Shown: positions 1-64,000 of the stretch, one piece after another
Layout of the letters: each line of letters opens with the position of its first letter
Numbering within the stretch: position 1 is the first letter of the stretch
Assembly (NCBI RefSeq): GCF_023073335.1
Contig: NZ_JADPJG010000032.1
Location: 248,001 to 312,000 of the forward strand
Length of the DNA: 64,000 bases
Reading direction: 5' to 3'
Origin: Bradyrhizobium sp. 21
GTDB taxonomy: Bacteria > Pseudomonadota > Alphaproteobacteria > Rhizobiales > Xanthobacteraceae
The notes under the pieces: model-generated
Told to the model about the DNA's origin: nothing
Seen by the model: the letters and a program-made list of their open reading frames with translations, nothing else
Databases searched by the model: none
Program-made: the position numbers and the translations under genes

Positions 1-3000
1 GATGGCACGGGCGTTCTTTGCTTCCAGCGGCGTTGCGCCGACGCGCAGGCGTCCGTCGCGGATCGTGAACGGGATCTGCGCCGAGGCCACCGCAATCGGG
101 CCTGCCGACAGCGCGGGCTCGACCAGTTGCCGCAGCCTGTTGTCGTCGGCGACCTGCCCGCCGTCGCTGGCGCGGATGGCGATCTCGAAGGCGCGGGGAT
201 TGAGGCCGGCGATCTCGGCGGACTCGAGGGTCACCGTGCCATTGCCGGCGAGCGCGCCCGTCAGCGCTGCGACGCTGCGGCCCTGGCTGGTCAGCGCCAT
301 CTGCACCGAGGCGCGGCCCTTCGGCAGCGCGAGGTTGCGATAGCGCAGCACCGCCGCATCGACATTGCCGAGGTCGATACGCGCGTTCAACGTCAGACCA
401 TTGGCGCCATTGCGCGCATCAAGGCTGGCCGAGATTTCACCGCCGCCGATGCCGCCCTTCAGCGCATCGAGCGCGAGCGACTGACCGTCGCTCCGGATCG
501 TGCCGCTGAAGGGGCGCAGCTCGATGCCGCCGGGCAATGTGCCGTGCAACGCCTGGAAGGCGACGCGGCCGCGCCAGCCACCGAGAAGGCCCGCACTCAG
601 CGGCTCGCCGGCATCGTGTCCGGCCGCGCCGACGGCCATCGCGAGCGCCGGCATGAGGTCGAGCGTGTCCAGGCCGATTTCGCCGTCGACGCTCTTCTCC
701 TGATCGAGCGACACCGAAAGATGGCCGCGCAGATGCGAGCCGGCCGCGCTGCCGTCGAGATCGTCGAGGGTCAGACGATTGCCGGAGAGGCCGACGCGCG
801 AGGACAGGTTGACGGCCTGCACCGATTTGTCGGCCGGACTGGTCCCGAACAATGGGGCCAGATTGGCATTGCGCACGCGCAGATTCACGCTCGCCTTAAG
901 CTCGGACGATTTGGGCTCCGACAATTCGACGCTGCCTTGCGCGTCCGCGTCCAGCCCGCCGCCGCTGAGCTTGGCGTTCAATTGCGCAGGCCGGCGCCAC
1001 GCGCCGCTTAACCGGCCTTCGAGCTGCGAAGCGCCCTCGCCTGCGGCCACCACGCGATCGAGCCCGAGCAACGCCAGCAGTGCACTGGCCTGCGGTGTCG
1101 AGACTTTCGAGTCCAGCGTGAAGTCGCTGTTGCGCAAGCGGTCGACATCGATGCCGTTGACGGCGGCAACCGGCGTCTGCGCGACCAGCGTCGCGGTGGC
1201 CTTGAGCTGTGGCGCGTCGAGATCGAACACGACGCGCGCGTCGTTGCGATCGGCATGCTCGGCGTTCTTGTCGAGGCTGAGGTCGAGCTTCAGCCGCGTC
1301 GCGCCGGGCAATGATGGGATGGCATCGAACCGCGCGCGCACCGAAGGCGCAAACGGCTCGAGCAGCGCGGTGAGCTCGCGCAGCGAATTGGCGGAGGATT
1401 TCAGCGCCAGCTTGCCGGTGGCCCTGGTGCGATCGAAATTGCCGCTCGCTTCGGTGGTGACGCCGCTGGCCTGGCCGAAGCGCAACTGCTCCAGCGACAG
1501 CGCCGCCGGACCGTAGCCGAGTTTTGCGGTGAATGGCCGCAACTCCTGGCCGGCCGAGATCGCGCGGCCGATATCGAGCGAGAGCTTCGCTTCCTCCGGC
1601 CATTCGCCCTGCGGCCCCGCGAGCGCGCGTGCAAAACTTGCGGCGGCATCGAGGTCGAGACGGTCGGCCTTGAGCTCGGCGTCGATCCGCGAGCCCTTGC
1701 TCGCGCCGGTCTGGACGAAGGCGATGCGGCCCTCAACCGCGCCGCCCTCGATCTCGGCCTTCAGCCCGTCGATGGCGAAATGGTTGGCGGCGATGGTCAC
1801 GTCGCCGGCAAGCCGCAGGGGCCGCGTGCTGCGGCGGTTGACCTCGCTGCGGCCCTGGAGCCAGGCCACCAGCGTATCGGGGTCGGACGATTCGATGCTG
1901 AGGCGGCCGCTGAAACTGTCGGCGCCGGGCGTCGCGCCGTTGAGCGAGAGCTGCGTCATGCCGGGCGCGCGCAGCTCGAGCCGCTGGAAGGTCCAGGACC
2001 TGCCGTCGGTCTGAAGCTCGGCAGTGATGTTCTGGAGCGGACGGCCGCCGAGCATGATCTGATCGGAGTTGAACTCGATCTGCGCCGGAATCGGTGCCTG
2101 CGGGATTGCGGCGAGGCCCGCCCGGAGCGCCGGCATGACGCGCTGCGGATCGGCATCGTCCTTGGCCGTCAGCTTGTCGGCATCGACCTGTCGCGCCGAC
2201 AGCACCGCGCGCAGCAGCGGCGAGGTGCCGAATTTGAGATCGCCGACGCCGCCGAACTTCAGCGCGGTGTCGTCAGGGCCAAAGCTGGCATCGACCTGGT
2301 CGAACTTGGCGCCGGCCGGATCCGCCTTGAGCTTTGTCGTGAGCTTCCAGGGCGTCGGTCCGGCCTGGCCCGGCTTCTTCGCGGCCGGCACCGCGAGCGT
2401 CAGTGCGCCCTCGAATTTCGGCAGGCGGTTGTCGAAGGCGAGCACGCCTTCGAGATCGGCAAGAATGGCGCGCTCGCCGGGATCGATGTTGAGGTGGAGA
2501 CGGGTGGCGTTGCCGTCGGCGCTCGGGCCGGAGGAGATGCGGAACGGATAGCGCACCCCGGCGGCGGTGAAACTACCGTCGCCACGAACCGATCCGGCCA
2601 GCGAGCGCACGTCGCCGGAGAAGGCGATGTCGCTCAGCTCCAGCGTCGAACGGCTGGCGGCGTCATGCAGTGCGATGCGGCCGGTGAGGTTCAGCCGCTC
2701 GATCGCCAGCGAGGCCAGATTGAAGGTGCCGCTCGCGGTGGACGGCAAATCGACCCGCCCTTTGGCGTCGAGGCCGAGATCCACCGCCATGCCATTGACC
2801 GAAAGCTCGGTGGCGCGCCATTCGCCGCGCATCAGGGAGCTCAGGCTGAACTCGACGTCGAGCTTGTCGGCGCGCAGCCGGCCGAGATCGTTGTTGCCGC
2901 CGAACGTGACCGCGCGCAGCCGCAGCGTCGGCGCCGGCAACAGCCGCGCGTCGAGCTCGCCCGCCACCCGCACCGGCACGCCGATGATCCTGCCAGCCTC

Positions 3001-3111
3001 CGCTTCGAACTGGGGCCTGAACTGGTTCCAGTCGATGAAGTAAGGCCCGATCAGCGCGGCCAGCAGCGCAATGATGAAGGCAATCGCCAATCCGAGCAGC
3101 GTCGTCTGCAC
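1..3111 (-). CDS. AsmA family protein (3' end outside window)
   Basis: The frame stays open for 1037 codons from a GTG at 3111 to the left edge, so the C-terminus is missing. A GAGGGGAGA ribosome binding site lies just upstream of the GTG. The product begins with one hydrophobic segment (about residues 3-24), then IGPYFIDWNQFRP and a long repetitive stretch of beta-rich segments typical of AsmA/TamB-like proteins, which are inner-membrane-anchored and project into the periplasm. Family members are linked to outer-membrane biogenesis or lipid transport; the specific role here is not visible. Long open frames on the opposite strand are shadows of this gene. Confidence 0.85.
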   Translation of the reverse strand, partial: MQTTLLGLAIAFIIALLAALIGPYFIDWNQFRPQFEAEAGRIIGVPVRVAGELDARLLPAPTLRLRAVTFGGNNDLGRLRADKLDVEFSLSSLMRGEWRATELSVNGMAVDLGLDAKGRVDLPSTASGTFNLASLAIERLNLTGRIALHDAASRSTLELSDIAFSGDVRSLAGSVRGDGSFTAAGVRYPFRISSGPSADGNATRLHLNIDPGERAILADLEGVLAFDNRLPKFEGALTLAVPAAKKPGQAGPTPWKLTTKLKADPAGAKFDQVDASFGPDDTALKFGGVGDLKFGTSPLLRAVLSARQVDADKLTAKDDADPQRVMPALRAGLAAIPQAPIPAQIEFNSDQIMLGGRPLQNITAELQTDGRSWTFQRLELRAPGMTQLSLNGATPGADSFSGRLSIESSDPDTLVAWLQGRSEVNRRSTRPLRLAGDVTIAANHFAIDGLKAEIEGGAVEGRIAFVQTGASKGSRIDAELKADRLDLDAAASFARALAGPQGEWPEEAKLSLDIGRAISAGQELRPFTAKLGYGPAALSLEQLRFGQASGVTTEASGNFDRTRATGKLALKSSANSLRELTALLEPFAPSVRARFDAIPSLPGATRLKLDLSLDKNAEHADRNDARVVFDLDAPQLKATATLVAQTPVAAVNGIDVDRLRNSDFTLDSKVSTPQASALLALLGLDRVVAAGEGASQLEGRLSGAWRRPAQLNAKLSGGGLDADAQGSVELSEPKSSELKASVNLRVRNANLAPLFGTSPADKSVQAVNLSSRVGLSGNRLTLDDLDGSAAGSHLRGHLSVSLDQEKSVDGEIGLDTLDLMPALAMAVGAAGHDAGEPLSAGLLGGWRGRVAFQALHGTLPGGIELRPFSGTIRSDGQSLALDALKGGIGGGEISASLDARNGANGLTLNARIDLGNVDAAVLRYRNLALPKGRASVQMALTSQGRSVAALTGALAGNGTVTLESAEIAGLNPRAFEIAIRASDGGQVADDNRLRQLVEPALSAGPIAVASAQIPFTIRDGRLRVGATPLEAKNARAI

Positions 3112-3252
3112 GGGTCTCCCCTCGGCCAAACCGGATGCGGGCCTTGCCTGAGCCTCAGGGCCTCAGACGTACCGGAACAGCCCCTTATATAGGGGGAAGT
3201 GTGGCGAAGTCACAGCGACTGTTGCGCGCGGAGGTTAACGCCGGTGTGCGAC

Positions 3253-3358
3253 CCTCATGGTGAGGAGGCGCGAAGGGCCGTCTCGAACCATAGAGGCCCC
3301 GCTCTCGCCCCGCGGCCATCCTTCGAGACGCCCGCCTTGCGGGCTCCTCAGGATGAGG
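3253..3358. repeat. Paired REP-like palindromic repeat (copy 1)
   Basis: Two imperfect palindromes face each other between the AsmA and P450 genes. The right unit, 3317-3358, reads CATCCTTCGAGACGCCCGCC and onward to GGATGAGG. The left unit starts with CCTCATGGTGAGG. The same pair recurs in opposite order at 29513-29614, and the first type occurs twice at 15204-15336, so this is a dispersed family. It may serve as a transcript-end structure for the P450 gene that ends at 3391. Confidence 0.8.
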
Positions 3359-3390
3359 GCCAGTGCTCGCAGGACCAGTGCCGGCGGCTA

Positions 3391-4623
3391 TCACCAGCTT
3401 GCCGGAAGCTGCTTCAGGCCGCGCAGCACGAAGGTGGACCGCCATTCCGGGTTTTCGACGTCGTCGATGCGCAAATCCGGCAACCGCCGCAACAGCGTGG
3501 CGATGGCGATCTCGGCCTCGATGCGCGCCAATTGGGCCCCCAGGCAGAAATGGATGCCGCCGCCGAACGACAGCGGCCTCACATTCTGCCGGGTGACGTC
3601 CAGCCGGTCGGGCCGGTCGGGATAGACCGCGGGGTCGCGGTTGGCCGAGCCGAGCAGGCAGAGCACGGTCTCGCCCTTGGGGATCTTCGCGCCGCCGAGA
3701 TCGTCGATCTCCTCCAGCGCGACGCGCCCGGTCATCTGCACCGAGGAATCGTAGCGCAAGAACTCCTCGATCGCCCCCACCATCAGTTCCGGCCGCGCCT
3801 TCAGGAGCGCGAGCTGGTCCGGATTGCGATGCAGCGCGAGCAGGCCATTGCCGATCAGATTGACCGTGGTCTCGTGGCCGGCGCCAAACAGCAGGATGAT
3901 GTTGGCGGTCAGCTCCTCATTGGTGAGCTTGTTGCCGTCTTCCTCGGCCTGCACCAGCTGGGTGATGAGGTCGTCGCCGGGAGTCTTGCGGCGCAGCTCG
4001 AACAGCTGCTGGAAGTACATCTGCGCCATCATGTTGCTGGCGTTGCCCTTGGCGATCTCCTCCGGAGAGAGCGGCACGGGGTCGAGCAGCCGGCCGCCGT
4101 CGCGCGAGCTGTTATAGAAGGTCTCGCGATGATCCTCGGGGATGCCGAGCATGTCGCAGATGATGGTCACCGGCAGGCGGAAGGCAAAGTCCTCGATCAG
4201 GTCCATGCGGCCGCGATCGACCACTGCATCGATGGCCTGGTCGACGATCGCCTGGATGCGCGGCCGCATGTCCTCGACGCGGCGGGCGGTGAAGGCCTTC
4301 ACGACCAGGCCGCGGAGGCGGGTGTGGTCGGGCGGATCGGCCTGCAGCATCCAGTGGCTCATGCTGCGGAAGACCGGCTCCTCCATGATCTTCTCGCTAT
4401 AGCGGCGCTTGGAGCGTTCGACAAAATCCTTGCCGAAGCGCTTGTCGCGCAGCACGAGGCTGACCTCGGCATGGCGGCTGGCGACGAACTGGCCGAACGG
4501 CGTCACGTGGATCGGATCGATCCTGCGCAGCCGCTCATAGTGCGGATAGGGATTTCGGATGAAGTCCGGCGACAGCGGGTTGAACAGCGGTGCGCCGCCT
4601 GCGCCTTGCACGTGCTCGTTCAT
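3391..4623 (-). CDS. Cytochrome P450
   Basis: A soluble bacterial P450 of 410 residues, a normal length. The I-helix motif GAGHET is at about 247-252, the ExxR motif (EEFLR) at 287-290, and the heme-ligand loop FGGGIHFCLG puts the cysteine at residue 360. It would hydroxylate a small hydrophobic substrate using electrons from a ferredoxin; no ferredoxin or reductase gene is adjacent. The start is the ATG at 4623, because GGAGG stands six bases upstream; the open frame extends to 4731 but that part only translates the operator. Divergent from the TetR gene, which probably controls it. The substrate cannot be read from the sequence. Confidence 0.93.
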   Translation of the reverse strand: MNEHVQGAGGAPLFNPLSPDFIRNPYPHYERLRRIDPIHVTPFGQFVASRHAEVSLVLRDKRFGKDFVERSKRRYSEKIMEEPVFRSMSHWMLQADPPDHTRLRGLVVKAFTARRVEDMRPRIQAIVDQAIDAVVDRGRMDLIEDFAFRLPVTIICDMLGIPEDHRETFYNSSRDGGRLLDPVPLSPEEIAKGNASNMMAQMYFQQLFELRRKTPGDDLITQLVQAEEDGNKLTNEELTANIILLFGAGHETTVNLIGNGLLALHRNPDQLALLKARPELMVGAIEEFLRYDSSVQMTGRVALEEIDDLGGAKIPKGETVLCLLGSANRDPAVYPDRPDRLDVTRQNVRPLSFGGGIHFCLGAQLARIEAEIAIATLLRRLPDLRIDDVENPEWRSTFVLRGLKQLPASW

Positions 4624-4700
4624 GGTGACCTCCAACGGGTTGCCGCATGACACGAAACGCCCGCAGTTCCTGTTGCGCGGCGTAACCATCCCTGAATTAT

Positions 4701-4728
4701 CAACTCGATACATTGTTGTATCGAGTTG
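4701..4728. promoter_or_regulatory. Perfect inverted repeat, probable TetR operator
   Basis: CAACTCGATACA, a 4-base spacer TTGT, and TGTATCGAGTTG form a perfect 12-bp inverted repeat. It sits between the divergent P450 and TetR genes, 22 bp before the TetR start and 77 bp before the P450 start. Position, symmetry and length fit a TetR-family operator controlling both directions. Confidence 0.8.
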
Positions 4729-4750
4729 CATTCTGCCCTAAACTGCGCCG

Positions 4751-5362
4751 ATGTCAAGGGTGAGAACCAGGCCGACCAGAGACGACACGCGCGACAAACT
4801 GTTCGAGGCGGCCGCGCGCGTGTTCGAGGAAGACGGCATCGGCGGCGCCAGCATCGAGACGATCGCGGCCGCAGCGGGCTTCACCCGCGGCGCCTTCTAT
4901 TCCAACTTCAAGAGCAAGGACGAGCTGATCATCGCCATGCTCGAGGATCATGTCGAACAGTCGATCCGGCGCAACATGGACATCCTCGCGCAGCACGACA
5001 ATCTCGACGACTTCATCGCGGCGCTGAAGGCGATGGACCGCACCAGGCAGGACCCGCTCGGCCGCTCGCCCCTCCTCCACATGGAGATGATCCTGTTCGT
5101 CGCGCGCGCCGAAAAGCGCCGCCCCGAACTCGCCAAACGCCTGCGCGCGCGGCGCAAGCTGGTCGCCGACATCGTCGAGGCGACGCTAAAGGACAACGCG
5201 AAGGGCGACAATCTGAACCCGCCCTGGATGGCGTCTGTCGTGCTGGCGCTGGAAGACGGCTTTCGCCTGCACCGGCTGATCGATCCGGAGACCACGCCGG
5301 CCGACAGCTTCTTGCGCGCGATCACGGATTTGCGGCGGAGAACGGGGCTGGCGTCGGATTAG
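4751..5362 (+). CDS. TetR/AcrR family transcriptional regulator
   Basis: A 203-residue protein with the N-terminal TetR helix-turn-helix: TRDKLFEAAARVF, then GASIETIAAAAGF and TRGAFYSNFKSKDEL (about residues 13-60). The rest is the variable ligand-binding and dimerisation domain. It is transcribed away from the P450 gene and starts 22 bp after a perfect palindrome, so autoregulation and repression of the P450 are likely. No strong ribosome binding site precedes the ATG; the short distance to the palindrome suggests a short leader. The ligand is unknown, probably the P450 substrate or a related compound. Confidence 0.93.
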   Translation: MSRVRTRPTRDDTRDKLFEAAARVFEEDGIGGASIETIAAAAGFTRGAFYSNFKSKDELIIAMLEDHVEQSIRRNMDILAQHDNLDDFIAALKAMDRTRQDPLGRSPLLHMEMILFVARAEKRRPELAKRLRARRKLVADIVEATLKDNAKGDNLNPPWMASVVLALEDGFRLHRLIDPETTPADSFLRAITDLRRRTGLASD

Positions 5363-5555
5363 GGTGACGGCTTCGGAAGTTCGTCGCGCTTTCTCGCGCG
5401 ATCGGCCTTGTGAAACGGGTCAACCGCCACTCAGCGTGCGGCTGACACGGGTCACGATCGCATCCCACTGCCCCGAGAGCTCGGGTGCGTAGCGCGAACG
5501 CTGGGCTATCCGCGGCCTGGTGACGTCGTTTACTTGGTGGTACGACGCGGTCGCG

Positions 5556-5572
5556 CGTGTCATATAGACACG
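5556..5572. promoter_or_regulatory. Short palindrome upstream of MAPEG gene
   Basis: CGTGTC-ATATA-GACACG is a perfect inverted repeat with 6-bp arms, 16 bp before the MAPEG start codon and just ahead of its ribosome binding site. It could be an operator or a 5' leader hairpin. No regulator gene for it is evident. Confidence 0.4.
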
Positions 5573-5588
5573 TCAGAGGGGAGCCAAA

Positions 5589-6056
5589 TTGGACAGAATG
5601 AATCTTCACGATCCCCTTTTCGCCACGTATGTCGTTGCTGCCTGCCTGATGATCTTGAAGGCCGTGGCGATGTCATGGCTGACGGTGATCCGCATGGTGC
5701 AGGCCAATGGGGGTTACCGTTCGCCGGAGGACATCAAGAAGACCCCGATGAATCCCGCGCCAGATCCGGCGCAGCTTCTTCCCAACGAACGCGTCGAGCG
5801 AATTCGCCGGATCCAGATGAACGATCTCGAGAGCCTACCCTACTTCCTGGTCGCGGGCCTTCTCTATGTCCTCACACAGCCGTCGCTACGGCTCGCGCAG
5901 TGGCTGCTCTACGGCTACGTCGCCTCACGCCTGCTCCATTTTCTGGCGTATCTCACCGGGCAAATCCACGAAGTTCGCGCGACGCTGTGGACGGCCGGCT
6001 CGCTCATCCTGGTCTTCATGACCGTTCGCACGCTTCTCGTTGCACTCGGCGCTTGA
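5589..6056 (+). CDS. MAPEG family membrane protein
   Basis: A 155-residue integral membrane protein with about four hydrophobic helices. After the first helix, the segment ERVERIRRIQMNDLES is the MAPEG signature (microsomal glutathione S-transferase and prostaglandin E synthase type). Members conjugate or reduce lipophilic electrophiles with glutathione, although many bacterial ones are uncharacterised. The TTG at 5589 is preferred because AGGGGAG lies about six bases upstream; the ATG at 5598 is the alternative. It ends three bases from the convergent SARP-type regulator gene. Confidence 0.85.
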   Translation: MDRMNLHDPLFATYVVAACLMILKAVAMSWLTVIRMVQANGGYRSPEDIKKTPMNPAPDPAQLLPNERVERIRRIQMNDLESLPYFLVAGLLYVLTQPSLRLAQWLLYGYVASRLLHFLAYLTGQIHEVRATLWTAGSLILVFMTVRTLLVALGA

Positions 6057-6059
6057 CGC

Positions 6060-8063
6060 TCAATCGGCCACACCGGCGACCTGCTGGGCTGAAAGGTAGC
6101 GTTCGAGAACGTCGTTTTGCTTGAAAAAGCGCATGGCGCGCAGATCGCGGATCGTTGTTTTTTGTGCCGCATCGCGACGCCGCGTGATCTCGCGGGCTTC
6201 TTCCAGGCGGCCGGCGGCGACCAGATTGGCCGCCAACATACGATGGCCGGTGCCATTGCCCGGATTGTGCCGAACCGACTTGCGTGCCCAGGCAATGCCA
6301 TCCTCATGGCGCCCGAGCGCAAAGCAGGACGCCGTCAATCCTGTCATCCACAAATGCAGCATGCTGTCGTAGGGACTGAGGACGAGAGAACGATGAAGGC
6401 ATGCGACGGCGTTCTCGTATTCGCCTGCCATACTATCGATCATTCCGAGCACACCCCACGCAAAGGCGGAACTGGGATTGAGCCTCACGGCCTCGCTGGC
6501 ATGAATACGCCCCTGATCGTTGTCGCCGGCCGGCCCAAAGAGTGTGAAGCCATATACCGCATGGGCAAAAGCGTCCGTGCCGTCCTGCTCGACGGCGCGG
6601 CGCGCCAGACCGAGCGCCTCGGCCGCGCCGTCCGCCGGTGTGTGCGCGCCAAGCGGCGGAGCCATGACCAGTCCCCAAGCCAGCGCCGCGAGCGTCGGCG
6701 TACGCGCCGGATCAAGGCGGAGAGACTGTCGAAGCAAGTCCATCGCCTTGGCGATGTCCTCACGGGTGCCGCCCCATAGGTGATGAAGGGCACGCAAATA
6801 AAGATCATACGCAGAAAGATTGGTTGGCGGCTTGCGGCGTGCTCGTTGGATCTCGGCGCTACGAACGGCGGGATCGACGACCGCAGCGACACTGCTGCTG
6901 ACGTCATCCTGAAGATCAAAGATGTCGGTCAGTGGGCGGTCATAGCGATCGGACCAGACCTGAGCCTCACTGCCGGTATGGGTCAGCTCGGCCGACACGC
7001 GAATGCGGCTGCCGGCCTTGCGTATATGGCCGCTCAAGACGTACTGGACGCCGAGTTGTTGCGCAATCTGCTGGCTGGTCATTCCCTTGTCCCGGAGGGC
7101 AAAGCTCGACCCATGCGCAATCACCACGAGTTCGCGAAAGCGCGACAAGGCCGTGATGATGTCCGCAGTGACGCCGTCGGCGAAATAGTTCTGTTCGGGG
7201 TCACCGCCCATGTTCCTGAATGGTAGAACCACCAAGGACGGCTTCTCGCCGTGCATGATGAGCGCCAGCGGGGGTGAGACCTCTGGCGCGACCTCAGCCG
7301 CTGCCGGCACGACGTCCTGCGCGTGATTGCTGCGCAGTTCCGCGGCCAGCGATTTGGTTGCCAGATCGGGCTCGGTGCTCAGCTCGCGCTTCAGCAAGGC
7401 AACGATGTCCCGATAATATTTGAGCGCCTCGGCGGTACGTCCGGTTGCGGACAAAGCGCGCATGATCAAGCGATGCGAATCTTCGCGCATGTCATTGAGT
7501 GCATTGGCGCGCTGGCCGACTCGCAGGGCTTGCTCCGCACGTCCCTCAGAGAGCTCGAGCTCGCCGAGCGTCACCAGAGCGCCCAGCGCCAGCTCCGATA
7601 ACCGCTCACGTTCGCCGGTCACCCATTCGCTCCAGCTTTCTTCGCCGACGCTGATGTCATCAGCCATGCGCCCGCGATAGAGGTCCGCCGCCGCACTCAA
7701 GGCATCACGGCTCCCCTCCCGGACAAGCCCCTCAAATTGGCTCACATCGCATGCGATCAGTGTGGCATTCAACGATACGAATTCGCCATCGCTCTGTAGA
7801 GCATCCTGGCCCAGGATTTGACGCAGCTTGAAGAGCGCTTGCCGCAGATTTTGCTTCGCTTGCGCATCGAGGTGAGATCCCCACAGCAAGGTCGACAGCT
7901 TTTCGCGTGACTGCGGGTGAGGCGCCATGCAGGCCAGAAAAGCGAGCAATCCCGCGAGTTTCTTGTTGGGCAAGCTGACGGCGCCATCCCGGCCTGTCAG
8001 TACAAAACGTCCCAGAAGCGACAGCGTAAAATTTGGGCGTGACGTAGACGTCGCTTTGGCCAA
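6060..8063 (-). CDS. SARP-type regulator with TolB-like and TPR domains
   Basis: A 667-residue protein. Residues 10-100 form an OmpR-like winged helix (LSLLGRFVLTG, then LLWGSHLDAQAKQNLRQALF), followed by a bacterial transcriptional activation domain to about 250. Residues about 270-390 resemble the TolB-like module often found beside adenylate cyclase domains (PSLVVLPFRNMGGDPEQNYF, LGVQYVLSGHIRK), and the remainder is TPR-like. No cyclase catalytic domain is present, so it is most likely a DNA-binding regulator with a protein-interaction C-terminus. The regulon is unknown; the nearest divergent genes are the small-protein cluster beginning at 8251. The long C-terminus and DNA-binding N-terminus are both intact. 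Confidence 0.88.
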   Translation of the reverse strand: MAKATSTSRPNFTLSLLGRFVLTGRDGAVSLPNKKLAGLLAFLACMAPHPQSREKLSTLLWGSHLDAQAKQNLRQALFKLRQILGQDALQSDGEFVSLNATLIACDVSQFEGLVREGSRDALSAAADLYRGRMADDISVGEESWSEWVTGERERLSELALGALVTLGELELSEGRAEQALRVGQRANALNDMREDSHRLIMRALSATGRTAEALKYYRDIVALLKRELSTEPDLATKSLAAELRSNHAQDVVPAAAEVAPEVSPPLALIMHGEKPSLVVLPFRNMGGDPEQNYFADGVTADIITALSRFRELVVIAHGSSFALRDKGMTSQQIAQQLGVQYVLSGHIRKAGSRIRVSAELTHTGSEAQVWSDRYDRPLTDIFDLQDDVSSSVAAVVDPAVRSAEIQRARRKPPTNLSAYDLYLRALHHLWGGTREDIAKAMDLLRQSLRLDPARTPTLAALAWGLVMAPPLGAHTPADGAAEALGLARRAVEQDGTDAFAHAVYGFTLFGPAGDNDQGRIHASEAVRLNPSSAFAWGVLGMIDSMAGEYENAVACLHRSLVLSPYDSMLHLWMTGLTASCFALGRHEDGIAWARKSVRHNPGNGTGHRMLAANLVAAGRLEEAREITRRRDAAQKTTIRDLRAMRFFKQNDVLERYLSAQQVAGVAD

Positions 8064-8250
8064 TCCGCCTCCGATTTAATCAGTCGCACTCTGTCGTATA
8101 CATTCTACACGAATTGCCAGCTTTGCGCACATTATTAACGTGCCGATGACGGTGGAGTAACGCCAGCGAAGACGATCGCAGGTTCTGATCGCATTGCGAC
8201 GGGATGCCGATTGGTGAATCGGCGCTCGGCAATTTCATCGGGAAGCAGTC

Positions 8251-8403
8251 ATGCGCGCGCGTCACCTCCTAGCGTTGGTCGCCATCCTTTTCGTAGCCCT
8301 TGCGGGGATCGACGCCGCGCTGACGGTCTTTGCCGCTCCAAGAGCCATGGCCGCATCGGACTCGGCACCTCCGGTCGCACCGCTCCTATTCGGAGGCGAC
8401 TGA
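8251..8403 (+). CDS. Small single-helix membrane or exported protein (50 aa)
   Basis: ATG at 8251 to TGA at 8403 gives 50 residues beginning MRARHLLALVAILFVALAG, with one hydrophobic helix and an AAPRAMA segment that could be a signal-peptidase site. GGGAAG stands upstream. Its stop overlaps the next ATG (TGATG), suggesting translational coupling with the DUF1127 gene. Its ending and overall layout resemble the C-terminal 47 residues of the product at 9249-9608, so the two look like distant paralogues. Function unknown. Confidence 0.6.
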   Translation: MRARHLLALVAILFVALAGIDAALTVFAAPRAMAASDSAPPVAPLLFGGD

Positions 8404-8891
8404 TGGACTCCGACTTCACAATGGCCATCAAGCAGGAGATCGCATTGGCCAACTTCGACGATCGAACTCTCGATTGGCGTGAAGCTACTGACAACACGGC
8501 CCAGAGATGGCCGCGGCATCAGCCTTCCTGTCTCTCGGTGGAGGAATCGACGGTGACGCACGCGTCATTTGCTGAGGCCGCAACCACGTCCCGGGCAAGG
8601 TCCCAAGCGCGCATCCCCGACGCTATTGCCCCTGCAAGGGATTTTCATCCGCGCAGCCTGGCGCCCCTCACGCTGTTCGTCACCTGGTACCAGCGCGCCT
8701 GCTTCAGGGCAGAGCTGCTTGCCGACCTCAGGGACCGGCCCGAATACCTCAACGACATCGGGATTTGCCGGCACGAGGCGACGTCCGAAACCACCCGATT
8801 CTTCTGGGAGCCGATCCTGCTTAGGCCCAGCTAGAGGCGACTGAGTGGACTCCAACATCACATGGCCGTCAAACAGGAGGTCGCATTGACC
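8394..8891 (+). repeat. Duplicated translation-initiation segment (8394-8450 and 8835-8891)
   Basis: Two segments of about 57 bp match at roughly 50 of 58 aligned positions. Each runs from AGGCGACTGA through an ATGGCC to a CAGGAG-xTCGCA-TTG initiation-like site. Copy A overlaps the end of the 50-aa gene and the start of the DUF1127 gene; copy B begins one base after the DUF1127 stop and leads the next small gene. The duplicated part therefore carries the ribosome binding region, not a protein domain. Confidence 0.65.
8403..8834 (+). CDS. DUF1127 domain protein
   Basis: From the ATG at 8403 this encodes 143 residues. The C-terminus, FRAELLADLRDRPEYLNDIG followed by ICRHEA and FFWEP, matches the short arginine-rich DUF1127 (YjiS-like) domain: an LxxL-D-x-LxDIG core and a terminal aromatic residue. 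Small DUF1127 proteins have been tied to RNA binding, phosphate and stress adaptation in alphaproteobacteria. The N-terminal 90 residues are low in recognisable structure. A TTG at 8445, preceded by AGGAG at good spacing, is a plausible alternative start. It overlaps the preceding small gene by one base. Confidence 0.65.
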   Translation: MDSDFTMAIKQEIALANFDDRTLDWREATDNTAQRWPRHQPSCLSVEESTVTHASFAEAATTSRARSQARIPDAIAPARDFHPRSLAPLTLFVTWYQRACFRAELLADLRDRPEYLNDIGICRHEATSETTRFFWEPILLRPS

Positions 8892-9113
8892 GATATCGCG
8901 CAAATACGATCGCAACCGCACGCTTTTCTTTCAACCGAGCAGGAAGGGCGAACTGCCACGACTTCGAGAATTGGGCCGGTCGCATTCTATGGACTGATCC
9001 TGACGCTGTTGATCGGCTTCGCTGCAACGAGCCAAAGGCCTCGCGAATACCAGGCCAATCTCGCTTCGGATGATTTCGTCACCCATTACGTTTCGAACCC
9101 GCCGCTCCCGTAA
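8862..9113 (+). CDS. Small single-helix membrane protein (83 aa)
   Basis: The 83-residue product has a polar N-terminus, one hydrophobic helix (VAFYGLILTLLIGFAA, about residues 40-55) and a polar tail. The start could instead be the TTG at 8886, which has AGGAG upstream; that region is a copy of the initiation segment of the preceding gene. No family is recognised. It lies 27 bp after the DUF1127 gene, on the same strand. Confidence 0.5.
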   Translation: MAVKQEVALTDIAQIRSQPHAFLSTEQEGRTATTSRIGPVAFYGLILTLLIGFAATSQRPREYQANLASDDFVTHYVSNPPLP

Positions 9114-9248
9114 GCGAACACCGCCGCCGTACCTGGCCCTGCCAGCAAACGCGGCGGCAGATTTCAATGCAGGTTTCAATCGTTTCAGGATTGCGGGCAT
9201 GGGCGCGCACCCGGTTGCGCCATGCCGCGCAGCATCAGGAGAATAGCC

Positions 9249-9608
9249 ATGACGATCGACGTTCTCGCGCCGCCTCGGGCCTCCGTGGCATCAGCGATCA
9301 TCGCTGCACTTCACGAATCCCGCCGACTGCAGGCAATCAAGGTCATTCATCGCTACCGGCATCTCGGCTCCGACCGGGCCGAAATCAGCCTTTGCGACAG
9401 GACGCCATCGCCGGACACGAAAGCGCGCGCTCGTCAGATGCCGAACAATGGAAGGGATAAAAAAATGAGACGATTGAGAGAAACACATCTGATGATCCTC
9501 ATTCTTCTGGGATTCGGCGTCGTTCACGTGATTGGCGCCGTGCTGATGGCGCGTGCAGCACCCGAGCAAGGTCATCCTCCCATGGTCGTCGCAGCCTCGG
9601 GCGACTGA
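9249..9608 (+). CDS. Small membrane protein with possible internal start at 9465
   Basis: ATG at 9249 follows AGGAG at seven bases and gives 119 residues. The N-terminal half is soluble and unrecognised. An in-frame ATG at 9465, preceded by GGAAGGGATAAAAA, would give a 47-residue peptide with one hydrophobic helix (MILILLGFGVVHVIGAVLM) that ends in SGD. That peptide resembles the 50-aa protein at 8251 (a helix, then AAP, a PP-V segment, and a terminal GD). The locus may thus produce a long and a short form, or be a fusion of two small genes. Confidence 0.55.
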   Translation: MTIDVLAPPRASVASAIIAALHESRRLQAIKVIHRYRHLGSDRAEISLCDRTPSPDTKARARQMPNNGRDKKMRRLRETHLMILILLGFGVVHVIGAVLMARAAPEQGHPPMVVAASGD

Positions 9609-9661
9609 CGGCGGCCGGCGACGGAAGCTGGTTGACTGATGTGAAAGATCAAGAGGCCGAC

Positions 9662-9814
9662 ATGGCAGCAATCATAAACGCGATTTCCCGGACGGCCCTC
9701 TCGGTCACCCGCGCCGACGCGGCGAAACACGCTCTGCTGCTGGCCGGAGCGTGCGCTTTCGTGTTCGTGCTCTCGCTCACCGACGGCCTGGATTTGAGCC
9801 CCGGATTGTTTTGA
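9662..9814 (+). CDS. Small single-helix membrane protein (50 aa)
   Basis: ATG at 9662 has AAGAGG about six bases upstream. The 50-residue product carries one hydrophobic helix (ALLLAGACAFVFVLSL) near the C-terminus. No family is recognised. It is the last of the run of small same-strand genes and lies about 200 bp before the transporter gene. Confidence 0.5.
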   Translation: MAAIINAISRTALSVTRADAAKHALLLAGACAFVFVLSLTDGLDLSPGLF

Positions 9815-9875
9815 TCGTCGCAGCGGCGAGATCCACGAACGTCGCCCGGCACTGTGCGCGCTGATGCCGGCGAAC

Positions 9876-9917
9876 CCGCCTTCGACGGGTGCCATTCCGC
9901 CTTCGACGGGTGCCATT
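9876..9917 (+). repeat. Two tandem 21-bp repeats
   Basis: The unit CCGCCTTCGACGGGTGCCAT plus T occurs twice without a gap, in the spacer before the BASS transporter gene. If translated it would give a repeated PPSTGAI, but no convincing gene covers it. Each unit contains a CCG/CGG dyad that may form a small hairpin. Confidence 0.7.
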
Positions 9918-10012
9918 GGTGTCGCGCCAATCATGCGCCGCATGTTCCGGCCGTCAGAGCCTGCGATCCGACGATTTCACCGTGCTGACACGCACATAGA
10001 CGAGGGGCCGAT

Positions 10013-10960
10013 ATGTACGTTGGCAGAATATTGTCTACGCTTGGCGGACAAGGACCGACGCTTCTGGTGATCTCACTTTGCGCCGGGCTGTCGATCAGTC
10101 CCCTCGCTCACATCGGCTACGATCTTTTGCCTTTTTCAGCATTCCTCCTGACGCTCGGCTCGTTTCTCACTGCCGGGCTCGCTCCGTCCGAAGTCGGGAT
10201 TCGTCCGCCTCTGATGGCTCTGGTGCTTGTTTGGGTTGGCTTGGCGCTTCCTTTGGCTGCCGCTGCTCTGCTGTCCTTTCTTCCGCTCGATCCTGCGCTG
10301 CGGGCCGGTGTTCTGCTTTCGCTGCTGGCGCCGCCGGTTGGAAGCGCCGCTGCGATTGCGGGGATGCTTGGTTTGCGACCACGCCTTGCGCTACTCGTCT
10401 CCATCGCACTGACGCTCCTCGCGCCGATTTCGATTCCGTGTTTTGCCACAGTGCTCGGACTTGGAGTTGCGTTCGACATGGGCGCCCTGGCTATCCGGCT
10501 GTTCAGCATCATCGGAGCTGCGGGCATGGTTGCCTTTCTGGCAATACGGTTCCACCGACATCTGACCCCCGTTCTGCCGGATCAACGCGCGGCCACCGGG
10601 ATCGCCGTTATCGGACTCATCATCGTGGGACTAGCCACGTCACAAGGCATACGGGCCCAGTGGACCAGCAATGCCCTGCGTTTCGACATGATGCTCGTCG
10701 CGGCAATCGTTGCCAACTTTGGGCTGTGCGCGCTCGCGACTCTCGCATTCGCCAGGCTAGGGCTGCAGACCGCCGGGACAATAGGCCTCGTGACCGGAAA
10801 CCGTAACGTCACTCTCGTGTGGGCAGCCGCGAGCTTCGGTCTACCAACCCTCGCGGAGGGCTATGTCGCGGCGTGCGTCATCCCGGTCCTCGCGCTTCCT
10901 CTCATCGTCAAACTTTGTCTCAAACTACCGTCCTTCGGCCGTTTCGTGCCGCAAAACTGA
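10013..10960 (+). CDS. BASS (bile acid:sodium symporter)-like transporter
   Basis: A 315-residue membrane protein with about nine hydrophobic helices. The motif GNRNVTLVWAA near residues 262-272 corresponds to the conserved sodium-site loop of BASS-family carriers, and LLAPPVGSAAAIAGML is the matching N-terminal repeat element. Relatives import organic anions with sodium or export metalloid ions. The substrate is not evident, and the neighbouring small proteins give no clear hint. The ATG at 10013 has GAGGGG about eight bases upstream. Confidence 0.75.
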   Translation: MYVGRILSTLGGQGPTLLVISLCAGLSISPLAHIGYDLLPFSAFLLTLGSFLTAGLAPSEVGIRPPLMALVLVWVGLALPLAAAALLSFLPLDPALRAGVLLSLLAPPVGSAAAIAGMLGLRPRLALLVSIALTLLAPISIPCFATVLGLGVAFDMGALAIRLFSIIGAAGMVAFLAIRFHRHLTPVLPDQRAATGIAVIGLIIVGLATSQGIRAQWTSNALRFDMMLVAAIVANFGLCALATLAFARLGLQTAGTIGLVTGNRNVTLVWAAASFGLPTLAEGYVAACVIPVLALPLIVKLCLKLPSFGRFVPQN

Positions 10961-11049
10961 CGATTCAGAGCCGGCAACTGGATCAAGAAGCCAAGCGCAG
11001 AGCGGTCATGGCACGCCGTCGCGGCCGATTGTAGTCTGGCATCCACGCT

Positions 11050-13653
11050 CTACGCCGAGCGCTTCACTGCGTCGCGACCTGCCGGCGCGATGTCGAGGCG
11101 AGCCAGCATCGCCCTCGCCTGCTCGGCGCAGTGCTCGATCAGCCAGCGCTCGAAGGCGACAGGCGGGAGCGCGGGCGCATAGAGGAAACCTTGCACGACG
11201 TCGCAGCCGAGTTCGGCCAGCACCTTGCGCTGCGCCTCGGTCTCGACCCCTTCGCCGACAACGGTCATGCCGAGGCCCTGGCCGACGCGCACCACGGCGG
11301 TGGCGATCGCGAGCGCACCGGCGTCCTTCTCGATGTCGCGCATGAAGCTGCGGTCGATCTTCAATTCGCGGATCGGCAGATGGGCGAGCCGGCTGAGGCT
11401 GGAATAGCCGGTGCCGAAATCGTCCACGGAAAGCCCGACGCCGAGCTCGCGGATTGCGTTCATCGTCTCGAGCGCGGCGACGCTGTCCTGCATGAACGCG
11501 CCCTCGGTGATCTCGAGCATCAGCGCATCCGCCGGCAATTCGTATTCAGCAAGGATGTCCTTGAGCCGCGCGGCCAGCGTGACATTGCGGAAATTGATCG
11601 GGGACAAATTCACCGACACGCTGGGGATGTCGAGCCCGGCACGGCGCCAGTTCGCCATCTGCCGGCAAGCCTCGCGCACCGACCACAGGCCGATCTGCTC
11701 GATCAGGCCGCATTCCTCGGCAAGCGGGATGAATTTTGCCGGCGAGACGTCGCCAAGCACGGCATCGTGCCAGCGCGCCAGCGCCTCGACGCCGTGAATC
11801 GCGCCGTCGCAGCTGCGGATTTGCGGCTGGTAGCTCAGCGTCAGCGCGCCCTCGGCGACGGCGCGGCGCAGCGCCGCGATCAATGCCAGCCTCTGCTCGG
11901 TGAGCCCGTTCATCTCCGCGCTGAACAGGCGGTAGGTCGAACGTCCGGCCTGCTTGGCCATGTACATGGCGGCATCGGCCTGCTGCATCAGCGTGTCGAT
12001 GTCGGTGGCGTGATCGGGGTAAAGGCTGATGCCGATGCTGGCCGACATCGGCATCAGCCTTGATCCGAGGCGCAACGGCGCCGACAGCGCCTCGGTGATT
12101 CCGGCCGCGACACGCTCGGCGCCCTCGGCGGCGCGTTGCGGCAGCAGGATGACGAATTCGTCGCCGCCGAGCCGCCCCAGCATGTCCTCGGGACCGATGT
12201 GCTCGCGCAGGCGCTGCGCGAGCTGGATCAGCAGCTCATCGCCGGCGGCGTGACCGAGCGTGTCGTTGACGTCCTTGAAATGATCGACGTCGAGGAAGGC
12301 CAGCGCGACGTGGCTGCCGGTCGGACAGGCATCGATGGCGGTGGTGATCAGGTGCCGCAATTGCGCGCGGTTCGGCAGGCCGGTGAGGATGTCGTGATAG
12401 GCGAGCCGCGCGATCTCGGCGCGCGCCTCCTTGCGCTCGATCGCGAAGGCGCCGAGGTTGACGCAGGCATCGACGATGCGCCGGTGCCAATTGCTCGGTG
12501 CGCGCGGCTCCCGGTAGTAGAAGGCGAAGGTGGCGATGACCCGGCCGTCCTTGGACTTGACCGGGGTGGACCAGCATGCGCGCAGGCCGATCGCGAGCGG
12601 CATCGCCTTGTAGGGCTGCCAGCGCGGATCGGTGTCGAGATCTTCAGCCAGAACCGGCTCGCCGTAGAAGGCCGCGGTTCCGCAGGAGCCGACTTTGGGA
12701 CCGATGGCGATGCCGTCCAGCGCGCGGGAATAGTCTTCGGGCAGGCTTGGGCCGCCGAGCGGATGGATCAGGCCCTCGGCGTCGACGTGAAGCAGTGAAC
12801 AGACGACGTCGGGCGCGATCTGCTCGACCCGGCGGCAGAGCCGATCTGCGATCTCGCCAATCGGAATCTCGTCGGCGAGCGCACCCATGATGAGCTGCTG
12901 GAGCGAGCGCAGCTGCTTGGTCTCGGTGATGTCCTCGAGCAGCGCGAAGATGTGCTTGACCCGGCCCTTTCTGTCGCGGAACGCGTCGATGCGGGCGCAG
13001 ACCCAGATCTCCTCGCCGTCCTTGTCGTAGACCAGCGTCTCGATTTCGCCGCGCTGGCCACCAGTCACCAGGCGCTTGACGAGCTTGGCGATACCCTTGC
13101 GATCCGTATGGCACCCGGCGATGAGCTCGCCGGCGTGACGCCCCTCGGCCTCCTCGCTGGTATGTCCGAACAGCGCCGTGAACGCCGAATTGACGTAGAC
13201 AATGTTCTGTTCAATGTCGGTGATGATCACGGCACGGTTGGTCTGATCGGAAACGGCGTGGAGCAGCCCAATCCTGGCGCGGCGTTCCGCATCGGTGGTG
13301 ACGTCGCGCGCGAACACGACGTGATGGGTCACGCCGCCACCCGCAACGGACGAAAGCGATATGGCTGTCCGGATTCGGCTGCCGTCGCGCCGCACAAGGC
13401 TGATCTCCTCGCGGAAATCGCTGACAGGATCGGCCTGGAGACATTTGAGGGTGAGAATTTCGGCATCGCGGCCGAGCACCTCGGCGCGCGCGAGTTTCCA
13501 GATCCGCTCCGCACCGGCGTTGAAATGCGTGATGCGATGCGCGCTATCGACAATGACGATGCCATCGTCGGCGCATTCGAACGCAGCCAACAGCACTTCC
13601 GGAATTTCCGTCACAGCACAATCGGAGGCAGACATCGTTGGACCCGGAGGCAT
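11050..13653 (-). CDS. PAS-PAS-GAF-GGDEF-EAL c-di-GMP protein
   Basis: An 867-residue cytoplasmic protein: PAS (about 18-125), PAS (about 135-245), GAF (about 250-400), GGDEF (about 415-575) and EAL (about 590-845). The cyclase motif is intact (LGGDEF), but the inhibitory RxxD site is replaced by GPED, so product feedback through that site is probably lost. The phosphodiesterase motifs look complete (VEAL, NLSPINF, EITEG, DDFGTGYSS, KIDRSF, GEGVE). No membrane segment is present. It should make or degrade cyclic di-GMP in response to an unknown cytoplasmic signal. The start may instead be the ATG at 13635; neither has a strong binding site. Confidence 0.92.
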   Translation of the reverse strand: MPPGPTMSASDCAVTEIPEVLLAAFECADDGIVIVDSAHRITHFNAGAERIWKLARAEVLGRDAEILTLKCLQADPVSDFREEISLVRRDGSRIRTAISLSSVAGGGVTHHVVFARDVTTDAERRARIGLLHAVSDQTNRAVIITDIEQNIVYVNSAFTALFGHTSEEAEGRHAGELIAGCHTDRKGIAKLVKRLVTGGQRGEIETLVYDKDGEEIWVCARIDAFRDRKGRVKHIFALLEDITETKQLRSLQQLIMGALADEIPIGEIADRLCRRVEQIAPDVVCSLLHVDAEGLIHPLGGPSLPEDYSRALDGIAIGPKVGSCGTAAFYGEPVLAEDLDTDPRWQPYKAMPLAIGLRACWSTPVKSKDGRVIATFAFYYREPRAPSNWHRRIVDACVNLGAFAIERKEARAEIARLAYHDILTGLPNRAQLRHLITTAIDACPTGSHVALAFLDVDHFKDVNDTLGHAAGDELLIQLAQRLREHIGPEDMLGRLGGDEFVILLPQRAAEGAERVAAGITEALSAPLRLGSRLMPMSASIGISLYPDHATDIDTLMQQADAAMYMAKQAGRSTYRLFSAEMNGLTEQRLALIAALRRAVAEGALTLSYQPQIRSCDGAIHGVEALARWHDAVLGDVSPAKFIPLAEECGLIEQIGLWSVREACRQMANWRRAGLDIPSVSVNLSPINFRNVTLAARLKDILAEYELPADALMLEITEGAFMQDSVAALETMNAIRELGVGLSVDDFGTGYSSLSRLAHLPIRELKIDRSFMRDIEKDAGALAIATAVVRVGQGLGMTVVGEGVETEAQRKVLAELGCDVVQGFLYAPALPPVAFERWLIEHCAEQARAMLARLDIAPAGRDAVKRSA

Positions 13654-13793
13654 CGGGAAAATGCGGCAATCGGTGCGACGCTAGCGTTGCGATGGTGTCC
13701 AAGACGTTTTTGCAGCCCCCCTTGCACCACGCCAAGACGCGACATGCTTAACGTTCAGCGAAAAAGGCGAAGGTAATACGGTGCATGCGGAAC

Positions 13794-15107
13794 CTATTCG
13801 GCGCCGGTTCCCGCCTGGAGCCGGTGCAGCCGCCCCGCCACGGCCCGCACCTTGCCCGGCGAGGCCCGCCAGACCGACAGCGCCGACAATCCGCTCACGA
13901 TGATCGCGATGCCGAAGGCGAGCGTGTAGTCGCCGGCCCGATCATAGAGCAAGCCTGTCGCCCACGGTCCGGCCGCGCCACCCGCAAGCGCTGCCAGCAT
14001 GATCGTGCCAAAGATGCCGCCCTGGTGCTTGCCCTGAAAAATCTCGAATACCACGGCGCCCATGATCGAGGTGAGGCCGTAGCCGAGCGCACCTTGCGTG
14101 AACACCATGAGGTAGACCAGCCACAATGACGGCTGGAATTTCAGTGCCATCAATGCCGCAAAGCAGATCGCAAAGCCCGCGCAGCTGATCGCCCACACCC
14201 ATTCCCGCCCGATCCGGTCGGAGGCATGGCCGAGCAGAATCTGGCCGGGGATACCGAGCAGGCTGACGGTGCCGAGCGCCCACACCGCAACGCTCGGGCT
14301 GAAGCCGATGTCGAGCAGGAACTTGGTCTGGTGCACCTGCACCGCGTACCAGATGTACAGGCCGCAGAAATAGCCGAGCGCGATCCACCAGAAGCGCGCG
14401 GTCGCGACAGCGCGCCGGAGCGTCCACTCGGTACCGACCCAGACGGGATCGACGATGTTGGAGACAGGCCGCGACGCACCCGCGGCCGGCGCGGCATCGC
14501 CGTCCGGCTGCAGGCCGATATCCTCGGGGCGCTTATGCAGGAACAGATTGATCGGCGCGAGCGCGATCAGGATCATCAGCCCCATCGCGGTGCAGGCGGT
14601 GCGCCACCCGGTCTCTTCGATCATGTGCTGCACCCATGGCAGCAGCGTCACCGAGCCGATGCCGACGCCGGCGAAGGCGATGCCGATCGCGAAGCCGCGC
14701 TTACGGATGAACCAGTTCGGCAGAAACAGCGACTGGCCGGAATAGCCGAGACATACCGAGCCGGCGCCGACCATGACGCCGATGGTGACATAGAGATGCC
14801 AGGGTGCACTGGTGAGTGGCGCGAGCAGCAGCCCGCCGCCCATCAGCACGACGCCAAGCTCCATCACCGCGCGCGGGCCGGCGCGGTCCATCAGGCGGCC
14901 GATCAGCGGACTGACCACGCCCGACACCACGAAGCCGAAGGAGAAGGCGCCCGCGGTGACGCCGCGCTCCCAGCCGAATTCGGAGATGATGGGAGGAAAG
15001 AACAATGAAAAGGCGGTGCGCGCGTTGACGCCGATGGCCATGGTGACGAAGGTCACCGCGACCACGACCCAGCCGTAGAAGAACGGAAGCCGCATGATGT
15101 GTTTCAT
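13794..15107 (-). CDS. MFS transporter (OFA/monocarboxylate-like)
   Basis: About 437 residues with twelve hydrophobic segments in two halves. It begins MKHIMRLPFFYGWVVVAV, the FFYGW-type start common in MFS carriers of the oxalate/formate and monocarboxylate group. GRLMDRAGPRAVME is the loop 2-3 motif and GHASDRIGREWVWA its second-half counterpart. The frame continues upstream to 15269, but that section translates a dispersed palindromic repeat, so the ATG at 15107 is chosen. It lies between two c-di-GMP genes on the same strand. The substrate is unknown, probably an organic anion. Confidence 0.85.
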   Translation of the reverse strand: MKHIMRLPFFYGWVVVAVTFVTMAIGVNARTAFSLFFPPIISEFGWERGVTAGAFSFGFVVSGVVSPLIGRLMDRAGPRAVMELGVVLMGGGLLLAPLTSAPWHLYVTIGVMVGAGSVCLGYSGQSLFLPNWFIRKRGFAIGIAFAGVGIGSVTLLPWVQHMIEETGWRTACTAMGLMILIALAPINLFLHKRPEDIGLQPDGDAAPAAGASRPVSNIVDPVWVGTEWTLRRAVATARFWWIALGYFCGLYIWYAVQVHQTKFLLDIGFSPSVAVWALGTVSLLGIPGQILLGHASDRIGREWVWAISCAGFAICFAALMALKFQPSLWLVYLMVFTQGALGYGLTSIMGAVVFEIFQGKHQGGIFGTIMLAALAGGAAGPWATGLLYDRAGDYTLAFGIAIIVSGLSALSVWRASPGKVRAVAGRLHRLQAGTGAE

Positions 15108-15203
15108 CCCTGGACGATCTACGGACCATCCCGGGGTGAGCGGGTCAAGCGCTTTTCGCGCATGCCCGTTGATACAGCGAGACGGGATGCGTGCCTGTGG
15201 CCG

Positions 15204-15336
15204 ATCCTTCGAGACGCCCGCCTGCGGCGGGCCCTCAGGATGAGGACGGAGTGCGCGGCAACAGTTCAACGGGCACCGATGCCGCTTAGCCTCATCCTGA
15301 GGAGACCGCTGGAAGCGGTCGTCTCGAAGGACGAGG
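15204..15336. repeat. Paired REP-like palindromic repeats (copies 2 and 3)
   Basis: Two units in opposite orientation: 15204-15246 (ATCCTTCGAGACGCCCGCC to AGGATGAGG) and 15290-15336 (CCTCATCCTGAGGAGACCGC to CTCGAAGGACGAGG). Each is an imperfect palindrome, and the pair can itself fold into a large cruciform. They separate the 3' end of the CHASE-GGDEF-EAL gene from the MFS gene. Confidence 0.85.
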
Positions 15337-15344
15337 CGGCGCGC

Positions 15345-17864
15345 TCAGGCGGCGTCGCGTTGTGACAGTTTGACCGGCGCGTCGAACAGAATCCGCTCGA
15401 CGGGCTGCGGGCGGCCGAACAGATAGCCTTGCGCGAAATTGACGCCGAGCGCCTTCAGCCGCTCGAACTCCTCGCGGGTCTCGACGCCCTCCGCGGTGAC
15501 CGACATGTCCAACCCGCGCGCCAGCGTCACGATCGAGGCGATGATGGCGGAGCTGCGCGGCTGATGCGTGAGATTGCGGATGAACGACTTGTCGATCTTG
15601 ATCTTGTCGAACGGGAACGCGGTGAGATAGCTGAGCGACGAATAGCCGGTGCCGAAATCGTCGAGCGCGAGCTCGATGCCGATACTCTTCAGCCGCTCCA
15701 TGAAGGCGTGGTTCTCGACGCCGCGTTCCAGTAGCACGGATTCCGTGATCTCGATCTCCAGCCGCTGGGGCGGCAGCCCGGAATCCGCGAGCGCCGCGCT
15801 GATCATCTCGAACAGCTCAGCTTCCTTGAACTGGATCGGCGACAGGTTCACGGCGACCATCAGATCGGAAGGCCAGCCGGCCGCATCCGCGCAAGCGCGC
15901 CGCAGCACGAACTCGCCGAGCGGCACGATCAGTCCGGTTTCCTCCGCAAGCGGAATGAACTGGTCCGGCGGAATCAAACCGCGGCTCGGATGCCGCCAGC
16001 GCACCAGCGCCTCGAAGCCGCGCCGCGCGCCGCTGAGGGCATCGACGAACGGCTGGTAGTGCACCTCGAGCTGGCACCGCGCGATGGCATCGCGCAAATC
16101 GCCTTCCAGCGTGCTGCGGGCCTCGAGCTCGGCCGACATCGCCTCGTCGTAGATGGTGAAGCAGTTGCGGCCGGCTGATTTCGAGCGGTAGAGCGCAAGG
16201 TCGGCCTTCTTCAGGAGCTGCTCCTGGTCGCTGCCGTGATCCGGCGCGATCGCAATGCCGATGCTGGTGCCGATCTCGACGCGGTGTCCGGGCAGGAGGA
16301 ACGGCTCGGCCACGAGCTTTGCGATCCGGCCCGCCAGCTCGGTCGAGCAGACGCGCTGATCCTCGCAGGCTTCCTGGATGATGGCGAATTCGTCGCCGCC
16401 GAGCCGAGCCAGCAGGTCGCTGGCACGCAGCGCGGATTTCAGCCGCTGCGCGACCTGACGCAGCAGCGCATCGCCGGCACCGTGACCGAGCGAGTCGTTG
16501 ACGTTCTTGAAGCGGTCGAGATCGAGCATCAGAATCGAGAAGGCCGGACCGCCGTCCTCCAACCGGTCATTGAGCTCGTCGAGCCGGGTGAGGAAGAAGG
16601 CGCGGTTCGGCAGTCCGGTCAGGATGTCGGTCTGGGCGAGTTCGAGCACCCGCCGGTTCGCCAGCGACAGCCGCAGCGAATTGCGGCTCGCGAGCATGAG
16701 ATAGGTCGACAGCGACAGCGTCAGCAGCATGCCGACGATCAGCACCGCCGCCGCCCGGTCGTAGGGGGTCTCCAGTGCACCCCCGGCCGTCGGCATGGCG
16801 CGCACCGGCCAATCGGTGTCCCCGACCTTGAGACCGCCCGACCAGTGCAGTCCCCGCGCGACGTCCCGCATCGACTGCGGCGCCGTGGCGGCCGAGGAGT
16901 AATCCGGCAGCATGTCCTCCAGGCCGACGATCTGCCCCGTGAACGGCGGATAGACGTTGACGCTGACCGCGGGGCTGGCGCCGGTGGTCACGCGAATGGA
17001 CTGGATCAGCAGCGGCAGGTCGAAGACGCCGACGACGAAGCCAGCGAGGTTGCGGCGCCGGTCCACGGCCGTGTCGCGCGACGTTCCCTTGGCGTAGACG
17101 GGAATGGCGACGAGGACGTCGGGCTGCCGGCCGCCCTCCTTCGGCTCGTAGAGGCGCGTACGAATGGCAGCGACCCGATCGGTGTCGCGCGCGCGCTCCA
17201 GGACCGCGCGCCGCTCCGGAACGGTCGCGTAGTCCATGCCGTAGACCGGCGAGGTCTTCGGCTGGGTCGAGTAGAACACCGGAAAATATTCGTCGCTCTG
17301 CGGTGCGGTCGCGAACGCATCGCCATGGAGCGACTTGATGCGATAACCGGACACGCCGTCCGCGATCGCCGCGGCCTCGTATTCTGCGCGCTCCTTGCGG
17401 TTCACGCGCGGCACCCATGAGATGCGCAGCATGCCGGGATGGCGCTCGAACAGACGGGCGCTGAAGGTCTCGAATTCGCTGCGGGTGATCTCGTCGTTGG
17501 TCGATTCGAACAGCGTGCGAAGCGCGACGAGCCTGGAGATGTACTCGCCCATGCCGTTCTGCATGACGATGGCTTCGGTCTCGGCCGCGTTGTCGAACTC
17601 GACTCTGTTGACGCGGTCTTCCCATCGCGCCACGGCAGCCGCACCCACGATCGAGAACAGAAGACCGATTCCGATCGCGACGAGCGCAGGGCGATAGAGC
17701 CCGAGCAGCGGCGCGGCACGCCACCATCCGGTCAACCGCCTCCGATCCTGATCTTTCTGATCGCGACCGCCCATCTTGATCCGCAAGGCCCCACCACGCA
17801 GCGGCCCACTTCTGGTTGAACCACCGGAACTGCTATCGGACAAGGACGCGGTTAACAACTGCAC
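15345..17864 (-). CDS. CHASE-GGDEF-EAL membrane c-di-GMP protein
   Basis: An 839-residue inner-membrane protein. A helix near 57-78, a periplasmic CHASE-type sensor (about 85-345, with YEAAAIADGVSGYRI and VYGMDYATVPERR) and a second helix near 372-392 precede GGDEF (about 405-570) and EAL (about 580-835). The cyclase keeps LGGDEF and an intact RxxD inhibitory site (RASD five residues ahead). The phosphodiesterase motifs FEAL, NLSPIQF, EITES, DDFGTGYSS, KIDKSF and AEGVE are all present. It senses a periplasmic small molecule. The GTG at 17864 is an upper limit; the ATG at 17774 is another candidate. Divergent from a lone periplasmic binding protein gene. Confidence 0.92.
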   Translation of the reverse strand: MQLLTASLSDSSSGGSTRSGPLRGGALRIKMGGRDQKDQDRRRLTGWWRAAPLLGLYRPALVAIGIGLLFSIVGAAAVARWEDRVNRVEFDNAAETEAIVMQNGMGEYISRLVALRTLFESTNDEITRSEFETFSARLFERHPGMLRISWVPRVNRKERAEYEAAAIADGVSGYRIKSLHGDAFATAPQSDEYFPVFYSTQPKTSPVYGMDYATVPERRAVLERARDTDRVAAIRTRLYEPKEGGRQPDVLVAIPVYAKGTSRDTAVDRRRNLAGFVVGVFDLPLLIQSIRVTTGASPAVSVNVYPPFTGQIVGLEDMLPDYSSAATAPQSMRDVARGLHWSGGLKVGDTDWPVRAMPTAGGALETPYDRAAAVLIVGMLLTLSLSTYLMLASRNSLRLSLANRRVLELAQTDILTGLPNRAFFLTRLDELNDRLEDGGPAFSILMLDLDRFKNVNDSLGHGAGDALLRQVAQRLKSALRASDLLARLGGDEFAIIQEACEDQRVCSTELAGRIAKLVAEPFLLPGHRVEIGTSIGIAIAPDHGSDQEQLLKKADLALYRSKSAGRNCFTIYDEAMSAELEARSTLEGDLRDAIARCQLEVHYQPFVDALSGARRGFEALVRWRHPSRGLIPPDQFIPLAEETGLIVPLGEFVLRRACADAAGWPSDLMVAVNLSPIQFKEAELFEMISAALADSGLPPQRLEIEITESVLLERGVENHAFMERLKSIGIELALDDFGTGYSSLSYLTAFPFDKIKIDKSFIRNLTHQPRSSAIIASIVTLARGLDMSVTAEGVETREEFERLKALGVNFAQGYLFGRPQPVERILFDAPVKLSQRDAA

Positions 17865-18056
17865 AATTTCGGAACCGGGGCGTTCCGCATCACGTGGCTT
17901 AGTTAACGATTGACCTGCACTTTGCGTCAGTCTGGCAGTAACTTGCCGGTTTTCCCCGGAGTCTTACGGACCATCGACGCGGCGCAGGTTAGCGAGCTGT
18001 TCAGGGCGCGAGACCTATCGTTTTCACGACGCCTCCAGCATCCGGCAAGCCTCCTC

Positions 18057-19223
18057 ATGACACGATCGCGATCAGCGACATACCTCGCCTTGACCATCGC
18101 GCTCCTCGCCACGAGCGCGTTCGCGGCCAAGGCCGACGAGGTCGGCGTCAGCGACGATGCGATCCTGTTCGGCCAGGCCGCCGTGCTCGAAGGTCCCTCC
18201 TCCCTGCTCGGACAGCGGATGCGGCAGGGCATCGTCGCAGCCTTCACCGAGATCAACGCCAAGGGCGGCGTTCACGGCCGCAAGCTCCAGCTCATCAGCC
18301 GCGACGACGGCTACGACCCCGACCGCTCGGTGGCTCAGACGCTGCGGCTGATCGACGACGACAAGGTGTTCGCGCTGATCGGCGCGGTGGGCACGCCGAC
18401 CGCGATTGCGACCATTCCGATCACCAGCGCCAGGAACGTTCCCTTCATCGGTCCGTTCACCGGCGCCGAATTCTTGCGCGACCTCGAGATCCCGAACGTG
18501 GTCAACATCCGTGCGAGCTATGGCGCGGAGGCCGAGGCATGGGTCAAGCACCTCACTGAAGATCGCCAGTTCACCCGCATCGCCATCTTCTACCAGGACG
18601 ATTCCTTCGGCCGCGACGGTCTTTCCGGCGTCAAGCGCGCGCTTGGCAGGCGCGGCCTCGAGCTTGCCGCCGAAGGCACCTTCGAGCGCAACACCCGCGC
18701 GGTCGCTTCGGCCTGGCGCACGATCAAGCGCGCCGAACCCGAGGCCATCGTCATGGTCGGGACCTATGGGCCCTGCGCGGAGTTCATCAAGCTCGCGCGC
18801 CGCAGCGGCGCGCGTCCGACTTTCGTCAACATCTCCTTCGTCGGCGCCGTCGCGCTCGCCCGGGAGCTCGGCCCCGAGGGCGAAGGCGTCATCGTCTCGC
18901 AGGTCGTGCCGTTTCCCTGGGATCGCTCGCAAAAGCTCATCGCCGATTACCAGGCCGCGCAGACGGCGTTCGACCCGGCGCTGACACCGGACTTCGTGTC
19001 GCTCGAAGGCTACCTCTCCGGGCGCCTCACGGCCGCGGCGCTGGACCAGGCTGGACCGCACCCGACGCGCGCGAGCCTGTTGCGCGCCGTCAACGATATC
19101 GGCCGCTTCGACATCAGCGGCAACCTCGTCACCGTCGGCGTACGCGCGATCGAGACGCCGCCAAAGGTGTTTTTGACGGTGATCCAGAAGGACGGGACGT
19201 TCAAGGCAGTGGATCGGCTTTAA
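18057..19223 (+). CDS. Branched-chain amino acid type ABC substrate-binding protein
   Basis: A 388-residue exported protein with a signal peptide (LALTIALLATSAFA, cleavage near AKA). The mature part is a type I periplasmic binding fold: ILFGQAAVLEGPSSLLGQRM, INAKGGVHGRKLQLISRDDGYDP and VFALIGAVGTPTA are Leu/Ile/Val-family landmarks. The ATG at 18057 is chosen because the signal peptide begins there, although the frame opens at 17910. No ABC permease or ATPase gene is near. It is divergent from the CHASE-GGDEF-EAL gene, which suggests it may deliver a ligand to that sensor or be an orphan receptor. Confidence 0.88.
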   Translation: MTRSRSATYLALTIALLATSAFAAKADEVGVSDDAILFGQAAVLEGPSSLLGQRMRQGIVAAFTEINAKGGVHGRKLQLISRDDGYDPDRSVAQTLRLIDDDKVFALIGAVGTPTAIATIPITSARNVPFIGPFTGAEFLRDLEIPNVVNIRASYGAEAEAWVKHLTEDRQFTRIAIFYQDDSFGRDGLSGVKRALGRRGLELAAEGTFERNTRAVASAWRTIKRAEPEAIVMVGTYGPCAEFIKLARRSGARPTFVNISFVGAVALARELGPEGEGVIVSQVVPFPWDRSQKLIADYQAAQTAFDPALTPDFVSLEGYLSGRLTAAALDQAGPHPTRASLLRAVNDIGRFDISGNLVTVGVRAIETPPKVFLTVIQKDGTFKAVDRL

Positions 19224-20197
19224 GGCCGCCGCGTCCAGTGGTCGGCGTTGACGGCGCCCTGCGGGGCTTCGCCTTTGACGATGGCTTCGACCTGCCGCAC
19301 CGTTTCCAGCGACTGATATTCGATCGCCTGCGGCGTCAGCCCCCCGACATGGGGCGTGGCGACGACGTTGGACAGTTTTGCCAGCTCCGGGCTTGGCATC
19401 TGGTCCGGTGCGCGGCCGACATCCATCGCCGCGCCGGCAATGCGGTTCTCCAGCAGCGCCTTCGCCAGCGCCGCTTCATCGACGAGATTGCCGCGCGAGA
19501 GATTGATGAAGACGGCGTGCTTCTGCATGCGCGCCAGCGCCGCCTCCCCGATCAGACTCTCCGTCTGCTCGTTGGCGACCGCGAGGCAGACGACATAGTC
19601 GGACACGGCGAGGAGCTCGTCGAGACCGACCTGCCGGATCGCGCCATCACTGACGGTCGCGAAGGGATCGGCGACCAGCACCTCCATGCGCAGCACCTTC
19701 GCCACTTCGGCAAGGTAACGCCCGATGCTGCCATAACCGATGATGCCGATCCGGCTGCCGGCGAGCTGACGGCCCATCCGCGCCTCCGGCTTGCGGCCGG
19801 CCTGGTAGTCGGCCGTCGCCCGCGAGACACCGCGGGAGAGATCGACCATGAAGCCGAGCGCGAGCTCGGCGACCGCCTGCACGAAGCCCGGACCCGCGCG
19901 GGTCACGAGCACGCCGGCGTTCGAGGCAGCCTCGACGTCGACGTTGCGGATGTCGACGGCGCAGCGGACGAACGCGCGCAGGCGCGGCAGCTGCGCAAAG
20001 ATCTCGCCGCGCCCCTCCGTCATGCGATCGGCGACGATGATGTCGACATCTTTCGCAGCGCGCACGAAGCCGGCCGCGTCCAGCGTATCATCGCTCTCGT
20101 GCAGGATCACCTCGGCGGCCGCGCGCAGGCCATTCAGGCTGCGGTCGCCGTAGTAATTGCGCCGCATCTCCGGCGTGTGCGCGAGCAGGACTTTCAC
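19220..20197 (-). CDS. D-isomer specific 2-hydroxyacid dehydrogenase
   Basis: A 325-residue NAD-dependent oxidoreductase. The dinucleotide-binding motif GIIGYGSIGRYLAE is near residues 148-161 and ends with VADP. The substrate-binding and catalytic arginine is in INLSRGNLVDE, and the catalytic histidine in ATPHVGGLTPQ. It would interconvert a 2-oxoacid and a D-2-hydroxyacid. It is the last gene of a TRAP operon (12 bp after the permease gene), so it probably acts on the imported acid. Its stop overlaps the convergent binding-protein gene by 4 bp. Confidence 0.88.
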   Translation of the reverse strand: MKVLLAHTPEMRRNYYGDRSLNGLRAAAEVILHESDDTLDAAGFVRAAKDVDIIVADRMTEGRGEIFAQLPRLRAFVRCAVDIRNVDVEAASNAGVLVTRAGPGFVQAVAELALGFMVDLSRGVSRATADYQAGRKPEARMGRQLAGSRIGIIGYGSIGRYLAEVAKVLRMEVLVADPFATVSDGAIRQVGLDELLAVSDYVVCLAVANEQTESLIGEAALARMQKHAVFINLSRGNLVDEAALAKALLENRIAGAAMDVGRAPDQMPSPELAKLSNVVATPHVGGLTPQAIEYQSLETVRQVEAIVKGEAPQGAVNADHWTRRP

Positions 20198-20209
20198 GGC
20201 AAAACTCCT

Positions 20210-22084
20210 TCAGTAGCCAAATGCCCGCGGCAGCGCGGTCGAGAGCCATGGCACGAAGGCGATGACGAGCAGGCAGAGAAACAACAGACCGAGATAACCC
20301 ATGATCGGCTTCACCGTCTGCTCGATCGGCACGTTGCCGATCAGACAGGCGCCGTAGAGTCCGAGCCCGAGCGGCGGCGCGAACAGGCCGATGCCCATCG
20401 CGATGACGAGCACGACGCCGAAATGCAGGGGATCGATGCCGAGTTGCACAGCCACCGGCAACAGCAGCGGCCCGAAGATGATCAGCGCGGCCGCGCCCTC
20501 CAGGACCGAACCCATCACGATCAGCACGGCGATCGCGAGCAGGATAAACATCCAGACGCCTGAGGTCTTGGACAATCCAAGCATGAAATCGCCCACCGCA
20601 TGCGGCACCTGCTGCAAGGTCAGCGTGAATGCCAGCGACTGCGCGGCGGCGACGATGAACAGCACGAGCCCCGCGCGCGTCGCCCCCTGGACAAAGCTGT
20701 GCGCAGCCGATTTGAAGCTGAGTTCGCGGAACACGACACTGCCGACCACGAGGGCATAGGCCACGGCGAAGGCCGAGATTTCGGTCGCCGTGGCAAAGCC
20801 GCTCTTGAAGCCGAAGAAGATCATGAAGATCAGGCCGAACGAGGCGAGCGCGCCGCTCCACAGGCCCGACACCGGCGCCTGCGGCTCGATGTCCTCGGCA
20901 TCAGCCGGAGGCTTGCCGAAGATGATGGAGACCGCGATCAACACCAGCGCCATCAGCGCCGCCGGCAGCAGCCCTGCCATGAACAGCCCGCCGATCGACA
21001 GGTTCGCGACGAAGCCGAGGATGATCAGGTTGATGCAGGGCGGAATGGTTTCCGCCATCACCGCGGATGCCGCGAGCAGCGCCACGGCGCCGCCCGGATT
21101 CTGCTTCGAGCGGCGCGCCGCCGGGATCAGCACGGAGCCGACGGCAGCGACGTCGGCCATCTTCGAACCCGAAATGCCCGAGAACAGCACCATCGAGGCC
21201 ACCATCACCACGTTCAGGCCGCCGCGCATGCGGCCGACGCCACGCTGCAACAGCTCGATCAACCGCACCGACATGCCGTTGGCTTCCATGAGGTAGCCGA
21301 CGAGGATGAAGAACGGGATCGCGAGCAGCACGAAATTGTCGATGCCGCGCGCCATCTGCTGGGCAAAGATGACGCCGGGCAGCGCACCCTCGACCCAGAT
21401 GAAGATCAGCGCGGCCAGCGCCAGCGCGAAGCCAATCGGCAATCCACCGAACAGGGTCGCGAAGAATCCGATCAGCATCAGCGTTCCCGCCGACGGCACC
21501 GTGGCGGGCGACAGATAATCCCAGGCGAGATAAAGGCCGGTCACGACGGCAATCGTAACGAAGCCCCTGACGATATCAGGGAACGGCCTTGCGCAGAGAT
21601 GGTCGATCGCGAACACCGTCATGAACAGCGCGCCGACGCCCATCGGGTAGAAGGTCAGCTCCAGCGGCAGGCCGGATCCGGTGGTCTGGCCTGAAGTCAA
21701 CGAGCCCAGCTTGATCGCGTTGTAGGCGACATAGCCGGAGATCAGCACCACGAGCACGGCACTGGCGGCATCGACCAGCCTTTGCGATCGCAGCGGCAGC
21801 AGGTCGCGGAAGAAGGCCACGCCGACATTCTCGCCGCGCGCGAGCGCGCTCGCCGCGCCGAAGAAGGCCGAGCCGACCATCAGGCCGCGCGCGACGTCGT
21901 CGGCCCACTCGACCGGTGCGTTGAAGAAGAAGCGCAGCAGCACGGAACCGCAGACGACCACGAGATCCGCGGCCAGCAGGATGGCCGCGATTGCGTCGCT
22001 GACGCGAAGCAGCCGTGCGATGCTCCCGTGGCGCTCAGCCGAGAGGGACACGACGCCCGTCAACACCAGCTCGGATTTGGCCAC
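20210..22084 (-). CDS. TRAP transporter fused small and large permease (DctQM)
   Basis: A 624-residue membrane protein in which a DctQ-like four-helix unit (about 25-175, with FFNAPVEWADDVARGLMVGS) is fused to a DctM-like unit (about 195-620). The DctM landmarks are GLPIGFALALAAL, AIPFFILVGYLMEANGMS, GISGSKMADVAAVG and FAPPLGLGLYGACLIG. It imports an organic anion with a sodium gradient together with the binding protein encoded immediately upstream. The GTG start lies one base after the DctP stop, so the two are co-translated. Confidence 0.92.
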   Translation of the reverse strand: MAKSELVLTGVVSLSAERHGSIARLLRVSDAIAAILLAADLVVVCGSVLLRFFFNAPVEWADDVARGLMVGSAFFGAASALARGENVGVAFFRDLLPLRSQRLVDAASAVLVVLISGYVAYNAIKLGSLTSGQTTGSGLPLELTFYPMGVGALFMTVFAIDHLCARPFPDIVRGFVTIAVVTGLYLAWDYLSPATVPSAGTLMLIGFFATLFGGLPIGFALALAALIFIWVEGALPGVIFAQQMARGIDNFVLLAIPFFILVGYLMEANGMSVRLIELLQRGVGRMRGGLNVVMVASMVLFSGISGSKMADVAAVGSVLIPAARRSKQNPGGAVALLAASAVMAETIPPCINLIILGFVANLSIGGLFMAGLLPAALMALVLIAVSIIFGKPPADAEDIEPQAPVSGLWSGALASFGLIFMIFFGFKSGFATATEISAFAVAYALVVGSVVFRELSFKSAAHSFVQGATRAGLVLFIVAAAQSLAFTLTLQQVPHAVGDFMLGLSKTSGVWMFILLAIAVLIVMGSVLEGAAALIIFGPLLLPVAVQLGIDPLHFGVVLVIAMGIGLFAPPLGLGLYGACLIGNVPIEQTVKPIMGYLGLLFLCLLVIAFVPWLSTALPRAFGY

Positions 22085-22085
22085 G

Positions 22086-23117
22086 TCAGGCCTGCGTGGC
22101 GCGGATGATGTCGATGACGGGCTTGGATTCCGGCCGCGCCTTCATGAAGTTCTCGGTCTGCGGCGCCACGCGCTTGCGGAAGGCCTCGCGGTCGCATTCG
22201 GCCACCGTCACGCCCTTCTCGGCCAAAGCCGACAGCGCCTCTTTCTCGACCGCAAGCCCATGGGTACGGGTGTCCGCCGCAGCTTTTTTCGCGGCATCGA
22301 GAAAGCCGTCGCGCAGCTTCGGGTCCATGCGATTGTAGGTCATGTCGCTGAAGTAGATCGCGAGCGGCGAGAAATTGTGCTGCGTCAGCGAATAGAATTT
22401 TGCCGTTTCGAAGAACTTGCTGGCCAGGATCGTCGGCGGATCATGCTCCAGCCCGTCCAGCACGCCAGCCTGCAACGCCGTGTAGATTTCGCCGAACGCC
22501 AGCGGCGTCGCGGCGGCCCCCATCAGCCGCAGGCATTCGGTAATGACGGGATTTGGCAGGGTCCGGATCTTGAGGCCGGCGAGATCCTCCGGCGTCTTCA
22601 CCGGCTTCCTCGCCAATACGCTGCGTGACCCGAAATTATAGGCCCAGGCGATGATGCGGATGTTGCCGCCCTTGAGCAGCGCGTCCTCGATCGGCTTGGC
22701 GGCGCCGGCATCGAACGCCTTGGTCTGCTGCGGGAAGCTCGAGAACAGAAAGCCGAGGTCGTAAGTGCCCACCAGCGGCACCAGATTGGCCGAGATCGAC
22801 GAGCCCGACACCATGAGGTCGATGACGCCAAGCTTCACCGAGTTGATGACGTCGATTTCCTGCCCCAACTGGTTGTCGGGAAAGAACGCGACCTCGACCT
22901 GCTCGCCGAGGCCGTTGCCCTTCAGATTCTTGACGAGATTGTCGTAATAGACGCGGCCGTTGGCGAATTTTGGATCGTTCGGCAGCGAGGAGGAGCATTT
23001 CAGCTTGAGCGTCGCGGCTTCGGCGCGGCCGATGAGTGCGGGGGAGAACACGAGGCCGGCGGCAAGTCCCGTCGACGACTTGATGAACGCGCGACGGTTC
23101 ACGGGCACGATGGACAT
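22086..23117 (-). CDS. TRAP transporter substrate-binding protein (DctP family)
   Basis: A 343-residue exported protein whose start carries a twin-arginine-like signal (NRRAFIKSSTGLAAGLVFSP, cut near AEA). Mature-region landmarks are the DctP core GLKIRTLPNPV, whose arginine normally binds the substrate carboxylate, and ALQAGVLDGLEHDP. The ATG at 23117 is preferred over the upstream TTG because GGGGAGAGACC fits as its binding site. First gene of the DctP-DctQM-dehydrogenase operon. The substrate is probably a hydroxy or keto acid, judged only from the dehydrogenase downstream. Confidence 0.92.
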   Translation of the reverse strand: MSIVPVNRRAFIKSSTGLAAGLVFSPALIGRAEAATLKLKCSSSLPNDPKFANGRVYYDNLVKNLKGNGLGEQVEVAFFPDNQLGQEIDVINSVKLGVIDLMVSGSSISANLVPLVGTYDLGFLFSSFPQQTKAFDAGAAKPIEDALLKGGNIRIIAWAYNFGSRSVLARKPVKTPEDLAGLKIRTLPNPVITECLRLMGAAATPLAFGEIYTALQAGVLDGLEHDPPTILASKFFETAKFYSLTQHNFSPLAIYFSDMTYNRMDPKLRDGFLDAAKKAAADTRTHGLAVEKEALSALAEKGVTVAECDREAFRKRVAPQTENFMKARPESKPVIDIIRATQA

Positions 23118-23544
23118 AATGCGGTCTCTCCCCAATTATTATTTTTCGCGCCGCGGTCGTTGCCGCAACCCGTTGCGCGGACTGTATGGCCAAAGCAACG
23201 GCGCAGGCAAGGCTTGCGGCCGACCGCCGCAAAGCGGGAGTTGCGAGCATCGCCGGCATCAGCGCGCGGCGAAACAACCAGGTTTTTCCGGGATTTTTGA
23301 TGCGACCGGCATGGGGCCCGATCTGCGAGAGGACGCTTTCGCGCAGCAACAGGGATCAATCCCATTGTCGCATGGATCAATGCGCAATTCACATGGATGG
23401 CATCAGAACGATGCCACTCCGGCTTTGGCAGACCTCCTGCCCCTTTTGCCGTAGTTCGCAACGTGATCCAGAGCACAGACAGACGCGTGGCGGCAATCTA
23501 GAAAGGGTGGCATCATCGCGCGCATTGCCGATGGAGGTGACATC
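23118..23544. other. Intergenic region between TRAP operon and caspase-like gene
   Basis: This 427-bp divergent spacer has no convincing gene. Near its middle GGATCAAT occurs twice as a direct repeat about two helical turns apart (around 23347-23376), followed by ATGGATGGCATCAGAACG. That arrangement could be a regulator binding site. The promoters for the TRAP operon and the caspase-like gene must lie here, but I could not assign them with confidence. Confidence 0.4.
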
Positions 23545-25032
23545 ATGTGCCGTCCAGTCCTTCGCAATTTGTTTCTTGCATCCAGCCTTCTCGCGCTCGC
23601 GCAACTGGGCACGCCGACGGAGGCCGCCGCCGAAGCGCGGCTCGCCCTCGTGATCGGTCAATCGGCCTATCGCACCGTGCCGGAACTGCCCAACGCCGCC
23701 AACGACGCCAAGGGCATGACGGAACTGCTGGGCAATGCCGGCTTCACCGTCACCACGGCGGCCAATCTGGCACAGGGCGAGATGCGCCAGGCGATCTCGG
23801 ATTTCGCCGGCAAGGTCGGCGCCAGCGGCGCCGACACCGTTGCCCTGGTGTTCTATGCCGGCCACGGCCTCCAGATCGACGGCGAGAACTATCTCGTCCC
23901 CGTTGATCTCGACCCCAAGCGCGAGGCCGACATTCCGCTGCAGGGCGTGCGGCTCAACGATTTGCTCAACACGCTCGGTGCTGTGCCGACGCGGGCACGC
24001 ATCTTCATGCTCGATGCCTGCCGCAACAATCCGTTCCCGGCGCTCAGCGGCGCCGGCCACGGGCTTGCGATCGTCGACACCAAGGCCGGCGCACCCGGCT
24101 CCTTCATCTCCTATTCGACCTCGCCCGGCGCGGAGGCCGAGGACGGCAGCGGCATCGACAGTCCCTATACCACCGCGGCGCTGACCGTCGCCAAGCAGCC
24201 CAATCTGCCGATCGAGGAAGTGTTCAAGCGCATCCGCGTCGCCGTCGCGCAATCGACCGACGGACGGCAGATCCCTTGGGAAAGCTCGTCGCTGACGACC
24301 GATTTCAAGTTCTTCGGCGAGAGCAGCAGCCCGCAACCGCCCGTCCCGGGTGCATCCTCCATGGCGCTGGCCAGCGGCACGCGCAGCGTCGAGGACTGGC
24401 GCAAGGATTTGCAGGGCAAGCCGGCCAAGGTTGCCTATGAGCTCGTCATCTCCGACGACACCGTGCCGGCGTATCAGGCCTATGTCGAGTTGTACACTCA
24501 GGACACCCACACGCCGCGGCTGCGCACGATCATGGAGCGCCGGCGCCAGATGCTGGCCTGGGAGCGCGCCACCGCGATCAATACCCGCGCGTCCTTCGAG
24601 GCCTATCTCGCGAACTGGGACAACAGCGACCTCGCCGCGACCGCGCGCAGGCTGCTGTTGCGCGTGCAGAACCGCAACTATGCCTTGCCCGTTGCGGCGG
24701 CGGCAATCCCGGCCCCGGTCGCCGTCGCAATGGCGCCGACCTGCCCGTGCTCGACACCGTCGACCCCGGCAACGCCGGTCAACCCGGCAATCGCGCCCGT
24801 CATCAAGAAGCGCGTCGACGACACGCCGCCGCCGAAGCGCAAGCTGGTCGAGACGCCACCGAAGCCCCGCCGGCCGCCGCCTGCCGAAGTGGTCTACGAG
24901 CGCGCGCCGCCGCCGGATCGCGGCCCGCCGCCCGGCGCCGTCATGCAGGGCATCGGCATTGGTATCGGACTTGGCATGGGAATGGGTGGCGGTCGCGGCG
25001 GCGATTATCACAACGACCGCGGCCGGTACTGA
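23545..25032 (+). CDS. Secreted caspase-family (C14) protein
   Basis: A 495-residue protein with an N-terminal signal peptide (LFLASSLLALAQLG) and a caspase-like p20 domain starting ARLALVIGQSAY. The catalytic dyad is intact: His107 in FYAGHG and Cys159 in MLDACRNNPF. The middle (about 280-380) is helical and unrecognised. The tail is rich in proline and lysine, then glycine (GIGIGIGLGMGMGGG). It resembles bacterial orthocaspases, which usually cleave after arginine or lysine. The ATG follows GGAGGTG at five bases. A rho-independent terminator follows the gene. The biological role in the envelope is unknown. Confidence 0.88.
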   Translation: MCRPVLRNLFLASSLLALAQLGTPTEAAAEARLALVIGQSAYRTVPELPNAANDAKGMTELLGNAGFTVTTAANLAQGEMRQAISDFAGKVGASGADTVALVFYAGHGLQIDGENYLVPVDLDPKREADIPLQGVRLNDLLNTLGAVPTRARIFMLDACRNNPFPALSGAGHGLAIVDTKAGAPGSFISYSTSPGAEAEDGSGIDSPYTTAALTVAKQPNLPIEEVFKRIRVAVAQSTDGRQIPWESSSLTTDFKFFGESSSPQPPVPGASSMALASGTRSVEDWRKDLQGKPAKVAYELVISDDTVPAYQAYVELYTQDTHTPRLRTIMERRRQMLAWERATAINTRASFEAYLANWDNSDLAATARRLLLRVQNRNYALPVAAAAIPAPVAVAMAPTCPCSTPSTPATPVNPAIAPVIKKRVDDTPPPKRKLVETPPKPRRPPPAEVVYERAPPPDRGPPPGAVMQGIGIGIGLGMGMGGGRGGDYHNDRGRY

Positions 25033-25056
25033 GGCTTTTCGCCCGCGCCGAGAGAG

Positions 25057-25093
25057 ATGTCCGCGAGCCCATCGCCTGCGGACATTCTTGTTG
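25057..25093 (+). terminator. Rho-independent terminator after caspase-like gene
   Basis: ATGTCCGC and GCGGACAT form a perfect 8-bp stem (25057-25064 with 25078-25085), followed by a T-rich run TTCTTGTT. It lies 25 bp after the stop codon. Confidence 0.65.
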
Positions 25094-25185
25094 ATGACGG
25101 AGACGTCGCGCCATCCGCCGCTCTCCATCCCGGAAATGCTGTAGTCTGACAGACCGACGCCAGCTTTTCCGGGGATTCCACATCG

Positions 25186-26886
25186 ATGCCGCACGACGCT
25201 CACGCCAAGCCATTGTCCCGGGATTCTTGGTCGAGACATTCTTGGCCGCTGTTCCGCTCCCTCGCGTCCTACTCCCTGCCCGGCGACCTCATCGCGGGGC
25301 TGACGCTGGCGGCGATCGCGATCCCCGAGCAGATGGCCACCGCGCGGCTCGGCGGCTTCGCGCCGCAGATCGGCTTCTTCGCCTTCATGGCGGGATCGCT
25401 GGGCTTTGCGATGCTCGGCGGCAACCGCTTCCTGTCCTGCGGCGCCGATTCCACCATCACGCCGATCTTCGCCGGCGGACTTGCGGCGCTGGCCGCCGCC
25501 GGCTCGCCCGAATATCAGGGCCTCGCAATCGCACTGGCGCTGATGGTCGGTGCGATGATGCTGGCCGGCGGCGCCCTTCGCCTCGGCGGCATCGCCAATC
25601 TCTTGTCGGTGCCCGTGATGGTCGGCTTCCTCGCCGGCATCTCCGTCCACATCATCGTATCGCAATTGCCGGGCGTGCTGGGGCTGGAATCGCCGAGCGG
25701 GCCGACGCTGGATCGCATCGGCGTGCTCGCAGGCGAGCTCGGCCGCACCAATCCCTTCAACTTGTGCATCGGCTTCGGCGTGCTGGCCGTCGTCTTCGTC
25801 TCCGAGAAGGTCAGCCCGAAAATTCCAGGCGCGCTGATCGGGCTCGTCGCAGCGACCTTGGCCACGATCGCGCTCGGCCTTGAAGCCAAGGGTGTCAGCG
25901 TCGTCGGCAGCGTGCCGGGTACGCTGCCGCGGCCGACCTTTCCCGAGCTCGCGCCCGAGCAGTGGGTGCGCCTCGTGCCGCTGGCCTTCGTGATCACGAT
26001 CGTGGTGATGGTGCAGACCGCGGCCACGACGCGCTCGTTCCCGTCCGATCCCGACAAGCCCGCCGATGTCGATCGCGATTTTCTCGGCGCGGGCGCCGGC
26101 AGCCTGCTGTCGGGACTGTTCGGCGCGTTTCCGGTCAATGCCAGCCCGCCGCGGACGGGCATCGTCGCCGAGACCGGCGGACAGTCGCAGCTTTCAGGTC
26201 TCGCCGCCGCGGCCATCGTGCTGGCGCTGCTCGCCTTTGGAACGGGATTGCTGCAGCACGTTCCGGATGCCGCACTCGGCGGCATCCTGCTGTTCGTCGC
26301 GCTGCGCATCATCCGCGTAAAGCAGATCGTCACGATCTACCGCCAATCCCCAAGCGAGTTCCTGCTGATCGTTGCCACCGCCGCGCTGATCATCGTGCTG
26401 CCGATCCAGCAGGGCGCGTTCCTGGGCATCGTGCTGTCGCTGCTGCACGGCATCTGGAGCACGACGCGTGCGCGGCTGGTCGAGTTCGAGCGCGTGCCGG
26501 GCACCACGATCTGGTGGCCGGCGCATCCACACATCACCGGCGAGCGCATCGCCGGCGTCGCCGTCATCGGGCTCCAGGCGCCGCTGTCCTTCCTCAACGC
26601 GCCCGGCTTTCGCAGCGACGTGACCAAGGTGCTCGGCGCAACGCCCCCGCAGCTGCTGGTGCTGGAGGCGAGCGGAATGGTCGAGATCGACTTCACCGCG
26701 GCGCAGGTTTTGCTGGATGTCTTCAAGGCGTGCAGCGAACAGGGCGTCACGGTCGCGCTGGCGCGGTTGGAATCGGTGCGCGCGCAGGACGCGTTCGAGC
26801 GGTTCAGATTGTTCGATGCCCTGCCCAGGGAGCACGTGTTCCACAGCGTGGACGAGGCCGTGCGCAAGCTGGCGAAAGCGGAATAA
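25186..26886 (+). CDS. SulP family anion transporter with STAS domain
   Basis: A 566-residue membrane protein. The SulP start is clear (LPGDLIAGLTLAAIAIPEQMATARLGG is the conserved first-helix region), followed by about eleven further hydrophobic segments, with GAFPVNASPPRTGIVAETGG being the conserved loop. The C-terminal 110 residues form a STAS domain (VLEASGMVEIDFTAAQVLLD). Relatives carry sulfate, bicarbonate or dicarboxylates. No partner genes nearby decide among these. A repeat-rich convergent spacer follows. Confidence 0.88.
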   Translation: MPHDAHAKPLSRDSWSRHSWPLFRSLASYSLPGDLIAGLTLAAIAIPEQMATARLGGFAPQIGFFAFMAGSLGFAMLGGNRFLSCGADSTITPIFAGGLAALAAAGSPEYQGLAIALALMVGAMMLAGGALRLGGIANLLSVPVMVGFLAGISVHIIVSQLPGVLGLESPSGPTLDRIGVLAGELGRTNPFNLCIGFGVLAVVFVSEKVSPKIPGALIGLVAATLATIALGLEAKGVSVVGSVPGTLPRPTFPELAPEQWVRLVPLAFVITIVVMVQTAATTRSFPSDPDKPADVDRDFLGAGAGSLLSGLFGAFPVNASPPRTGIVAETGGQSQLSGLAAAAIVLALLAFGTGLLQHVPDAALGGILLFVALRIIRVKQIVTIYRQSPSEFLLIVATAALIIVLPIQQGAFLGIVLSLLHGIWSTTRARLVEFERVPGTTIWWPAHPHITGERIAGVAVIGLQAPLSFLNAPGFRSDVTKVLGATPPQLLVLEASGMVEIDFTAAQVLLDVFKACSEQGVTVALARLESVRAQDAFERFRLFDALPREHVFHSVDEAVRKLAKAE

Positions 26887-26913
26887 ATTGAGTTGGACCG
26901 CGGACTCGGTGCA

Positions 26914-27046
26914 CCTCTCCCGCTTGCGGGAGAGGTCGACACGCTCGCAAGAGCGTGGCGGGTGAGGGCTTTATCCAGTCGCGATATATCGCTGGTGGAG
27001 ACACCCTCTCCCCGACCCTCCCCCGCAAGCGAGGGAGGGGGCGCAC
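26914..27046. repeat. GC-rich palindromic repeat cluster in convergent spacer
   Basis: A perfect 10-bp hairpin (CCTCTCCCGC-TT-GCGGGAGAGG, 26914-26935) begins a segment that continues through CGCTCGCAAGAGCG to a second hairpin of CCCTCCCCC and GAGGGAGGGGG type at about 27014-27044. It resembles a dispersed family of CTCTCCCCGC repeats, of which a fragment also appears near 42816. It may also terminate transcripts from both sides. Confidence 0.7.
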
Positions 27047-27070
27047 CTTCCTCGTGGCGGCAATTGGTCT

Positions 27071-27433
27071 CTACGACACCAGCGTCGGGTGATCGCGCTG
27101 TATCGTTTCGCGGATCCAGCTGGCATGGATCGCACGAAACAGGATCTGCGCGGTCTTGAGGTCGTTCGCCTTCATGCAGAGATCGACGATGCGACGGACT
27201 GCGTCGTCGCGCATCAATCCATCCGAGATCTTCATCGCGATTTCCATCGCGACTTTCGCCCCCCGCTCGTAGCGCTCGCTGTCGTGCTTGTCGCTGCGCG
27301 CGGAACCTGCCGCGCTCGCCGCCGCCGCTTCACAGATCGCACGGATGCGCTCGGCGGCATCGATGTCGCCGAGCGGCCGCTCGATCGCTTCGTCCCAGAT
27401 GTCCTGACGCGTCTTGCGCGCGAACCACCGCAT
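27071..27433 (-). CDS. Conserved-looking hypothetical protein
   Basis: A 120-residue soluble, helix-rich protein beginning MRWFARKTRQDIWDEAIERP. The ATG at 27433 has CGGAG six bases upstream; the frame can be extended to a GTG at 27475, 8 bp after the FAD-oxidase stop. It carries no recognised motif. The alternating charged and small residues suggest a helical repeat fold. Its close spacing suggests co-transcription with the FAD-linked oxidase upstream. Confidence 0.55.
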   Translation of the reverse strand: MRWFARKTRQDIWDEAIERPLGDIDAAERIRAICEAAAASAAGSARSDKHDSERYERGAKVAMEIAMKISDGLMRDDAVRRIVDLCMKANDLKTAQILFRAIHASWIRETIQRDHPTLVS

Positions 27434-27483
27434 TGCCGGCTCCGAGGTGACGGAGCGAGCATAAACGGCGGTCACGCCGGGCG

Positions 27484-28908
27484 CTACGCCTCCGGCACGA
27501 TCTTGCCGGGATTGAAGATGTTCTGCGGATCGAGCGCCTGCTTCAGCGCCCGCATCGCGTCGATCGCCTCTGGGCCAAGCTCGGCCTTGAGATATTTCTG
27601 CTTGCCTTGGCCGATGCCGTGCTCGCCGGTGCAGGTGCCGTCCATCGCCTGCGCGCGCTCGACCAGGCGATGCATGAATTCCTCGCCGCGCGCCATCTCG
27701 TCGGCATCGTTGGTGTCACAGACCAGCGAGCAGTGGAAATTGCCGTCGCCGACATGTCCGACGATCGGCGACAACAGATTGAGCCGCTTGAGGTCTTCCT
27801 CGGTCTCGCCGACGCATTCGGCCAGGCGCGAGATCGGCACGCAGACGTCGGTCGCGACCACGCCGATGCCGTCGCCGGGGCGCAACGCCTTGACCGACCA
27901 ATAGGCGTCGTGCCGCGCCTGCCACAGTTTTGTGCGATCCTCCGGCTTGGTGGTCCAGGAGAAGTCGCCGCCACCGCAATCCTTTGCGATCTCGCCGAAG
28001 GCCTTTGATTGCTCGGCGACCTCGATATCGCTGCCGTGGAATTCCATCAGCAGCAGCGGCGTCTCGGACAGCGTCAGTTTCGAATAGGCGTTGCAGGCCT
28101 GCACCTGCGCCGCGTTGAGCAGCTCGATCCGCGCCACGGGAATTCCGGTCTGGATCGCCAGGATCACGGCCTGACACGCCCCGTGCACGGTCTCGAACGA
28201 CACCGCGCCGGCCGCAATCGTCTCGGGAATGCCGCGCAGGCGAATGGTCAGCTCCGAGATGATGCCGAGCGTGCCTTCGGCACCGACGAACAGATGCGTC
28301 AGGTCGTAGCCCGCCGACGACTTCTTGGCGCGCGTGCCTGTGGTGATGATCTCGCCGTCGCCGCGCACGACCTTCAACGCCAGCACGCTGTCGCGCATGG
28401 TGCCGTAGCGCACCGCATTGGTGCCGGAGGCGCGGGTCGAGGCCATGCCGCCGAGCGAGGCATCCGCGCCGGGGTCGATCGGGAAGAACAGGCCCTGGTC
28501 GCGCAGATGCTCGTTGAGCGCCTTGCGGGTGACGCCGGGCTGGATCACGCAGTCGAGGTCCTCGGCATGCACCGCGAGCACCTTGTTCATGTCGCGCAGA
28601 TCGATGCAGATGCCGCCGGCGGGCGCGTTGACCTGGCCCTCGAGCGAGGTGCCGGTGCCGAAGGCGATAACGGGCACGCCGTTTTTCGCGCAGATCCGCA
28701 CCACGTCCTGGATGTCGGCGGTCTCCTGCGCCATCACCACGCCGTCCGGCGGCTGGTTGACGATCCATGTCGTGGTATGGCCGTGCTGTTCGCGGACGGC
28801 CTGCGAGGTGATGAGGCGGTTGCCGAACCGTGCGGCAAGCTGCTCAAGCGCGCTTGCGAGGGCTTTCGGCTCCGGCCGCGGCGGATTATTGGTGATGATC
28901 GTACCCAC
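27484..28908 (-). CDS. FAD-linked oxidase (D-lactate/glycolate dehydrogenase type)
   Basis: About 474 residues with the PCMH-type FAD domain: VIAFGTGTSLEGQV, then GADASLGGMASTRASGTNAVRYG for the FAD site, and GAEGTLGIISELTIRL. The C-terminal substrate domain holds the conserved GHVGDGNFH and GEHGIGQGK motifs of the GlcD/DLD family. It oxidises a D-2-hydroxyacid such as D-lactate or glycolate. The GTG at 28908 is preferred because GGGAGG is seven bases upstream; the ATG at 28914 is only two bases from that site. Divergent from the thioesterase gene. Confidence 0.9.
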   Translation of the reverse strand: MGTIITNNPPRPEPKALASALEQLAARFGNRLITSQAVREQHGHTTTWIVNQPPDGVVMAQETADIQDVVRICAKNGVPVIAFGTGTSLEGQVNAPAGGICIDLRDMNKVLAVHAEDLDCVIQPGVTRKALNEHLRDQGLFFPIDPGADASLGGMASTRASGTNAVRYGTMRDSVLALKVVRGDGEIITTGTRAKKSSAGYDLTHLFVGAEGTLGIISELTIRLRGIPETIAAGAVSFETVHGACQAVILAIQTGIPVARIELLNAAQVQACNAYSKLTLSETPLLLMEFHGSDIEVAEQSKAFGEIAKDCGGGDFSWTTKPEDRTKLWQARHDAYWSVKALRPGDGIGVVATDVCVPISRLAECVGETEEDLKRLNLLSPIVGHVGDGNFHCSLVCDTNDADEMARGEEFMHRLVERAQAMDGTCTGEHGIGQGKQKYLKAELGPEAIDAMRALKQALDPQNIFNPGKIVPEA

Positions 28909-28995
28909 GGACATTCCTCCCGACGAGATGAACCGTGGCAAAGGACATCTTACCGGTCAAGTCAAGCGACCGGGCGCATAGCTTGGGAAGGAAAC

Positions 28996-29502
28996 ATGCC
29001 GGAGACTGCTGCGACAGCGACCAACGCCGTGCCGTTCCGCGCCTCGATCATGCAGATCGAGCCGCAATGGATCGACTATAATGGCCACCTCAACATGGCC
29101 TATTACAACGTGATGTTCGACCGCGCGATCGACGAGTTCTGGCTCGAGCTTGGGATCGGTCCGGTCTACAAGAGGGAGCGTCACGGCTCGACCTTCACCG
29201 CCGAATGCCATGTGCGCTATTTGCGCGAAATCCACCTCGGCGATCCCGTGCAGATCCTGGTCTGGCTGCTTGAGGCCGACGACAAGCGGCTGCACACGTT
29301 CGAGGAGATGCGGCACGCGACCGAGGGCTGGCTGTCGGCAACTTCCGAGAACATGTCGCTTCACATGGACATGAACGCACGAAAGGTGGCGGCTTTTCCA
29401 CCGGATATCCGCGAGCGCGTCGCGGCCATCGCCAAAGCCCACGGCGCCGTAGCACGGCCCGAGGGCATCGGCCGGAGCGTGGCGATGCCCTCGAAGCGGT
29501 AA
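28996..29502 (+). CDS. Hot-dog fold acyl-CoA thioesterase
   Basis: A 168-residue protein. WIDYNGHLNMAYYNVMFDRA is the 4-hydroxybenzoyl-CoA thioesterase-like hot-dog signature, with the aspartate preceding YNGH as the expected catalytic acid. HVRYLREIHLGDPVQI is the next conserved strand. Close relatives include the betainyl-CoA thioesterases of carnitine breakdown, but no carnitine genes are adjacent, so the acyl group is undetermined. AAGGA lies five bases before the ATG. Confidence 0.85.
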   Translation: MPETAATATNAVPFRASIMQIEPQWIDYNGHLNMAYYNVMFDRAIDEFWLELGIGPVYKRERHGSTFTAECHVRYLREIHLGDPVQILVWLLEADDKRLHTFEEMRHATEGWLSATSENMSLHMDMNARKVAAFPPDIRERVAAIAKAHGAVARPEGIGRSVAMPSKR

Positions 29503-29512
29503 CGCCTTAATT

Positions 29513-29614
29513 CCTCATCCTGAGGAGCCCGCAAAGCGGGCGTCTCGAAGGATGCAAGGCCACAGCCGGGCCTTCATGGTTCGAGACGCGCGTTCCGCGC
29601 TCCTCACCATGAGG
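29513..29614. repeat. Paired REP-like palindromic repeat (copy 4)
   Basis: Unit 29513-29554 runs from CCTCATCCTGAGGAGCCCGC to CTCGAAGGATG. Unit 29571-29614 runs from CCTTCATGGTTCGAGACGCG to CACCATGAGG. This is the same two-unit arrangement as at 3253-3358, but reversed. It fills the convergent spacer between the thioesterase and DUF1328 genes. Confidence 0.85.
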
Positions 29615-29624
29615 ATCACAATTG

Positions 29625-29798
29625 CTAGACCCTGGTACGTCCGCGAGCCAGTCCGACCACGGCCGACACCAGGAACAGGACAACCGCGATGAAGAAGATG
29701 ATCTTGGCGATCTCGATCGATGCGCCGGCGAGGCCACCAAAGCCCAGGATACCGGCGATCAGGGCGATTACCAGAAACGTCACAACCCAGCTAAGCAT
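29625..29798 (-). CDS. DUF1328 small membrane protein (57 aa)
   Basis: ATG at 29798 to TAG at 29625 encodes 57 residues starting [20 protein letters not shown]. It has two hydrophobic helices separated by [12 protein letters not shown], which is the DUF1328 (YtjA-like) layout: a [17 protein letters not shown] start and a [10 protein letters not shown] second helix. Members are short inner-membrane peptides of unknown role, often stress-induced. It is divergent from the UvrD gene across about 240 bp. Confidence 0.85.
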
Positions 29799-30040
29799 GA
29801 TCCGAACCTCTGTTTAGATGTCTGTCTGCGATCGGCGCGGCCGGCGCGCCTCACTTGCAGAACCAATCTCCAACTCGGAACATTGGTTCCGGGCTGCCGC
29901 AGCCGGAAATTCGCCTGACCGGCAGGAACAAATTGGCTTTCCGCGCACGTGGAAAACCTCCTCCCGCCGCCCCATATAGCCACCAATCCCTGTTAAGAAG
30001 GCTCCCCCTCCCCCACCCCGCGGTGCCATCGTGGGGCCAA

Positions 30041-32587
30041 ATGATTCGCATGACCGAGCCGAGCAAAATCACTGGCGTCCCCGACCATCAGCCCGCAGCC
30101 GGCGGCATCGCCGCGCGTGCGCGCGCCTCGGTGGGCCCGCAATATCTGTCCGGGCTCAATCCGGAGCAGCGCGAGGCGGTGGAGACGCTGGACGGCCCGG
30201 TTCTGGTGCTGGCCGGCGCCGGCACCGGCAAGACGCGCGTGCTGACCACGCGCATCGCCCACATCCTCAGCCAGGGGCGCGCCCGTCCGGCCGAGATCCT
30301 GTCGGTGACCTTCACCAACAAGGCCGCGCGCGAGATGAAGCACCGGCTCGGCCAGATGCTCGGCCATGCCGTCGAAGGCATGCCGTGGCTCGGCACCTTC
30401 CATTCCATCGGCGGCCGCATCCTGCGCACCCATGCCGAGCTGGCGCAGCTCAAGTCGAACTTCACGGTGCTCGACGTCGACGACCAGGTCCGGCTGCTCA
30501 AGCAGCTTCTGCAGGCCGACAACATCGACGACAAGCGCTGGCCGGCGCGCATGCTGGCCGGCCTAATCGACGGCTGGAAGAACCGCGGCCTGACGCCGTC
30601 GCAGGTGCCGTCGGGCGAAGCCGCCGTCTTCGCCAACGGCAAGGGCGGCAAGCTCTATGCGAGCTACCAGGAACGGCTGAAGATTTTGAACGCCGCCGAT
30701 TTCGGCGATCTGCTGCTCGAAGACATCCGCATCTTCCGCGAGCATCCGGATATCCTCCGGCAATACCAGCAGCGCTTCAAATTCATCCTGGTCGACGAGT
30801 ACCAAGACACCAACGTCGCGCAGTATCTGTGGCTGCGGCTGTTGTCGCAGGCGCCGTCGCAGCCGGGGCTGCCAGTCCCGGCGGTCACTCCGGAAGCGAT
30901 CGACGATCCCGGCAGGGACGCCGCGGCCGCCGCGCAAGCCTTGGCACCAGCCGCTTCGAAGCTGAAAAACATCTGCTGCGTCGGCGACGACGACCAGTCG
31001 ATCTATGGCTGGCGCGGCGCCGAGGTCGACAACATTCTGCGCTTCGACCATGATTTTCCCGGCGCCAAGGTCATCCGCCTCGAGCGCAATTACCGCTCCA
31101 CCGGCCACATCCTCGCCGCCGCCTCGCATCTGATCGCGCACAATGAAGGCCGGCTCGGCAAGACGCTGCGCACCGAGGACCAGGACGGCGAGAAGGTCAC
31201 GGTGACGGGCTCGTGGGATTCGGAAGAGGAAGCCCGCGGCATCGGCGAGGAGATCGAGCAGATCCAGCGCCAGGGCGACAAGCTCAACGAGATCGCGATC
31301 CTCGTGCGCGCCTCCTACCAGATGCGTGAGTTCGAAGATCGCTTCGTCACGCTCGGCCTGCCCTACCGCGTCATCGGCGGCCCGCGCTTCTACGAGCGTG
31401 CCGAAATCCGCGACGCGCTGGCCTATCTGCGCGTCATCAATTCGCCGGCGGACGACCTCGCCTTCGAGCGCATCGTCAACACGCCCAAGCGCGGCCTTGG
31501 AGACGCCACCGTGCAGATGTTGCACGACCACGCCCGCAAGCGCCGCATCCCCTTGTTCGAGGCGGCGCGCGCGGTGGTCGAGACCGACGAGCTGAAGCCG
31601 AAGGCGCGCGGAAGCTTGCGCGACGTCGTCGCCCAGTTCGACCGCTGGCGCGCCCAACGCGAGGTCACCGCACATACAGACCTTGCGCAGATCGTGCTCG
31701 ACGAGAGCGGCTATACCGAGATGTGGCAGAAGGACCGTTCGGCGGACGCCGCGGGCCGGCTGGAGAATCTCAAGGAACTGGTGCGCTCGATGGAGGAATT
31801 CGAGAACCTGCAAGGGTTCCTCGAGCACATCTCGCTGGTGATGGATCGCGACAGCGGCGCCGATGAGGACGCGGTATCGCTGATGACGCTGCATTCGGCC
31901 AAGGGGCTCGAATTCGACAACGTATTCCTGCCGGGCTGGGAGGAAGGCCTGTTCCCGAGCCAGCGCACGCTGGACGAACAGGGCCGCGCCGGCCTGGAAG
32001 AAGAGCGCCGGCTCGGCCATGTCGGCCTCACCCGCGCCCGCCGCCGCGCCAAAATCTATTTTGCAACCAACCGCCGGATCCATGGCACCTGGTCGACCAC
32101 GATCCCGTCGCGCTTCCTCGACGAATTGCCGGCGGCCAATGTCGAGATCACGGAATCCAAGGGCGGTTCGGCCTGGGGCGGCACCGGCGGCTATGGCGCC
32201 TCGCGCTTCGACGACATGGAGGCATTCGGCTCCACCTATTCGACCCCGGGCTGGCAGCGCGCCCAGGCCAACCGCAATCGGGGCGGCGGTGGCGGCGGCC
32301 GCAGCGGGGCCGGTGGTTTCGAGGAACAGGCCTCGTCGTTTTCGTCCGTGTCGTCCTCGCCCGATTTCGGCAGCTTCTCCTCGCGCCGCAGGGGGCCGAT
32401 GACGATCGAGGGCGAACTGGTCGCCAAATCCACCGGCACGACCTCGGAATTCGCACTCTCCGACCGCGTCTTCCACCAGAAATTCGGCTACGGGCGCGTC
32501 ACCAGGATCGATGGCAACAAACTCACCATCGCCTTCGATAAGGCCGGCGAGAAGAAGGTCGTGGACAGTTTTGTCCAGCGGGCGTGA
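30041..32587 (+). CDS. uvrD: UvrD/PcrA-type DNA helicase
   Basis: An 848-residue superfamily 1 helicase. Q-motif and Walker A (LNPEQREAVE, AGAGTGKTRVL), Walker B (VDEYQDTN), motif III (QSIYGWRGA), motif IV (LERNYRS), motif V (LMTLHSAKGLEF) and motif VI (VGLTRARRRAKI) are all present. An alanine-rich insert lies in the first domain between DEYQDTN and motif III, and a glycine-rich linker (about residues 710-780) precedes a C-terminal segment KFGYGRVTRIDGNKL. It unwinds DNA 3'-5' in excision and mismatch repair. The ATG at 30041 follows GTGGGG at five bases; the frame is open further upstream. Confidence 0.93.
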   Translation: MIRMTEPSKITGVPDHQPAAGGIAARARASVGPQYLSGLNPEQREAVETLDGPVLVLAGAGTGKTRVLTTRIAHILSQGRARPAEILSVTFTNKAAREMKHRLGQMLGHAVEGMPWLGTFHSIGGRILRTHAELAQLKSNFTVLDVDDQVRLLKQLLQADNIDDKRWPARMLAGLIDGWKNRGLTPSQVPSGEAAVFANGKGGKLYASYQERLKILNAADFGDLLLEDIRIFREHPDILRQYQQRFKFILVDEYQDTNVAQYLWLRLLSQAPSQPGLPVPAVTPEAIDDPGRDAAAAAQALAPAASKLKNICCVGDDDQSIYGWRGAEVDNILRFDHDFPGAKVIRLERNYRSTGHILAAASHLIAHNEGRLGKTLRTEDQDGEKVTVTGSWDSEEEARGIGEEIEQIQRQGDKLNEIAILVRASYQMREFEDRFVTLGLPYRVIGGPRFYERAEIRDALAYLRVINSPADDLAFERIVNTPKRGLGDATVQMLHDHARKRRIPLFEAARAVVETDELKPKARGSLRDVVAQFDRWRAQREVTAHTDLAQIVLDESGYTEMWQKDRSADAAGRLENLKELVRSMEEFENLQGFLEHISLVMDRDSGADEDAVSLMTLHSAKGLEFDNVFLPGWEEGLFPSQRTLDEQGRAGLEEERRLGHVGLTRARRRAKIYFATNRRIHGTWSTTIPSRFLDELPAANVEITESKGGSAWGGTGGYGASRFDDMEAFGSTYSTPGWQRAQANRNRGGGGGGRSGAGGFEEQASSFSSVSSSPDFGSFSSRRRGPMTIEGELVAKSTGTTSEFALSDRVFHQKFGYGRVTRIDGNKLTIAFDKAGEKKVVDSFVQRA

Positions 32588-32596
32588 GGGCTCGAT

Positions 32597-32887
32597 ATGG
32601 CTCAGTACGTTGCCATCATCGAGGACGCAGACCCCGACGAAGCCGTTGCCTTGTGGTTTCCCGACCTGCCCGGCTGCATTTCCGGCGGCGACGATTTCGA
32701 CGAGGCCATGGAGAATGCGCCCGAGGCGCTCGCGTTCTATGCGCAAGAGCTGATCGCGGACGGCCGGCAGCTTCCCCCGCCGCGGACATTAGATGCGCTC
32801 AAGGCCGACCCCCGTGTGGCCGCCGATCTGGCGAAACACATGGTTGCCCTGATCGAATGGCCACCCCTCACTGAGGCCACGGAGTGA
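32597..32887 (+). CDS. HicB-like antitoxin domain protein, no HicA partner seen
   Basis: A 96-residue protein with the HicB-type partial RNase H fold: YVAIIEDADPDEAVALWFPD, LPGCISGGDDFDEAMENAPE and ALAFYAQELIADGRQLPPP. No C-terminal ribbon-helix-helix of the usual kind is obvious. A HicA toxin normally lies next to such a gene, but neither flank has a small HicA-like gene: UvrD is 9 bp upstream and the Cys-rich gene follows. It may be an orphan regulator or a remnant of a toxin-antitoxin pair, co-transcribed with uvrD. Confidence 0.8.
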   Translation: MAQYVAIIEDADPDEAVALWFPDLPGCISGGDDFDEAMENAPEALAFYAQELIADGRQLPPPRTLDALKADPRVAADLAKHMVALIEWPPLTEATE

Positions 32888-32975
32888 GGACTGTTCGCTG
32901 CACTGGCCGAACTCTCGACAGTTCTCGTCCGAACAGCCCTTGACCACCGCGAACTTCCCCGTATCAGATGCAGCC

Positions 32976-33392
32976 ATGGTCCGGGGCTCCATCACACTGA
33001 TCTTGCTGGCATTGGGTATGCCGTCGCTTAGCGCGGCGGAGACCATGAGCTTTGGCGATGCGATCGGGCTGCTGGCGAAAAGTTGCGGTGCGGAAATCGT
33101 CGCCAATTGCCGTGGCGTCAATCCGGATTCGACCCGGCTGAAGGAGTGCCTGTCCCGCAACCGCGACGTGCTGTCCCAGCAGTGCCAGAGCGACTATCTC
33201 GGTGCCTTCGATGCCATCCAGAAGCGCGTCGCCGCGCGGGTCACGGTGGCGAATGTCTGCCAACGCGAAATCGTCAAGGTCTGCGGCGGCTCGACCAAGG
33301 AGACCAGCAAGTCGATCCCCTGCCTGGTCTCGACGCCCAAGGGCATCAGCAACAACTGCCTGAAGGCCGTCGACGACGCGGGGTATCGGTGA
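32976..33392 (+). CDS. Exported Cys-rich repeat protein
   Basis: About 138 residues with a signal peptide (ITLILLALGMPSLSAAE). The mature part has paired cysteines in the pattern CGAEIVANC, CLSRNRDVLSQQC, NVCQREIVKVC and CLVS...NNC, resembling the GLG1-type cysteine-rich repeat. Such small periplasmic proteins are common and uncharacterised in rhizobia. The start is uncertain because no strong binding site precedes 32976. The stop codon overlaps the ATG of the OmpA-like gene (TGATG), so they are co-translated. Confidence 0.72.
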   Translation: MVRGSITLILLALGMPSLSAAETMSFGDAIGLLAKSCGAEIVANCRGVNPDSTRLKECLSRNRDVLSQQCQSDYLGAFDAIQKRVAARVTVANVCQREIVKVCGGSTKETSKSIPCLVSTPKGISNNCLKAVDDAGYR

Positions 33393-34087
33393 TGCGCGCG
33401 ACCAGGCTTTTTACCGCCGGAATATACGCCGCGCTTGTTAGTGCTCTTGTTAGTGCTCTCGGCCTCGCTTTTCTCGCGGGCGCAGCAGAAGCGCAGACGG
33501 CGCCGCCGACCCGCGACGACATTGTCGGCAAGCTCAACCATTTCGAACAGCCCGCCGAGATCGATATCCCCGCGCTGAAGCTGCAGGTCATGGAGCGGGC
33601 CAAGGCTCGGATCAAGAACGATCCGGGTCCGGTGAACCGGCCGCTGATCGCACCTGATCTGGCCAATTTGCCGACCTTCACCGCGCAGATCCAGTTCGAC
33701 GCGGATACACCGATCATCCAGCCGGCGTCCTACCAAACCGTCGGCCGCCTCGCCGACGCGATGGTTCATGCCTCGCTGCTGCCCTACACGTTCCTGATCG
33801 TCGGCCATGTCGAATCCAACGTGAAGACGCGCGAGGCCAACGCGATCCTGAGCCAGCGCCGCGCCGACGCGATCCGTGACGTGCTGGTGAACACGTTCAA
33901 GATCTCGACCAAGCGGCTGCATCCGATCGGCCTCGGCGAGGAGCAGTTTCTCGACCGGGCCAAGCCGACCTCGGCCGTCAACGGCCAGTTGCAAATCCTG
34001 ACCTATGCCAAGGTGCCGGACGACGCGCCTGCGCATCCGGCTGCGGCTCCGGCGCCTGCGGCAAAAAAGCCCGCCAAGAAGCACTGA
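33392..34087 (+). CDS. OmpA-like C-terminal domain protein
   Basis: A 231-residue exported protein: signal peptide (LVSALVSALGLAFLAGAAEA), a variable region to about 100, then an OmpA-like peptidoglycan-associating domain (AQIQFDADTPIIQPASYQTV, IVGHVESNVKTREANAILSQ, RRADAIRDVL) and an alanine/lysine-rich tail. The domain normally binds meso-diaminopimelate; GHVESN replaces the usual GHTDS form. The signal peptide contains a 12-bp tandem duplication encoding LVSA twice. Co-translated with the preceding Cys-rich protein gene, suggesting one envelope function. Confidence 0.85.
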   Translation: MRATRLFTAGIYAALVSALVSALGLAFLAGAAEAQTAPPTRDDIVGKLNHFEQPAEIDIPALKLQVMERAKARIKNDPGPVNRPLIAPDLANLPTFTAQIQFDADTPIIQPASYQTVGRLADAMVHASLLPYTFLIVGHVESNVKTREANAILSQRRADAIRDVLVNTFKISTKRLHPIGLGEEQFLDRAKPTSAVNGQLQILTYAKVPDDAPAHPAAAPAPAAKKPAKKH

Positions 34088-34189
34088 GCGGACGTCCCGC
34101 GGTGTCCGGCGGAACCCTTTGAAGTCCTGACCGTTTTGTGACCTGCCTCACAGCGCGCTTGAACGGCTTTGCGCGACAATTGCGCCGGT

Positions 34190-34218
34190 TTGTGCACCGC
34201 CCTGACCGGTGCTATAGG
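34190..34218 (+). promoter_or_regulatory. Candidate housekeeping promoter for Mpo1-like gene
   Basis: TTGTGC and TATAGG are separated by 17 bp, close to the sigma-70 consensus spacing. The predicted start of transcription would be about 15-20 bp before the ATG at 34242. It is sequence resemblance only. Confidence 0.35.
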
Positions 34219-34241
34219 CTTTTTTCGTCCTTCCCGACCCC

Positions 34242-34778
34242 ATGCTACACGAGACCGAGATGGCCAGTTATTTTCAACGCCAACTGGCCGACTACGTCGA
34301 ATATCATCGCGATCCCTGGAACTGCGCGATGCACGTGGTCGGTATCCTCCTGCTCTTCACCGGCGCCGTGCTGCCGTTGACGCTGGTGCATCTCCCCGTG
34401 TTCGGGATCGAGGTGAGCCTGGCGGTGGTTCTGGCCCTGCCGGTGCTGGTCTACTGGCTGATGCTCGACGCCGGGATCGGGCTAGGGATCCTCGTCTCGA
34501 TGATCGTGCTGCTTTCGGTCGCAACCGCAATCGGCAATCAGGTCTCGATCGTCATGATGTGGTCGATTTTTGCCGTGCTGATCGGGCTCGGCGTCGGATC
34601 GCAGATCGTCGGCCACAAGGTTTTCGAGGAGCGGCAGCCGTCGATGGTTGACCACCCCGCCCATTTCCTGCTCGGACCGATGTTTGTCATGGCAAAATTA
34701 TTCATTGCATTGGGCTTCCGTCGCGACCTTGCCGCGATTCTGGCGCCTGTTCCGACCAATTCCCTTTCAACCCGATAG
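34242..34778 (+). CDS. Mpo1-like (DUF962) membrane protein
   Basis: A 178-residue protein with about four hydrophobic helices. The N-terminal YVEYHRDPWNCAMHVVGI and the later SQIVGHKVFEERQPSM match the DUF962/Mpo1 family, whose histidines bind iron in the yeast enzyme that alpha-oxidises 2-hydroxy fatty acids. Both histidine motifs are intact here, so an oxygenase role on a lipid is plausible. The start could instead be the ATG at 34260; neither has a strong binding site. It precedes the epimerase gene by 28 bp. Confidence 0.78.
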   Translation: MLHETEMASYFQRQLADYVEYHRDPWNCAMHVVGILLLFTGAVLPLTLVHLPVFGIEVSLAVVLALPVLVYWLMLDAGIGLGILVSMIVLLSVATAIGNQVSIVMMWSIFAVLIGLGVGSQIVGHKVFEERQPSMVDHPAHFLLGPMFVMAKLFIALGFRRDLAAILAPVPTNSLSTR

Positions 34779-34806
34779 CTCTAGACGCGAAACAGCAACC
34801 TTCTGC

Positions 34807-35838
34807 ATGGCTCTCGTACTGGTTACCGGTGGCAGCGGCTTCATCGGACATCACCTCGTAGAAGTGCTCCGCGCCCATGGGCAGCGGGTGCGTGTTCTTG
34901 ATGTCCGTGCGCCGGCCGCGGCAAATGCCGACGTTGAATATGCCCATGGCTCGGTGCTGGACGGCGCCGCGGTCGATGCTGCGGTTGCGGGTGTCGATCA
35001 GGTCTATCACCTCGCCGGCCTGCCCGGCATGTGGGTCGCCGACAAACAGGCCTTTCATGAGGTCAATTGCCGCGGCACCGAAATCGTGCTTGCGGCGGCG
35101 ATGAAGCGTGGGGTCTCGCGCTTCCTGCACTGCTCGACGGAATCGATCCTGTTTCCCTATTCCGACCTCAACGGTGTTCCCGCCGAAGAGGCGCTCCAGC
35201 CGGCCGATGCGATGCCGGGCGCCTACACCCACTCGAAATCGCTGGCCGAGCATTGCGCCGCGAAGGCTGCGGCCGCGGGCTTCCCGCTGGTGATTGGCAC
35301 CCCGACCATGCCGATCGGCTCCGCCGACCACAATCTGACGCCGCCGACCGCGATGCTGTGGTACTTCCTCCAGAAGAAGGTGCAGCCGCACCTCAACTTC
35401 CTGGTCAATCTCGTTGACGTCCGCGACGTCGCCATGGGCCTCGTGTTGGCCATGGAACGCGGCCGTATCGGCCAGCGCTACATCCTCGGCGGCGATTGCG
35501 TCAGGCTCGGCCAGATTCTGCGGATGATGTCCGCGATGAGCAGCCGCCGGCAGTTCCCGGTCGTGGTGCCCGGCAAGATCGCGGAGCTGTCCGCTATCAT
35601 GCTCGAATATTTATCCGATCACGTCACGCACCGGCCGCCCAACGGCACGGCGGAGGGCGTGCGCATCGCGCTCGCCGCGAGCGACCTCTCGATCGACAAG
35701 GCGCGCACCGAGCTCGGCTACGCGCCGCGCCCGATCGAACCGGTGCTGCGCGAAACCATCACCCATCTTCTCGCCCGCGGCGGCGCGCTCGCCTCCAGCG
35801 CCATCGAGCATCACGCGCTCTCCTCGCGCGCCAGCTGA
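34807..35838 (+). CDS. NAD-dependent epimerase/dehydratase (extended SDR)
   Basis: A 343-residue protein of the extended short-chain dehydrogenase family. The Rossmann motif TGGSGFIGHH is at residues 7-16, and the catalytic YxxxK is in GAYTHSKSLAE with the serine of CSTESI ahead of it. The layout resembles hopanoid- or sterol-associated sugar epimerases and 3-beta-hydroxysteroid dehydrogenase-like enzymes, but no hopanoid genes are in view. It is followed after 30 bp by a methyltransferase gene on the same strand, suggesting an operon acting on a lipid or isoprenoid. Confidence 0.82.
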   Translation: MALVLVTGGSGFIGHHLVEVLRAHGQRVRVLDVRAPAAANADVEYAHGSVLDGAAVDAAVAGVDQVYHLAGLPGMWVADKQAFHEVNCRGTEIVLAAAMKRGVSRFLHCSTESILFPYSDLNGVPAEEALQPADAMPGAYTHSKSLAEHCAAKAAAAGFPLVIGTPTMPIGSADHNLTPPTAMLWYFLQKKVQPHLNFLVNLVDVRDVAMGLVLAMERGRIGQRYILGGDCVRLGQILRMMSAMSSRRQFPVVVPGKIAELSAIMLEYLSDHVTHRPPNGTAEGVRIALAASDLSIDKARTELGYAPRPIEPVLRETITHLLARGGALASSAIEHHALSSRAS

Positions 35839-35868
35839 GCTGCCGCCCAACCCAAAGAACCTTTCCGC

Positions 35869-36495
35869 ATGTCCTTCGATTTCAGCAAGCTTCTCTCTGT
35901 CGCCTGGGGTGGTTGGACCACGACCTGGCCGACGCAACTGCTCGCCCTGATCTGGCTCGCCTGGCTCGCAAGCTGGGTCGGCGCCTCGTTCTGGCAGGGC
36001 CGCACCCAGAAGCAGGTGATGACGCTGGAGTCCGGGCGCTATCGCATCCCGATCCTGGTCGGCGGCATCCTGTTCACGCCGTGGACGGCCGAAGTGCTCG
36101 GCGAGAAGCCGCTCTGGGTGTTCAGCAATACCGCTGTCTATGTCACGGCCCTGATCGTGCTTGCCGGCATCTCCTTCACCTGGTGGGGACGGCTGCATCT
36201 CGGACAATTCTGGTCCAACACCATCACCCACAAGGAAGACCACCGCGTCGTCGACACCGGCCCGTACGGCATCGTCCGCCATCCGATCTACACCGGCCTG
36301 ATCCTCGGCATGCTGGTGACCGGCATCGCGGTCGGCACGGTCACGGCGATGCTCGGCGCGATCCTGATTTCGCTCGGCATGTGGCAGAAGGGCCGGATGG
36401 AAGAGGTGTTCCTGTCCAAGGAGCTCGGTGAAGACGCCTACGGCGCCTATTGCCGCCGCGTCCCGATGATCATCCCGTTTTTGTCGCCGCGCTGA
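35869..36495 (+). CDS. Isoprenylcysteine methyltransferase-like membrane protein
   Basis: A 208-residue protein with about five hydrophobic helices. The C-terminal VDTGPYGIVRHPIYTGLILG and the following EEVFLSKELGEDAYGAYC are hallmark segments of the ICMT/PEMT family, which methylate isoprenyl or lipid substrates with S-adenosylmethionine. Bacterial members have no known prenylated protein substrate. It is the second gene after the epimerase and is probably co-transcribed. A repeat element lies immediately downstream. Confidence 0.82.
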   Translation: MSFDFSKLLSVAWGGWTTTWPTQLLALIWLAWLASWVGASFWQGRTQKQVMTLESGRYRIPILVGGILFTPWTAEVLGEKPLWVFSNTAVYVTALIVLAGISFTWWGRLHLGQFWSNTITHKEDHRVVDTGPYGIVRHPIYTGLILGMLVTGIAVGTVTAMLGAILISLGMWQKGRMEEVFLSKELGEDAYGAYCRRVPMIIPFLSPR

Positions 36496-36522
36496 GAGGC
36501 GGGGCGCGCGCCCCACATTCGG

Positions 36523-36670
36523 TGTCGTCCCGGCCTAGTGCGCAATTGCGCACGGGGGCCGGGACCCATAACCACAGGCGGTGGTTTGGCGAAGACTCGT
36601 CGCTCGGTACTTCTATCATCTGCAAACGATGGATTCCGCGGTATGGGTCCCGCCCTTCGCCGGGACGACA
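36523..36670. repeat. MITE-like element with 12-bp terminal inverted repeats
   Basis: TGTCGTCCCGGC at 36523-36534 is the exact inverted complement of GCCGGGACGACA at 36659-36670. Inside, CGGGACCCATAACC is mirrored by GGTATGGGTCCCG. The 148-bp size, terminal repeats and lack of coding capacity suit a miniature mobile or palindromic element. A related element is at 60857-60973. Confidence 0.65.
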
Positions 36671-36739
36671 GTGAGAGGAACCGCCCTTACCCTCGCCCGT
36701 TACCCCTCGACACCTGCACCAGCCGCAGAGCATCGAGCC

Positions 36740-36949
36740 ATGTCGGACGCCTACGATTATTTTCGCTCGCACGCGATCGCCGCCGTTCGTAAGGCGCGGG
36801 CGCTGCCGCCCGGGGTTTCCAGGCAGAAGCAGCGCACGGTGGCGCGGGTCTATCATCTCCTGTCCAGGGAGGCCGCGCTGAAGCCGAACGTCCATCATCT
36901 CGAAGATTTTCGCGCAGCGCGGCGGGTGGAGCGGCAGATCGGCCGCTGA
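36740..36949 (+). CDS. Small hypothetical protein (69 aa)
   Basis: ATG at 36740 gives 69 residues starting MSDAYDYFRSHAIAAVRKAR. It is strongly basic, predicted helical and has no recognised motif. The frame extends upstream into the repeat element, but that part looks non-coding. Codon use resembles the neighbours. Function unknown. Confidence 0.45.
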   Translation: MSDAYDYFRSHAIAAVRKARALPPGVSRQKQRTVARVYHLLSREAALKPNVHHLEDFRAARRVERQIGR

Positions 36950-37174
36950 TCTTCTTTCTATGCAAATTTGGTCAGCTGCCATTCCGCGGGAATAGACGTC
37001 CGTCGAGTTCCGTACCGGTTGACCTTTGTGCCGCGACCCAGTTGGATGCGCGCGCAACGAGGCACGACGACATCCATCGTGGATCTGGAGCGATCGGCGA
37101 TCAGGCCTGAGCCCGCGCGGGGCTTTGGGCGATCCGGCGTTGGACTGTGCCTTAACGTTCAACAGGGGCTTCTC

Positions 37175-38479
37175 ATGACCTTTTCCAGCATCTTTGCGCA
37201 GTTCGTCGCCTTCGTCGGCGGCATCGCGCTGCAATGGCGGAAGCTGTCGGGTACCGCGCCCGCGCCGGCCTGGGGCCAGACGCCGGCCATTCCCGAAGCG
37301 AAGCCGCAAGGCGCACTGCCGACGCTGAAGATGCCGACCGCGCGGGGCTGGAGCGAAGGGCAGAAGCCGACCGCAGCACCCGGGCTCAAGGTCAACGCGT
37401 TCGCGACCGGGCTCGACCATCCGCGCTGGATCGACGTACTGCCAAATGGCGACGTGCTCATTGCCGAATCGACGCAGATCGCGGGCGCGCCGAGAAGCGT
37501 CTTTCATTATGCGATGCAAGCGACGATGCGGCGCGCCGCCGCCCTCGGCGTCAGCGCCAACCGCATCACGCTGCTGCGCGACAAGGACGGTGACGGCGTG
37601 GCCGAAGTGCGCGGCGCCTTCATGGAAAATCTCAGCCAGCCGTTCGGCATGGCGCTGGTCGGCGACACGTTCTATGTCGGCAACACCGACGGCGTGATGG
37701 CCTTCCCGTACGTGGCGAACGCCGATCGCATCACCGCGCCGGGCAAGCGCCTCACCACTTTCAAGCCGAGCGGCCACTGGACCCGCAGTCTTCTGGCAAG
37801 TCCCGACGGCAAAAAACTCTATGCCGGCGTCGGCTCGCTCAGCAACATCGCCGAGATGGGGATGGAGGTCGAGGAAGGCCGCGCCGCGGTCTACGAGCTC
37901 GATCTCGTCGCCGGCACGCACCGCATCTTTGGCGCCGGTCTGCGCAACCCGGTAGGCCTTGCCTGGGAGCCAAATACAAACGTGCTCTGGACCGTGGTCA
38001 ACGAACGCGACGGCCTCGGCGACGAGACCCCGCCCGACTACCTCACCTCGGTGCGCGACGGCGGCTTCTATGGCTGGCCCTATTGCTACTGGGGCAAGAC
38101 GGTGGACGATCGCGTGCCGCAGTATCCGGCGATGGTCGCCAAGGCGCTCACGCCGGACTATGCGCTCGGCGGCCACACCGCCTCGCTCGGCCTGTGCTGG
38201 ATGCCGGCGGGCACACTGCCCGGCTTCCCCGACGGCATGGCGATCGGCCAGCATGGCTCCTGGAATCGGAGCACGCTCTCCGGCTACAAGCTGGTATTCA
38301 TTCCGTTCGAGAACGGCCGCCCGTCCGGGCCAGCTCGCGACATCCTCTCGGGCTTCCTGTCACCGGATGAGAAGGAATCCTACGGCCGTCCGGTCGGCGT
38401 GGCGATCGGCCCCGACAAGAAATCGCTGCTGATGGCCGATGACGTCGGCAACGTGATCTGGCGCGTAACTGGCGCTTGA
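37175..38479 (+). CDS. L-sorbosone dehydrogenase-type beta-propeller
   Basis: About 434 residues. An N-terminal hydrophobic segment (IFAQFVAFVGGIAL) probably serves as signal or anchor. The body is a glucose/sorbosone dehydrogenase-type propeller: GLDHPRWIDVLPNGDVLIAE, FGMALVGDTFYVGNTDG, GAGLRNPVGLAWEP, WTVVNERDGLGDETPPDY and the DGGFYGWPYCYWG motif typical of PQQ-dependent sugar dehydrogenases. It would oxidise an aldose or related sugar in the periplasm with PQQ. AGGGGC stands six bases before the ATG. Its stop nearly abuts the convergent aspartate dehydrogenase gene. Confidence 0.85.
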   Translation: MTFSSIFAQFVAFVGGIALQWRKLSGTAPAPAWGQTPAIPEAKPQGALPTLKMPTARGWSEGQKPTAAPGLKVNAFATGLDHPRWIDVLPNGDVLIAESTQIAGAPRSVFHYAMQATMRRAAALGVSANRITLLRDKDGDGVAEVRGAFMENLSQPFGMALVGDTFYVGNTDGVMAFPYVANADRITAPGKRLTTFKPSGHWTRSLLASPDGKKLYAGVGSLSNIAEMGMEVEEGRAAVYELDLVAGTHRIFGAGLRNPVGLAWEPNTNVLWTVVNERDGLGDETPPDYLTSVRDGGFYGWPYCYWGKTVDDRVPQYPAMVAKALTPDYALGGHTASLGLCWMPAGTLPGFPDGMAIGQHGSWNRSTLSGYKLVFIPFENGRPSGPARDILSGFLSPDEKESYGRPVGVAIGPDKKSLLMADDVGNVIWRVTGA

Positions 38480-38482
38480 TCT

Positions 38483-39307
38483 TCAAGTCCCGACGCAGAG
38501 CGTGGCGCGCTGCTTCCTCAGCAGCGCGATCACCGACAGCGCCGTGATCAGGCCAGTCTTGGGATTCTCGGACGGGATGTTCTCGATTCTCATTGAGAAG
38601 CGGGCCGAATCCGCCTCGACCTCGATGCGGTGAACGTTGCGCGTCACGGTCGGGTCGGCCCAGATCTGAACCTGCGTGCGATCGGGCCCGACGCCCGCGA
38701 GCGACAGCGCGACCGCCACGTTGAGATTGGCGGGAAAGCCCTTTGCGGCTTCCCGCGCCGTGCCTTCGAACAGCTTCAGCGGCTCGTGCAGATTGTCGAT
38801 ATCGATGTTGTTCTCGACGATGAAGGGCGCGCCCTTCAAGCCATCGATCGGTTTTCGCGTCACCATCTTCACCGAATGGATGGTGCCGATTGCAGCGGCG
38901 TTGACGGCGTCGAGCCCGATCAGCGCGCCCGTCGGCACGAGGATGCGGCCGCCATTGGCGCGGGCGAGATCGACGAGATCAAAATTGTCGAGCAGCCCGC
39001 CGACGCTGACCACGACCGCGGCCTTGCCGCGTTTCACCGCGGGCTCGATGATGGCGCGCAACTGGCTGCTCGGCGCGCATTCCACCACGATGTCGGCGGC
39101 GTCGCCGAGCTGGTCGATCGGCAGCACCTGAGGCGGACGGCGCAGACGACTGAGGAACGCCTGATGCTTTGCGGGATCGCGCACCGCGACGGCAGAGAGC
39201 GTCAGGCCTTCGATGCCCTGATCGAGCGCGGCGGCGATCTTGGTGCCGATCGAGCCCAGCCCCGCAATGGCAACCCTCAACTCGCTTGCAGCTTTCTGTC
39301 CGGTCAT
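38483..39307 (-). CDS. L-aspartate dehydrogenase family protein
   Basis: A 274-residue NAD(P)-dependent enzyme. The nucleotide-binding motif is VAIAGLGSIGTKIAAAL near residues 12-28, with VPTGALIGLDAVNAA and FPANLNVAVALSLAG as conserved core segments. RNVHRIEVEAD carries the likely catalytic histidine. The family interconverts aspartate and oxaloacetate plus ammonia. The ATG at 39307 follows GGTGGAG. It lies 38 bp after the LysR gene on the same strand and is divergent from a tartrate-type dehydrogenase locus, suggesting that it handles a four-carbon acid related to tartrate or oxaloglycolate. Confidence 0.85.
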   Translation of the reverse strand: MTGQKAASELRVAIAGLGSIGTKIAAALDQGIEGLTLSAVAVRDPAKHQAFLSRLRRPPQVLPIDQLGDAADIVVECAPSSQLRAIIEPAVKRGKAAVVVSVGGLLDNFDLVDLARANGGRILVPTGALIGLDAVNAAAIGTIHSVKMVTRKPIDGLKGAPFIVENNIDIDNLHEPLKLFEGTAREAAKGFPANLNVAVALSLAGVGPDRTQVQIWADPTVTRNVHRIEVEADSARFSMRIENIPSENPKTGLITALSVIALLRKQRATLCVGT

Positions 39308-39345
39308 CACACTCCACCTTCTCGCCAAGCCGATTTCATAGCGCC

Positions 39346-40263
39346 TCAGGCGCCCCGCGCATAGCTGCGCAAGCGCGCCTCGAGCACGGACAGCATGGCG
39401 TCGCGTGACGGATCGCGCGAGCCGCGCAGCCAGGCCGCGGCAAGCGGCAGCCGGCCGACGGGGCCGATCTGCTTCGGCCGCAGCGACACGAAGCGTACGC
39501 CTGATACGGCCATCCGCGTGGTCCAGCGCGGCACGATCGCGACCCCGAGCTTGGTTGCCACCAGATGGATGATGGTCTGCTTCTCGTCGGCGACCTGCAC
39601 GATGCGCGGCGTCAGGCCCGCCTGCTCGAACAGTTTTATCGTGAGATCGTGGCTGTGCGGCCGCGAGCGGCGGTCCGGCACCAGCATCGCCTCGTCCGCA
39701 ATCTGGGACAGGGTAATCGACTTGCGGCCCGCCAGCGCATGCCGCTGCGGAAACGCCACGATCGCGGTCTCCTGGAGCAGATCACGGAATTCGAGCCGCT
39801 TGTCCGGCTGATGGGGCGGGCGCACGAAGGCGAGATCGAGCGCGCCGGTCAAAATCTTTGGCAGCAGCCGGACGGTCTTGTCCTCGAGAAGCTGAACCGC
39901 GATGTCAGGATACTTGTCGCGGAAATCCCGCAGCAGCGGCGGCAAGAGTCCCGCCGCCGCGCTGTCGATGGCGCCGATCCGCAGCCGCCGCGCGGCTCCC
40001 GCGCGCGAGCGATTGCGCAGATTGCTCTCGACGGCCTCGACCCGGGCGAGGATGGCGCGGGCATCGCGCAACAGCGCGGTGCCGTCTTCCGTCAGCGACA
40101 CCGCCCGCGTCGTCCGCGCGAACAGCCGCGTGCCCAGGTCCTCTTCCAGCAGCCTGATCTGCCGGCCGAGCGCAGAGGGCAGCATCTGGAGGTGCTGCGC
40201 CGCGCGGCCGAAATGCAACTGCTCGGCCGCCGCCACGAAGCATCGGAGCTGATGCAATTCCAT
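39346..40263 (-). CDS. LysR family transcriptional regulator
   Basis: A 305-residue regulator with a canonical LysR N-terminus (MELHQLRCFVAAAEQLHFGR, then AAQHLQMLPSALGRQIRLLE) and an effector-binding domain from about 90. GAGGAGGGCGA precedes the ATG. It is divergent from the MFS-tartrate dehydrogenase pair and upstream of aspartate dehydrogenase. A dyad TTATA-N11-TATAA just upstream of its start matches the LysR T-N11-A box. It probably activates the divergent pair and regulates itself. Confidence 0.93.
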   Translation of the reverse strand: MELHQLRCFVAAAEQLHFGRAAQHLQMLPSALGRQIRLLEEDLGTRLFARTTRAVSLTEDGTALLRDARAILARVEAVESNLRNRSRAGAARRLRIGAIDSAAAGLLPPLLRDFRDKYPDIAVQLLEDKTVRLLPKILTGALDLAFVRPPHQPDKRLEFRDLLQETAIVAFPQRHALAGRKSITLSQIADEAMLVPDRRSRPHSHDLTIKLFEQAGLTPRIVQVADEKQTIIHLVATKLGVAIVPRWTTRMAVSGVRFVSLRPKQIGPVGRLPLAAAWLRGSRDPSRDAMLSVLEARLRSYARGA

Positions 40264-40293
40264 TCGCCCTCCTCTCGTCTTCCACCGACCGGA

Positions 40294-40314
40294 TTATATC
40301 ATTTTTTTGTATAA
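40294..40314. promoter_or_regulatory. LysR-type T-N11-A dyad
   Basis: TTATA, 11 bases, TATAA (40294-40298 and 40310-40314) lies 31 bp before the LysR ATG and about 100 bp before the MFS start. It is AT-rich amid GC-rich DNA and fits both a LysR binding box and part of a promoter. Confidence 0.6.
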
Positions 40315-40417
40315 ACCAGCGCCGATTGAACCTCCCTTCTCCACCCGACTACGCTCGTTGCCGGCATGGACCTCAAGGTCCGCCGACATAACGAGAAAAC
40401 CGGGACAGGAGGCCAGG

Positions 40418-41716
40418 GTGGCGAGCGAGATTCAGACCCGCGTGCTACGCAAGATCACATGGCGCATCGTTCCCTTCATCATGCTGCTGTACTTCGTGGC
40501 CTTCATCGACCGCGTCAATATCGGCTTCGCCTCGCTGACGATGAACAAGGATATCGGCCTGTCGCCGACGGTCTACGGCTTCGGCGCCGGCATCTTCTTC
40601 TGGGGCTATTTCCTGTTCGAGGTGCCCTCCAACATCATCCTGCACAAGGTCGGCGCGCGGATCTGGATCGCGCGGGTGATGATCACCTGGGGCATCGTCT
40701 CGGCTGCGATGGCCTTCGTGCAGGGCCCGACCAGCTTCTATGTGCTGCGCTTCCTGCTCGGCGTCGCCGAAGCCGGCTTCTTTCCCGGCATCATCCTCTA
40801 TCTCTCCTACTGGTTCCCGGCTCGCCAGCGGGCGGCGGTCACCGCACTGTTCATGGCCGCGGCGCCGCTCTCGACCGTGCTGGGATCGCCGGTCTCGGGC
40901 GCGCTCCTGGAGATGGACGGACTGCTCGGCTTCAAGGGCTGGCAATGGCTGTTCGTGCTCGAAGCGGTGCCGGCCGTGCTGCTCGGCTTCGTCGTGCTCG
41001 CATTCCTCACCGACCGCCCGGAGAAAGCGAAATGGCTCGCGGATGACGAACGGCGTTGGCTCGTCGAGACCATGAACGGAGAGACCACCAGCAAGGCCGC
41101 GACCTCCAAGCACAGTATCTGGCGCGGGCTTGCCGATCCGCGGGTGCTGGCGCTGGCGCTGATCTATTTCGGCACTTCGGCCGGCCTCTACACGCTCGGC
41201 GTCTGGGCGCCGCAGATCATCAAGCAGTTCGGCCTGTCCTCGCTGCAGGTCGGATTCCTTAACGCACTGCCGGCAACCGCCGCCGTCGTCGCCATGGTGC
41301 TGTGGGCGCGGCATTCGGATCGCACCGGCGAGCGCACCTGGCACGTCGTGTGGGCCTGCCTGATCGCTGCCGTAGGCCTCGCCTTTGCCGGGCTTGCGAG
41401 CGGCGTGGTCGCCGTGCTGGTCGCGCTGGCGCTCGTGAACATCGGCATCTCCTCCGCAAAACCGCCGCTCTGGAGCATGCCGACGCTGTTCCTCTCGGGC
41501 CCCGCCGCCGCGGCGGGCATCGCCACCATCAACTCGATCGGCAATCTCGGCGGCTTTGTCGGTCCCGCCATGATCGGCTGGATCAAGGACCAGACCGGCA
41601 GCTTTGTCGGCGGTCTCTATTTCGTCGCCGGCCTGCTGGTTCTCTCGGCGGTTCTGACCCTGCTATTGTCGCGTGCGCAAACCGCGCCCGTCGAAACCGT
41701 CCCGCAATCCCACTGA
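40418..41716 (+). CDS. MFS anion:cation symporter (ACS family)
   Basis: About 432 residues with twelve hydrophobic segments. KITWRIVPFIMLLYFVAFID near the start, RVNIGFASLTM and GYFLFEVPSNIIL are ACS-family hallmarks found in tartrate, phthalate and hexuronate carriers. The GTG at 40418 has AGGAGG five bases upstream; the open frame begins earlier but without a good site. It is followed after 19 bp by the tartrate-type dehydrogenase gene, so it probably imports tartrate, malate or a related acid. Confidence 0.9.
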   Translation: MASEIQTRVLRKITWRIVPFIMLLYFVAFIDRVNIGFASLTMNKDIGLSPTVYGFGAGIFFWGYFLFEVPSNIILHKVGARIWIARVMITWGIVSAAMAFVQGPTSFYVLRFLLGVAEAGFFPGIILYLSYWFPARQRAAVTALFMAAAPLSTVLGSPVSGALLEMDGLLGFKGWQWLFVLEAVPAVLLGFVVLAFLTDRPEKAKWLADDERRWLVETMNGETTSKAATSKHSIWRGLADPRVLALALIYFGTSAGLYTLGVWAPQIIKQFGLSSLQVGFLNALPATAAVVAMVLWARHSDRTGERTWHVVWACLIAAVGLAFAGLASGVVAVLVALALVNIGISSAKPPLWSMPTLFLSGPAAAAGIATINSIGNLGGFVGPAMIGWIKDQTGSFVGGLYFVAGLLVLSAVLTLLLSRAQTAPVETVPQSH

Positions 41717-41735
41717 TCTCAAACGGAGCACGTCC

Positions 41736-42809
41736 ATGCGCACTTATTCGATTGCAGCGATCCCGGCCGACGGCATCGGCCCCGAGGTCATCTCGGCCGG
41801 CGTTCGCGTGCTGGAGGCTCTGGCAAAACGCAGCGCCGACCTCGCCTTCAACGTCAAGACCTTCGACTGGGGCTCGGACTATTACAAGAAGCACGGCGTG
41901 ATGATGCCGGCCGACGGCCTCGCGGAGCTGAAGAAGTTCGACGCGATCTATTTCGGCGCGGTCGGCGCACCCGACGTGCCCGATCACATCACGCTGTGGG
42001 GCCTGCGGCTGCCGATCTGCCAGGGATTTGACCAATACGCCAATGTTCGGCCGACCAAGATTTTGCCCGGCGTCGCCTCGCCGCTGCGCAATGTCGGCGT
42101 CGGCGATCTCGACTGGGTGATCGTGCGCGAGAACTCGGAAGGCGAATATGCCGGCATGGGCGGCCGTGCGCACAGGGGTCTCCCCGAGGAGGTCGGCACC
42201 GAGGTCGCGGTCTTCACCCGCGTCGGCGTCACCCGAATCATGCGCTATGCGTTCCAGCTCGCGCAGTCGCGTCCGCGCAAATTCCTGACCGTCGTGACCA
42301 AGTCGAACGCGCAGCGCCACGGCATGGTGATGTGGGACGAGATCGCGGCCGAGGTCGCGGCCGAATTCCCCGACGTGACCTGGGACAAGATGCTGGTCGA
42401 CGCCATGACGGTGCGCATGACGCTGCATCCGAAGAGCCTCGACACCATCGTGGCGACAAATCTGCACGCCGATATCCTTTCCGACCTCGCCGGCGCGCTC
42501 GCCGGCAGCCTCGGCGTGGCGCCGACCGCCAACATCGATCCGCAGCGCCGCTTCCCCTCGATGTTCGAGCCGATCCACGGCTCGGCCTTCGACATCACCG
42601 GCAAGGGCATCGCCAATCCGGTCGCGACGTTCTGGACCGGCGCCCAGATGCTGGAGCATCTCGGCGAGAAGGAGGCCGCGGTGCGGCTGATGGCGGCCGT
42701 CGAGCGCGTCTGCGCGGCCGGCGTGCTGACGCCCGATGTCGGCGGCAAGGCGACGACACGGGAAGTGACCGACGCCGTGATCGACGCCATCCACGGGTCG
42801 AACGAGTAG
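41736..42809 (+). CDS. ttuC: Tartrate dehydrogenase / D-malate dehydrogenase (decarboxylating)
   Basis: A 357-residue member of the isopropylmalate/isocitrate dehydrogenase superfamily. The start IAAIPADGIGPEV and the interior ENSEGEYAGMGGRAHRG match the tartrate/D-malate branch. The catalytic tyrosine is within that region, the lysine in VTKSNAQRHG, and the metal-binding aspartates in VDAMTVRM and ATNLHADILSDLAGALAG. It oxidises tartrate to oxaloglycolate or D-malate to pyruvate with NAD. GGAG is eight bases before the ATG. Partner of the ACS transporter and under the divergent LysR. Confidence 0.88.
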   Translation: MRTYSIAAIPADGIGPEVISAGVRVLEALAKRSADLAFNVKTFDWGSDYYKKHGVMMPADGLAELKKFDAIYFGAVGAPDVPDHITLWGLRLPICQGFDQYANVRPTKILPGVASPLRNVGVGDLDWVIVRENSEGEYAGMGGRAHRGLPEEVGTEVAVFTRVGVTRIMRYAFQLAQSRPRKFLTVVTKSNAQRHGMVMWDEIAAEVAAEFPDVTWDKMLVDAMTVRMTLHPKSLDTIVATNLHADILSDLAGALAGSLGVAPTANIDPQRRFPSMFEPIHGSAFDITGKGIANPVATFWTGAQMLEHLGEKEAAVRLMAAVERVCAAGVLTPDVGGKATTREVTDAVIDAIHGSNE

Positions 42810-42850
42810 TCTTCTCCCTCTCCCCGTTCTTACGGGCCGCAAGCGGGGCG
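42810..42850. repeat. Fragment of CTCTCCCCG palindromic repeat family
   Basis: CTCTCCCCG and CGGGGCGAG bracket a central CGGGCCGCAAG in the short convergent spacer. It resembles the cluster at 26914-27046 and may help end transcripts from either side. Confidence 0.45.
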
Positions 42851-42865
42851 AGGTAAGCGAATTCC

Positions 42866-43810
42866 CTACTTCCGCCCCGGCGCAGGCGTCGCCATCGCCG
42901 CCGTCGGGTCGGGCGGCGCCAGATGACGCGGGACGATGATGGACTGGCCGGGGGTGAGCTGTGCGTCTTCCGCCAGCGAGTTGCTCTGCGCGAGCGACCA
43001 CAGCGGCACGCGATTGGCGGCAGCGATGCTCGCCATCGTGTCGCCGCGGCGTACCGGCAGTCGTACACCGCTATCCCATAATTCGACCAACGTATCGCTG
43101 GGGACGAGGAGGCGCAGCGGCACGGTGTCGCCCTGGGCCTGCGGCTGAATGCGCGGCAACTGCGTCACCATCTCGACGATCTGGCGATGGATGTCGTCGG
43201 ATTTCTCGATGTTGATGTGAGAAACCCGCGAGTTCTCCTTCAAATCGTAGCTCGCATAGTGGCCACGATAGCCCGGCACCGCCACCACGTTGCCGCCGCC
43301 GAGCACGCTGTCGGAGAGGAAGATATTGATGAAGCGTTCGACATTGAGCGGCACGTCGTCGGTCGCATGCGCGGGGTCGATGGTGATGACGAGGCTGATC
43401 GGGATGTTTTCCTTGGCTGCCATCTCGGAGATGATGACCGAGCATAATCCGCCCATCGAGTGCCCGATCAGCACGATCGGCGCCGGCGTCTCCTTGTAGC
43501 TGGAGATGGCGCGGTCACCGATCCATCGGCAGATGGTGAATTCGTTGACGTCGGCCGAAAAGCCGGCCTGCTTCAGCTTCTCTTCGAGCCGGTCCATGCC
43601 GCGCGAGAAGAACGGCCCCATGGCGCCGCGGAACAGGTAGATTTTCGGCGGCGGCAGCGGCTCCGCAGGCGGAGACGGCGGAGCCGCGGGCGCGGCCGCG
43701 GCGGGCTTTGTCTTGGCAGGCGATTTGGCAGGTGACGCCACGGCCATGCCGGTGCTGAAGGCGAGCAGCGCAACCGCTGCCAGCACCACAATTCGCCTTG
43801 GATCCATCAT
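42866..43810 (-). CDS. Exported alpha/beta hydrolase with C-terminal LysM domain
   Basis: About 314 residues: a signal peptide (IVVLAAVALLAFSTGMAVAS), a Pro/Ala-rich linker to about 55, a hydrolase core with the nucleophile elbow GHSMGG (Ser118), and a C-terminal LysM domain (about 255-305: RRGDTMASIAAANRVPLWSL and LTPGQSIIVPRHL). The LysM part should hold it on peptidoglycan. The core is related to the product at 48526-49239, sharing YLFRG and the IVLIGHS arrangement. It is probably a periplasmic esterase or lipase of unknown substrate. The ATG at 43810 is preferred because the signal peptide follows. Confidence 0.82.
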   Translation of the reverse strand: MMDPRRIVVLAAVALLAFSTGMAVASPAKSPAKTKPAAAAPAAPPSPPAEPLPPPKIYLFRGAMGPFFSRGMDRLEEKLKQAGFSADVNEFTICRWIGDRAISSYKETPAPIVLIGHSMGGLCSVIISEMAAKENIPISLVITIDPAHATDDVPLNVERFINIFLSDSVLGGGNVVAVPGYRGHYASYDLKENSRVSHINIEKSDDIHRQIVEMVTQLPRIQPQAQGDTVPLRLLVPSDTLVELWDSGVRLPVRRGDTMASIAAANRVPLWSLAQSNSLAEDAQLTPGQSIIVPRHLAPPDPTAAMATPAPGRK

Positions 43811-43991
43811 CAGTCCAGCAGTCCCACCACGGGAGGCAAAGGCCTCCCCCGAGGGGCTTAGTGACCATCGATTTGGCGTATTTTGGGGCACGGAGGGCCC
43901 CAACCTTTCCGAGCTCGACGATCCCGCCGCGGCAACTGCGGGACCTGACAGGACTTTGCGACGATTGGCCTCGGGCCGCCCCAGCGAACAG

Positions 43992-44456
43992 CTAGAGCGG
44001 CAGAATCCGGTTCAGCAGTGCGAGCAAGGTGCGCTGCTCGGCCTCGCTCAGCGGAGCGAGCATCTTCTTATTGTACGGCTCCGTCAGCCTTGCCGCCTCC
44101 TGGATGAGCTTTGCACCCTTTGGCGTGAGCATGAGCTCGACGGCGCGGCGATCCGCCTTCGAGCGATTGCGCTTGATGAAGCCCGACGATTCGAGCTCGT
44201 TCAGGATCTTGATCAAATTGGGCAGGCGCAGCCGGAGCAGGCTTGCAAGGCTGCTCGGGGGAACGCCGGGATTGTCGCGAATGACGACGAAGATCGCGTA
44301 GGTCGCGGGCGTCACGCCCAATGCGGCGAACTCTTCATAGAAGCCCTCGAAGAATTTCAGCTGCGCGAGCCGCAGCATGAAGCCCGGCGTGCGCTGCAGC
44401 GCTTGCAAATTCAACGATTTCTCCGGCGGCTGGCCGGACTTCCCTGCGGGTTTCAC
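43992..44456 (-). CDS. MarR family transcriptional regulator
   Basis: A 154-residue winged-helix regulator. The fold is shown by TPATYAIFVVIRDNPGVPPS, LASLLRLRLPNLIKILNELE and SSGFIKRNRSKADRRAVELM (wing), ending with a helical dimerisation part. The GTG at 44456 is the first plausible start. It is divergent from the binding-protein/P450 pair across a 116-bp spacer holding an AT-rich dyad. Relatives such as the aromatic-acid MarR repressors (CouR, BadR type) respond to CoA-bound aromatic acids, which suits this context. Confidence 0.88.
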   Translation of the reverse strand: MKPAGKSGQPPEKSLNLQALQRTPGFMLRLAQLKFFEGFYEEFAALGVTPATYAIFVVIRDNPGVPPSSLASLLRLRLPNLIKILNELESSGFIKRNRSKADRRAVELMLTPKGAKLIQEAARLTEPYNKKMLAPLSEAEQRTLLALLNRILPL

Positions 44457-44512
44457 GGGCGCATGATCCTCGACTGCGGCGGCCGAATGTCCGCCGAATT
44501 GACTCTCCCGAA

Positions 44513-44535
44513 AATAGATATAAAATATAACTATT
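44513..44535. promoter_or_regulatory. AT-rich dyad, probable MarR operator
   Basis: AATAGATATA, AAA, TATAACTATT is a nearly perfect inverted repeat (nine of ten pairs). It is the AT-rich centre of the spacer between the divergent MarR and binding-protein genes, 38 bp before the latter's ATG. Its size suits a MarR dimer and it overlaps the likely promoter. Confidence 0.6.
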
Positions 44536-44572
44536 ATTTAGCGGCACCAAGACCGCCCATCGGAGGGAGACA

Positions 44573-45784
44573 ATGAACAGCAAATTCCTGCATAAATTGT
44601 GCATTTCGGTCTTGATGCTGGCTGCGGCGGCGCCTGCGTTGGCCCAGGACGCGGTGAAGATCGGCATCCTGAACGACCAGTCGGGTCCGTTCGCGAGTTA
44701 TCAAGGCATCGGTTCGGTCGTCGCCGCCAAGATGGCGGTCGAGGATTTTGGCGGAAAGGCTGGCGGCAGGCCCGTCGAAATCGTCGCGGCCGACCACCAG
44801 AACAAGACCGACATCGGGATCGGCATCGCACGGCGCTGGTACGAGAACGACGGCGCCGATGCGATCTTCGACATCCCGAACTCGTCGATTGCTCTCGCGG
44901 TCGCCGGCATGAGCGCCGAGAAGAACAAGGTGTTCGTCGGATCGGGCGCAGGAACAGCGCTGCTGACCGGCGAAAAATGCACGCCGAACACCGTGCACTG
45001 GACCTACGACACCTATGCCTACGGGCGCGGCCTCGGCAAGGCGATCGTCCAGCAGGGCGGCAAGAAGTGGTTCTTCATCACCGCCGACTACGCCTTCGGC
45101 CATGATCTGGAGAAACAGGCGGCGGAGGCCGTCAAGGCCTCCGGCGGCGAAGTGCTCGGCAGTGTGCGGCATCCGCTGGGAACGGCCGACTACGCCTCTT
45201 TCCTGCTCCAGGCGCAGGCTTCGGGCGCGAACGTCGTCGGCTTCGCCAATGCCGGTGACGATACCATCACGTCGATGAAGCAGGCCGCCGAGTTCGGTCT
45301 GACCAAGGACCACAAGCTGGTCGGATTGATCCTGGGCATGAACGGCCTTCCCGCGCTCGGGCTGAAGTTCGCGCAGGGCGCGCAGATCATGAACCCCTTC
45401 TACTGGGATCTGAACGACGGCACGCGCGCTTTCGCCAAACGCTTCGCCGAGCGCATTCCCTCGAAGGCGTATCCCAACGACATGCAGGCCGGCGTCTATG
45501 CCTCGGTCATCCACTACCTCAAGGCGGTGGACAAGGTCGGCGGCGCCAAGGACGGCAAGGCGGTCGTCGCCGCGATGAAGGAGATGCCGACCGACGATCC
45601 GTTGTTCGGCAAAGGATATATCCGCAAGGACGGGCGCAAGATCCATCCCCTCTACCTCTTGCAGGTCAAGGCGCCCGAGGAGTCGACATCGACCTGGGAC
45701 CTGCTGAAGGTCGTCACAACGATCAAGGGCGAGGACGCGTTCCGCGCCGAGAGCGAAGGCCAGTGCCCCCTGACCAAGCAATAG
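44573..45784 (+). CDS. ABC substrate-binding protein, aromatic-acid type
   Basis: A 403-residue exported protein with a signal peptide (CISVLMLAAAAPALAQ) and a type I periplasmic binding fold (VKIGILNDQSGPFASYQGIG, VAADHQNKTDIGIGIARRWY, then FVGSGAGTALLTGEKCTPNT). It is of the Leu/Ile/Val family; relatives in Rhodopseudomonas and Bradyrhizobium bind aromatic acids such as p-coumarate and benzoates. GGAGGGAG lies five bases before the ATG. It is followed after 16 bp by a CYP199-like P450 and controlled by the divergent MarR. The permease and ATPase genes are not in this window. Confidence 0.88.
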   Translation: MNSKFLHKLCISVLMLAAAAPALAQDAVKIGILNDQSGPFASYQGIGSVVAAKMAVEDFGGKAGGRPVEIVAADHQNKTDIGIGIARRWYENDGADAIFDIPNSSIALAVAGMSAEKNKVFVGSGAGTALLTGEKCTPNTVHWTYDTYAYGRGLGKAIVQQGGKKWFFITADYAFGHDLEKQAAEAVKASGGEVLGSVRHPLGTADYASFLLQAQASGANVVGFANAGDDTITSMKQAAEFGLTKDHKLVGLILGMNGLPALGLKFAQGAQIMNPFYWDLNDGTRAFAKRFAERIPSKAYPNDMQAGVYASVIHYLKAVDKVGGAKDGKAVVAAMKEMPTDDPLFGKGYIRKDGRKIHPLYLLQVKAPEESTSTWDLLKVVTTIKGEDAFRAESEGQCPLTKQ

Positions 45785-45800
45785 CCGACGGGAGCTGAGC

Positions 45801-46979
45801 ATGAGCGGCATTGCATCCAGTCCGGCCGACCCGTTCGCGCCCGACTTCCTGATGGACCCCTATCCCGCCTATGAGGCGCTGCGCGCGCTCGGGCCCGCGT
45901 TCGCATTGGAGCGCTACGGCGTGTGGGCCATGGCCGGCTATGCCGAAGTCGAGCCGGCCCTGAAGGACTGGAAGACCTTCATCAGCGGCGAGGGTGTCGG
46001 GCTCCACGGGATGAATCCGGCCCTGCCAAAGCCGCTGACGCTCCAGATTGATCCGCCCGACCACGACAAGGGCCGCCGCGTCCTCGGCCGCACCCTGTCT
46101 CCCGGCGTCGCAAGGAAGCTGCGCGAGACGTTCCAGCAGGAGGCGGAGAGGAAGGTCTCCGAGCTGATCGACAAGGGCACGTTCGATGCCGTCACCGATC
46201 TCGCCGAAGCCTATCCGATGAAGGTGTTTCCGGATGCAATCGGCATCCGGCCGGATGGCCGCGAGAAGCTGCTCGCGTGGAGCACATTCGTGTTCGACAG
46301 CTTTGGCCCGGAGAACGAGACGCTGGCGACGTCACGCCAAGCGGGGCTCGCGGCGCAGAGCTGGATCATGGAATGTTGCGCGCGAGATGCGTTGCAGCCG
46401 GACGGGCTCGGCATGATGATCTACCAGGCGGCTGACGAGGGCGAGATCAGCGAGCACGACGCAACGCATCTGGTGCGCCCATTCCTCACCGCCGGGATCG
46501 ACACCACCGTCAACGGCATCGGCAACACCCTGCTCGCACTCGCCACGCATCCGGAGGAATATCGCAAGCTGCACCACAAGCCGGAGCTGGCGCGCAATGC
46601 TTTCGAGGAAGGGCTGCGTTACGATTCACCGGTGCAGACGTTCTTTCGCACCACCTCGCGCGATGTCGAGATCGGCGGCGGCGTGATCCCCGCACACCGC
46701 AAGGTGCTGCTGTTCATGGCCTCCGCCAACCGCGATCCCGCGCGGTGGGACAGACCCGACCGCTTCGACGTCGAGCGGGCCGCGACCGGGCATGTCGGTT
46801 TCGGCGCCGGCATCCACGCCTGCGTCGGCCAGATGATCGCCCGTCTGGAAGGTGAATTGATCTTCAGCGAGCTTGCGAAGCGCGTGAAGGCCATCGAGCT
46901 CACGGCGGAGCCTAGGCGCAGGCTCAACAATTCCCTGCGTGGGCTGGAAAGCATGCCGGTTCGCGTGACGGCCGCCTAG
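45801..46979 (+). CDS. CYP199-like cytochrome P450
   Basis: A 392-residue P450. The I-helix AGIDTTVNGIG (231-241) supplies the acid-alcohol pair Asp234/Thr235; ExxR is at 270-273; and HVGFGAGIHACVG puts the heme cysteine at 341. Long stretches around the I-helix (AGxDTTVNGIG, LARNAFEE, SPVQTFFRTT) match what I recall of the CYP199A enzymes, which O-demethylate 4-methoxybenzoate and similar para-substituted aromatic acids. It lies directly after the aromatic-type binding protein, so uptake and demethylation are probably linked. No ferredoxin is adjacent, so electrons must come from elsewhere. Confidence 0.9.
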   Translation: MSGIASSPADPFAPDFLMDPYPAYEALRALGPAFALERYGVWAMAGYAEVEPALKDWKTFISGEGVGLHGMNPALPKPLTLQIDPPDHDKGRRVLGRTLSPGVARKLRETFQQEAERKVSELIDKGTFDAVTDLAEAYPMKVFPDAIGIRPDGREKLLAWSTFVFDSFGPENETLATSRQAGLAAQSWIMECCARDALQPDGLGMMIYQAADEGEISEHDATHLVRPFLTAGIDTTVNGIGNTLLALATHPEEYRKLHHKPELARNAFEEGLRYDSPVQTFFRTTSRDVEIGGGVIPAHRKVLLFMASANRDPARWDRPDRFDVERAATGHVGFGAGIHACVGQMIARLEGELIFSELAKRVKAIELTAEPRRRLNNSLRGLESMPVRVTAA

Positions 46980-47010
46980 ATTGCATCAGCCCAGCCGGGC
47001 CTCCGCCACT

Positions 47011-48000
47011 CTATGCTGCCAACGACTGCTGATCGCGGAATGCGCTGATCGCCATGTGCACGAGATGCAGCTTGCCCTTCACCGCGGGAGAAATGTCGAA
47101 CGGATAGGCGTCACTCATCCCGAGTGACCGGTTGAGCCCGTTGATGCCGCGGGCGAGCGGCGTCCACAATGCCAGAAGAGCGTCGAAGTCGCTCTCCAGA
47201 TAAGGATCGGTCAGCGTCTGACGAGCGCGCTCGTCCAGGGCCAACGGCAGACCTGCGAGCGAGTCGAGCGTCGATACGATGTGCAGGAAATGCGCGAAAG
47301 TTTCCGCCCAATCCTCCCAGGGATGGGACGTGGCGTACTCGCTGATGAATCCCGACCCATCATAGGAGCGATCAATGCGGCCATGATACGCGTTGATCGC
47401 GGCCTGATAATCCTGCGTCTCGTCCCCGAAGATCAGTTTGAACGGCGCCTGAAGTGTCGTGCTGTCGATGAGAAGGTCCCAGTAGAAGTGACCGATCTCG
47501 TGCCGGAAATGTCCGAGCAGGGTGCGGTACGGCTCCCGAAACGCCACACGGCGAGCCTCACGCTCGACATCGTCGGCCTCCGCGAGATTGAGCGTGATGA
47601 GACCCGACAGGTGCCCCGTCAGGATCGGACCCGTCCCATCTGCGAGGATATCGAAAGCCACCGGCGAGCCGTTGCGCGATGCGAGCGGAAGCTGCAGACG
47701 CGCAAGGTCGTAGAGGAGACGGCGCTTGGCTCCCTCCACGCGTCGCCACAGCATGACGTTCCTTGGGTTGCCGAGGTTCGGGGTTGTTCGCGTCAGGCGG
47801 CAGGCGCCGCAATACCGATCCGATCCCTCGACGGACCAGTTACAGCCGATGATGTCGCGATTGCTGCAAGCACGCTGGAAGTCGAGCGACGTCATGCCGA
47901 TGCATGAGGCATCGAACGCCAACTGGCAGCCGCAGTTTGCGCATTCGGTCTGCTCGAATGAGACAGACTGCCGGCACGACGGGCACTGGAATTCTCTCAT
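47011..48000 (-). CDS. Zinc-ribbon putative metallopeptidase
   Basis: A 329-residue cytoplasmic protein. The N-terminus is a zinc ribbon with CPSCRQ and CANCGC pairs (residues 6-25) and a second cysteine set (CNW, CGAC) near 53-67. The catalytic motif HEIGH lies at 167-171, with a further glutamate in EDWAETFAHFLHI (about 235), which fits the family of putative zinc-binding metallopeptidases of the PF15887 type. No signal peptide is present. The substrate is unknown. The gene stands alone between the P450 gene and a low-coding stretch. Confidence 0.82.
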   Translation of the reverse strand: MREFQCPSCRQSVSFEQTECANCGCQLAFDASCIGMTSLDFQRACSNRDIIGCNWSVEGSDRYCGACRLTRTTPNLGNPRNVMLWRRVEGAKRRLLYDLARLQLPLASRNGSPVAFDILADGTGPILTGHLSGLITLNLAEADDVEREARRVAFREPYRTLLGHFRHEIGHFYWDLLIDSTTLQAPFKLIFGDETQDYQAAINAYHGRIDRSYDGSGFISEYATSHPWEDWAETFAHFLHIVSTLDSLAGLPLALDERARQTLTDPYLESDFDALLALWTPLARGINGLNRSLGMSDAYPFDISPAVKGKLHLVHMAISAFRDQQSLAA

Positions 48001-48525
48001 CGGTCATAGCCCCAAATGGAGGTCGCCCGAAAACCGGCGTTCACTTTCCGGAGCCGTTACGACCTTTGGTGTCGCCGGCGAGCAAAGCGCGTTGGGTCCG
48101 GAGTGCCTGCTTCCTCAACATACCGGCGCGCGGTTCGTTCAAGCGCTTCAGCCGCGGGCGCGGTTTCTTCTCGGCCGCATTTTCAGCAACGGGTTGACCA
48201 GCCCAAGCGCGCGCAGGCTGAACTGACATCGGGCCGACATTCCGTCTCTGCGCCATGTGCAACAACAACGGACCGCAGGCCAAGTTCCCGAACGGGAGCA
48301 AGCCTGCGAAGGCAGCGCCGTGAAGACCGCCAAGAAGAACGACCAAGCAGAACGACCAAGAAGAACGACAAAGGATGGCTGAGGATCGCTGAGACCGAAG
48401 ACACTCCCCAAGAGGCCCCGGGGCTTCAATTCGACAATGCCGACAAAACAAAGCCGCCGCCGACAATGAAGTCGGCGGCGACGCGATGGCACCAGCTATT
48501 CTTGAGCTGTTCCTGGTAAAATGTC
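48001..48525. other. Long low-coding spacer with short tandem repeats
   Basis: No convincing gene is seen here. Around 48325-48372 the motif AAGAACGACCAAGCAGAACG and near copies recur at 12-14 bp spacing. A frame on the minus strand (71 residues from 48256) has no ribosome binding site. The right end holds the terminator of the downstream minus-strand hydrolase gene. It could be a decayed gene. Confidence 0.5.
48442..48480 (-). terminator. Rho-independent terminator for hydrolase gene
   Basis: Read on the minus strand, CGCCGCCGAC and GTCGGCGGCG form a perfect 10-bp stem with a 6-base loop (48455-48480), followed by CTTTGTTTTG. It lies 46 bp after the hydrolase stop codon at 48526. Confidence 0.7.
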
Positions 48526-49239
48526 TCAGTTCCTGGCCGGAGCCGTTGCCGCCGCCGACCGCGCCTGCCTGGGCGCGCCGGGTTCGGCAACCGGTGCAGG
48601 CGCGCGCGAGCGCATGATCGCGGCGTCGATCTCGGCGATGACGCGGCGCTGGATCGCCTCGTTCTTGTCGATGGAAATGTGGCCGACGCCGGTGCCGCGG
48701 ACGTCGACATTGTCGAGCTTGCCGCGGAAACCGTCGGCGCGCTTCACCGGCTCGCCCGGACCGTCGCCGATATAGATATTGATGTAGCGCTCGGCGCCGG
48801 TGGTGAGCTTGGTCTTGAACACGGAGTCGAGCCCGATCGCGAGCTTCACGGGCACGCCGAGACGGTTGAGCTTGGCGATCATGTCCGGCAGGGCGGTGGC
48901 GCCCGAGGAATGTCCGACCAGCACGATGGTCTTGAGCCGGCCGGCCTTGTAGGCGGTGGCGGCTTCATCCGCGAGCGAGGACCAGGACACGAAATTCGCG
49001 ACTGTCACCGGGATGCCCTGCGCCTCAAGCCGGGCACCGATCGTATCGAGACCGAGCGAGAAGATGTTGAGCACGCCGCGGAGCAGGTAGACATGCGTCG
49101 TGGCCGCGGCCTGGGTCGGCGCGGCCTTGGCGGTGGTCGGGCTCATGGCAACAGCTGACAGCAGGAGCAGACCCATCGCCCAGATACGGAGGGCGGACAA
49201 CTGGCTGGCGCCGGCGGTGTGACGGCCGTTCGGAATCAT
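48526..49239 (-). CDS. Exported alpha/beta hydrolase (paralogue of the LysM hydrolase)
   Basis: A 237-residue protein with a signal peptide (ALRIWAMGLLLLSAVAMS, cut near AKAA) and a hydrolase core: YLLRGVLNIFSLGLDTIGAR, then IVLVGHSSGA with nucleophile Ser111. The same order of segments occurs in the product at 42866-43810, but here the LysM domain is absent and the tail is Pro/Ala-rich. The ATG at 49239 follows AGGGAAAAGATC; the ATG at 49260 is an alternative. A terminator follows at 48442-48480. Substrate unknown. Confidence 0.75.
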   Translation of the reverse strand: MIPNGRHTAGASQLSALRIWAMGLLLLSAVAMSPTTAKAAPTQAAATTHVYLLRGVLNIFSLGLDTIGARLEAQGIPVTVANFVSWSSLADEAATAYKAGRLKTIVLVGHSSGATALPDMIAKLNRLGVPVKLAIGLDSVFKTKLTTGAERYINIYIGDGPGEPVKRADGFRGKLDNVDVRGTGVGHISIDKNEAIQRRVIAEIDAAIMRSRAPAPVAEPGAPRQARSAAATAPARN

Positions 49240-49522
49240 TGATCTTTTCCCTGGGGACATAGGCTTCGCAATTGGCCGGAATCGTAGCCACGGCCTGCTC
49301 GCAGACGCAACAAAGAGGCGCGTGAACGGCGATCTTAGCCACAGCCCGTGACCATCGCGCAACACCTGCCCCAAAACCTGCCACGGAAGCGCCTGTTTTG
49401 AGACCAATTTTCTCCCGCCGATTGCGGCCGGGCAAGTGCATTCCTATTTCAGGGCTCCGCTGACCCGCCTCCCCCTCCCCGGTGGGTTCCAGCCTCCCCC
49501 CACCCCCACGCCGCCGGCCATC

Positions 49523-50446
49523 ATGTTCTCCATCATCTCCGTCGCCAATTTGTCGAAGACCTATGGGTCCGGCTTCAAGGCACTCAAGAACGTCAATCTC
49601 GACATCAAGCACGGCGAGATTTTTGCCCTGCTCGGCCCCAATGGCGCCGGCAAGACCACGCTGATCTCGATCATCTGCGGCATTGCCAATCCGAGCGAGG
49701 GCAAGGTCCTCGTCGGCGGCGAGAACATCCAGACCTCCTATCGCAAGGCGCGCTCGCTGATCGGGCTGGTGCCGCAGGAATTGCACACTGACGCCTTCGA
49801 GAGCGTATGGGCGACCGTGAGCTTCTCCCGCGGCCTGTTCGGCAAGCCGAAGAACCCTGATCATATCGAGAAGGTGCTGAAGGACCTCTCGCTCTGGGAC
49901 AAGAAGGACAGCAAGATCATCACGCTCTCCGGCGGCATGAAGCGCCGCGTGATGATCGCCAAGGCGCTGTCGCACGAGCCGCAGATCCTATTCCTGGACG
50001 AACCGACCGCCGGCGTCGACGTTGAGCTGCGCAAGGGCATGTGGGAGGTGGTGCGCACGCTTCAGCAATCCGGCGTCACCATCATCCTCACCACGCATTA
50101 CATCGAGGAAGCCGAGGAGATGGCCGACCGCATCGGCATCATCAACAAGGGCGAGATCGTGCTGGTCGAGGACAAGGCGACCTTGATGTCGAAGCTCGGC
50201 AAGAAACGGCTGACGCTGCATCTGCAGGGGAAGGTCACCTCGCTGCCGGAAAGTCTCGCTCACTATCAGCTCGACCTCTGCGACAACGGCGCGACGCTGG
50301 TCTACGACTACGATACCAAGGGCGAGCGCACCGGTATCACCAGCCTGCTCAGCGACCTCCGCACCGCCGGCATCCGCTTCAACGATCTCGACACGACCCA
50401 ATCGTCGCTCGAGGACATCTTCGTCGACCTCGTGAGGACGTCATGA
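49523..50446 (+). CDS. ABC-2 exporter ATP-binding protein
   Basis: A 307-residue ATPase: Walker [10 protein letters not shown], signature [15 protein letters not shown], Walker [14 protein letters not shown] and the H-loop [11 protein letters not shown] are all in order. The C-terminal 80 residues are the extension typical of YadG/DrrA-type exporters. The start is the ATG at 49523, which begins the domain. Its stop overlaps the permease start (ATGA), so the two form a complete exporter. The cargo (a lipid, polysaccharide or drug) is unknown. Confidence 0.92.
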
Positions 50447-51204
50447 ATCACCGCGCTGTCCGCGCCATCTATCTGTTCGAAATGGCGCGCACCTGGCGGA
50501 CGCTGCTGCAAAGCATCGTCTCGCCCGTGGTCTCGACGTCGCTGTATTTCGTGGTGTTCGGCGCCGCGATCGGCTCGCGCATCAGCCAGGTCGAGGGCGT
50601 CAGCTACGGCACCTTCATCGTGCCCGGCCTGATCATGCTCTCGGTGCTGACGCAGAGCATCGCCAACGCCTCGTTCGGCATCTACTTCCCGAAATTCACC
50701 GGCACGATCTACGAGATCCTGTCCGCGCCGATCTCCTATTTCGAGATCGTGCTCGGCTATGTCGGCGCCGCCGCGACCAAGTCGATCATCCTCGGCCTTA
50801 TCATCCTGGCGACAGCCGGCCTGTTCGTGCCGCTGCACATCCAGCATCCGGTCTGGATGCTGGCCTTCCTCGTGCTGACGGCGGTGACGTTCAGCCTGTT
50901 CGGTTTCATCATCGGCATCTGGGCCGACGGCTTCGAAAAGCTGCAGATGATCCCGATGCTGGTGGTGACGCCGCTGACCTTCCTCGGCGGCAGCTTCTAT
51001 TCCATCGACATGCTGCCGCCCACCTGGCGCGCGGTGGCGATGCTCAACCCGGTCGTCTATCTGATCTCCGGCTTCCGCTGGAGCTTCTACGAGATCGCAG
51101 ACGTCAGCATGTCCGTCAGCGTCGCCATGACGACGGCATTCCTGCTGATCTGCCTGATGGTGATCTGGTGGATTTTCCGCACGGGGTACCGGCTGAAGAA
51201 CTGA
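50443..51204 (+). CDS. ABC-2 exporter permease
   Basis: A 253-residue membrane protein with six hydrophobic helices of the ABC-2 type. [58 protein letters not shown] and [16 protein letters not shown] are landmarks of the YadH/DrrB group. It pairs with the ATPase encoded immediately upstream; the two overlap by 4 bp. A hairpin follows the stop at 51218-51244. Confidence 0.92.
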
Positions 51205-51217
51205 TCCCGGCCGTCAT

Positions 51218-51244
51218 TTCCGGGGGCATTGGTGCGCCCCGGAA
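51218..51244 (+). terminator. Hairpin after ABC-2 exporter genes
   Basis: TTCCGGGG and CCCCGGAA form a perfect 8-bp stem with an 11-base loop, 13 bp after the permease stop. The T-run is weak (GGGGTTTACC), so it may be a weak or bidirectional terminator, shared with the convergent gene ending at 51256. Confidence 0.45.
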
Positions 51245-51255
51245 TCGCCTGGGGT

Positions 51256-51585
51256 TTACCGATAGCAGTGGAAGCGGTTGTACCCGTCGTAATAGCCGCG
51301 GCAGCGACGGTGGCCGCGATGGGGAATACCGAACACCCCCTCGACCGCGCCGACGGCACCGCCGACACCCGCGCCGACCGCGCCCCCAACCACGCCGCCC
51401 ACGGGGCCGGCAATTCGGTTGCCTTCATAAGAACCTTCCTGGGCGCCCCGAACGATGCCTTGGGCATGGCCAGGCTGTGGGATGCAGGACAGGGCGGCCA
51501 GGACGGCGGCGCCAGCGAAGAGCAGACGGAAAGGCAGACCAGCCGGCCGAGGAGCGGCGGCGACGCAAACTTTGTTCATCTTCAT
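51256..51585 (-). CDS. Exported glycine-zipper-like protein
   Basis: A 109-residue protein: a signal peptide (LLFAGAAVLAALSCIPQPGH, cut near HAQ), a short linker, then the glycine-rich zipper GPVGGVVGGAVGAGVGGAVG, and a His/Arg/Tyr-rich tail ending RFHCYR. The glycine periodicity suggests membrane insertion or oligomerisation. An ATG at 51579 is an alternative start. No family function is known; similar small Gly-zipper proteins are frequent in rhizobia. Confidence 0.65.
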   Translation of the reverse strand: MKMNKVCVAAAPRPAGLPFRLLFAGAAVLAALSCIPQPGHAQGIVRGAQEGSYEGNRIAGPVGGVVGGAVGAGVGGAVGAVEGVFGIPHRGHRRCRGYYDGYNRFHCYR

Positions 51586-51892
51586 TCCCAAAGGTAAAAC
51601 CAGCGGCGGAAGCAGCCAAGGCAGGTCAATCGTAACTCCGATGCAGCCAAATGGTTGCGCCATTGTGATGAATTGTCGGCGTTGTGAACGGGTATCCGCT
51701 CGCGAAAATGTCAGCAATGTCGCGGGCTTCGCGGTACAAAGCGGCCTTGCTTACGCCCGGCATCGCGTTAACGATGGCAATAAGGTTAGCTTTGCAGGCC
51801 GCTGGAACGAAAGCCGGATCGCAGGCATAGTGCACGCCGGGGGACGGAGAGCCGCGGCGCCTAGCGTGAACAGGCCGGAGGCCAGAAGTCAG
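51586..51892. other. Divergent spacer before the L,D-transpeptidase gene
   Basis: This 307-bp spacer separates the Gly-zipper gene from the L,D-transpeptidase gene. I see no gene, strong hairpin or clear promoter. The GTTAACGATGGCAATAAGGT portion near 51768 is somewhat AT-rich. Confidence 0.4.
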
Positions 51893-52681
51893 ATGCGTTT
51901 CCAGATGCGTTCCTTTTTCATCGCTTTTACCTCGTTGATGCTTTTGAGCGCGGGCACGGCGCAAGCCAAGGTCGAGATCACCGTCGACAAGGACAATCAG
52001 CAGATGACCGTCGCCGTCGACGGCGTCGCGCGCTACCACTGGCCGGTGTCGACCGGCATCCCCTCGCGGGAGACGCCAAACGGCGCGTTCCGCGCCTTCC
52101 GCATGGAAGAGGATCACTTCTCCAAGGAATTCGACGACGCGCCGATGCCGCATTCGATCTTCTTCACCAAGGTCGGGCACGCCATCCACGGCACGGACTC
52201 GGTCGGCCGGCTCGGCTCGCCCGCCTCGCACGGCTGCGTGCGGCTGTCGCGCCAGAATGCGACGACGCTCTACGCGCTGGTGCAGCAGCAGGGCGTGCTC
52301 AACACCACGGTGACGCTGACCGGCTCGGCGCAGGTTGCGCTGGCGCGCAATCCGCGCAGCCGCAACCCCGCAGCAGTGGCCCGCGCGCCGCAGCCGGCCG
52401 AGGAGCAGTACGCCACATCGGGCGATCCCGTGAACCTGACGCCGCCGCAGCAGCCGGCCCGCCGCTACATGCCGCAGGACGACAACTACATCTATCCGGC
52501 CGACGGCAGCGACACCGGCACGCGCTATCCGGCGCCACGCGGCAGCCGCCCGCTCTATGACGCGCAGGTCTATCAGCAGCAGCCGCAGCAGTACTACAAT
52601 CAGGGCAACGGCCAGCAGGGCTATTACTACCAGCCACAGCCCCGGCAGGTTTATCAGCCGCGCGGCTATTACCAGAACTGA
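51893..52681 (+). CDS. L,D-transpeptidase (YkuD domain)
   Basis: A 262-residue exported protein: signal peptide (FFIAFTSLMLLSAGTAQA), a YkuD catalytic domain (about 27-140) with the HGTDSVGRLGSPASHGCVRL motif holding His99, His113 and Cys115, then a Pro/Gln/Tyr-rich tail rich in QQPQQYY-type runs. It cross-links peptidoglycan stem peptides or attaches envelope proteins to them. The low-complexity tail may be surface-exposed. The ATG at 51893 is preferred; the ATG at 51905 is close behind. Confidence 0.88.
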   Translation: MRFQMRSFFIAFTSLMLLSAGTAQAKVEITVDKDNQQMTVAVDGVARYHWPVSTGIPSRETPNGAFRAFRMEEDHFSKEFDDAPMPHSIFFTKVGHAIHGTDSVGRLGSPASHGCVRLSRQNATTLYALVQQQGVLNTTVTLTGSAQVALARNPRSRNPAAVARAPQPAEEQYATSGDPVNLTPPQQPARRYMPQDDNYIYPADGSDTGTRYPAPRGSRPLYDAQVYQQQPQQYYNQGNGQQGYYYQPQPRQVYQPRGYYQN

Positions 52682-52683
52682 GG

Positions 52684-53945
52684 CTATCTGAACGCGGCGT
52701 CGCCGCGTTCGACGATCTTCCGCACCGCTTGCACGAAAGCGCGCGCGACCGGCTCGAGAATCTCGGGTCCGGTCGCGCCGAGATCATCTGCCGGCGTGTG
52801 GAAGGTGCGGTGGCGGCCGGCCAGGCCGAGGAAATTGGCGTAGCCCGCCGCGTGTACGTCGCGCAATTCGCCGACCGCCTGCTTCTCCGTCACCAAGCGC
52901 TTGGCATCGACCGCGACAAAGGCTTCATCAGTCAACGCGACCGCCGATTTGCTCAGAACGAGATAGCGCTCCTCCTCAGGCCGATCGGTGCGGGCACCTT
53001 CGGCGAAGGCGTAGCAGGCATTCGCCGAACCGAAATGGATCCAGGCCAGCGTCTCCTTCGGCGCGGGCGCGCCCTCCTTCAAAAACAACTCCATGCCGCC
53101 ATGGCCAATCTCATGGCCGGCGGTGGCGATGAAGACCAAATGAGCCGACCATTTCTCCGCAGCAGCCGTGCGCGCCAACGCGAGGAAGTTGGCAATGCCG
53201 GCCCGCGCTCACACACGCAGGAGTACCAGCCGGTCATCGGCGTGGAGACGACGATGGTGGGCCCCCGGCCGGCGCCGATCTCGGCGATGACGTTGCGGCC
53301 TCCGACGTTTCGGTCGTAATGGCCGTCGACGTCGAACGTCACCGGCACGCCTGACGCCAGCGCACGCTCGAACGTCGCCCGCGACCTGGCGGCGACCACC
53401 ATCACCGGCACCGGCCAGGGCGCGTCGTCCTGCGTGACGTTATAGGCGAAGCGTTCGTCGGCGGGATTGCCGATCATCAGGAGGACCGCGGCCGGCTTCT
53501 TCGCTGCGGCCTCGGCGATCGCCGCGCGATGGGCAGCGCCGAGATAGGCGCCGCGATCGAACGGCAGGTCGATCCAGAGAACCTTGCCGGCGACGTCGCC
53601 GTCGCGCGCGAGCGGCGCTGAGAGATGGAAGCTGGCCTTGTCCTCCGGCGGCCACCAGAACGGCGTTGCCTCCGCGGTCGTGCCAGCAGCTTCGGCAGTG
53701 GCCCGCTCGACGACATATTGCCGGCCGAGCACGACGGGCTGGAATTTGATCGCGAAGCCGGCGGCCTTGAGCTCAGCGGCAATCCAGTCGGCAGTCCCGT
53801 GATCGCCCGGCGAGCCGAAGCGGTGCAGGCCGAAGGAGGCATAACGCGTCACGTCCTCATAGAGGCTCACGCCCGAAAGCACATCCTTGGCTGCCGCTTG
53901 TCCAACCATGAGAACCGCCATCGTCGCGATGAGGATACGCCGCAT
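52684..53945 (-). pseudogene. M28-type peptidase, frameshifted (or sequencing error)
   Basis: Two overlapping minus-strand frames together encode one M28-like exported peptidase. The N-terminal part (from the ATG at 53945 with GGGAG upstream) has a signal peptide and a PA-like domain and reaches TGWYSCVCERG. The next frame continues IANFLALARTAAAEKWSAHL, GHEIGHGGMELF and HTPADDLGATGPE. A single missing base near 53198-53210, in a run of GGGCCGG, explains the break. Codon use is normal on both sides, so the lesion is recent or is an error. The stop is at 52684. Confidence 0.78.
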
Positions 53946-54231
53946 GTGAGGTTCTCCCGGTGCCGTCATTCTTCTTGGCCGCCAAGTTTCGGCCCTCCGC
54001 GGCCGTCGTCAACCGCCTTTGCCGAATCAAATCACTGCGGTGCTGGGCGGACGCAGGCCGAGCTCTGACAAACGGGTCCAAACGCGGGAATCCCGCCAAT
54101 CTGTGCACGATCGAGCAGTAAACCGACGCAAGGAAGCAACAGTCCCCAACCTTCAACGCTGCGGCGTTCCGGCCAAATTGACAACCAGGGGGACGCCCGT
54201 ATTGTCTTTCCCATTGTTACTGGGACATGAC

Positions 54232-54486
54232 ATGACACGCGAGCAGATTTCGGATTTCTGCGTTACCGCCCTGGCGAATATCCTGCGAATTTCGAGAGAC
54301 CGCGTCGACACCGGCACGAAATTCAACCGCCTCGGCCTCGATTCGGCGATGCTCGTCTACCTCATGATGGACCTCGAGGAGAAGCTCGACCTCGAATTAT
54401 CGACGGACGACTTTTACGACCATCCGACCGTCGAGGCGCTGTCGCGATTTCTCGCCGACAAGCGCGCGATCCGCACCGCCGCCTAA
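54232..54486 (+). CDS. Acyl carrier protein
   Basis: An 84-residue carrier protein. FNRLGLDSAMLVYLMMDLEE places the phosphopantetheine serine at residue 38, and the acidic second helix follows. It needs a phosphopantetheinyl transferase to be active. GGGA lies seven bases before the ATG. It is 26 bp upstream of a fatty-acyl-AMP ligase gene, which should load it, so this is a dedicated carrier rather than the housekeeping fatty-acid one. Confidence 0.9.
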   Translation: MTREQISDFCVTALANILRISRDRVDTGTKFNRLGLDSAMLVYLMMDLEEKLDLELSTDDFYDHPTVEALSRFLADKRAIRTAA

Positions 54487-54512
54487 GGGCGGCTGAAGCC
54501 GGCGCAATCCAC

Positions 54513-56213
54513 ATGGAAACCTTCCGCTCGCTCGTGGCATTGCTGGCCCGGCGTGCGGCGGCGCAGGCCGACGACCGCGCCTACGTCTTCGTCTCCGATC
54601 GCGGGACGGAGGAAGCCACCCTCACCTTCCGTCAGTTGCATGATTCCGCAAGCGCGCTTGCGGCGCGCCTGGCCGCGGCCGCACGGCCCGGCGACCGCGC
54701 CATCCTGGTGTTTCCGCCCGGCCTCGAATTTCTGGTGGCGTTCTTCGGCTGCCTGATGGCTGGGATCATCGCCGTGCCGATGATGATGCCGCGGCGAAAC
54801 AGTGCACGCGATGCCAGCGCAGCGATCCTTGCCAATTGCACGCCGGCGGTGGCACTGACCCATTCGGCTGTCGCGATCCGTGGTGATCTGCAGGCACGCT
54901 TCGCGCCGGAGAACATTCGCTGGATCGAGGTCGATCTCGCCGCAGGGGACGGACTAGCGGTCGACCTGCCCGAGCCGGCGCCCGGCGACATTGCCTTCCT
55001 GCAATACACCTCCGGCTCAACTTCCGAACCCAAGGGCGTGATGGTGAGCCACGCCAATCTGCTCGCCAATCTCGAGATGATCCGGCTCGCGCTCGGCAAC
55101 ACAAGGCAATCGACCCATGTCAATTGGGTGCCGCTCTATCACGACATGGGACTGATCCTGAACGCGCTGCAGGCGCTCTATGTCGGCGCGACTTGCGTGC
55201 TGATGGCGCCGAACGCGTTCATGCAGCGGCCGCTCGGCTGGCTGCGCGCGATCTCGCATTACCGCGCGGAAGTGGCGTGCAGCCCGAATTTCGGCTTCGA
55301 CCTCTGTGTCAGCCGCTATCGCGCCGATCAGATTGAAGGGATCGACCTGTCCTCGCTCAGGATCGCGCTGAACGGCGCCGAGCCGGTGCATGCGGACACC
55401 ATCGAACGGTTCGTCCAAATTTTTGCGCCGCACGGCTTTGATCCGCGCACGATGTATCCCGCCTACGGCATGGCGGAAGCGACGCTCCTGATTTCCGGCG
55501 GCGGCCGCGGCGGCGGTCATGTCACGCGCAGCGTGAGCCGCACTGCACTTCAGGCACATGTGGCAGCGGCGCCTTCCAGCGCGGAAGATACGCAGATCGC
55601 CGTCGGCTGCGGACGCGCACTCACCGGCGAGCGGATTGCCATCGTGGACCCGGACAACCGCACACGCCTGCCCGCCGACCGCGTCGGGGAGATATGGGTG
55701 AATGGCGCCAATATCGCCCGCGCCTATTGGCGCAACGACGAGGCGACGCGCGAGCGGCTCAACGCGGAGATCGCGGGCGAGGACGGGCCCTGGCTGCGCA
55801 CCGGCGACCTCGGCTTCGTCGACGTCACAGGCGAATTGTTCGTCACCGGCCGGATCAAGGACCTCATCATCATCCGCGGCATCAACCATTATCCGCAGGA
55901 CGTCGAGCGCACGGTGCAATCGCTCGACGGAGCGTTGCGCGAAAACTGCGGCGCGGCGTTCTCGGTGCAGGACGAAAACGGCGAAGAGACGCTCGTCATC
56001 GTCCAGGAGGTCGAGCGCACCGCACGCCACACGATCGACACCGAAGCAATCAAGGGCCGGATCCGCGAGGCCGTCGCCGACCACCACGAGCTCTCCGCGC
56101 GGCACATCGCGCTGATCCGGCCCGGCGCGCTGCCGAAGACCACCAGCGGCAAGGTCCAGCGCAAGCTGGCGCGCAGGCTCTGGCTCGAGGGAGGTTTTGA
56201 GGAGATCGGCTAG
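54513..56213 (+). CDS. Fatty-acyl-AMP ligase (FAAL)
   Basis: A 566-residue adenylate-forming enzyme: P-loop YTSGSTSEPKG (165-175), WVPLYHDMGLI, MYPAYGMAEATL, and the hinge GRIKDLIIIRGINHYPQDVE, which is the FAAL form. It activates a fatty acid with ATP and passes it to the carrier protein encoded just upstream instead of to CoA. No polyketide or non-ribosomal synthase gene is near. Convergent, across a 101-bp repeat, with the SGNH-MBOAT-desaturase operon. Confidence 0.92.
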   Translation: METFRSLVALLARRAAAQADDRAYVFVSDRGTEEATLTFRQLHDSASALAARLAAAARPGDRAILVFPPGLEFLVAFFGCLMAGIIAVPMMMPRRNSARDASAAILANCTPAVALTHSAVAIRGDLQARFAPENIRWIEVDLAAGDGLAVDLPEPAPGDIAFLQYTSGSTSEPKGVMVSHANLLANLEMIRLALGNTRQSTHVNWVPLYHDMGLILNALQALYVGATCVLMAPNAFMQRPLGWLRAISHYRAEVACSPNFGFDLCVSRYRADQIEGIDLSSLRIALNGAEPVHADTIERFVQIFAPHGFDPRTMYPAYGMAEATLLISGGGRGGGHVTRSVSRTALQAHVAAAPSSAEDTQIAVGCGRALTGERIAIVDPDNRTRLPADRVGEIWVNGANIARAYWRNDEATRERLNAEIAGEDGPWLRTGDLGFVDVTGELFVTGRIKDLIIIRGINHYPQDVERTVQSLDGALRENCGAAFSVQDENGEETLVIVQEVERTARHTIDTEAIKGRIREAVADHHELSARHIALIRPGALPKTTSGKVQRKLARRLWLEGGFEEIG

Positions 56214-56314
56214 AGCATGATCCGGAAAAGTGTGAAGCGGTTTTCCGACAAGATCGTGCTCAAACAAGAACCTAAAGCGCGATGACGATTCATCCCAACC
56301 TCATCGCGCTTTAG
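56213..56314. repeat. Alphaproteobacterial dispersed repeat with 14-bp inverted arms
   Basis: The element opens AGCATGATCCGGAAAAGTGT and closes with the perfect arms CTAAAGCGCGATGA and TCATCGCGCTTTAG (56272-56285, 56301-56314). This is a dispersed element frequent in Bradyrhizobium and Rhodopseudomonas. It fills the convergent spacer and could end transcripts from both sides. Confidence 0.8.
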
Positions 56315-56316
56315 CA

Positions 56317-57327
56317 TTAGAAGCTGATCTCGGCCGCCTCGCCGGCGCGCAGGCTGGCGGCAATGCCCTGCTCGATCTTGCGCGCGATGGTCGCGCGGTA
56401 GTGGACGAGGTCGGTGAAATTGGCGGGATCCCGCGTCAGCGCGTTGTCGAGGCGGTAGTCGATCAGGTTGCTGTTCGCGCGCCCGCTGATGATCGAGCGG
56501 TAGGCCTCCCTGCAGGCCGCGTGAGCTGCGGCGTCGCGGCTGCCGGGAACAGGCACGGCCGTGTAGAAAGTTGGCGGCATCATCAGCACGACCGACACGT
56601 CGCGCGGGAGCTTCCCGACCGCAGCGGCCAGCATCGCAGCGTAGGGAAAGGAATCTGCGACCTTGCCCGTGAACGGCGCCGTCTTCGCGGGCTCCGCCAC
56701 CACGGGATGCTTCACACCGGGCGGCCACAGCTCCTCATAATTCCAATAGCCATCCGGGCGGACCCTCTGGCGTGCGCCGCGAGTGATGGCGATGCGTTGG
56801 AAGGAGCGGTCGAGCGCGGCCCAAGTGAAGAGATTGCCGAGATAGCGCAGCGGACCGCCTTCGTAGAGCCAGTATGGAAACGGGTCCTGCGGCCGCGGCG
56901 ACAGGACGGTGCTGCACCAGGGCTGATCGACCGAGACGACCAGGGCCCGGATCGTCTGATGATGTCTGGCGAAGAAGTCGAGGATCGCGAGATCGCCGCG
57001 CGGATCGGCCCCCGGTGCAACGAGCTGGACGAAGCGCTTACCCGTTGCCTGGTCCAGTCTGGCGGGCTCGATCAACTGCCCGGTGGAGTTGCCCAGGATG
57101 GCGGAGTCGAATTGCGGGTCGCGGGCCCGGCTGGCATTGGCCGTCCAGGGATTGCGGTCATTCACGCCGACAATGCCGAGCGCACCAAACCGGCCGCTGT
57201 CATAGGGATCGACCAGGACCATGAGGATGGCGATCAGCGCAGCGCCCAGCGCGAGCGCGCCGAAGCAAGCGGCGAGGCACCGGCCCCATCCGGGCGAGGC
57301 GTCAGAACTGGAAATAGACGAACTCAT
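56317..57327 (-). CDS. Membrane-anchored SGNH-like protein (DltD/AlgX-like position)
   Basis: A 336-residue protein with one N-terminal membrane helix (FGALALGAALIAILMVLVDP) and a periplasmic domain. FDSAILGNSTGQL places a serine at position 81 where GDS normally sits, and the C-terminal FTDLVHYR supplies Asp306 and His309 in the positions expected of an SGNH triad. Its start overlaps the end of the MBOAT gene by 26 bp. The pairing of an SGNH-type protein with an MBOAT acyltransferase resembles DltD-DltB and AlgX/J-AlgI, where the SGNH protein transfers the acyl group to the final acceptor. Confidence 0.75.
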   Translation of the reverse strand: MSSSISSSDASPGWGRCLAACFGALALGAALIAILMVLVDPYDSGRFGALGIVGVNDRNPWTANASRARDPQFDSAILGNSTGQLIEPARLDQATGKRFVQLVAPGADPRGDLAILDFFARHHQTIRALVVSVDQPWCSTVLSPRPQDPFPYWLYEGGPLRYLGNLFTWAALDRSFQRIAITRGARQRVRPDGYWNYEELWPPGVKHPVVAEPAKTAPFTGKVADSFPYAAMLAAAVGKLPRDVSVVLMMPPTFYTAVPVPGSRDAAAHAACREAYRSIISGRANSNLIDYRLDNALTRDPANFTDLVHYRATIARKIEQGIAASLRAGEAAEISF

Positions 57328-58684
57328 GGGTCCCCCGTTCCCCGATCTGAATCAGCAAGACCAGAATGCCGAGACCGAGCAGGCCAGCCATCACCACATT
57401 CGGGCGGCGGGTGAAGAATGCCACGATGTCCTGGCTCGCCGGCAACAGGAAGGCGAACAGCGGCGCCACGACGAGCGGCCACAATTGTCCACCTCGCCCG
57501 ACCGGCAACGGTTCGGCAAGTCCGGCGAAGACATGCCAAGCCGCCTCCACCGATCCCGCGCGAAAAATCACGCCGGTCGCGAGCACGAACAGCACGGTGA
57601 GCGCCCAGCCGAGCCATGACGGAAAATCCGGGCCATAGCGGCGCCACAGCGTGCAGGCGACCAGCGCAAGCCCGTGCAGCACGCCCCACAGCACGAAGGT
57701 CCAGCTCGCGCCGTGCCACAGGCCGCACAGCGCCATCGTGATCATCATCGCGCCGAAGAACTGGACCGGCAGAAAGCGCCGCGGCAGCAGGCGCAGATTG
57801 ACCAGCGGATAGAATACGTAGTCGCGCAGGAACAGCATCAGGGTGATGTGCCAGCGCTGCCAGAAATCCTGGATGTTGGTCGAGCGCAGCGGCGCATTGA
57901 AATTGTACGGCAGCTGCACGCCGAACAGGAGGCCGAGGCCGATCGCGATGTCGGAATAGCCGGAGAAATCGAACAGGATCTGGAAAGAGAAGCAGAAGGC
58001 CAGCCAGGCATCGCCGCCCGGGAGCGGCGCGCTGGCTGCCTGCGCGTAGATGGGATCGAGCAGATGCGCGATGCCGTCGGCGATCACGATCTTCTCGAAC
58101 AGGCCGATCGCGATGAAGCAGGTCGCGATGCAGAACTGGCGCTGCCAGCCCGGAACGTAGACCTGCCGGCCGAATTGATGCATGACCTCCGACCAGCGCG
58201 CCAGCGGGCCGGCGATCGCCTGCGGGAAGAAGACGATGTAGAGCCCGTAGCGGTCGAACGCGTAGAGCGGCGCCTTGCCACGCTTCAGATCGACCAGATA
58301 CATGATGTGGTGGAAGGTGAAGAAGGAGATGCCGAGCGGCAGCCCGATGTCGAGCGCCGGAAGCGTCGTGCCGAGCACCAGGCCGAGATTGGCGAGAAGG
58401 AAGTTGGCGTATTTGAACAGCGCCAGCACCGCGAGATCGAGCACGATCACCAGCGTCAGCAGCGTCGGCCATTTCATGCGCCCATAGGCGATCGAGGCGA
58501 GCCAGTTGATCGCGATCGAAGCAACCAGGAGAAGGATGAAGGACGGGCTGCCCCAGGCATAGAAGGCGAGCGACAGCGCGACCTGTACGCCGATGCGCAA
58601 ATGCGGATAGGGATCCGCCAGGCGGTAGATCAGCAGCGCCGCCGGCAGGAAGACCAGGAGAAAGGGATAATCGTTGAAAAGCAT
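57302..58684 (-). CDS. MBOAT family O-acyltransferase (AlgI/DltB-like)
   Basis: A 460-residue polytopic membrane enzyme. GISFFTFHHIMYLVDLKRGK, QFLFDFSGYSDIAIG-like FDFSGYSDIAIGLG (about 239-252), FWQRWHITL (274-282) and GLWHGASWTFVLWGVLHG (321-338, with His324 and His337) are MBOAT landmarks; the last is the catalytic region. It would move an acyl chain from a carrier protein or CoA across or at the membrane. Upstream is a fatty-acid desaturase gene (45 bp), downstream an SGNH-like gene that overlaps it. Confidence 0.92.
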   Translation of the reverse strand: MLFNDYPFLLVFLPAALLIYRLADPYPHLRIGVQVALSLAFYAWGSPSFILLLVASIAINWLASIAYGRMKWPTLLTLVIVLDLAVLALFKYANFLLANLGLVLGTTLPALDIGLPLGISFFTFHHIMYLVDLKRGKAPLYAFDRYGLYIVFFPQAIAGPLARWSEVMHQFGRQVYVPGWQRQFCIATCFIAIGLFEKIVIADGIAHLLDPIYAQAASAPLPGGDAWLAFCFSFQILFDFSGYSDIAIGLGLLFGVQLPYNFNAPLRSTNIQDFWQRWHITLMLFLRDYVFYPLVNLRLLPRRFLPVQFFGAMMITMALCGLWHGASWTFVLWGVLHGLALVACTLWRRYGPDFPSWLGWALTVLFVLATGVIFRAGSVEAAWHVFAGLAEPLPVGRGGQLWPLVVAPLFAFLLPASQDIVAFFTRRPNVVMAGLLGLGILVLLIQIGERGTHEFVYFQF

Positions 58685-58729
58685 CGGTTCAAAGCTGCGC
58701 CATCGCCGGCATGCGCCGGCCGATGATGC

Positions 58730-59689
58730 TCAGCCCGTTTCCAGGTCGGGCGTCGCGTCGCCTGGCTGTCGCGACATGCGCCGGGCGATCTTCTCCTCGC
58801 TGGGCACCTTGACGTCCCAGGCTAGGCCGAGCGCCTCCAGTGCGCGGATGAAGATGAAGCCGGGATCGAACTCGAACCAGCGCAGGCCGAAGGCCGCGGA
58901 ATACGGAAAGGCGTGGTGGTTGTTGTGCCAGCCCTCGCCCCAGGCGAGCCAGGCCATCACGCCGAGATTGCGGCTGTTGTCGTCGCGGGTGACGAAGGGC
59001 TGCGTGCCGAACGTATGCATGATCGAGTTGATGGCGGACATGGTCTGCTCGACCACGAACATGCGCACCACGCCGCCCCAGAGCAAGCCGGTCAGCGCGC
59101 CCCACAGGCTCATCGTGGCAAGGCCGCCGATCACGGCCGGCAGCATCAGGCCCAGCACGACCCAGCTGTAATAGTGGCTGTTGACGGCGACCAGCCTGCG
59201 ATCCGCCATCAGGTCCGGCACGTAATGCGCGACGTTGGGATAATCGTGCGCGATCATCCAGGTCAGGTGCGCGTGCAGGAAGCCGCGCAGGCGCCCGATC
59301 AGGCCGTCGCCATGCAGAAGCGGCGAATGCAGATCGCCGTCGTGGTCGGACAATTCGTGGTGCCGGCGGTGCATCGCCGCCCAGGACAGCATCGGACCGC
59401 GGCCCGCCATCGATCCCATCACGACCAGGATCGCACTCATCGCTGAGGAGGTCGCGAAAGCGCGGTGGGTGAAGAGGCGGTGATAGCCGACGGTGAGGCC
59501 AAGGCCGGTGACCAGCCACATGCCGAAAAACAGACCAAGCTCCACCGCGCCGATAGGGCGGTAGAACAGAAGGGCCAGTGCCACCAGCGTGCCGACGAAG
59601 GGCAGCACGTCAAAGATGACGAAATGTCGCCGCTGCATCCGATGAAAATGCCGGCTGCGGAGGATGCGGGGATCGCGTTTCGGTTGCAC
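58730..59689 (-). CDS. Acyl-CoA delta-9 type fatty acid desaturase
   Basis: About 319 residues with four membrane helices and the three histidine boxes of the membrane desaturases: HRLFTH, HRRHH and WHNNHH. It introduces a cis double bond into an acyl-CoA or acyl-lipid. The GTG at 59689 is the preferred start; the ATG at 59638 is a shorter alternative. It heads the operon with the MBOAT and SGNH-like genes, implying that an unsaturated acyl chain may be the cargo. Confidence 0.88.
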   Translation of the reverse strand: MQPKRDPRILRSRHFHRMQRRHFVIFDVLPFVGTLVALALLFYRPIGAVELGLFFGMWLVTGLGLTVGYHRLFTHRAFATSSAMSAILVVMGSMAGRGPMLSWAAMHRRHHELSDHDGDLHSPLLHGDGLIGRLRGFLHAHLTWMIAHDYPNVAHYVPDLMADRRLVAVNSHYYSWVVLGLMLPAVIGGLATMSLWGALTGLLWGGVVRMFVVEQTMSAINSIMHTFGTQPFVTRDDNSRNLGVMAWLAWGEGWHNNHHAFPYSAAFGLRWFEFDPGFIFIRALEALGLAWDVKVPSEEKIARRMSRQPGDATPDLETG

Positions 59690-59850
59690 GGGCGAGATTC
59701 CAGGGCGGCGACTATGAGTACATACCCGCAGGTCGGGCGCAACCCAAGCCACCGCCCAAGGTTTCAACAGCCGCGAATGCCTGTAGAATGGGCCGGACAT
59801 GCCAAAATGCGTTCAAATGCGGCCCTTTTTCACCAGCCCTTCGAGCCACC

Positions 59851-60846
59851 ATGCCATTGCGTGCCGCGACAATTTTGACTGTGATCTCGGTTCTCATTGC
59901 GGGACCAGCCATGGCGCTTGATTCGACCTTCGATCTCGAGGCGCATCGCGGCGGACGGGCACTGTTGCCGGAGAACACGCTGCCGGCCTTCGCCAACGCG
60001 CTCTCGATGGGCGTGGATACGCTGGAGCTCGACGTTGGCGTGACGGCCGATGGCGAGGTCGTCGTGTCGCATGAGCGCGGTCTCAATCCGGACCTCGCCA
60101 GGGATGCCAGCGGCGCCTATGTCGCCCCGCCCGGGACGCCGTTCGCGAAGTTGCAGTTCGCCGACGTTCGAACCTACGACGTCGGCGAGATCCGGCCCGA
60201 CAGCCCTTACGCGAAGCAATTTCCCGACCAGCGCGCCGTGCCCGGGACCCGCATTCCGACCTTGAGCGAGTTGTTCGCGCTGGTGCGCAAGTCCGGCAAC
60301 ACGCGTATGCGCTTCAACATCGAGACGAAGATCGACCCGAACCATCCGGACGAGTCTCTCGATCCGCAGTCTTTCGTCACCAGGCTGCTCGCCCTGATCG
60401 AGGCCGAAAAATTCTCCGACCGCGTCATGATCCAGTCGTTCGACTGGCGGACCCTGCTGCTCGTCCAGCAACAGGCGCCGAACATGCCGACGGTGTACCT
60501 GACGCTCCAGCGCGGCGCGGGCCAGACGGTGGCGCTGGACAAGGCGACCAACTGGACAGCGGGGTTCAGCCCGGCCGATCACGGCGGCTCACTCCCGCGA
60601 ACGATCAAGGCCGCGGGTGGCGCGATCTGGTCGCCCTATTTCGGCGATGTGACCGAGGCGCTGGTCTCGGAGGCGCATGGGCTCGGGCTGCGCGTCGTGG
60701 TCTGGACGGTCAACAAGCGTGAGGACATGGTGCGCATGATCGAGCTTGGCGTCGACGGGATCATCTCCGACAGGCCAGATCTGTTGCGCCAGGTCGCGGA
60801 TGAGAAGGGAATTGCATTGCCGGCGGGGACACCCGTGGAGCCGTGA
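59851..60846 (+). CDS. Exported glycerophosphodiester phosphodiesterase
   Basis: A 331-residue protein with a signal peptide (AATILTVISVLIAGPAMA) and a GDPD catalytic domain: HRGGRALLPENT, VDTLELDVGVTADGEVVVSH and RFNIETKIDP supply the expected metal ligands. It cleaves deacylated phospholipids such as glycerophosphocholine to glycerol-3-phosphate in the periplasm. It is divergent from the desaturase operon. The ATG at 59851 is preferred because the signal peptide starts there. Confidence 0.9.
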   Translation: MPLRAATILTVISVLIAGPAMALDSTFDLEAHRGGRALLPENTLPAFANALSMGVDTLELDVGVTADGEVVVSHERGLNPDLARDASGAYVAPPGTPFAKLQFADVRTYDVGEIRPDSPYAKQFPDQRAVPGTRIPTLSELFALVRKSGNTRMRFNIETKIDPNHPDESLDPQSFVTRLLALIEAEKFSDRVMIQSFDWRTLLLVQQQAPNMPTVYLTLQRGAGQTVALDKATNWTAGFSPADHGGSLPRTIKAAGGAIWSPYFGDVTEALVSEAHGLGLRVVVWTVNKREDMVRMIELGVDGIISDRPDLLRQVADEKGIALPAGTPVEP

Positions 60847-60856
60847 GACTAGGCCT

Positions 60857-60973
60857 CGTGTCCCGGACGCGGCGCGGTATGAAATGACGCGACGCAGAGC
60901 CGGGACCCAGAGGTATGGGCCCGGCTCTGCAGCGCATCGCTGAAGAAGCGCTGCGCTGTGCGCCCGGGGCACG
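60857..60973. repeat. Palindromic repeat with 10-bp imperfect terminal arms
   Basis: CGTGTCCCGG and CCGGGGCACG enclose GCAGAGCCGGGACCC, mirrored by GGGCCCGGCTCTGC, plus AGCGCATCGC and GCGCTGCGCT. Related in sequence and layout to the element at 36523-36670. It separates the GDPD gene from the convergent spermidine synthase-like gene. Confidence 0.65.
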
Positions 60974-60998
60974 AGGCTCCCCGTGCCGCATTCGCCCC

Positions 60999-63278
60999 CT
61001 ACTCCCCATCCCTCAAGCGCCGGTACAGCGCGCCCAGGATGTTGGAGTAATCGTCGGTCCAGACCCGCACCCTGTCGTCGGCTTCGGTCAGCTCCCAAGC
61101 TTTCGATGATGCGAGCCTGCCGACGTCGGCCTCCTCGCGTGCGGAGATGACGACGTCGGTCGAGAAGATGTAGTCGCCATCGCGACCGGAATCCTCGTTG
61201 TAGACCCAGCTCTTGAGATCGTTGGCATCGGCGATGCCGACCACGACGGTCTCGAGATCGAGGTGCCGATTGGAGACGTGCATCACCACGGCGCCGTGCG
61301 GCGCGAGCTTGTCCTTGTAGATCTTCATCGCCTCTTCGGTCGCGAGATGGATCGGGATCGCGTCCGACGAATAGGCATCGACGATGATGAGATCATAGGC
61401 GCCGTTCGGCTCTTTCGCGAAGGTCAGACGGGCGTCGCCGATCACCGGCTTCAGGCCCGGCATGCAGCTCGAGATATAGCGGAAATTCTTCGGGTCGCGC
61501 GCCGCGTCGACCATGGACTGGTCGATTTCGAAGAATGTCCAGTCCTCGCCAGGCTCGGCGGCGCAGGCGAGCGTGCCGGAGCCGACACCGATCGCGGCGA
61601 CCTTGAGGGCTGAGCCCTTGCGCTCGCGGATCGCGCTGACGGCCTGACCGATGCCGCCGTCCTTGTGATAGTAGGTGATCGGCTCGGGCCGGCCGGTGAC
61701 CGGCGTGCCGTCATTGTTGAGGAAGCGCTCGGCGCCGTGGATCGTGGTGCCGTGCATCAGGACGTGGAAATAGCCGCCGGGCGTCACCACGATCTTGTGC
61801 ACGCCGAAGAAGCTGCGCACCGTGGTGACGCGGCCTTCGTCCGCCGGATAAACCCGGATCAACGCCAGCGCGAGCGCGACGGTGGCGAAGATCTTCCAGC
61901 GGCCGGCGTTGACCGCCAGCGCCAGCACCGCGGCGAGCACGCCGACGGCGCCGGCCGCCCAGACGCGGTGATCCTCGAACCAGGTCGAGAGCCCGCCCGT
62001 CGTGGTGGACGGCGCAACCAGCAGCACAACGAGCCCGGCCAGCGCCAGCCAGTACCATTTGACGATGCCGGCCAGCCGCTCGTTCGCGGGCGGCCGGCAC
62101 AGCGCGGCAAGTGCAACCAGGATCGGGTATTCGGCAATCCAGGAGAAGGTGAAAGGCGCAACGAGCCCTGCGAACAGGCCGCCGACCATGCCGCCGAACG
62201 ACAGCGCGACATAGAAGCCGGTGAGATATTTGGCGGCCGGCCGCGTCCGCGCCAGTTCGCCGTGGCAGGCCATGGCGATGACGAAGAAGCACAATTGATG
62301 GCCGCCGAGCGTCAGCAGCAGGTTCTGTTCGCCGCCGAAGGCCAGCAGGAAGACGACGCCCGCGATCGCGACCGGCTGGAGCATCAGCATCCATTTGTGC
62401 GGCAGCAGCGGCCGCGACTGGAACACCACCACCCAGGTCAGCAAATACAGCGACAGCGGCAGCACCCACAGCAGCGGTGCCGCCGCAACGTCGGTCGAGA
62501 TGTGCGCGGTGACGGCGATGAGCAGGCCGGACGGCACGCCGGCGAGGAAGATCCAGCGCAGCCGCGTCAGGAAACCGGGCGCCGGCGCATTCAGATCCTC
62601 GGTCCGCGCATCGACCATTGCGAGCTTCGGCGAGCGCAACAGCAGGACGCCGCATGCGGCGATCAGCAGGATCAGCAGGCCATAGCCGCCGGTCCAGAGC
62701 CGGTTCTGCGTGTGCAGCGTGAACATCGGCTCCAGCAGGAACGGATAGGACAGCAGCGCGAGGAAGCTGCCGATATTGGAGGACGCATAAAGGAAATAGG
62801 GATCGTGTCCGGCGGGATGGCCCGTGCGGACGAACCAGGCCTGCAACAGCGGATTGTTGGCGGCGAGGGCGAAGAACGGCAGCCCGATCGAGATCACGAA
62901 CAGGCCGAGTAGCCAGATCGCGTAGCCGGAAGCGGGCGGATCGCCATAGGCGGTCGCGATGCCGAGCGGCAGCGTGGCGAAGGCCACGACCAGCAACAGG
63001 AGATGCACCACCACCGGAACGATGCGGTTCCTCACCTGCATCAACAGATGCGCATAGGCGTAGCCCGCCAGCAGCAGCGACTGGAAGAACACCATCGCCA
63101 CCGACCACACCGCCGGCGAGCCGCCGAGCCGCGGCAGCACCATCTTCGTGAACAGCGGCTGCACCGAGAACAGCAGCAGCGCGCTGACGAAGATCGCCGC
63201 GGTGTAGACCGTCAGCAACAGCCGGTTGCGTGACGAGGACGGCTGCTCCGTGGCGCCAGGTTGCACGATCGAATCCAT
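60999..63278 (-). CDS. Fused membrane and spermidine synthase-like protein
   Basis: A 759-residue protein. The N-terminal 500 residues hold about a dozen hydrophobic helices (for example TAAIFVSALLLFSVQPLFTK and LGGSPAVWSVAMVFFQSLLL), and the C-terminal about 250 residues form a spermidine synthase-like methyltransferase fold (KVAAIGVGSGTLACAAEPGE, FFEIDQSMVDAARDPK, DLIIVDAYSSDAIPIHLATE). Such fused proteins are widespread; their substrate is unproven. The ATG at 63278 has TGGAG six bases upstream. No polyamine genes are adjacent. Confidence 0.85.
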   Translation of the reverse strand: MDSIVQPGATEQPSSSRNRLLLTVYTAAIFVSALLLFSVQPLFTKMVLPRLGGSPAVWSVAMVFFQSLLLAGYAYAHLLMQVRNRIVPVVVHLLLLVVAFATLPLGIATAYGDPPASGYAIWLLGLFVISIGLPFFALAANNPLLQAWFVRTGHPAGHDPYFLYASSNIGSFLALLSYPFLLEPMFTLHTQNRLWTGGYGLLILLIAACGVLLLRSPKLAMVDARTEDLNAPAPGFLTRLRWIFLAGVPSGLLIAVTAHISTDVAAAPLLWVLPLSLYLLTWVVVFQSRPLLPHKWMLMLQPVAIAGVVFLLAFGGEQNLLLTLGGHQLCFFVIAMACHGELARTRPAAKYLTGFYVALSFGGMVGGLFAGLVAPFTFSWIAEYPILVALAALCRPPANERLAGIVKWYWLALAGLVVLLVAPSTTTGGLSTWFEDHRVWAAGAVGVLAAVLALAVNAGRWKIFATVALALALIRVYPADEGRVTTVRSFFGVHKIVVTPGGYFHVLMHGTTIHGAERFLNNDGTPVTGRPEPITYYHKDGGIGQAVSAIRERKGSALKVAAIGVGSGTLACAAEPGEDWTFFEIDQSMVDAARDPKNFRYISSCMPGLKPVIGDARLTFAKEPNGAYDLIIVDAYSSDAIPIHLATEEAMKIYKDKLAPHGAVVMHVSNRHLDLETVVVGIADANDLKSWVYNEDSGRDGDYIFSTDVVISAREEADVGRLASSKAWELTEADDRVRVWTDDYSNILGALYRRLRDGE

Positions 63279-63290
63279 GGAAGCTCCAGC

Positions 63291-63341
63291 AAAAGCGTTT
63301 TCCAGCGAAGTGGGCACCGGGTCGCGCGAGAAAACGCGTCG
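63291..63341. repeat. Alphaproteobacterial GCGTTTTC palindromic repeat
   Basis: GCGTTTTC and GAAAACGC are mirrored across GTGGGCACCGGGTCGC, matching a common dispersed element of the Rhizobiales. It lies just upstream of the spermidine synthase-like gene and may therefore influence its expression. Confidence 0.65.
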
Positions 63342-63508
63342 AATAACTCCCCCGGCGGGCGCCGGACGCGCGCAATGGAGCACAAGGCGCCTGAACGGGC
63401 AATAAAGGGTCTCGTGATGTTGCAGCGGGGAATGCTTGATATACAGATGTCATTCCGAGCCCGGTCGTTCAGACCGTCCGGAACGACCTGGAACATTTTG
63501 AATCCCTC

Positions 63509-64000
63509 ATGAGCGAAACCGACGTCGTCATCATCGGTGCTGGCCATAACGGCCTCACCTGCGCGGCCTATCTCGCGATGGCGGGCCTGCGCGTGCGCGT
63601 GGTCGAGCGCCGCAAATTGGTTGGCGGGGCCGCGGTCACGGAGGAGTTTCACCCGGGCTTCCGCAATTCGGTCGCGGCCTATACCGTAAGCCTGCTCAAT
63701 CCGCAGGTGACCCGCGACCTCAAGCTCGCCGAGCAGGGCCTCCGCATTGTCGAACGGCGCGCCCAGAATTTTCTGCCCGCGCCCGACGGCAGCTATCTCC
63801 TCACCGGCGAGGGGCGGACGCAGGCGTCGGTTGCACGGCTGAGCGCGCATGACGCAAACGCGCTCGACGGGTTTTCGCGCGAGCTCGAAGACATCGCCGA
63901 CGTCCTCAGGCAATTCGTGCTGCGCGCGCCGCCGAACCTCCTTGCCGGCATTGGCACGGCCGCGATCCGCGAGGCCGTGAACGCGATCCAGAGCGCCAAC
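63509..64000 (+). CDS. CrtI/phytoene dehydrogenase-like oxidoreductase (3' end outside window)
   Basis: The frame is open from the ATG at 63509 to the right edge (164 codons). It starts with a FAD/NAD-binding fold: VVIIGAGHNGLTCAAYLAMA, then VRVVERRKLVGGAAVTEEFH, which is the phytoene dehydrogenase-like arrangement. Members are FAD-dependent desaturases or related oxidoreductases; no carotenoid genes are visible, so the substrate is open. No strong binding site precedes the ATG. Confidence 0.85.
   Translation, partial: MSETDVVIIGAGHNGLTCAAYLAMAGLRVRVVERRKLVGGAAVTEEFHPGFRNSVAAYTVSLLNPQVTRDLKLAEQGLRIVERRAQNFLPAPDGSYLLTGEGRTQASVARLSAHDANALDGFSRELEDIADVLRQFVLRAPPNLLAGIGTAAIREAVNAIQSAN

Follow-up and report, generated by a model that had tools for sequence, protein, structure and literature searches.

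It is in Streptomyces, where they switch on antibiotic clusters, that SARP regulators are best known. The operator of PimR, a SARP-LAL regulator of Streptomyces natalensis, is described in published accounts as three direct repeats, each a heptamer, set 4 nt apart between the regulator and its target genes (PMC5930380, PMC3367932), and AfsR of Streptomyces coelicolor, a SARP-NOD-TPR protein, is reported to combine SARP and TPR parts and to use 11-bp direct repeats (PMC10936776). Within the window, a 64,000-nucleotide stretch of DNA from Bradyrhizobium sp. 21, a divergent regulator shares with PimR, as far as those accounts describe it, the SARP N-terminus and a triple-heptamer intergenic operator, here a candidate site between the regulator and mini gene A, and two paralogues of this regulator (L073, L045) resemble PimR in carrying guanylate-cyclase and AAA domains. 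With AfsR, as described, it shares the SARP domain, the TPR region and direct repeats of 11-bp period. The heptamers are near TNACGCC, whereas the PimR operator has CGGCAAG; the host is alphaproteobacterial, the putative targets are membrane microproteins as opposed to the antibiotic regulator controlled by PimR, and the window's regulator has a TPR region with no cyclase or AAA match. Unlike AfsR, it has no recognised NOD-type ATPase, falls far below the cut-off of the AfsR model and would have other targets.

Three further groups of proteins invite comparison. The permease of this locus resembles the BASS proteins ASBT-NM and ASBT-Yf (Pfam SBF) in predicted fold over nearly its full length (TM ~0.6-0.7) but shares 14-19% identity with them and has no Pfam match. 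Small DUF1127 proteins are reported to act by protein contacts, on PhoR in Agrobacterium (PMC12501420); unlike those of Agrobacterium and Sinorhizobium and YjiS, the protein of mini gene B is longer, falls below the Pfam cut-off and lies within a putative SARP unit. Proteins of the TorE/NapE type are reported to assist respiratory systems as small partners in the membrane (PMC6134056), and the present ones, compared by description and not by sequence, are like them as small membrane proteins that would serve larger membrane systems, although the block encodes no respiratory enzyme. No description of such a system was found in literature titles and abstract openings, among which subscription journals are thinly covered.

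Table 1. Features of the accessory block, with positions in the window.
Feature	Position	Strand	Description
Accessory block	5363-11049		MAPEG - regulator - A-B-C-D-E - BASS; corresponding site empty in other genomes
MAPEG family membrane protein	5589-6056	+	Pfam MAPEG 1.4e-25, 90 bits, cut-off 23.4
SARP-type regulator	6060-8063	-	667 aa; N-terminal winged-helix-like + BTAD, C-terminal TPR region
Conserved TATACATNCTACA-like element	8097-8109		Intergenic alignment of 14 loci
Candidate operator	8136-8164	+	Heptamers TAACGTG / TGACGGT / TAACGCC, 4-nt spacers, 11-bp period
Mini gene A	8251-8403	+	50 aa; one hydrophobic helix; conserved tail PPVxPLLFGGD
Mini gene B	8403-8834	+	143 aa (129 aa if TTG 8445); DUF1127-like C-terminus; without hydrophobic helix
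Mini gene C	8886-9113	+	75 aa from conserved TTG (83 aa if ATG 8862); one hydrophobic helix
Mini gene D	9249-9608	+	119 aa; N-terminal ALHxSRR segment, then C-terminal hydrophobic helix
Mini gene E	9662-9814	+	50 aa (60 aa if 9632); one hydrophobic helix; tail LDLSPGLF
Distant BASS-fold permease	10013-10960	+	315 aa; fold by model and relatives' Pfam matches

We regard it as fairly probable that A-E constitute a SARP-controlled microprotein set within an accessory cassette that moves as a block between Bradyrhizobium and Tardiphaga, and the locus most likely represents a mobile regulon in which a SARP governs membrane microproteins. The five plus-strand frames at 8251-9814, which a sequence-only reading had placed between a large divergent regulator and a BASS transporter, were confirmed in their coordinates, and its count of one hydrophobic helix in four of the five agrees with hydropathy: the strongest 19-mer has a mean KD of 2.63 in A, 2.06 in C, 2.71 in D and 2.05 in E, and of 0.70 in B, which has no strongly hydrophobic stretch. 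Its description of uncharacterised tiny membrane proteins is borne out for A, C, D and E, which are conserved as proteins, A along most of its length, and for which neither Pfam nor NCBIfam gives a match above cut-off (A, C and E none, D chance-level matches only). Mini gene E belongs to a family spread widely across the genus, stand-alone relatives included, of which one of 14 members gave a family-library match, not significant at an E-value of 0.19. The label of DUF1127 gene was too strong for B. Its C-terminus (RAELLADLRDRPEYLNDIGICRHEA) resembles the DUF1127 pattern, and the weak likeness to Pfam DUF1127 (PF06568) stands at an E-value of 0.0016, while full membership does not, with 18.6 bits against a gathering cut-off of 23.3; of 11 B family members compared with that model, 4 reach E<=0.1, the best E-value being 0.0013. 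The start of C is probably the TTG at 8886, because the ATG at 8862 is present in one of ten copies and AGGAGG-N5-TTG is invariant in all ten; B may likewise start at the TTG at 8445, and homology places the start of E at 9662. An Rfam scan of 5300-11100 revealed no RNA family.

Across the two genera, A, C, D and E are clearly under purifying selection. Orthologues from cassette loci, leaving out L044 (A and E), L042 and L044 (broken C), L038-L041 (D, tail only) and L037 with distant paralogues (B), gave pooled pN/pS values of 0.52 for A, 0.53 for C, 0.51 for D and 0.44 for E; none of 200 column permutations was as low for any of these four, and their shifted frames gave 0.87-1.66. For B, purifying selection is weak, with a pooled pN/pS of 0.64, 13 of 200 permutations as low and one shifted frame equal (0.65), and within the genus the tail of D is ambiguous (median pN/pS 0.86). 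The comparison across relatives proposed by the sequence-only reading therefore favours four of its frames and leaves B in doubt. A and E, together with MAPEG and the regulator, are constant in 14 of 14 cassette loci. C is not retained throughout: it is degraded to a remnant in L114 (the same place as L044) and L116 (the same place as L042) and unmatched in L107, L108, L109 and L115. B is unmatched in four cassette loci (L111-L113, L116), all of which keep A and E. A window-trained codon model missed A-E as well as the BASS gene and scored the regulator low, which fits accessory DNA and was not counted against coding.

The divergent regulator matches Pfam BTAD (E 1.3e-31, 110 bits, cut-off 22.1); its residues 35-88 match Trans_reg_C weakly (E 0.0091, 16.5 bits, below the cut-off of 26.2), and the NCBIfam AfsR model matches at 5.9e-10 with 37.8 bits, the model cut-off being 1430 bits. 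Two of the paralogous regulators scanned combine BTAD with guanylate-cyclase and AAA domains, with TPR in the complete one, so that the DNA-binding domain remains linked to the site and the mini genes as the rest of the regulator varies. The plasmid collection holds three distant SARP relatives of the regulator (36-39% identity) and no match to the permease.

The geometry of three heptamers with 4-nt spacers, read from the letters, is that published for SARP operators, and control of the cluster by the divergent regulator, which had earlier been raised as a possibility, is probable from this operator evidence. No consensus sigma-70 promoter was found in 8064-8250, the TATACATNCTACA-like element at 8097-8109 included, nor was a convincing -10 at the classical SARP distance, with the 3' repeat 8 bp away; this conserved element may belong to a promoter, either the regulator's or that of A. 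The PimR operator is a published exception in that it does not overlap the -35, according to the accounts cited (PMC5930380, PMC3367932). The exact pattern TRACG N6 TRACG N6 TRACG has a single occurrence in this 7.0-Mb genome, and three more places, two of them overlapping, match with one mismatch and have no A-E or regulator relatives nearby. Summed over 265 genomes, 52 exact sites compare with 37 for the reversed pattern; 17 of the 52 adjoin a clade regulator or a mini gene, and no A-E gene was found alongside the other 35, two of which are located immediately beyond the 3' end of a gene for a distant SARP relative (L231, L236).

This proposal is further strengthened by the linkage of regulator, site and mini genes across loci. 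The operator repeat, allowing up to two mismatches, lies 55-91 nt upstream in 35 of the 36 regulators with the same DNA-binding domain. When A-E relatives were sought within 6 kb of each regulator (3.7-6.0 kb of sequence covered), regulators of >=67% identity had one on the divergent side in 25 of 26 cases at E<=1e-3 and in 23 of 26 at 1e-5; 13 of the 16 loci that contributed no sequence to the profiles still matched at 1e-5. The controls were negative (0 of 108 segments, 550 kb). L215 is the sole regulator of >=67% identity without the site and also the sole one without a mini gene. All ten regulators of 54-59% identity have the site and none has an A-E relative in the covered stretch, so the site may serve autoregulation first. 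B stands outside the A operon in five of the 14 cassette loci (L110, L114, L117-L119) and is preceded by an exact site in all five; near-exact sites precede B in L047 and L073, and L171 has a second exact site upstream of E. B relatives in L035, L036, L046, L048, L087, L209-L212 and L216 have no site directly upstream, and none of 16 stand-alone E relatives examined has an operator-like site within 500 bases upstream. One DNA search scored two candidate places per genome and another ten, so that genome counts drawn from these two are lower bounds.

The cassette is present, absent or placed elsewhere among related root-associated bacteria. At the empty sites (L103-L106) the left flank ends at 5353-5358 and the right flank begins at 11050 (11082 in L105), with 10-65 bp separating the flanks; the block is found at other insertion places in L109-L116, and in Tardiphaga its gene order is permuted. 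In 1-kb steps its G+C content is 59-63%, against mostly 63-70% elsewhere in the first 30 kb, which has further dips to 61%. No recombinase or transposase was found in the block, the gaps between named genes being at most 226 bp across 5363-11049. This mobile accessory block, the operator and a segment common to B and C go beyond the sequence-only reading.

The term BASS transporter, used in that reading, is right as to fold, since two of the permease's eight relatives scanned pass the SBF cut-off of 24.3 (L241 with 29.3 bits, L250 with 28.9 bits) and its model matches bacterial ASBT structures, but the window protein itself has no match to Pfam SBF at E<=10. The AlphaFold2 model was built from 17 sequences (pLDDT 78.1, pTM 0.80), with relative L242 excluded from the alignment for unknown residues in its translation; a first model from 8 near-identical sequences (pLDDT 35.6) was discarded. 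The first 14 Foldseek matches of the model were bacterial bile-acid symporters (best E 5e-6, TM 0.73), and the permease profile retrieved one antibody chain only (E 0.55) from the sequences of solved structures. The permease is a fragment in two of the 14 cassette loci and unmatched in three; because it is near full length in only nine, its standing as a necessary or obvious partner is weakened.

The sequences themselves show the coding conservation of A, C, D and E, the geometry of the operator and its association with regulators and mini genes, and the presence, absence and varied placement of the block. From these data we infer binding, activation, operon extent, topology and a mode of movement as follows. 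The regulator would bind the three heptamers, probably as cooperating monomers on one helix face, and thereby switch on the rightward unit A-B-C-D-E, perhaps including the BASS permease. This would place four distinct single-span proteins, together with a soluble DUF1127-like one, in or at the inner membrane, where the microproteins would most likely accompany or modulate larger proteins of the membrane; which proteins these are is a guess, as is the trigger, which would be a signal sensed by the TPR part of the regulator. MAPEG, A and E are the constant companions and the permease is optional, and the cassette would move as a block, possibly via a circular form.

A rival account is that the SARP controls only itself by the triple repeat and that the mini genes simply often happen to lie nearby, in a region where accessory DNA accumulates. 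The sites before 35 of 36 regulators, ten of them without an A-E relative in the covered stretch, would be expected on such a reading, as would the lower G+C content of the block, but the separate exact sites before displaced B and before E in L171 and the joint absence of site and mini gene in L215 speak against it, and we consider it somewhat unlikely. In a bolder account, A and E with their partners would form part of a single membrane assembly containing MAPEG, and BASS where kept, either as its subunits or as modulators that can be switched, and the regulon would be a self-contained module spread via a circular form; this would be a new kind of transferable 'microprotein regulon' with an exchangeable SARP sensor part, but the permease is missing or broken in five of the 14 cassette loci, which makes the account less probable, and we hold it to be unlikely.

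The small frames could also encode peptides that resemble bacteriocins or toxins and are either secreted or active on membranes, MAPEG and the permease then providing self-protection or export. In favour of this are the patchy distribution and the grouping of several small hydrophobic proteins under a type of regulator familiar from antibiotic clusters. We find it quite improbable, however, given that the short gaps between the named genes are too small to encode an additional protease or processing enzyme, that A-E differ in sequence and most of the length of A is conserved, that E has stand-alone relatives across the genus and that the mini genes match no family in Pfam or NCBIfam, which are general family libraries and not peptide-specific. 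B could instead be the part that matters most, with a sensor kinase as the target of this DUF1127-type protein and the other frames accessory; its own operator-like site outside the A operon and the protein contacts reported for DUF1127 proteins (PMC12501420) fit this, but a core that lies below the DUF1127 cut-off and is unmatched in four loci retaining A and E is very improbable. Spurious open reading frames in G+C-rich intergenic DNA would account for the poor codon-model scores and the lack of a database family, yet A, C, D and E are 58-66% identical between the window and Tardiphaga and under purifying selection across the two genera, which makes this explanation barely credible.

The locus marks an alphaproteobacterial SARP clade in which the DNA-binding part, the three-repeat site and the microproteins are kept together while the C-terminal part and the place of the block change. 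It adds several uncatalogued microprotein families with evidence of selection, provides a readable candidate operator that would predict where microprotein relatives are switched on, and offers a compact setting for testing, by gene removal, what single-span microproteins do.

Relationships among the mini genes differ from those first suggested. The idea that A and the C-terminal half of D are distant copies was rejected (hhalign probability 1.4%, P 0.038, not significant), and profile comparisons of A/E, E/D, C/D and C/E found no relationship; B and C share an N-terminal (start) segment instead (P 4.7e-5, profile comparison). The ALHxSRR segment of D is also carried by a separate gene, located 3' of the BASS gene in L034 and present in L037 as well.

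Inspection of the open reading frames revealed the five tiny plus-strand genes (A to E) that the sequence-only reading had placed between a divergent regulator gene and a BASS transporter gene. Its proposal that four of them encode one hydrophobic helix each was borne out by Kyte-Doolittle analysis, with a single stretch in A, C, D, and E (best 19-residue means of 2.63, 2.06, 2.71, and 2.05, respectively) and none in B (maximum 19-residue mean of 0.70). Positive charge is heavier ahead of the helix than behind it in A, D, and E, which suggests an N-in/C-out topology for these three; C is without clear bias. A, C, and E have zero Pfam or NCBIfam matches and D has chance-level ones only. The supposed DUF1127 gene, B, does match DUF1127 (E = 0.0016), but its score lies under the Pfam cut-off, and the label stands only as a resemblance. 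Between E and the BASS gene lies a perfect 21-nt tandem repeat of two copies (9876-9917).

Features of the accessory cassette and its surroundings (window positions)
Feature	Position	Strand	Basis or remark
MAPEG membrane protein gene	5589-6056	+	
SARP/BTAD-TPR regulator gene	6060-8063	-	
Candidate operator	8136-8164		three heptamers with 4-nt spacers
A	8251-8403	+	ORF
B	8403-8834	+	ORF; alternative start TTG 8445
C	8862-9113 as ORF; probably 8886-9113	+	conserved TTG start
D	9249-9608	+	ORF
E	9662-9814	+	start by homologues
BASS permease gene (315 aa)	10013-10960	+	
Left flank end	5353-5358		3' end of TetR gene
Right flank start	11050 (11082 in L105)		3' end of GGDEF/EAL gene

The further idea that A and the C-terminal half of D are distant copies was not demonstrable. 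B and C share their first ~20 residues, and at the DNA level this common piece resembles a translation start region. Since AGGAGG-N5-TTG is invariant in 10/10 copies of C and the upstream ATG (8862) occurs in the window copy alone, C probably begins at the TTG, and B may likewise begin at its TTG; homologues give no support to a longer E frame from TTG 9632. The ALHxSRR segment of D, joined to a hydrophobic helix of its own, also forms a separate family near BASS or mini genes at other compared loci (L034:5052-5387, L037:2380-2673, and L049:3820-4059). A sixth mini family may be represented by additional short proteins with a single helix (..FAQ(Q)PPAKVxIRPT..), which lie beside B (L035:3471-3632) and ~0.7 kb past the site beside a related regulator (L217).

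Orthologous loci were collected by a DNA search of 265 Bradyrhizobium genomes together with protein searches, and the same mini genes were found in three genomes of another genus, Tardiphaga (L070-L072), which were included in the pN/pS sets (13 sequences for A, 8 for C, 6 for D, 13 for E, and 6 for the C-terminal part of B). Pooled pN/pS was 0.52 for A, 0.53 for C, 0.51 for D, and 0.44 for E, with shifted frames at 0.87-1.66 and 0/200 column permutations reaching the observed value for each gene. Lost frames or equal synonymous and non-synonymous change had been named as evidence against these genes; given the low pN/pS and the permutations, neither was found for these four. For B the evidence from this test is weak, since the pN/pS of 0.64 in its C-terminal part was equalled by 13/200 permutations and approached by one shifted frame (0.65); the C-terminal half of B nevertheless shares ~60% protein identity with paralogues. 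The D tail, within the genus only, is ambiguous (median pN/pS 0.86; 14 of 21 pairs below 1).

Alignment of the regulator-A intergenic region across 14 loci revealed two features: a conserved TATACATNCTACA-like element and a triple direct repeat reading TAACGTG-ccga-TGACGGT-ggag-TAACGCC in the window. PimR, the SARP-LAL archetype, is described in PMC5930380 and PMC3367932 as binding a triplet of heptameric direct repeats, separated by 4-nt spacers, in the intergenic stretch between its own gene and its target, and PMC10936776 gives SARP repeats as usually 11 or 22 bp apart. The geometry of the window regulator's candidate operator is alike; the heptamer differs. On this geometry and its BTAD match (1.3e-31; the winged-helix match falls below threshold), the regulator is taken as a SARP family member with a classical operator layout and another heptamer. 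The exact pattern TRACG N6 TRACG N6 TRACG occurs once in the window's genome; one mismatch adds three sites, two of them overlapping, and no relative of A-E or the regulator was found there (L157, L158). The genus holds 52 exact sites spread over 45/265 genomes, 17 of which adjoin a clade regulator or mini gene. No A-E gene was found alongside the remaining 35 (11 judged on loci of 1.9-3.0 kb only), about the number given by the reversed pattern (37); among them, L176 has a weak D match 4 kb from the site, and the L231 and L236 sites each lie immediately downstream of the gene for a distant SARP relative.

A search with the first 250 regulator residues (E<=1e-60; ten candidate places were scored in each genome) returned 36 places in 33/265 genomes, counts that are lower bounds. 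Of these, 26 share 67-100% identity and 10 share 54-59%, and in 35 of the 36 the repeat (<=2 mismatches in 15 positions) lies ahead of the homology-defined start at a distance of 55-91 nt. At E<=1e-3, 25 of the 26 closer regulators have an A-E relative no more than 6 kb away on the divergent side (3.7-6.0 kb of sequence searched), the sole exception being L215, with neither site nor mini gene; at 1e-5 the count is 23. None of the 10 more distant regulators has one there (L228 covers only 608 bases). Profile sequences came from 10 of the 26 loci; 13 of the 16 that gave none match at 1e-5, and the same profiles match none of 108 control segments (each at most 6 kb; 550 kb in total). Several clade regulators resemble the window's over the N-terminal ~300 residues only, and two such proteins showed BTAD, guanylate-cyclase, and AAA domains, with TPR too in the one read to its end. 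As the C-terminal domains differ and site and mini genes persist, the DNA-binding domain, site, and mini genes stay associated while the rest of the regulator is exchanged. The ten SARP regulators at 54-59% (L219-L228) carry a site variant, TCACGCY..TCACGCY..TGACG, and 3 of 4 examined have small signal-peptide-like proteins, not A-E, nearby.

Among the 14 cassette loci (the window and L107-L119), MAPEG, regulator, A, and E are matched in 14/14, B in 10, C almost complete in 8 with remnants in 2, and BASS almost complete in 9, with fragments in L114 and L118 and none in L107, L115, and L119. The gene set is not fixed. In L042/L116 the regulator is broken, its first 130 residues unmatched and the remainder split over two frames, with A, E, BASS, and MAPEG kept. 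B lies within the A operon in five loci and outside it in five (L110, L114, L117, L118, and L119), all five with an exact site ahead of B; in L047 and L073 B follows a near-exact site, and L171 has an additional exact site ahead of E. No site stands directly ahead of the B relatives in L035, L036, L046, L048, L087, L209-L212, and L216.

The flanks were compared over the 265 genomes, with example loci examined. In L103-L106 they are 10-65 bp apart and 5.7 kb (block 5363-11049) is absent. The block occupies the window's site in two genomes (L107, L108) and lies elsewhere in L109-L116, one genome holding both an empty site (L105) and a block elsewhere (L109); insertions elsewhere share limits at ~5530-5590 and 10957-10976. 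Block G+C is locally lower, not uniquely so. L117 reads B-BASS-MAPEG-regulator-A-C-D-E, a circular permutation of the window order, B excepted; L118, L119, and L114 are arranged likewise with BASS reduced or missing, as is C in L114. Pieces of the EAL gene are repeated across the block (47 bp in L107, 6833-6879; 152 bp in L108, 8965-9116; both ending at window position 11321), a possible footprint of insertion. Permutation, repeats, and sites would fit a circular form integrated by recombination, and rearrangement through duplication and loss is the alternative account; the block has no room for a recombinase. L107 also carries, in ~4 kb of extra DNA between left flank and cassette, a TPR gene (3353-4405) related to the regulator's C-terminal part.

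The best-supported mechanism is that the SARP would bind the candidate operator and control A-E, and a SARP-controlled microprotein set in an accessory cassette, the best explanation, appears reasonably probable. The linkage is conserved and the operator testable; the host range seen here is narrow. That the microproteins have partners in the membrane on which they act would be a guess, drawn from their size, their helix content, and the constant presence of MAPEG beside them. The window permease has no Pfam match; relatives turned up when 269 genomes of the order were searched by profile, 2/8 scanned passing Pfam SBF, and the permease's structure model (pLDDT 78, pTM 0.80) matches bacterial ASBT, so the BASS label holds as a predicted fold. 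Being often lost, the permease is a weaker candidate partner, and this loss slightly lowers confidence both in the SARP-controlled set and in a bolder, distinctly unlikely reading, in which A, E, and their partners would serve as subunits, or as switchable modulators, of a single membrane assembly with MAPEG (and BASS where kept) and the regulon would be a self-contained module spreading by way of a circular form, a new kind of transferable "microprotein regulon."

Stand-alone E relatives have a site within 500 bases upstream in 0/16 cases. The window's own genome encodes a second E-family microprotein (G000:C25:63732-63875; L050:2733-2876) adjoining an Ada metal-binding + AraC gene, and protein searching places the E family in 134/265 genomes of the genus, while a profile places it in 81/391 of the taxonomic family.
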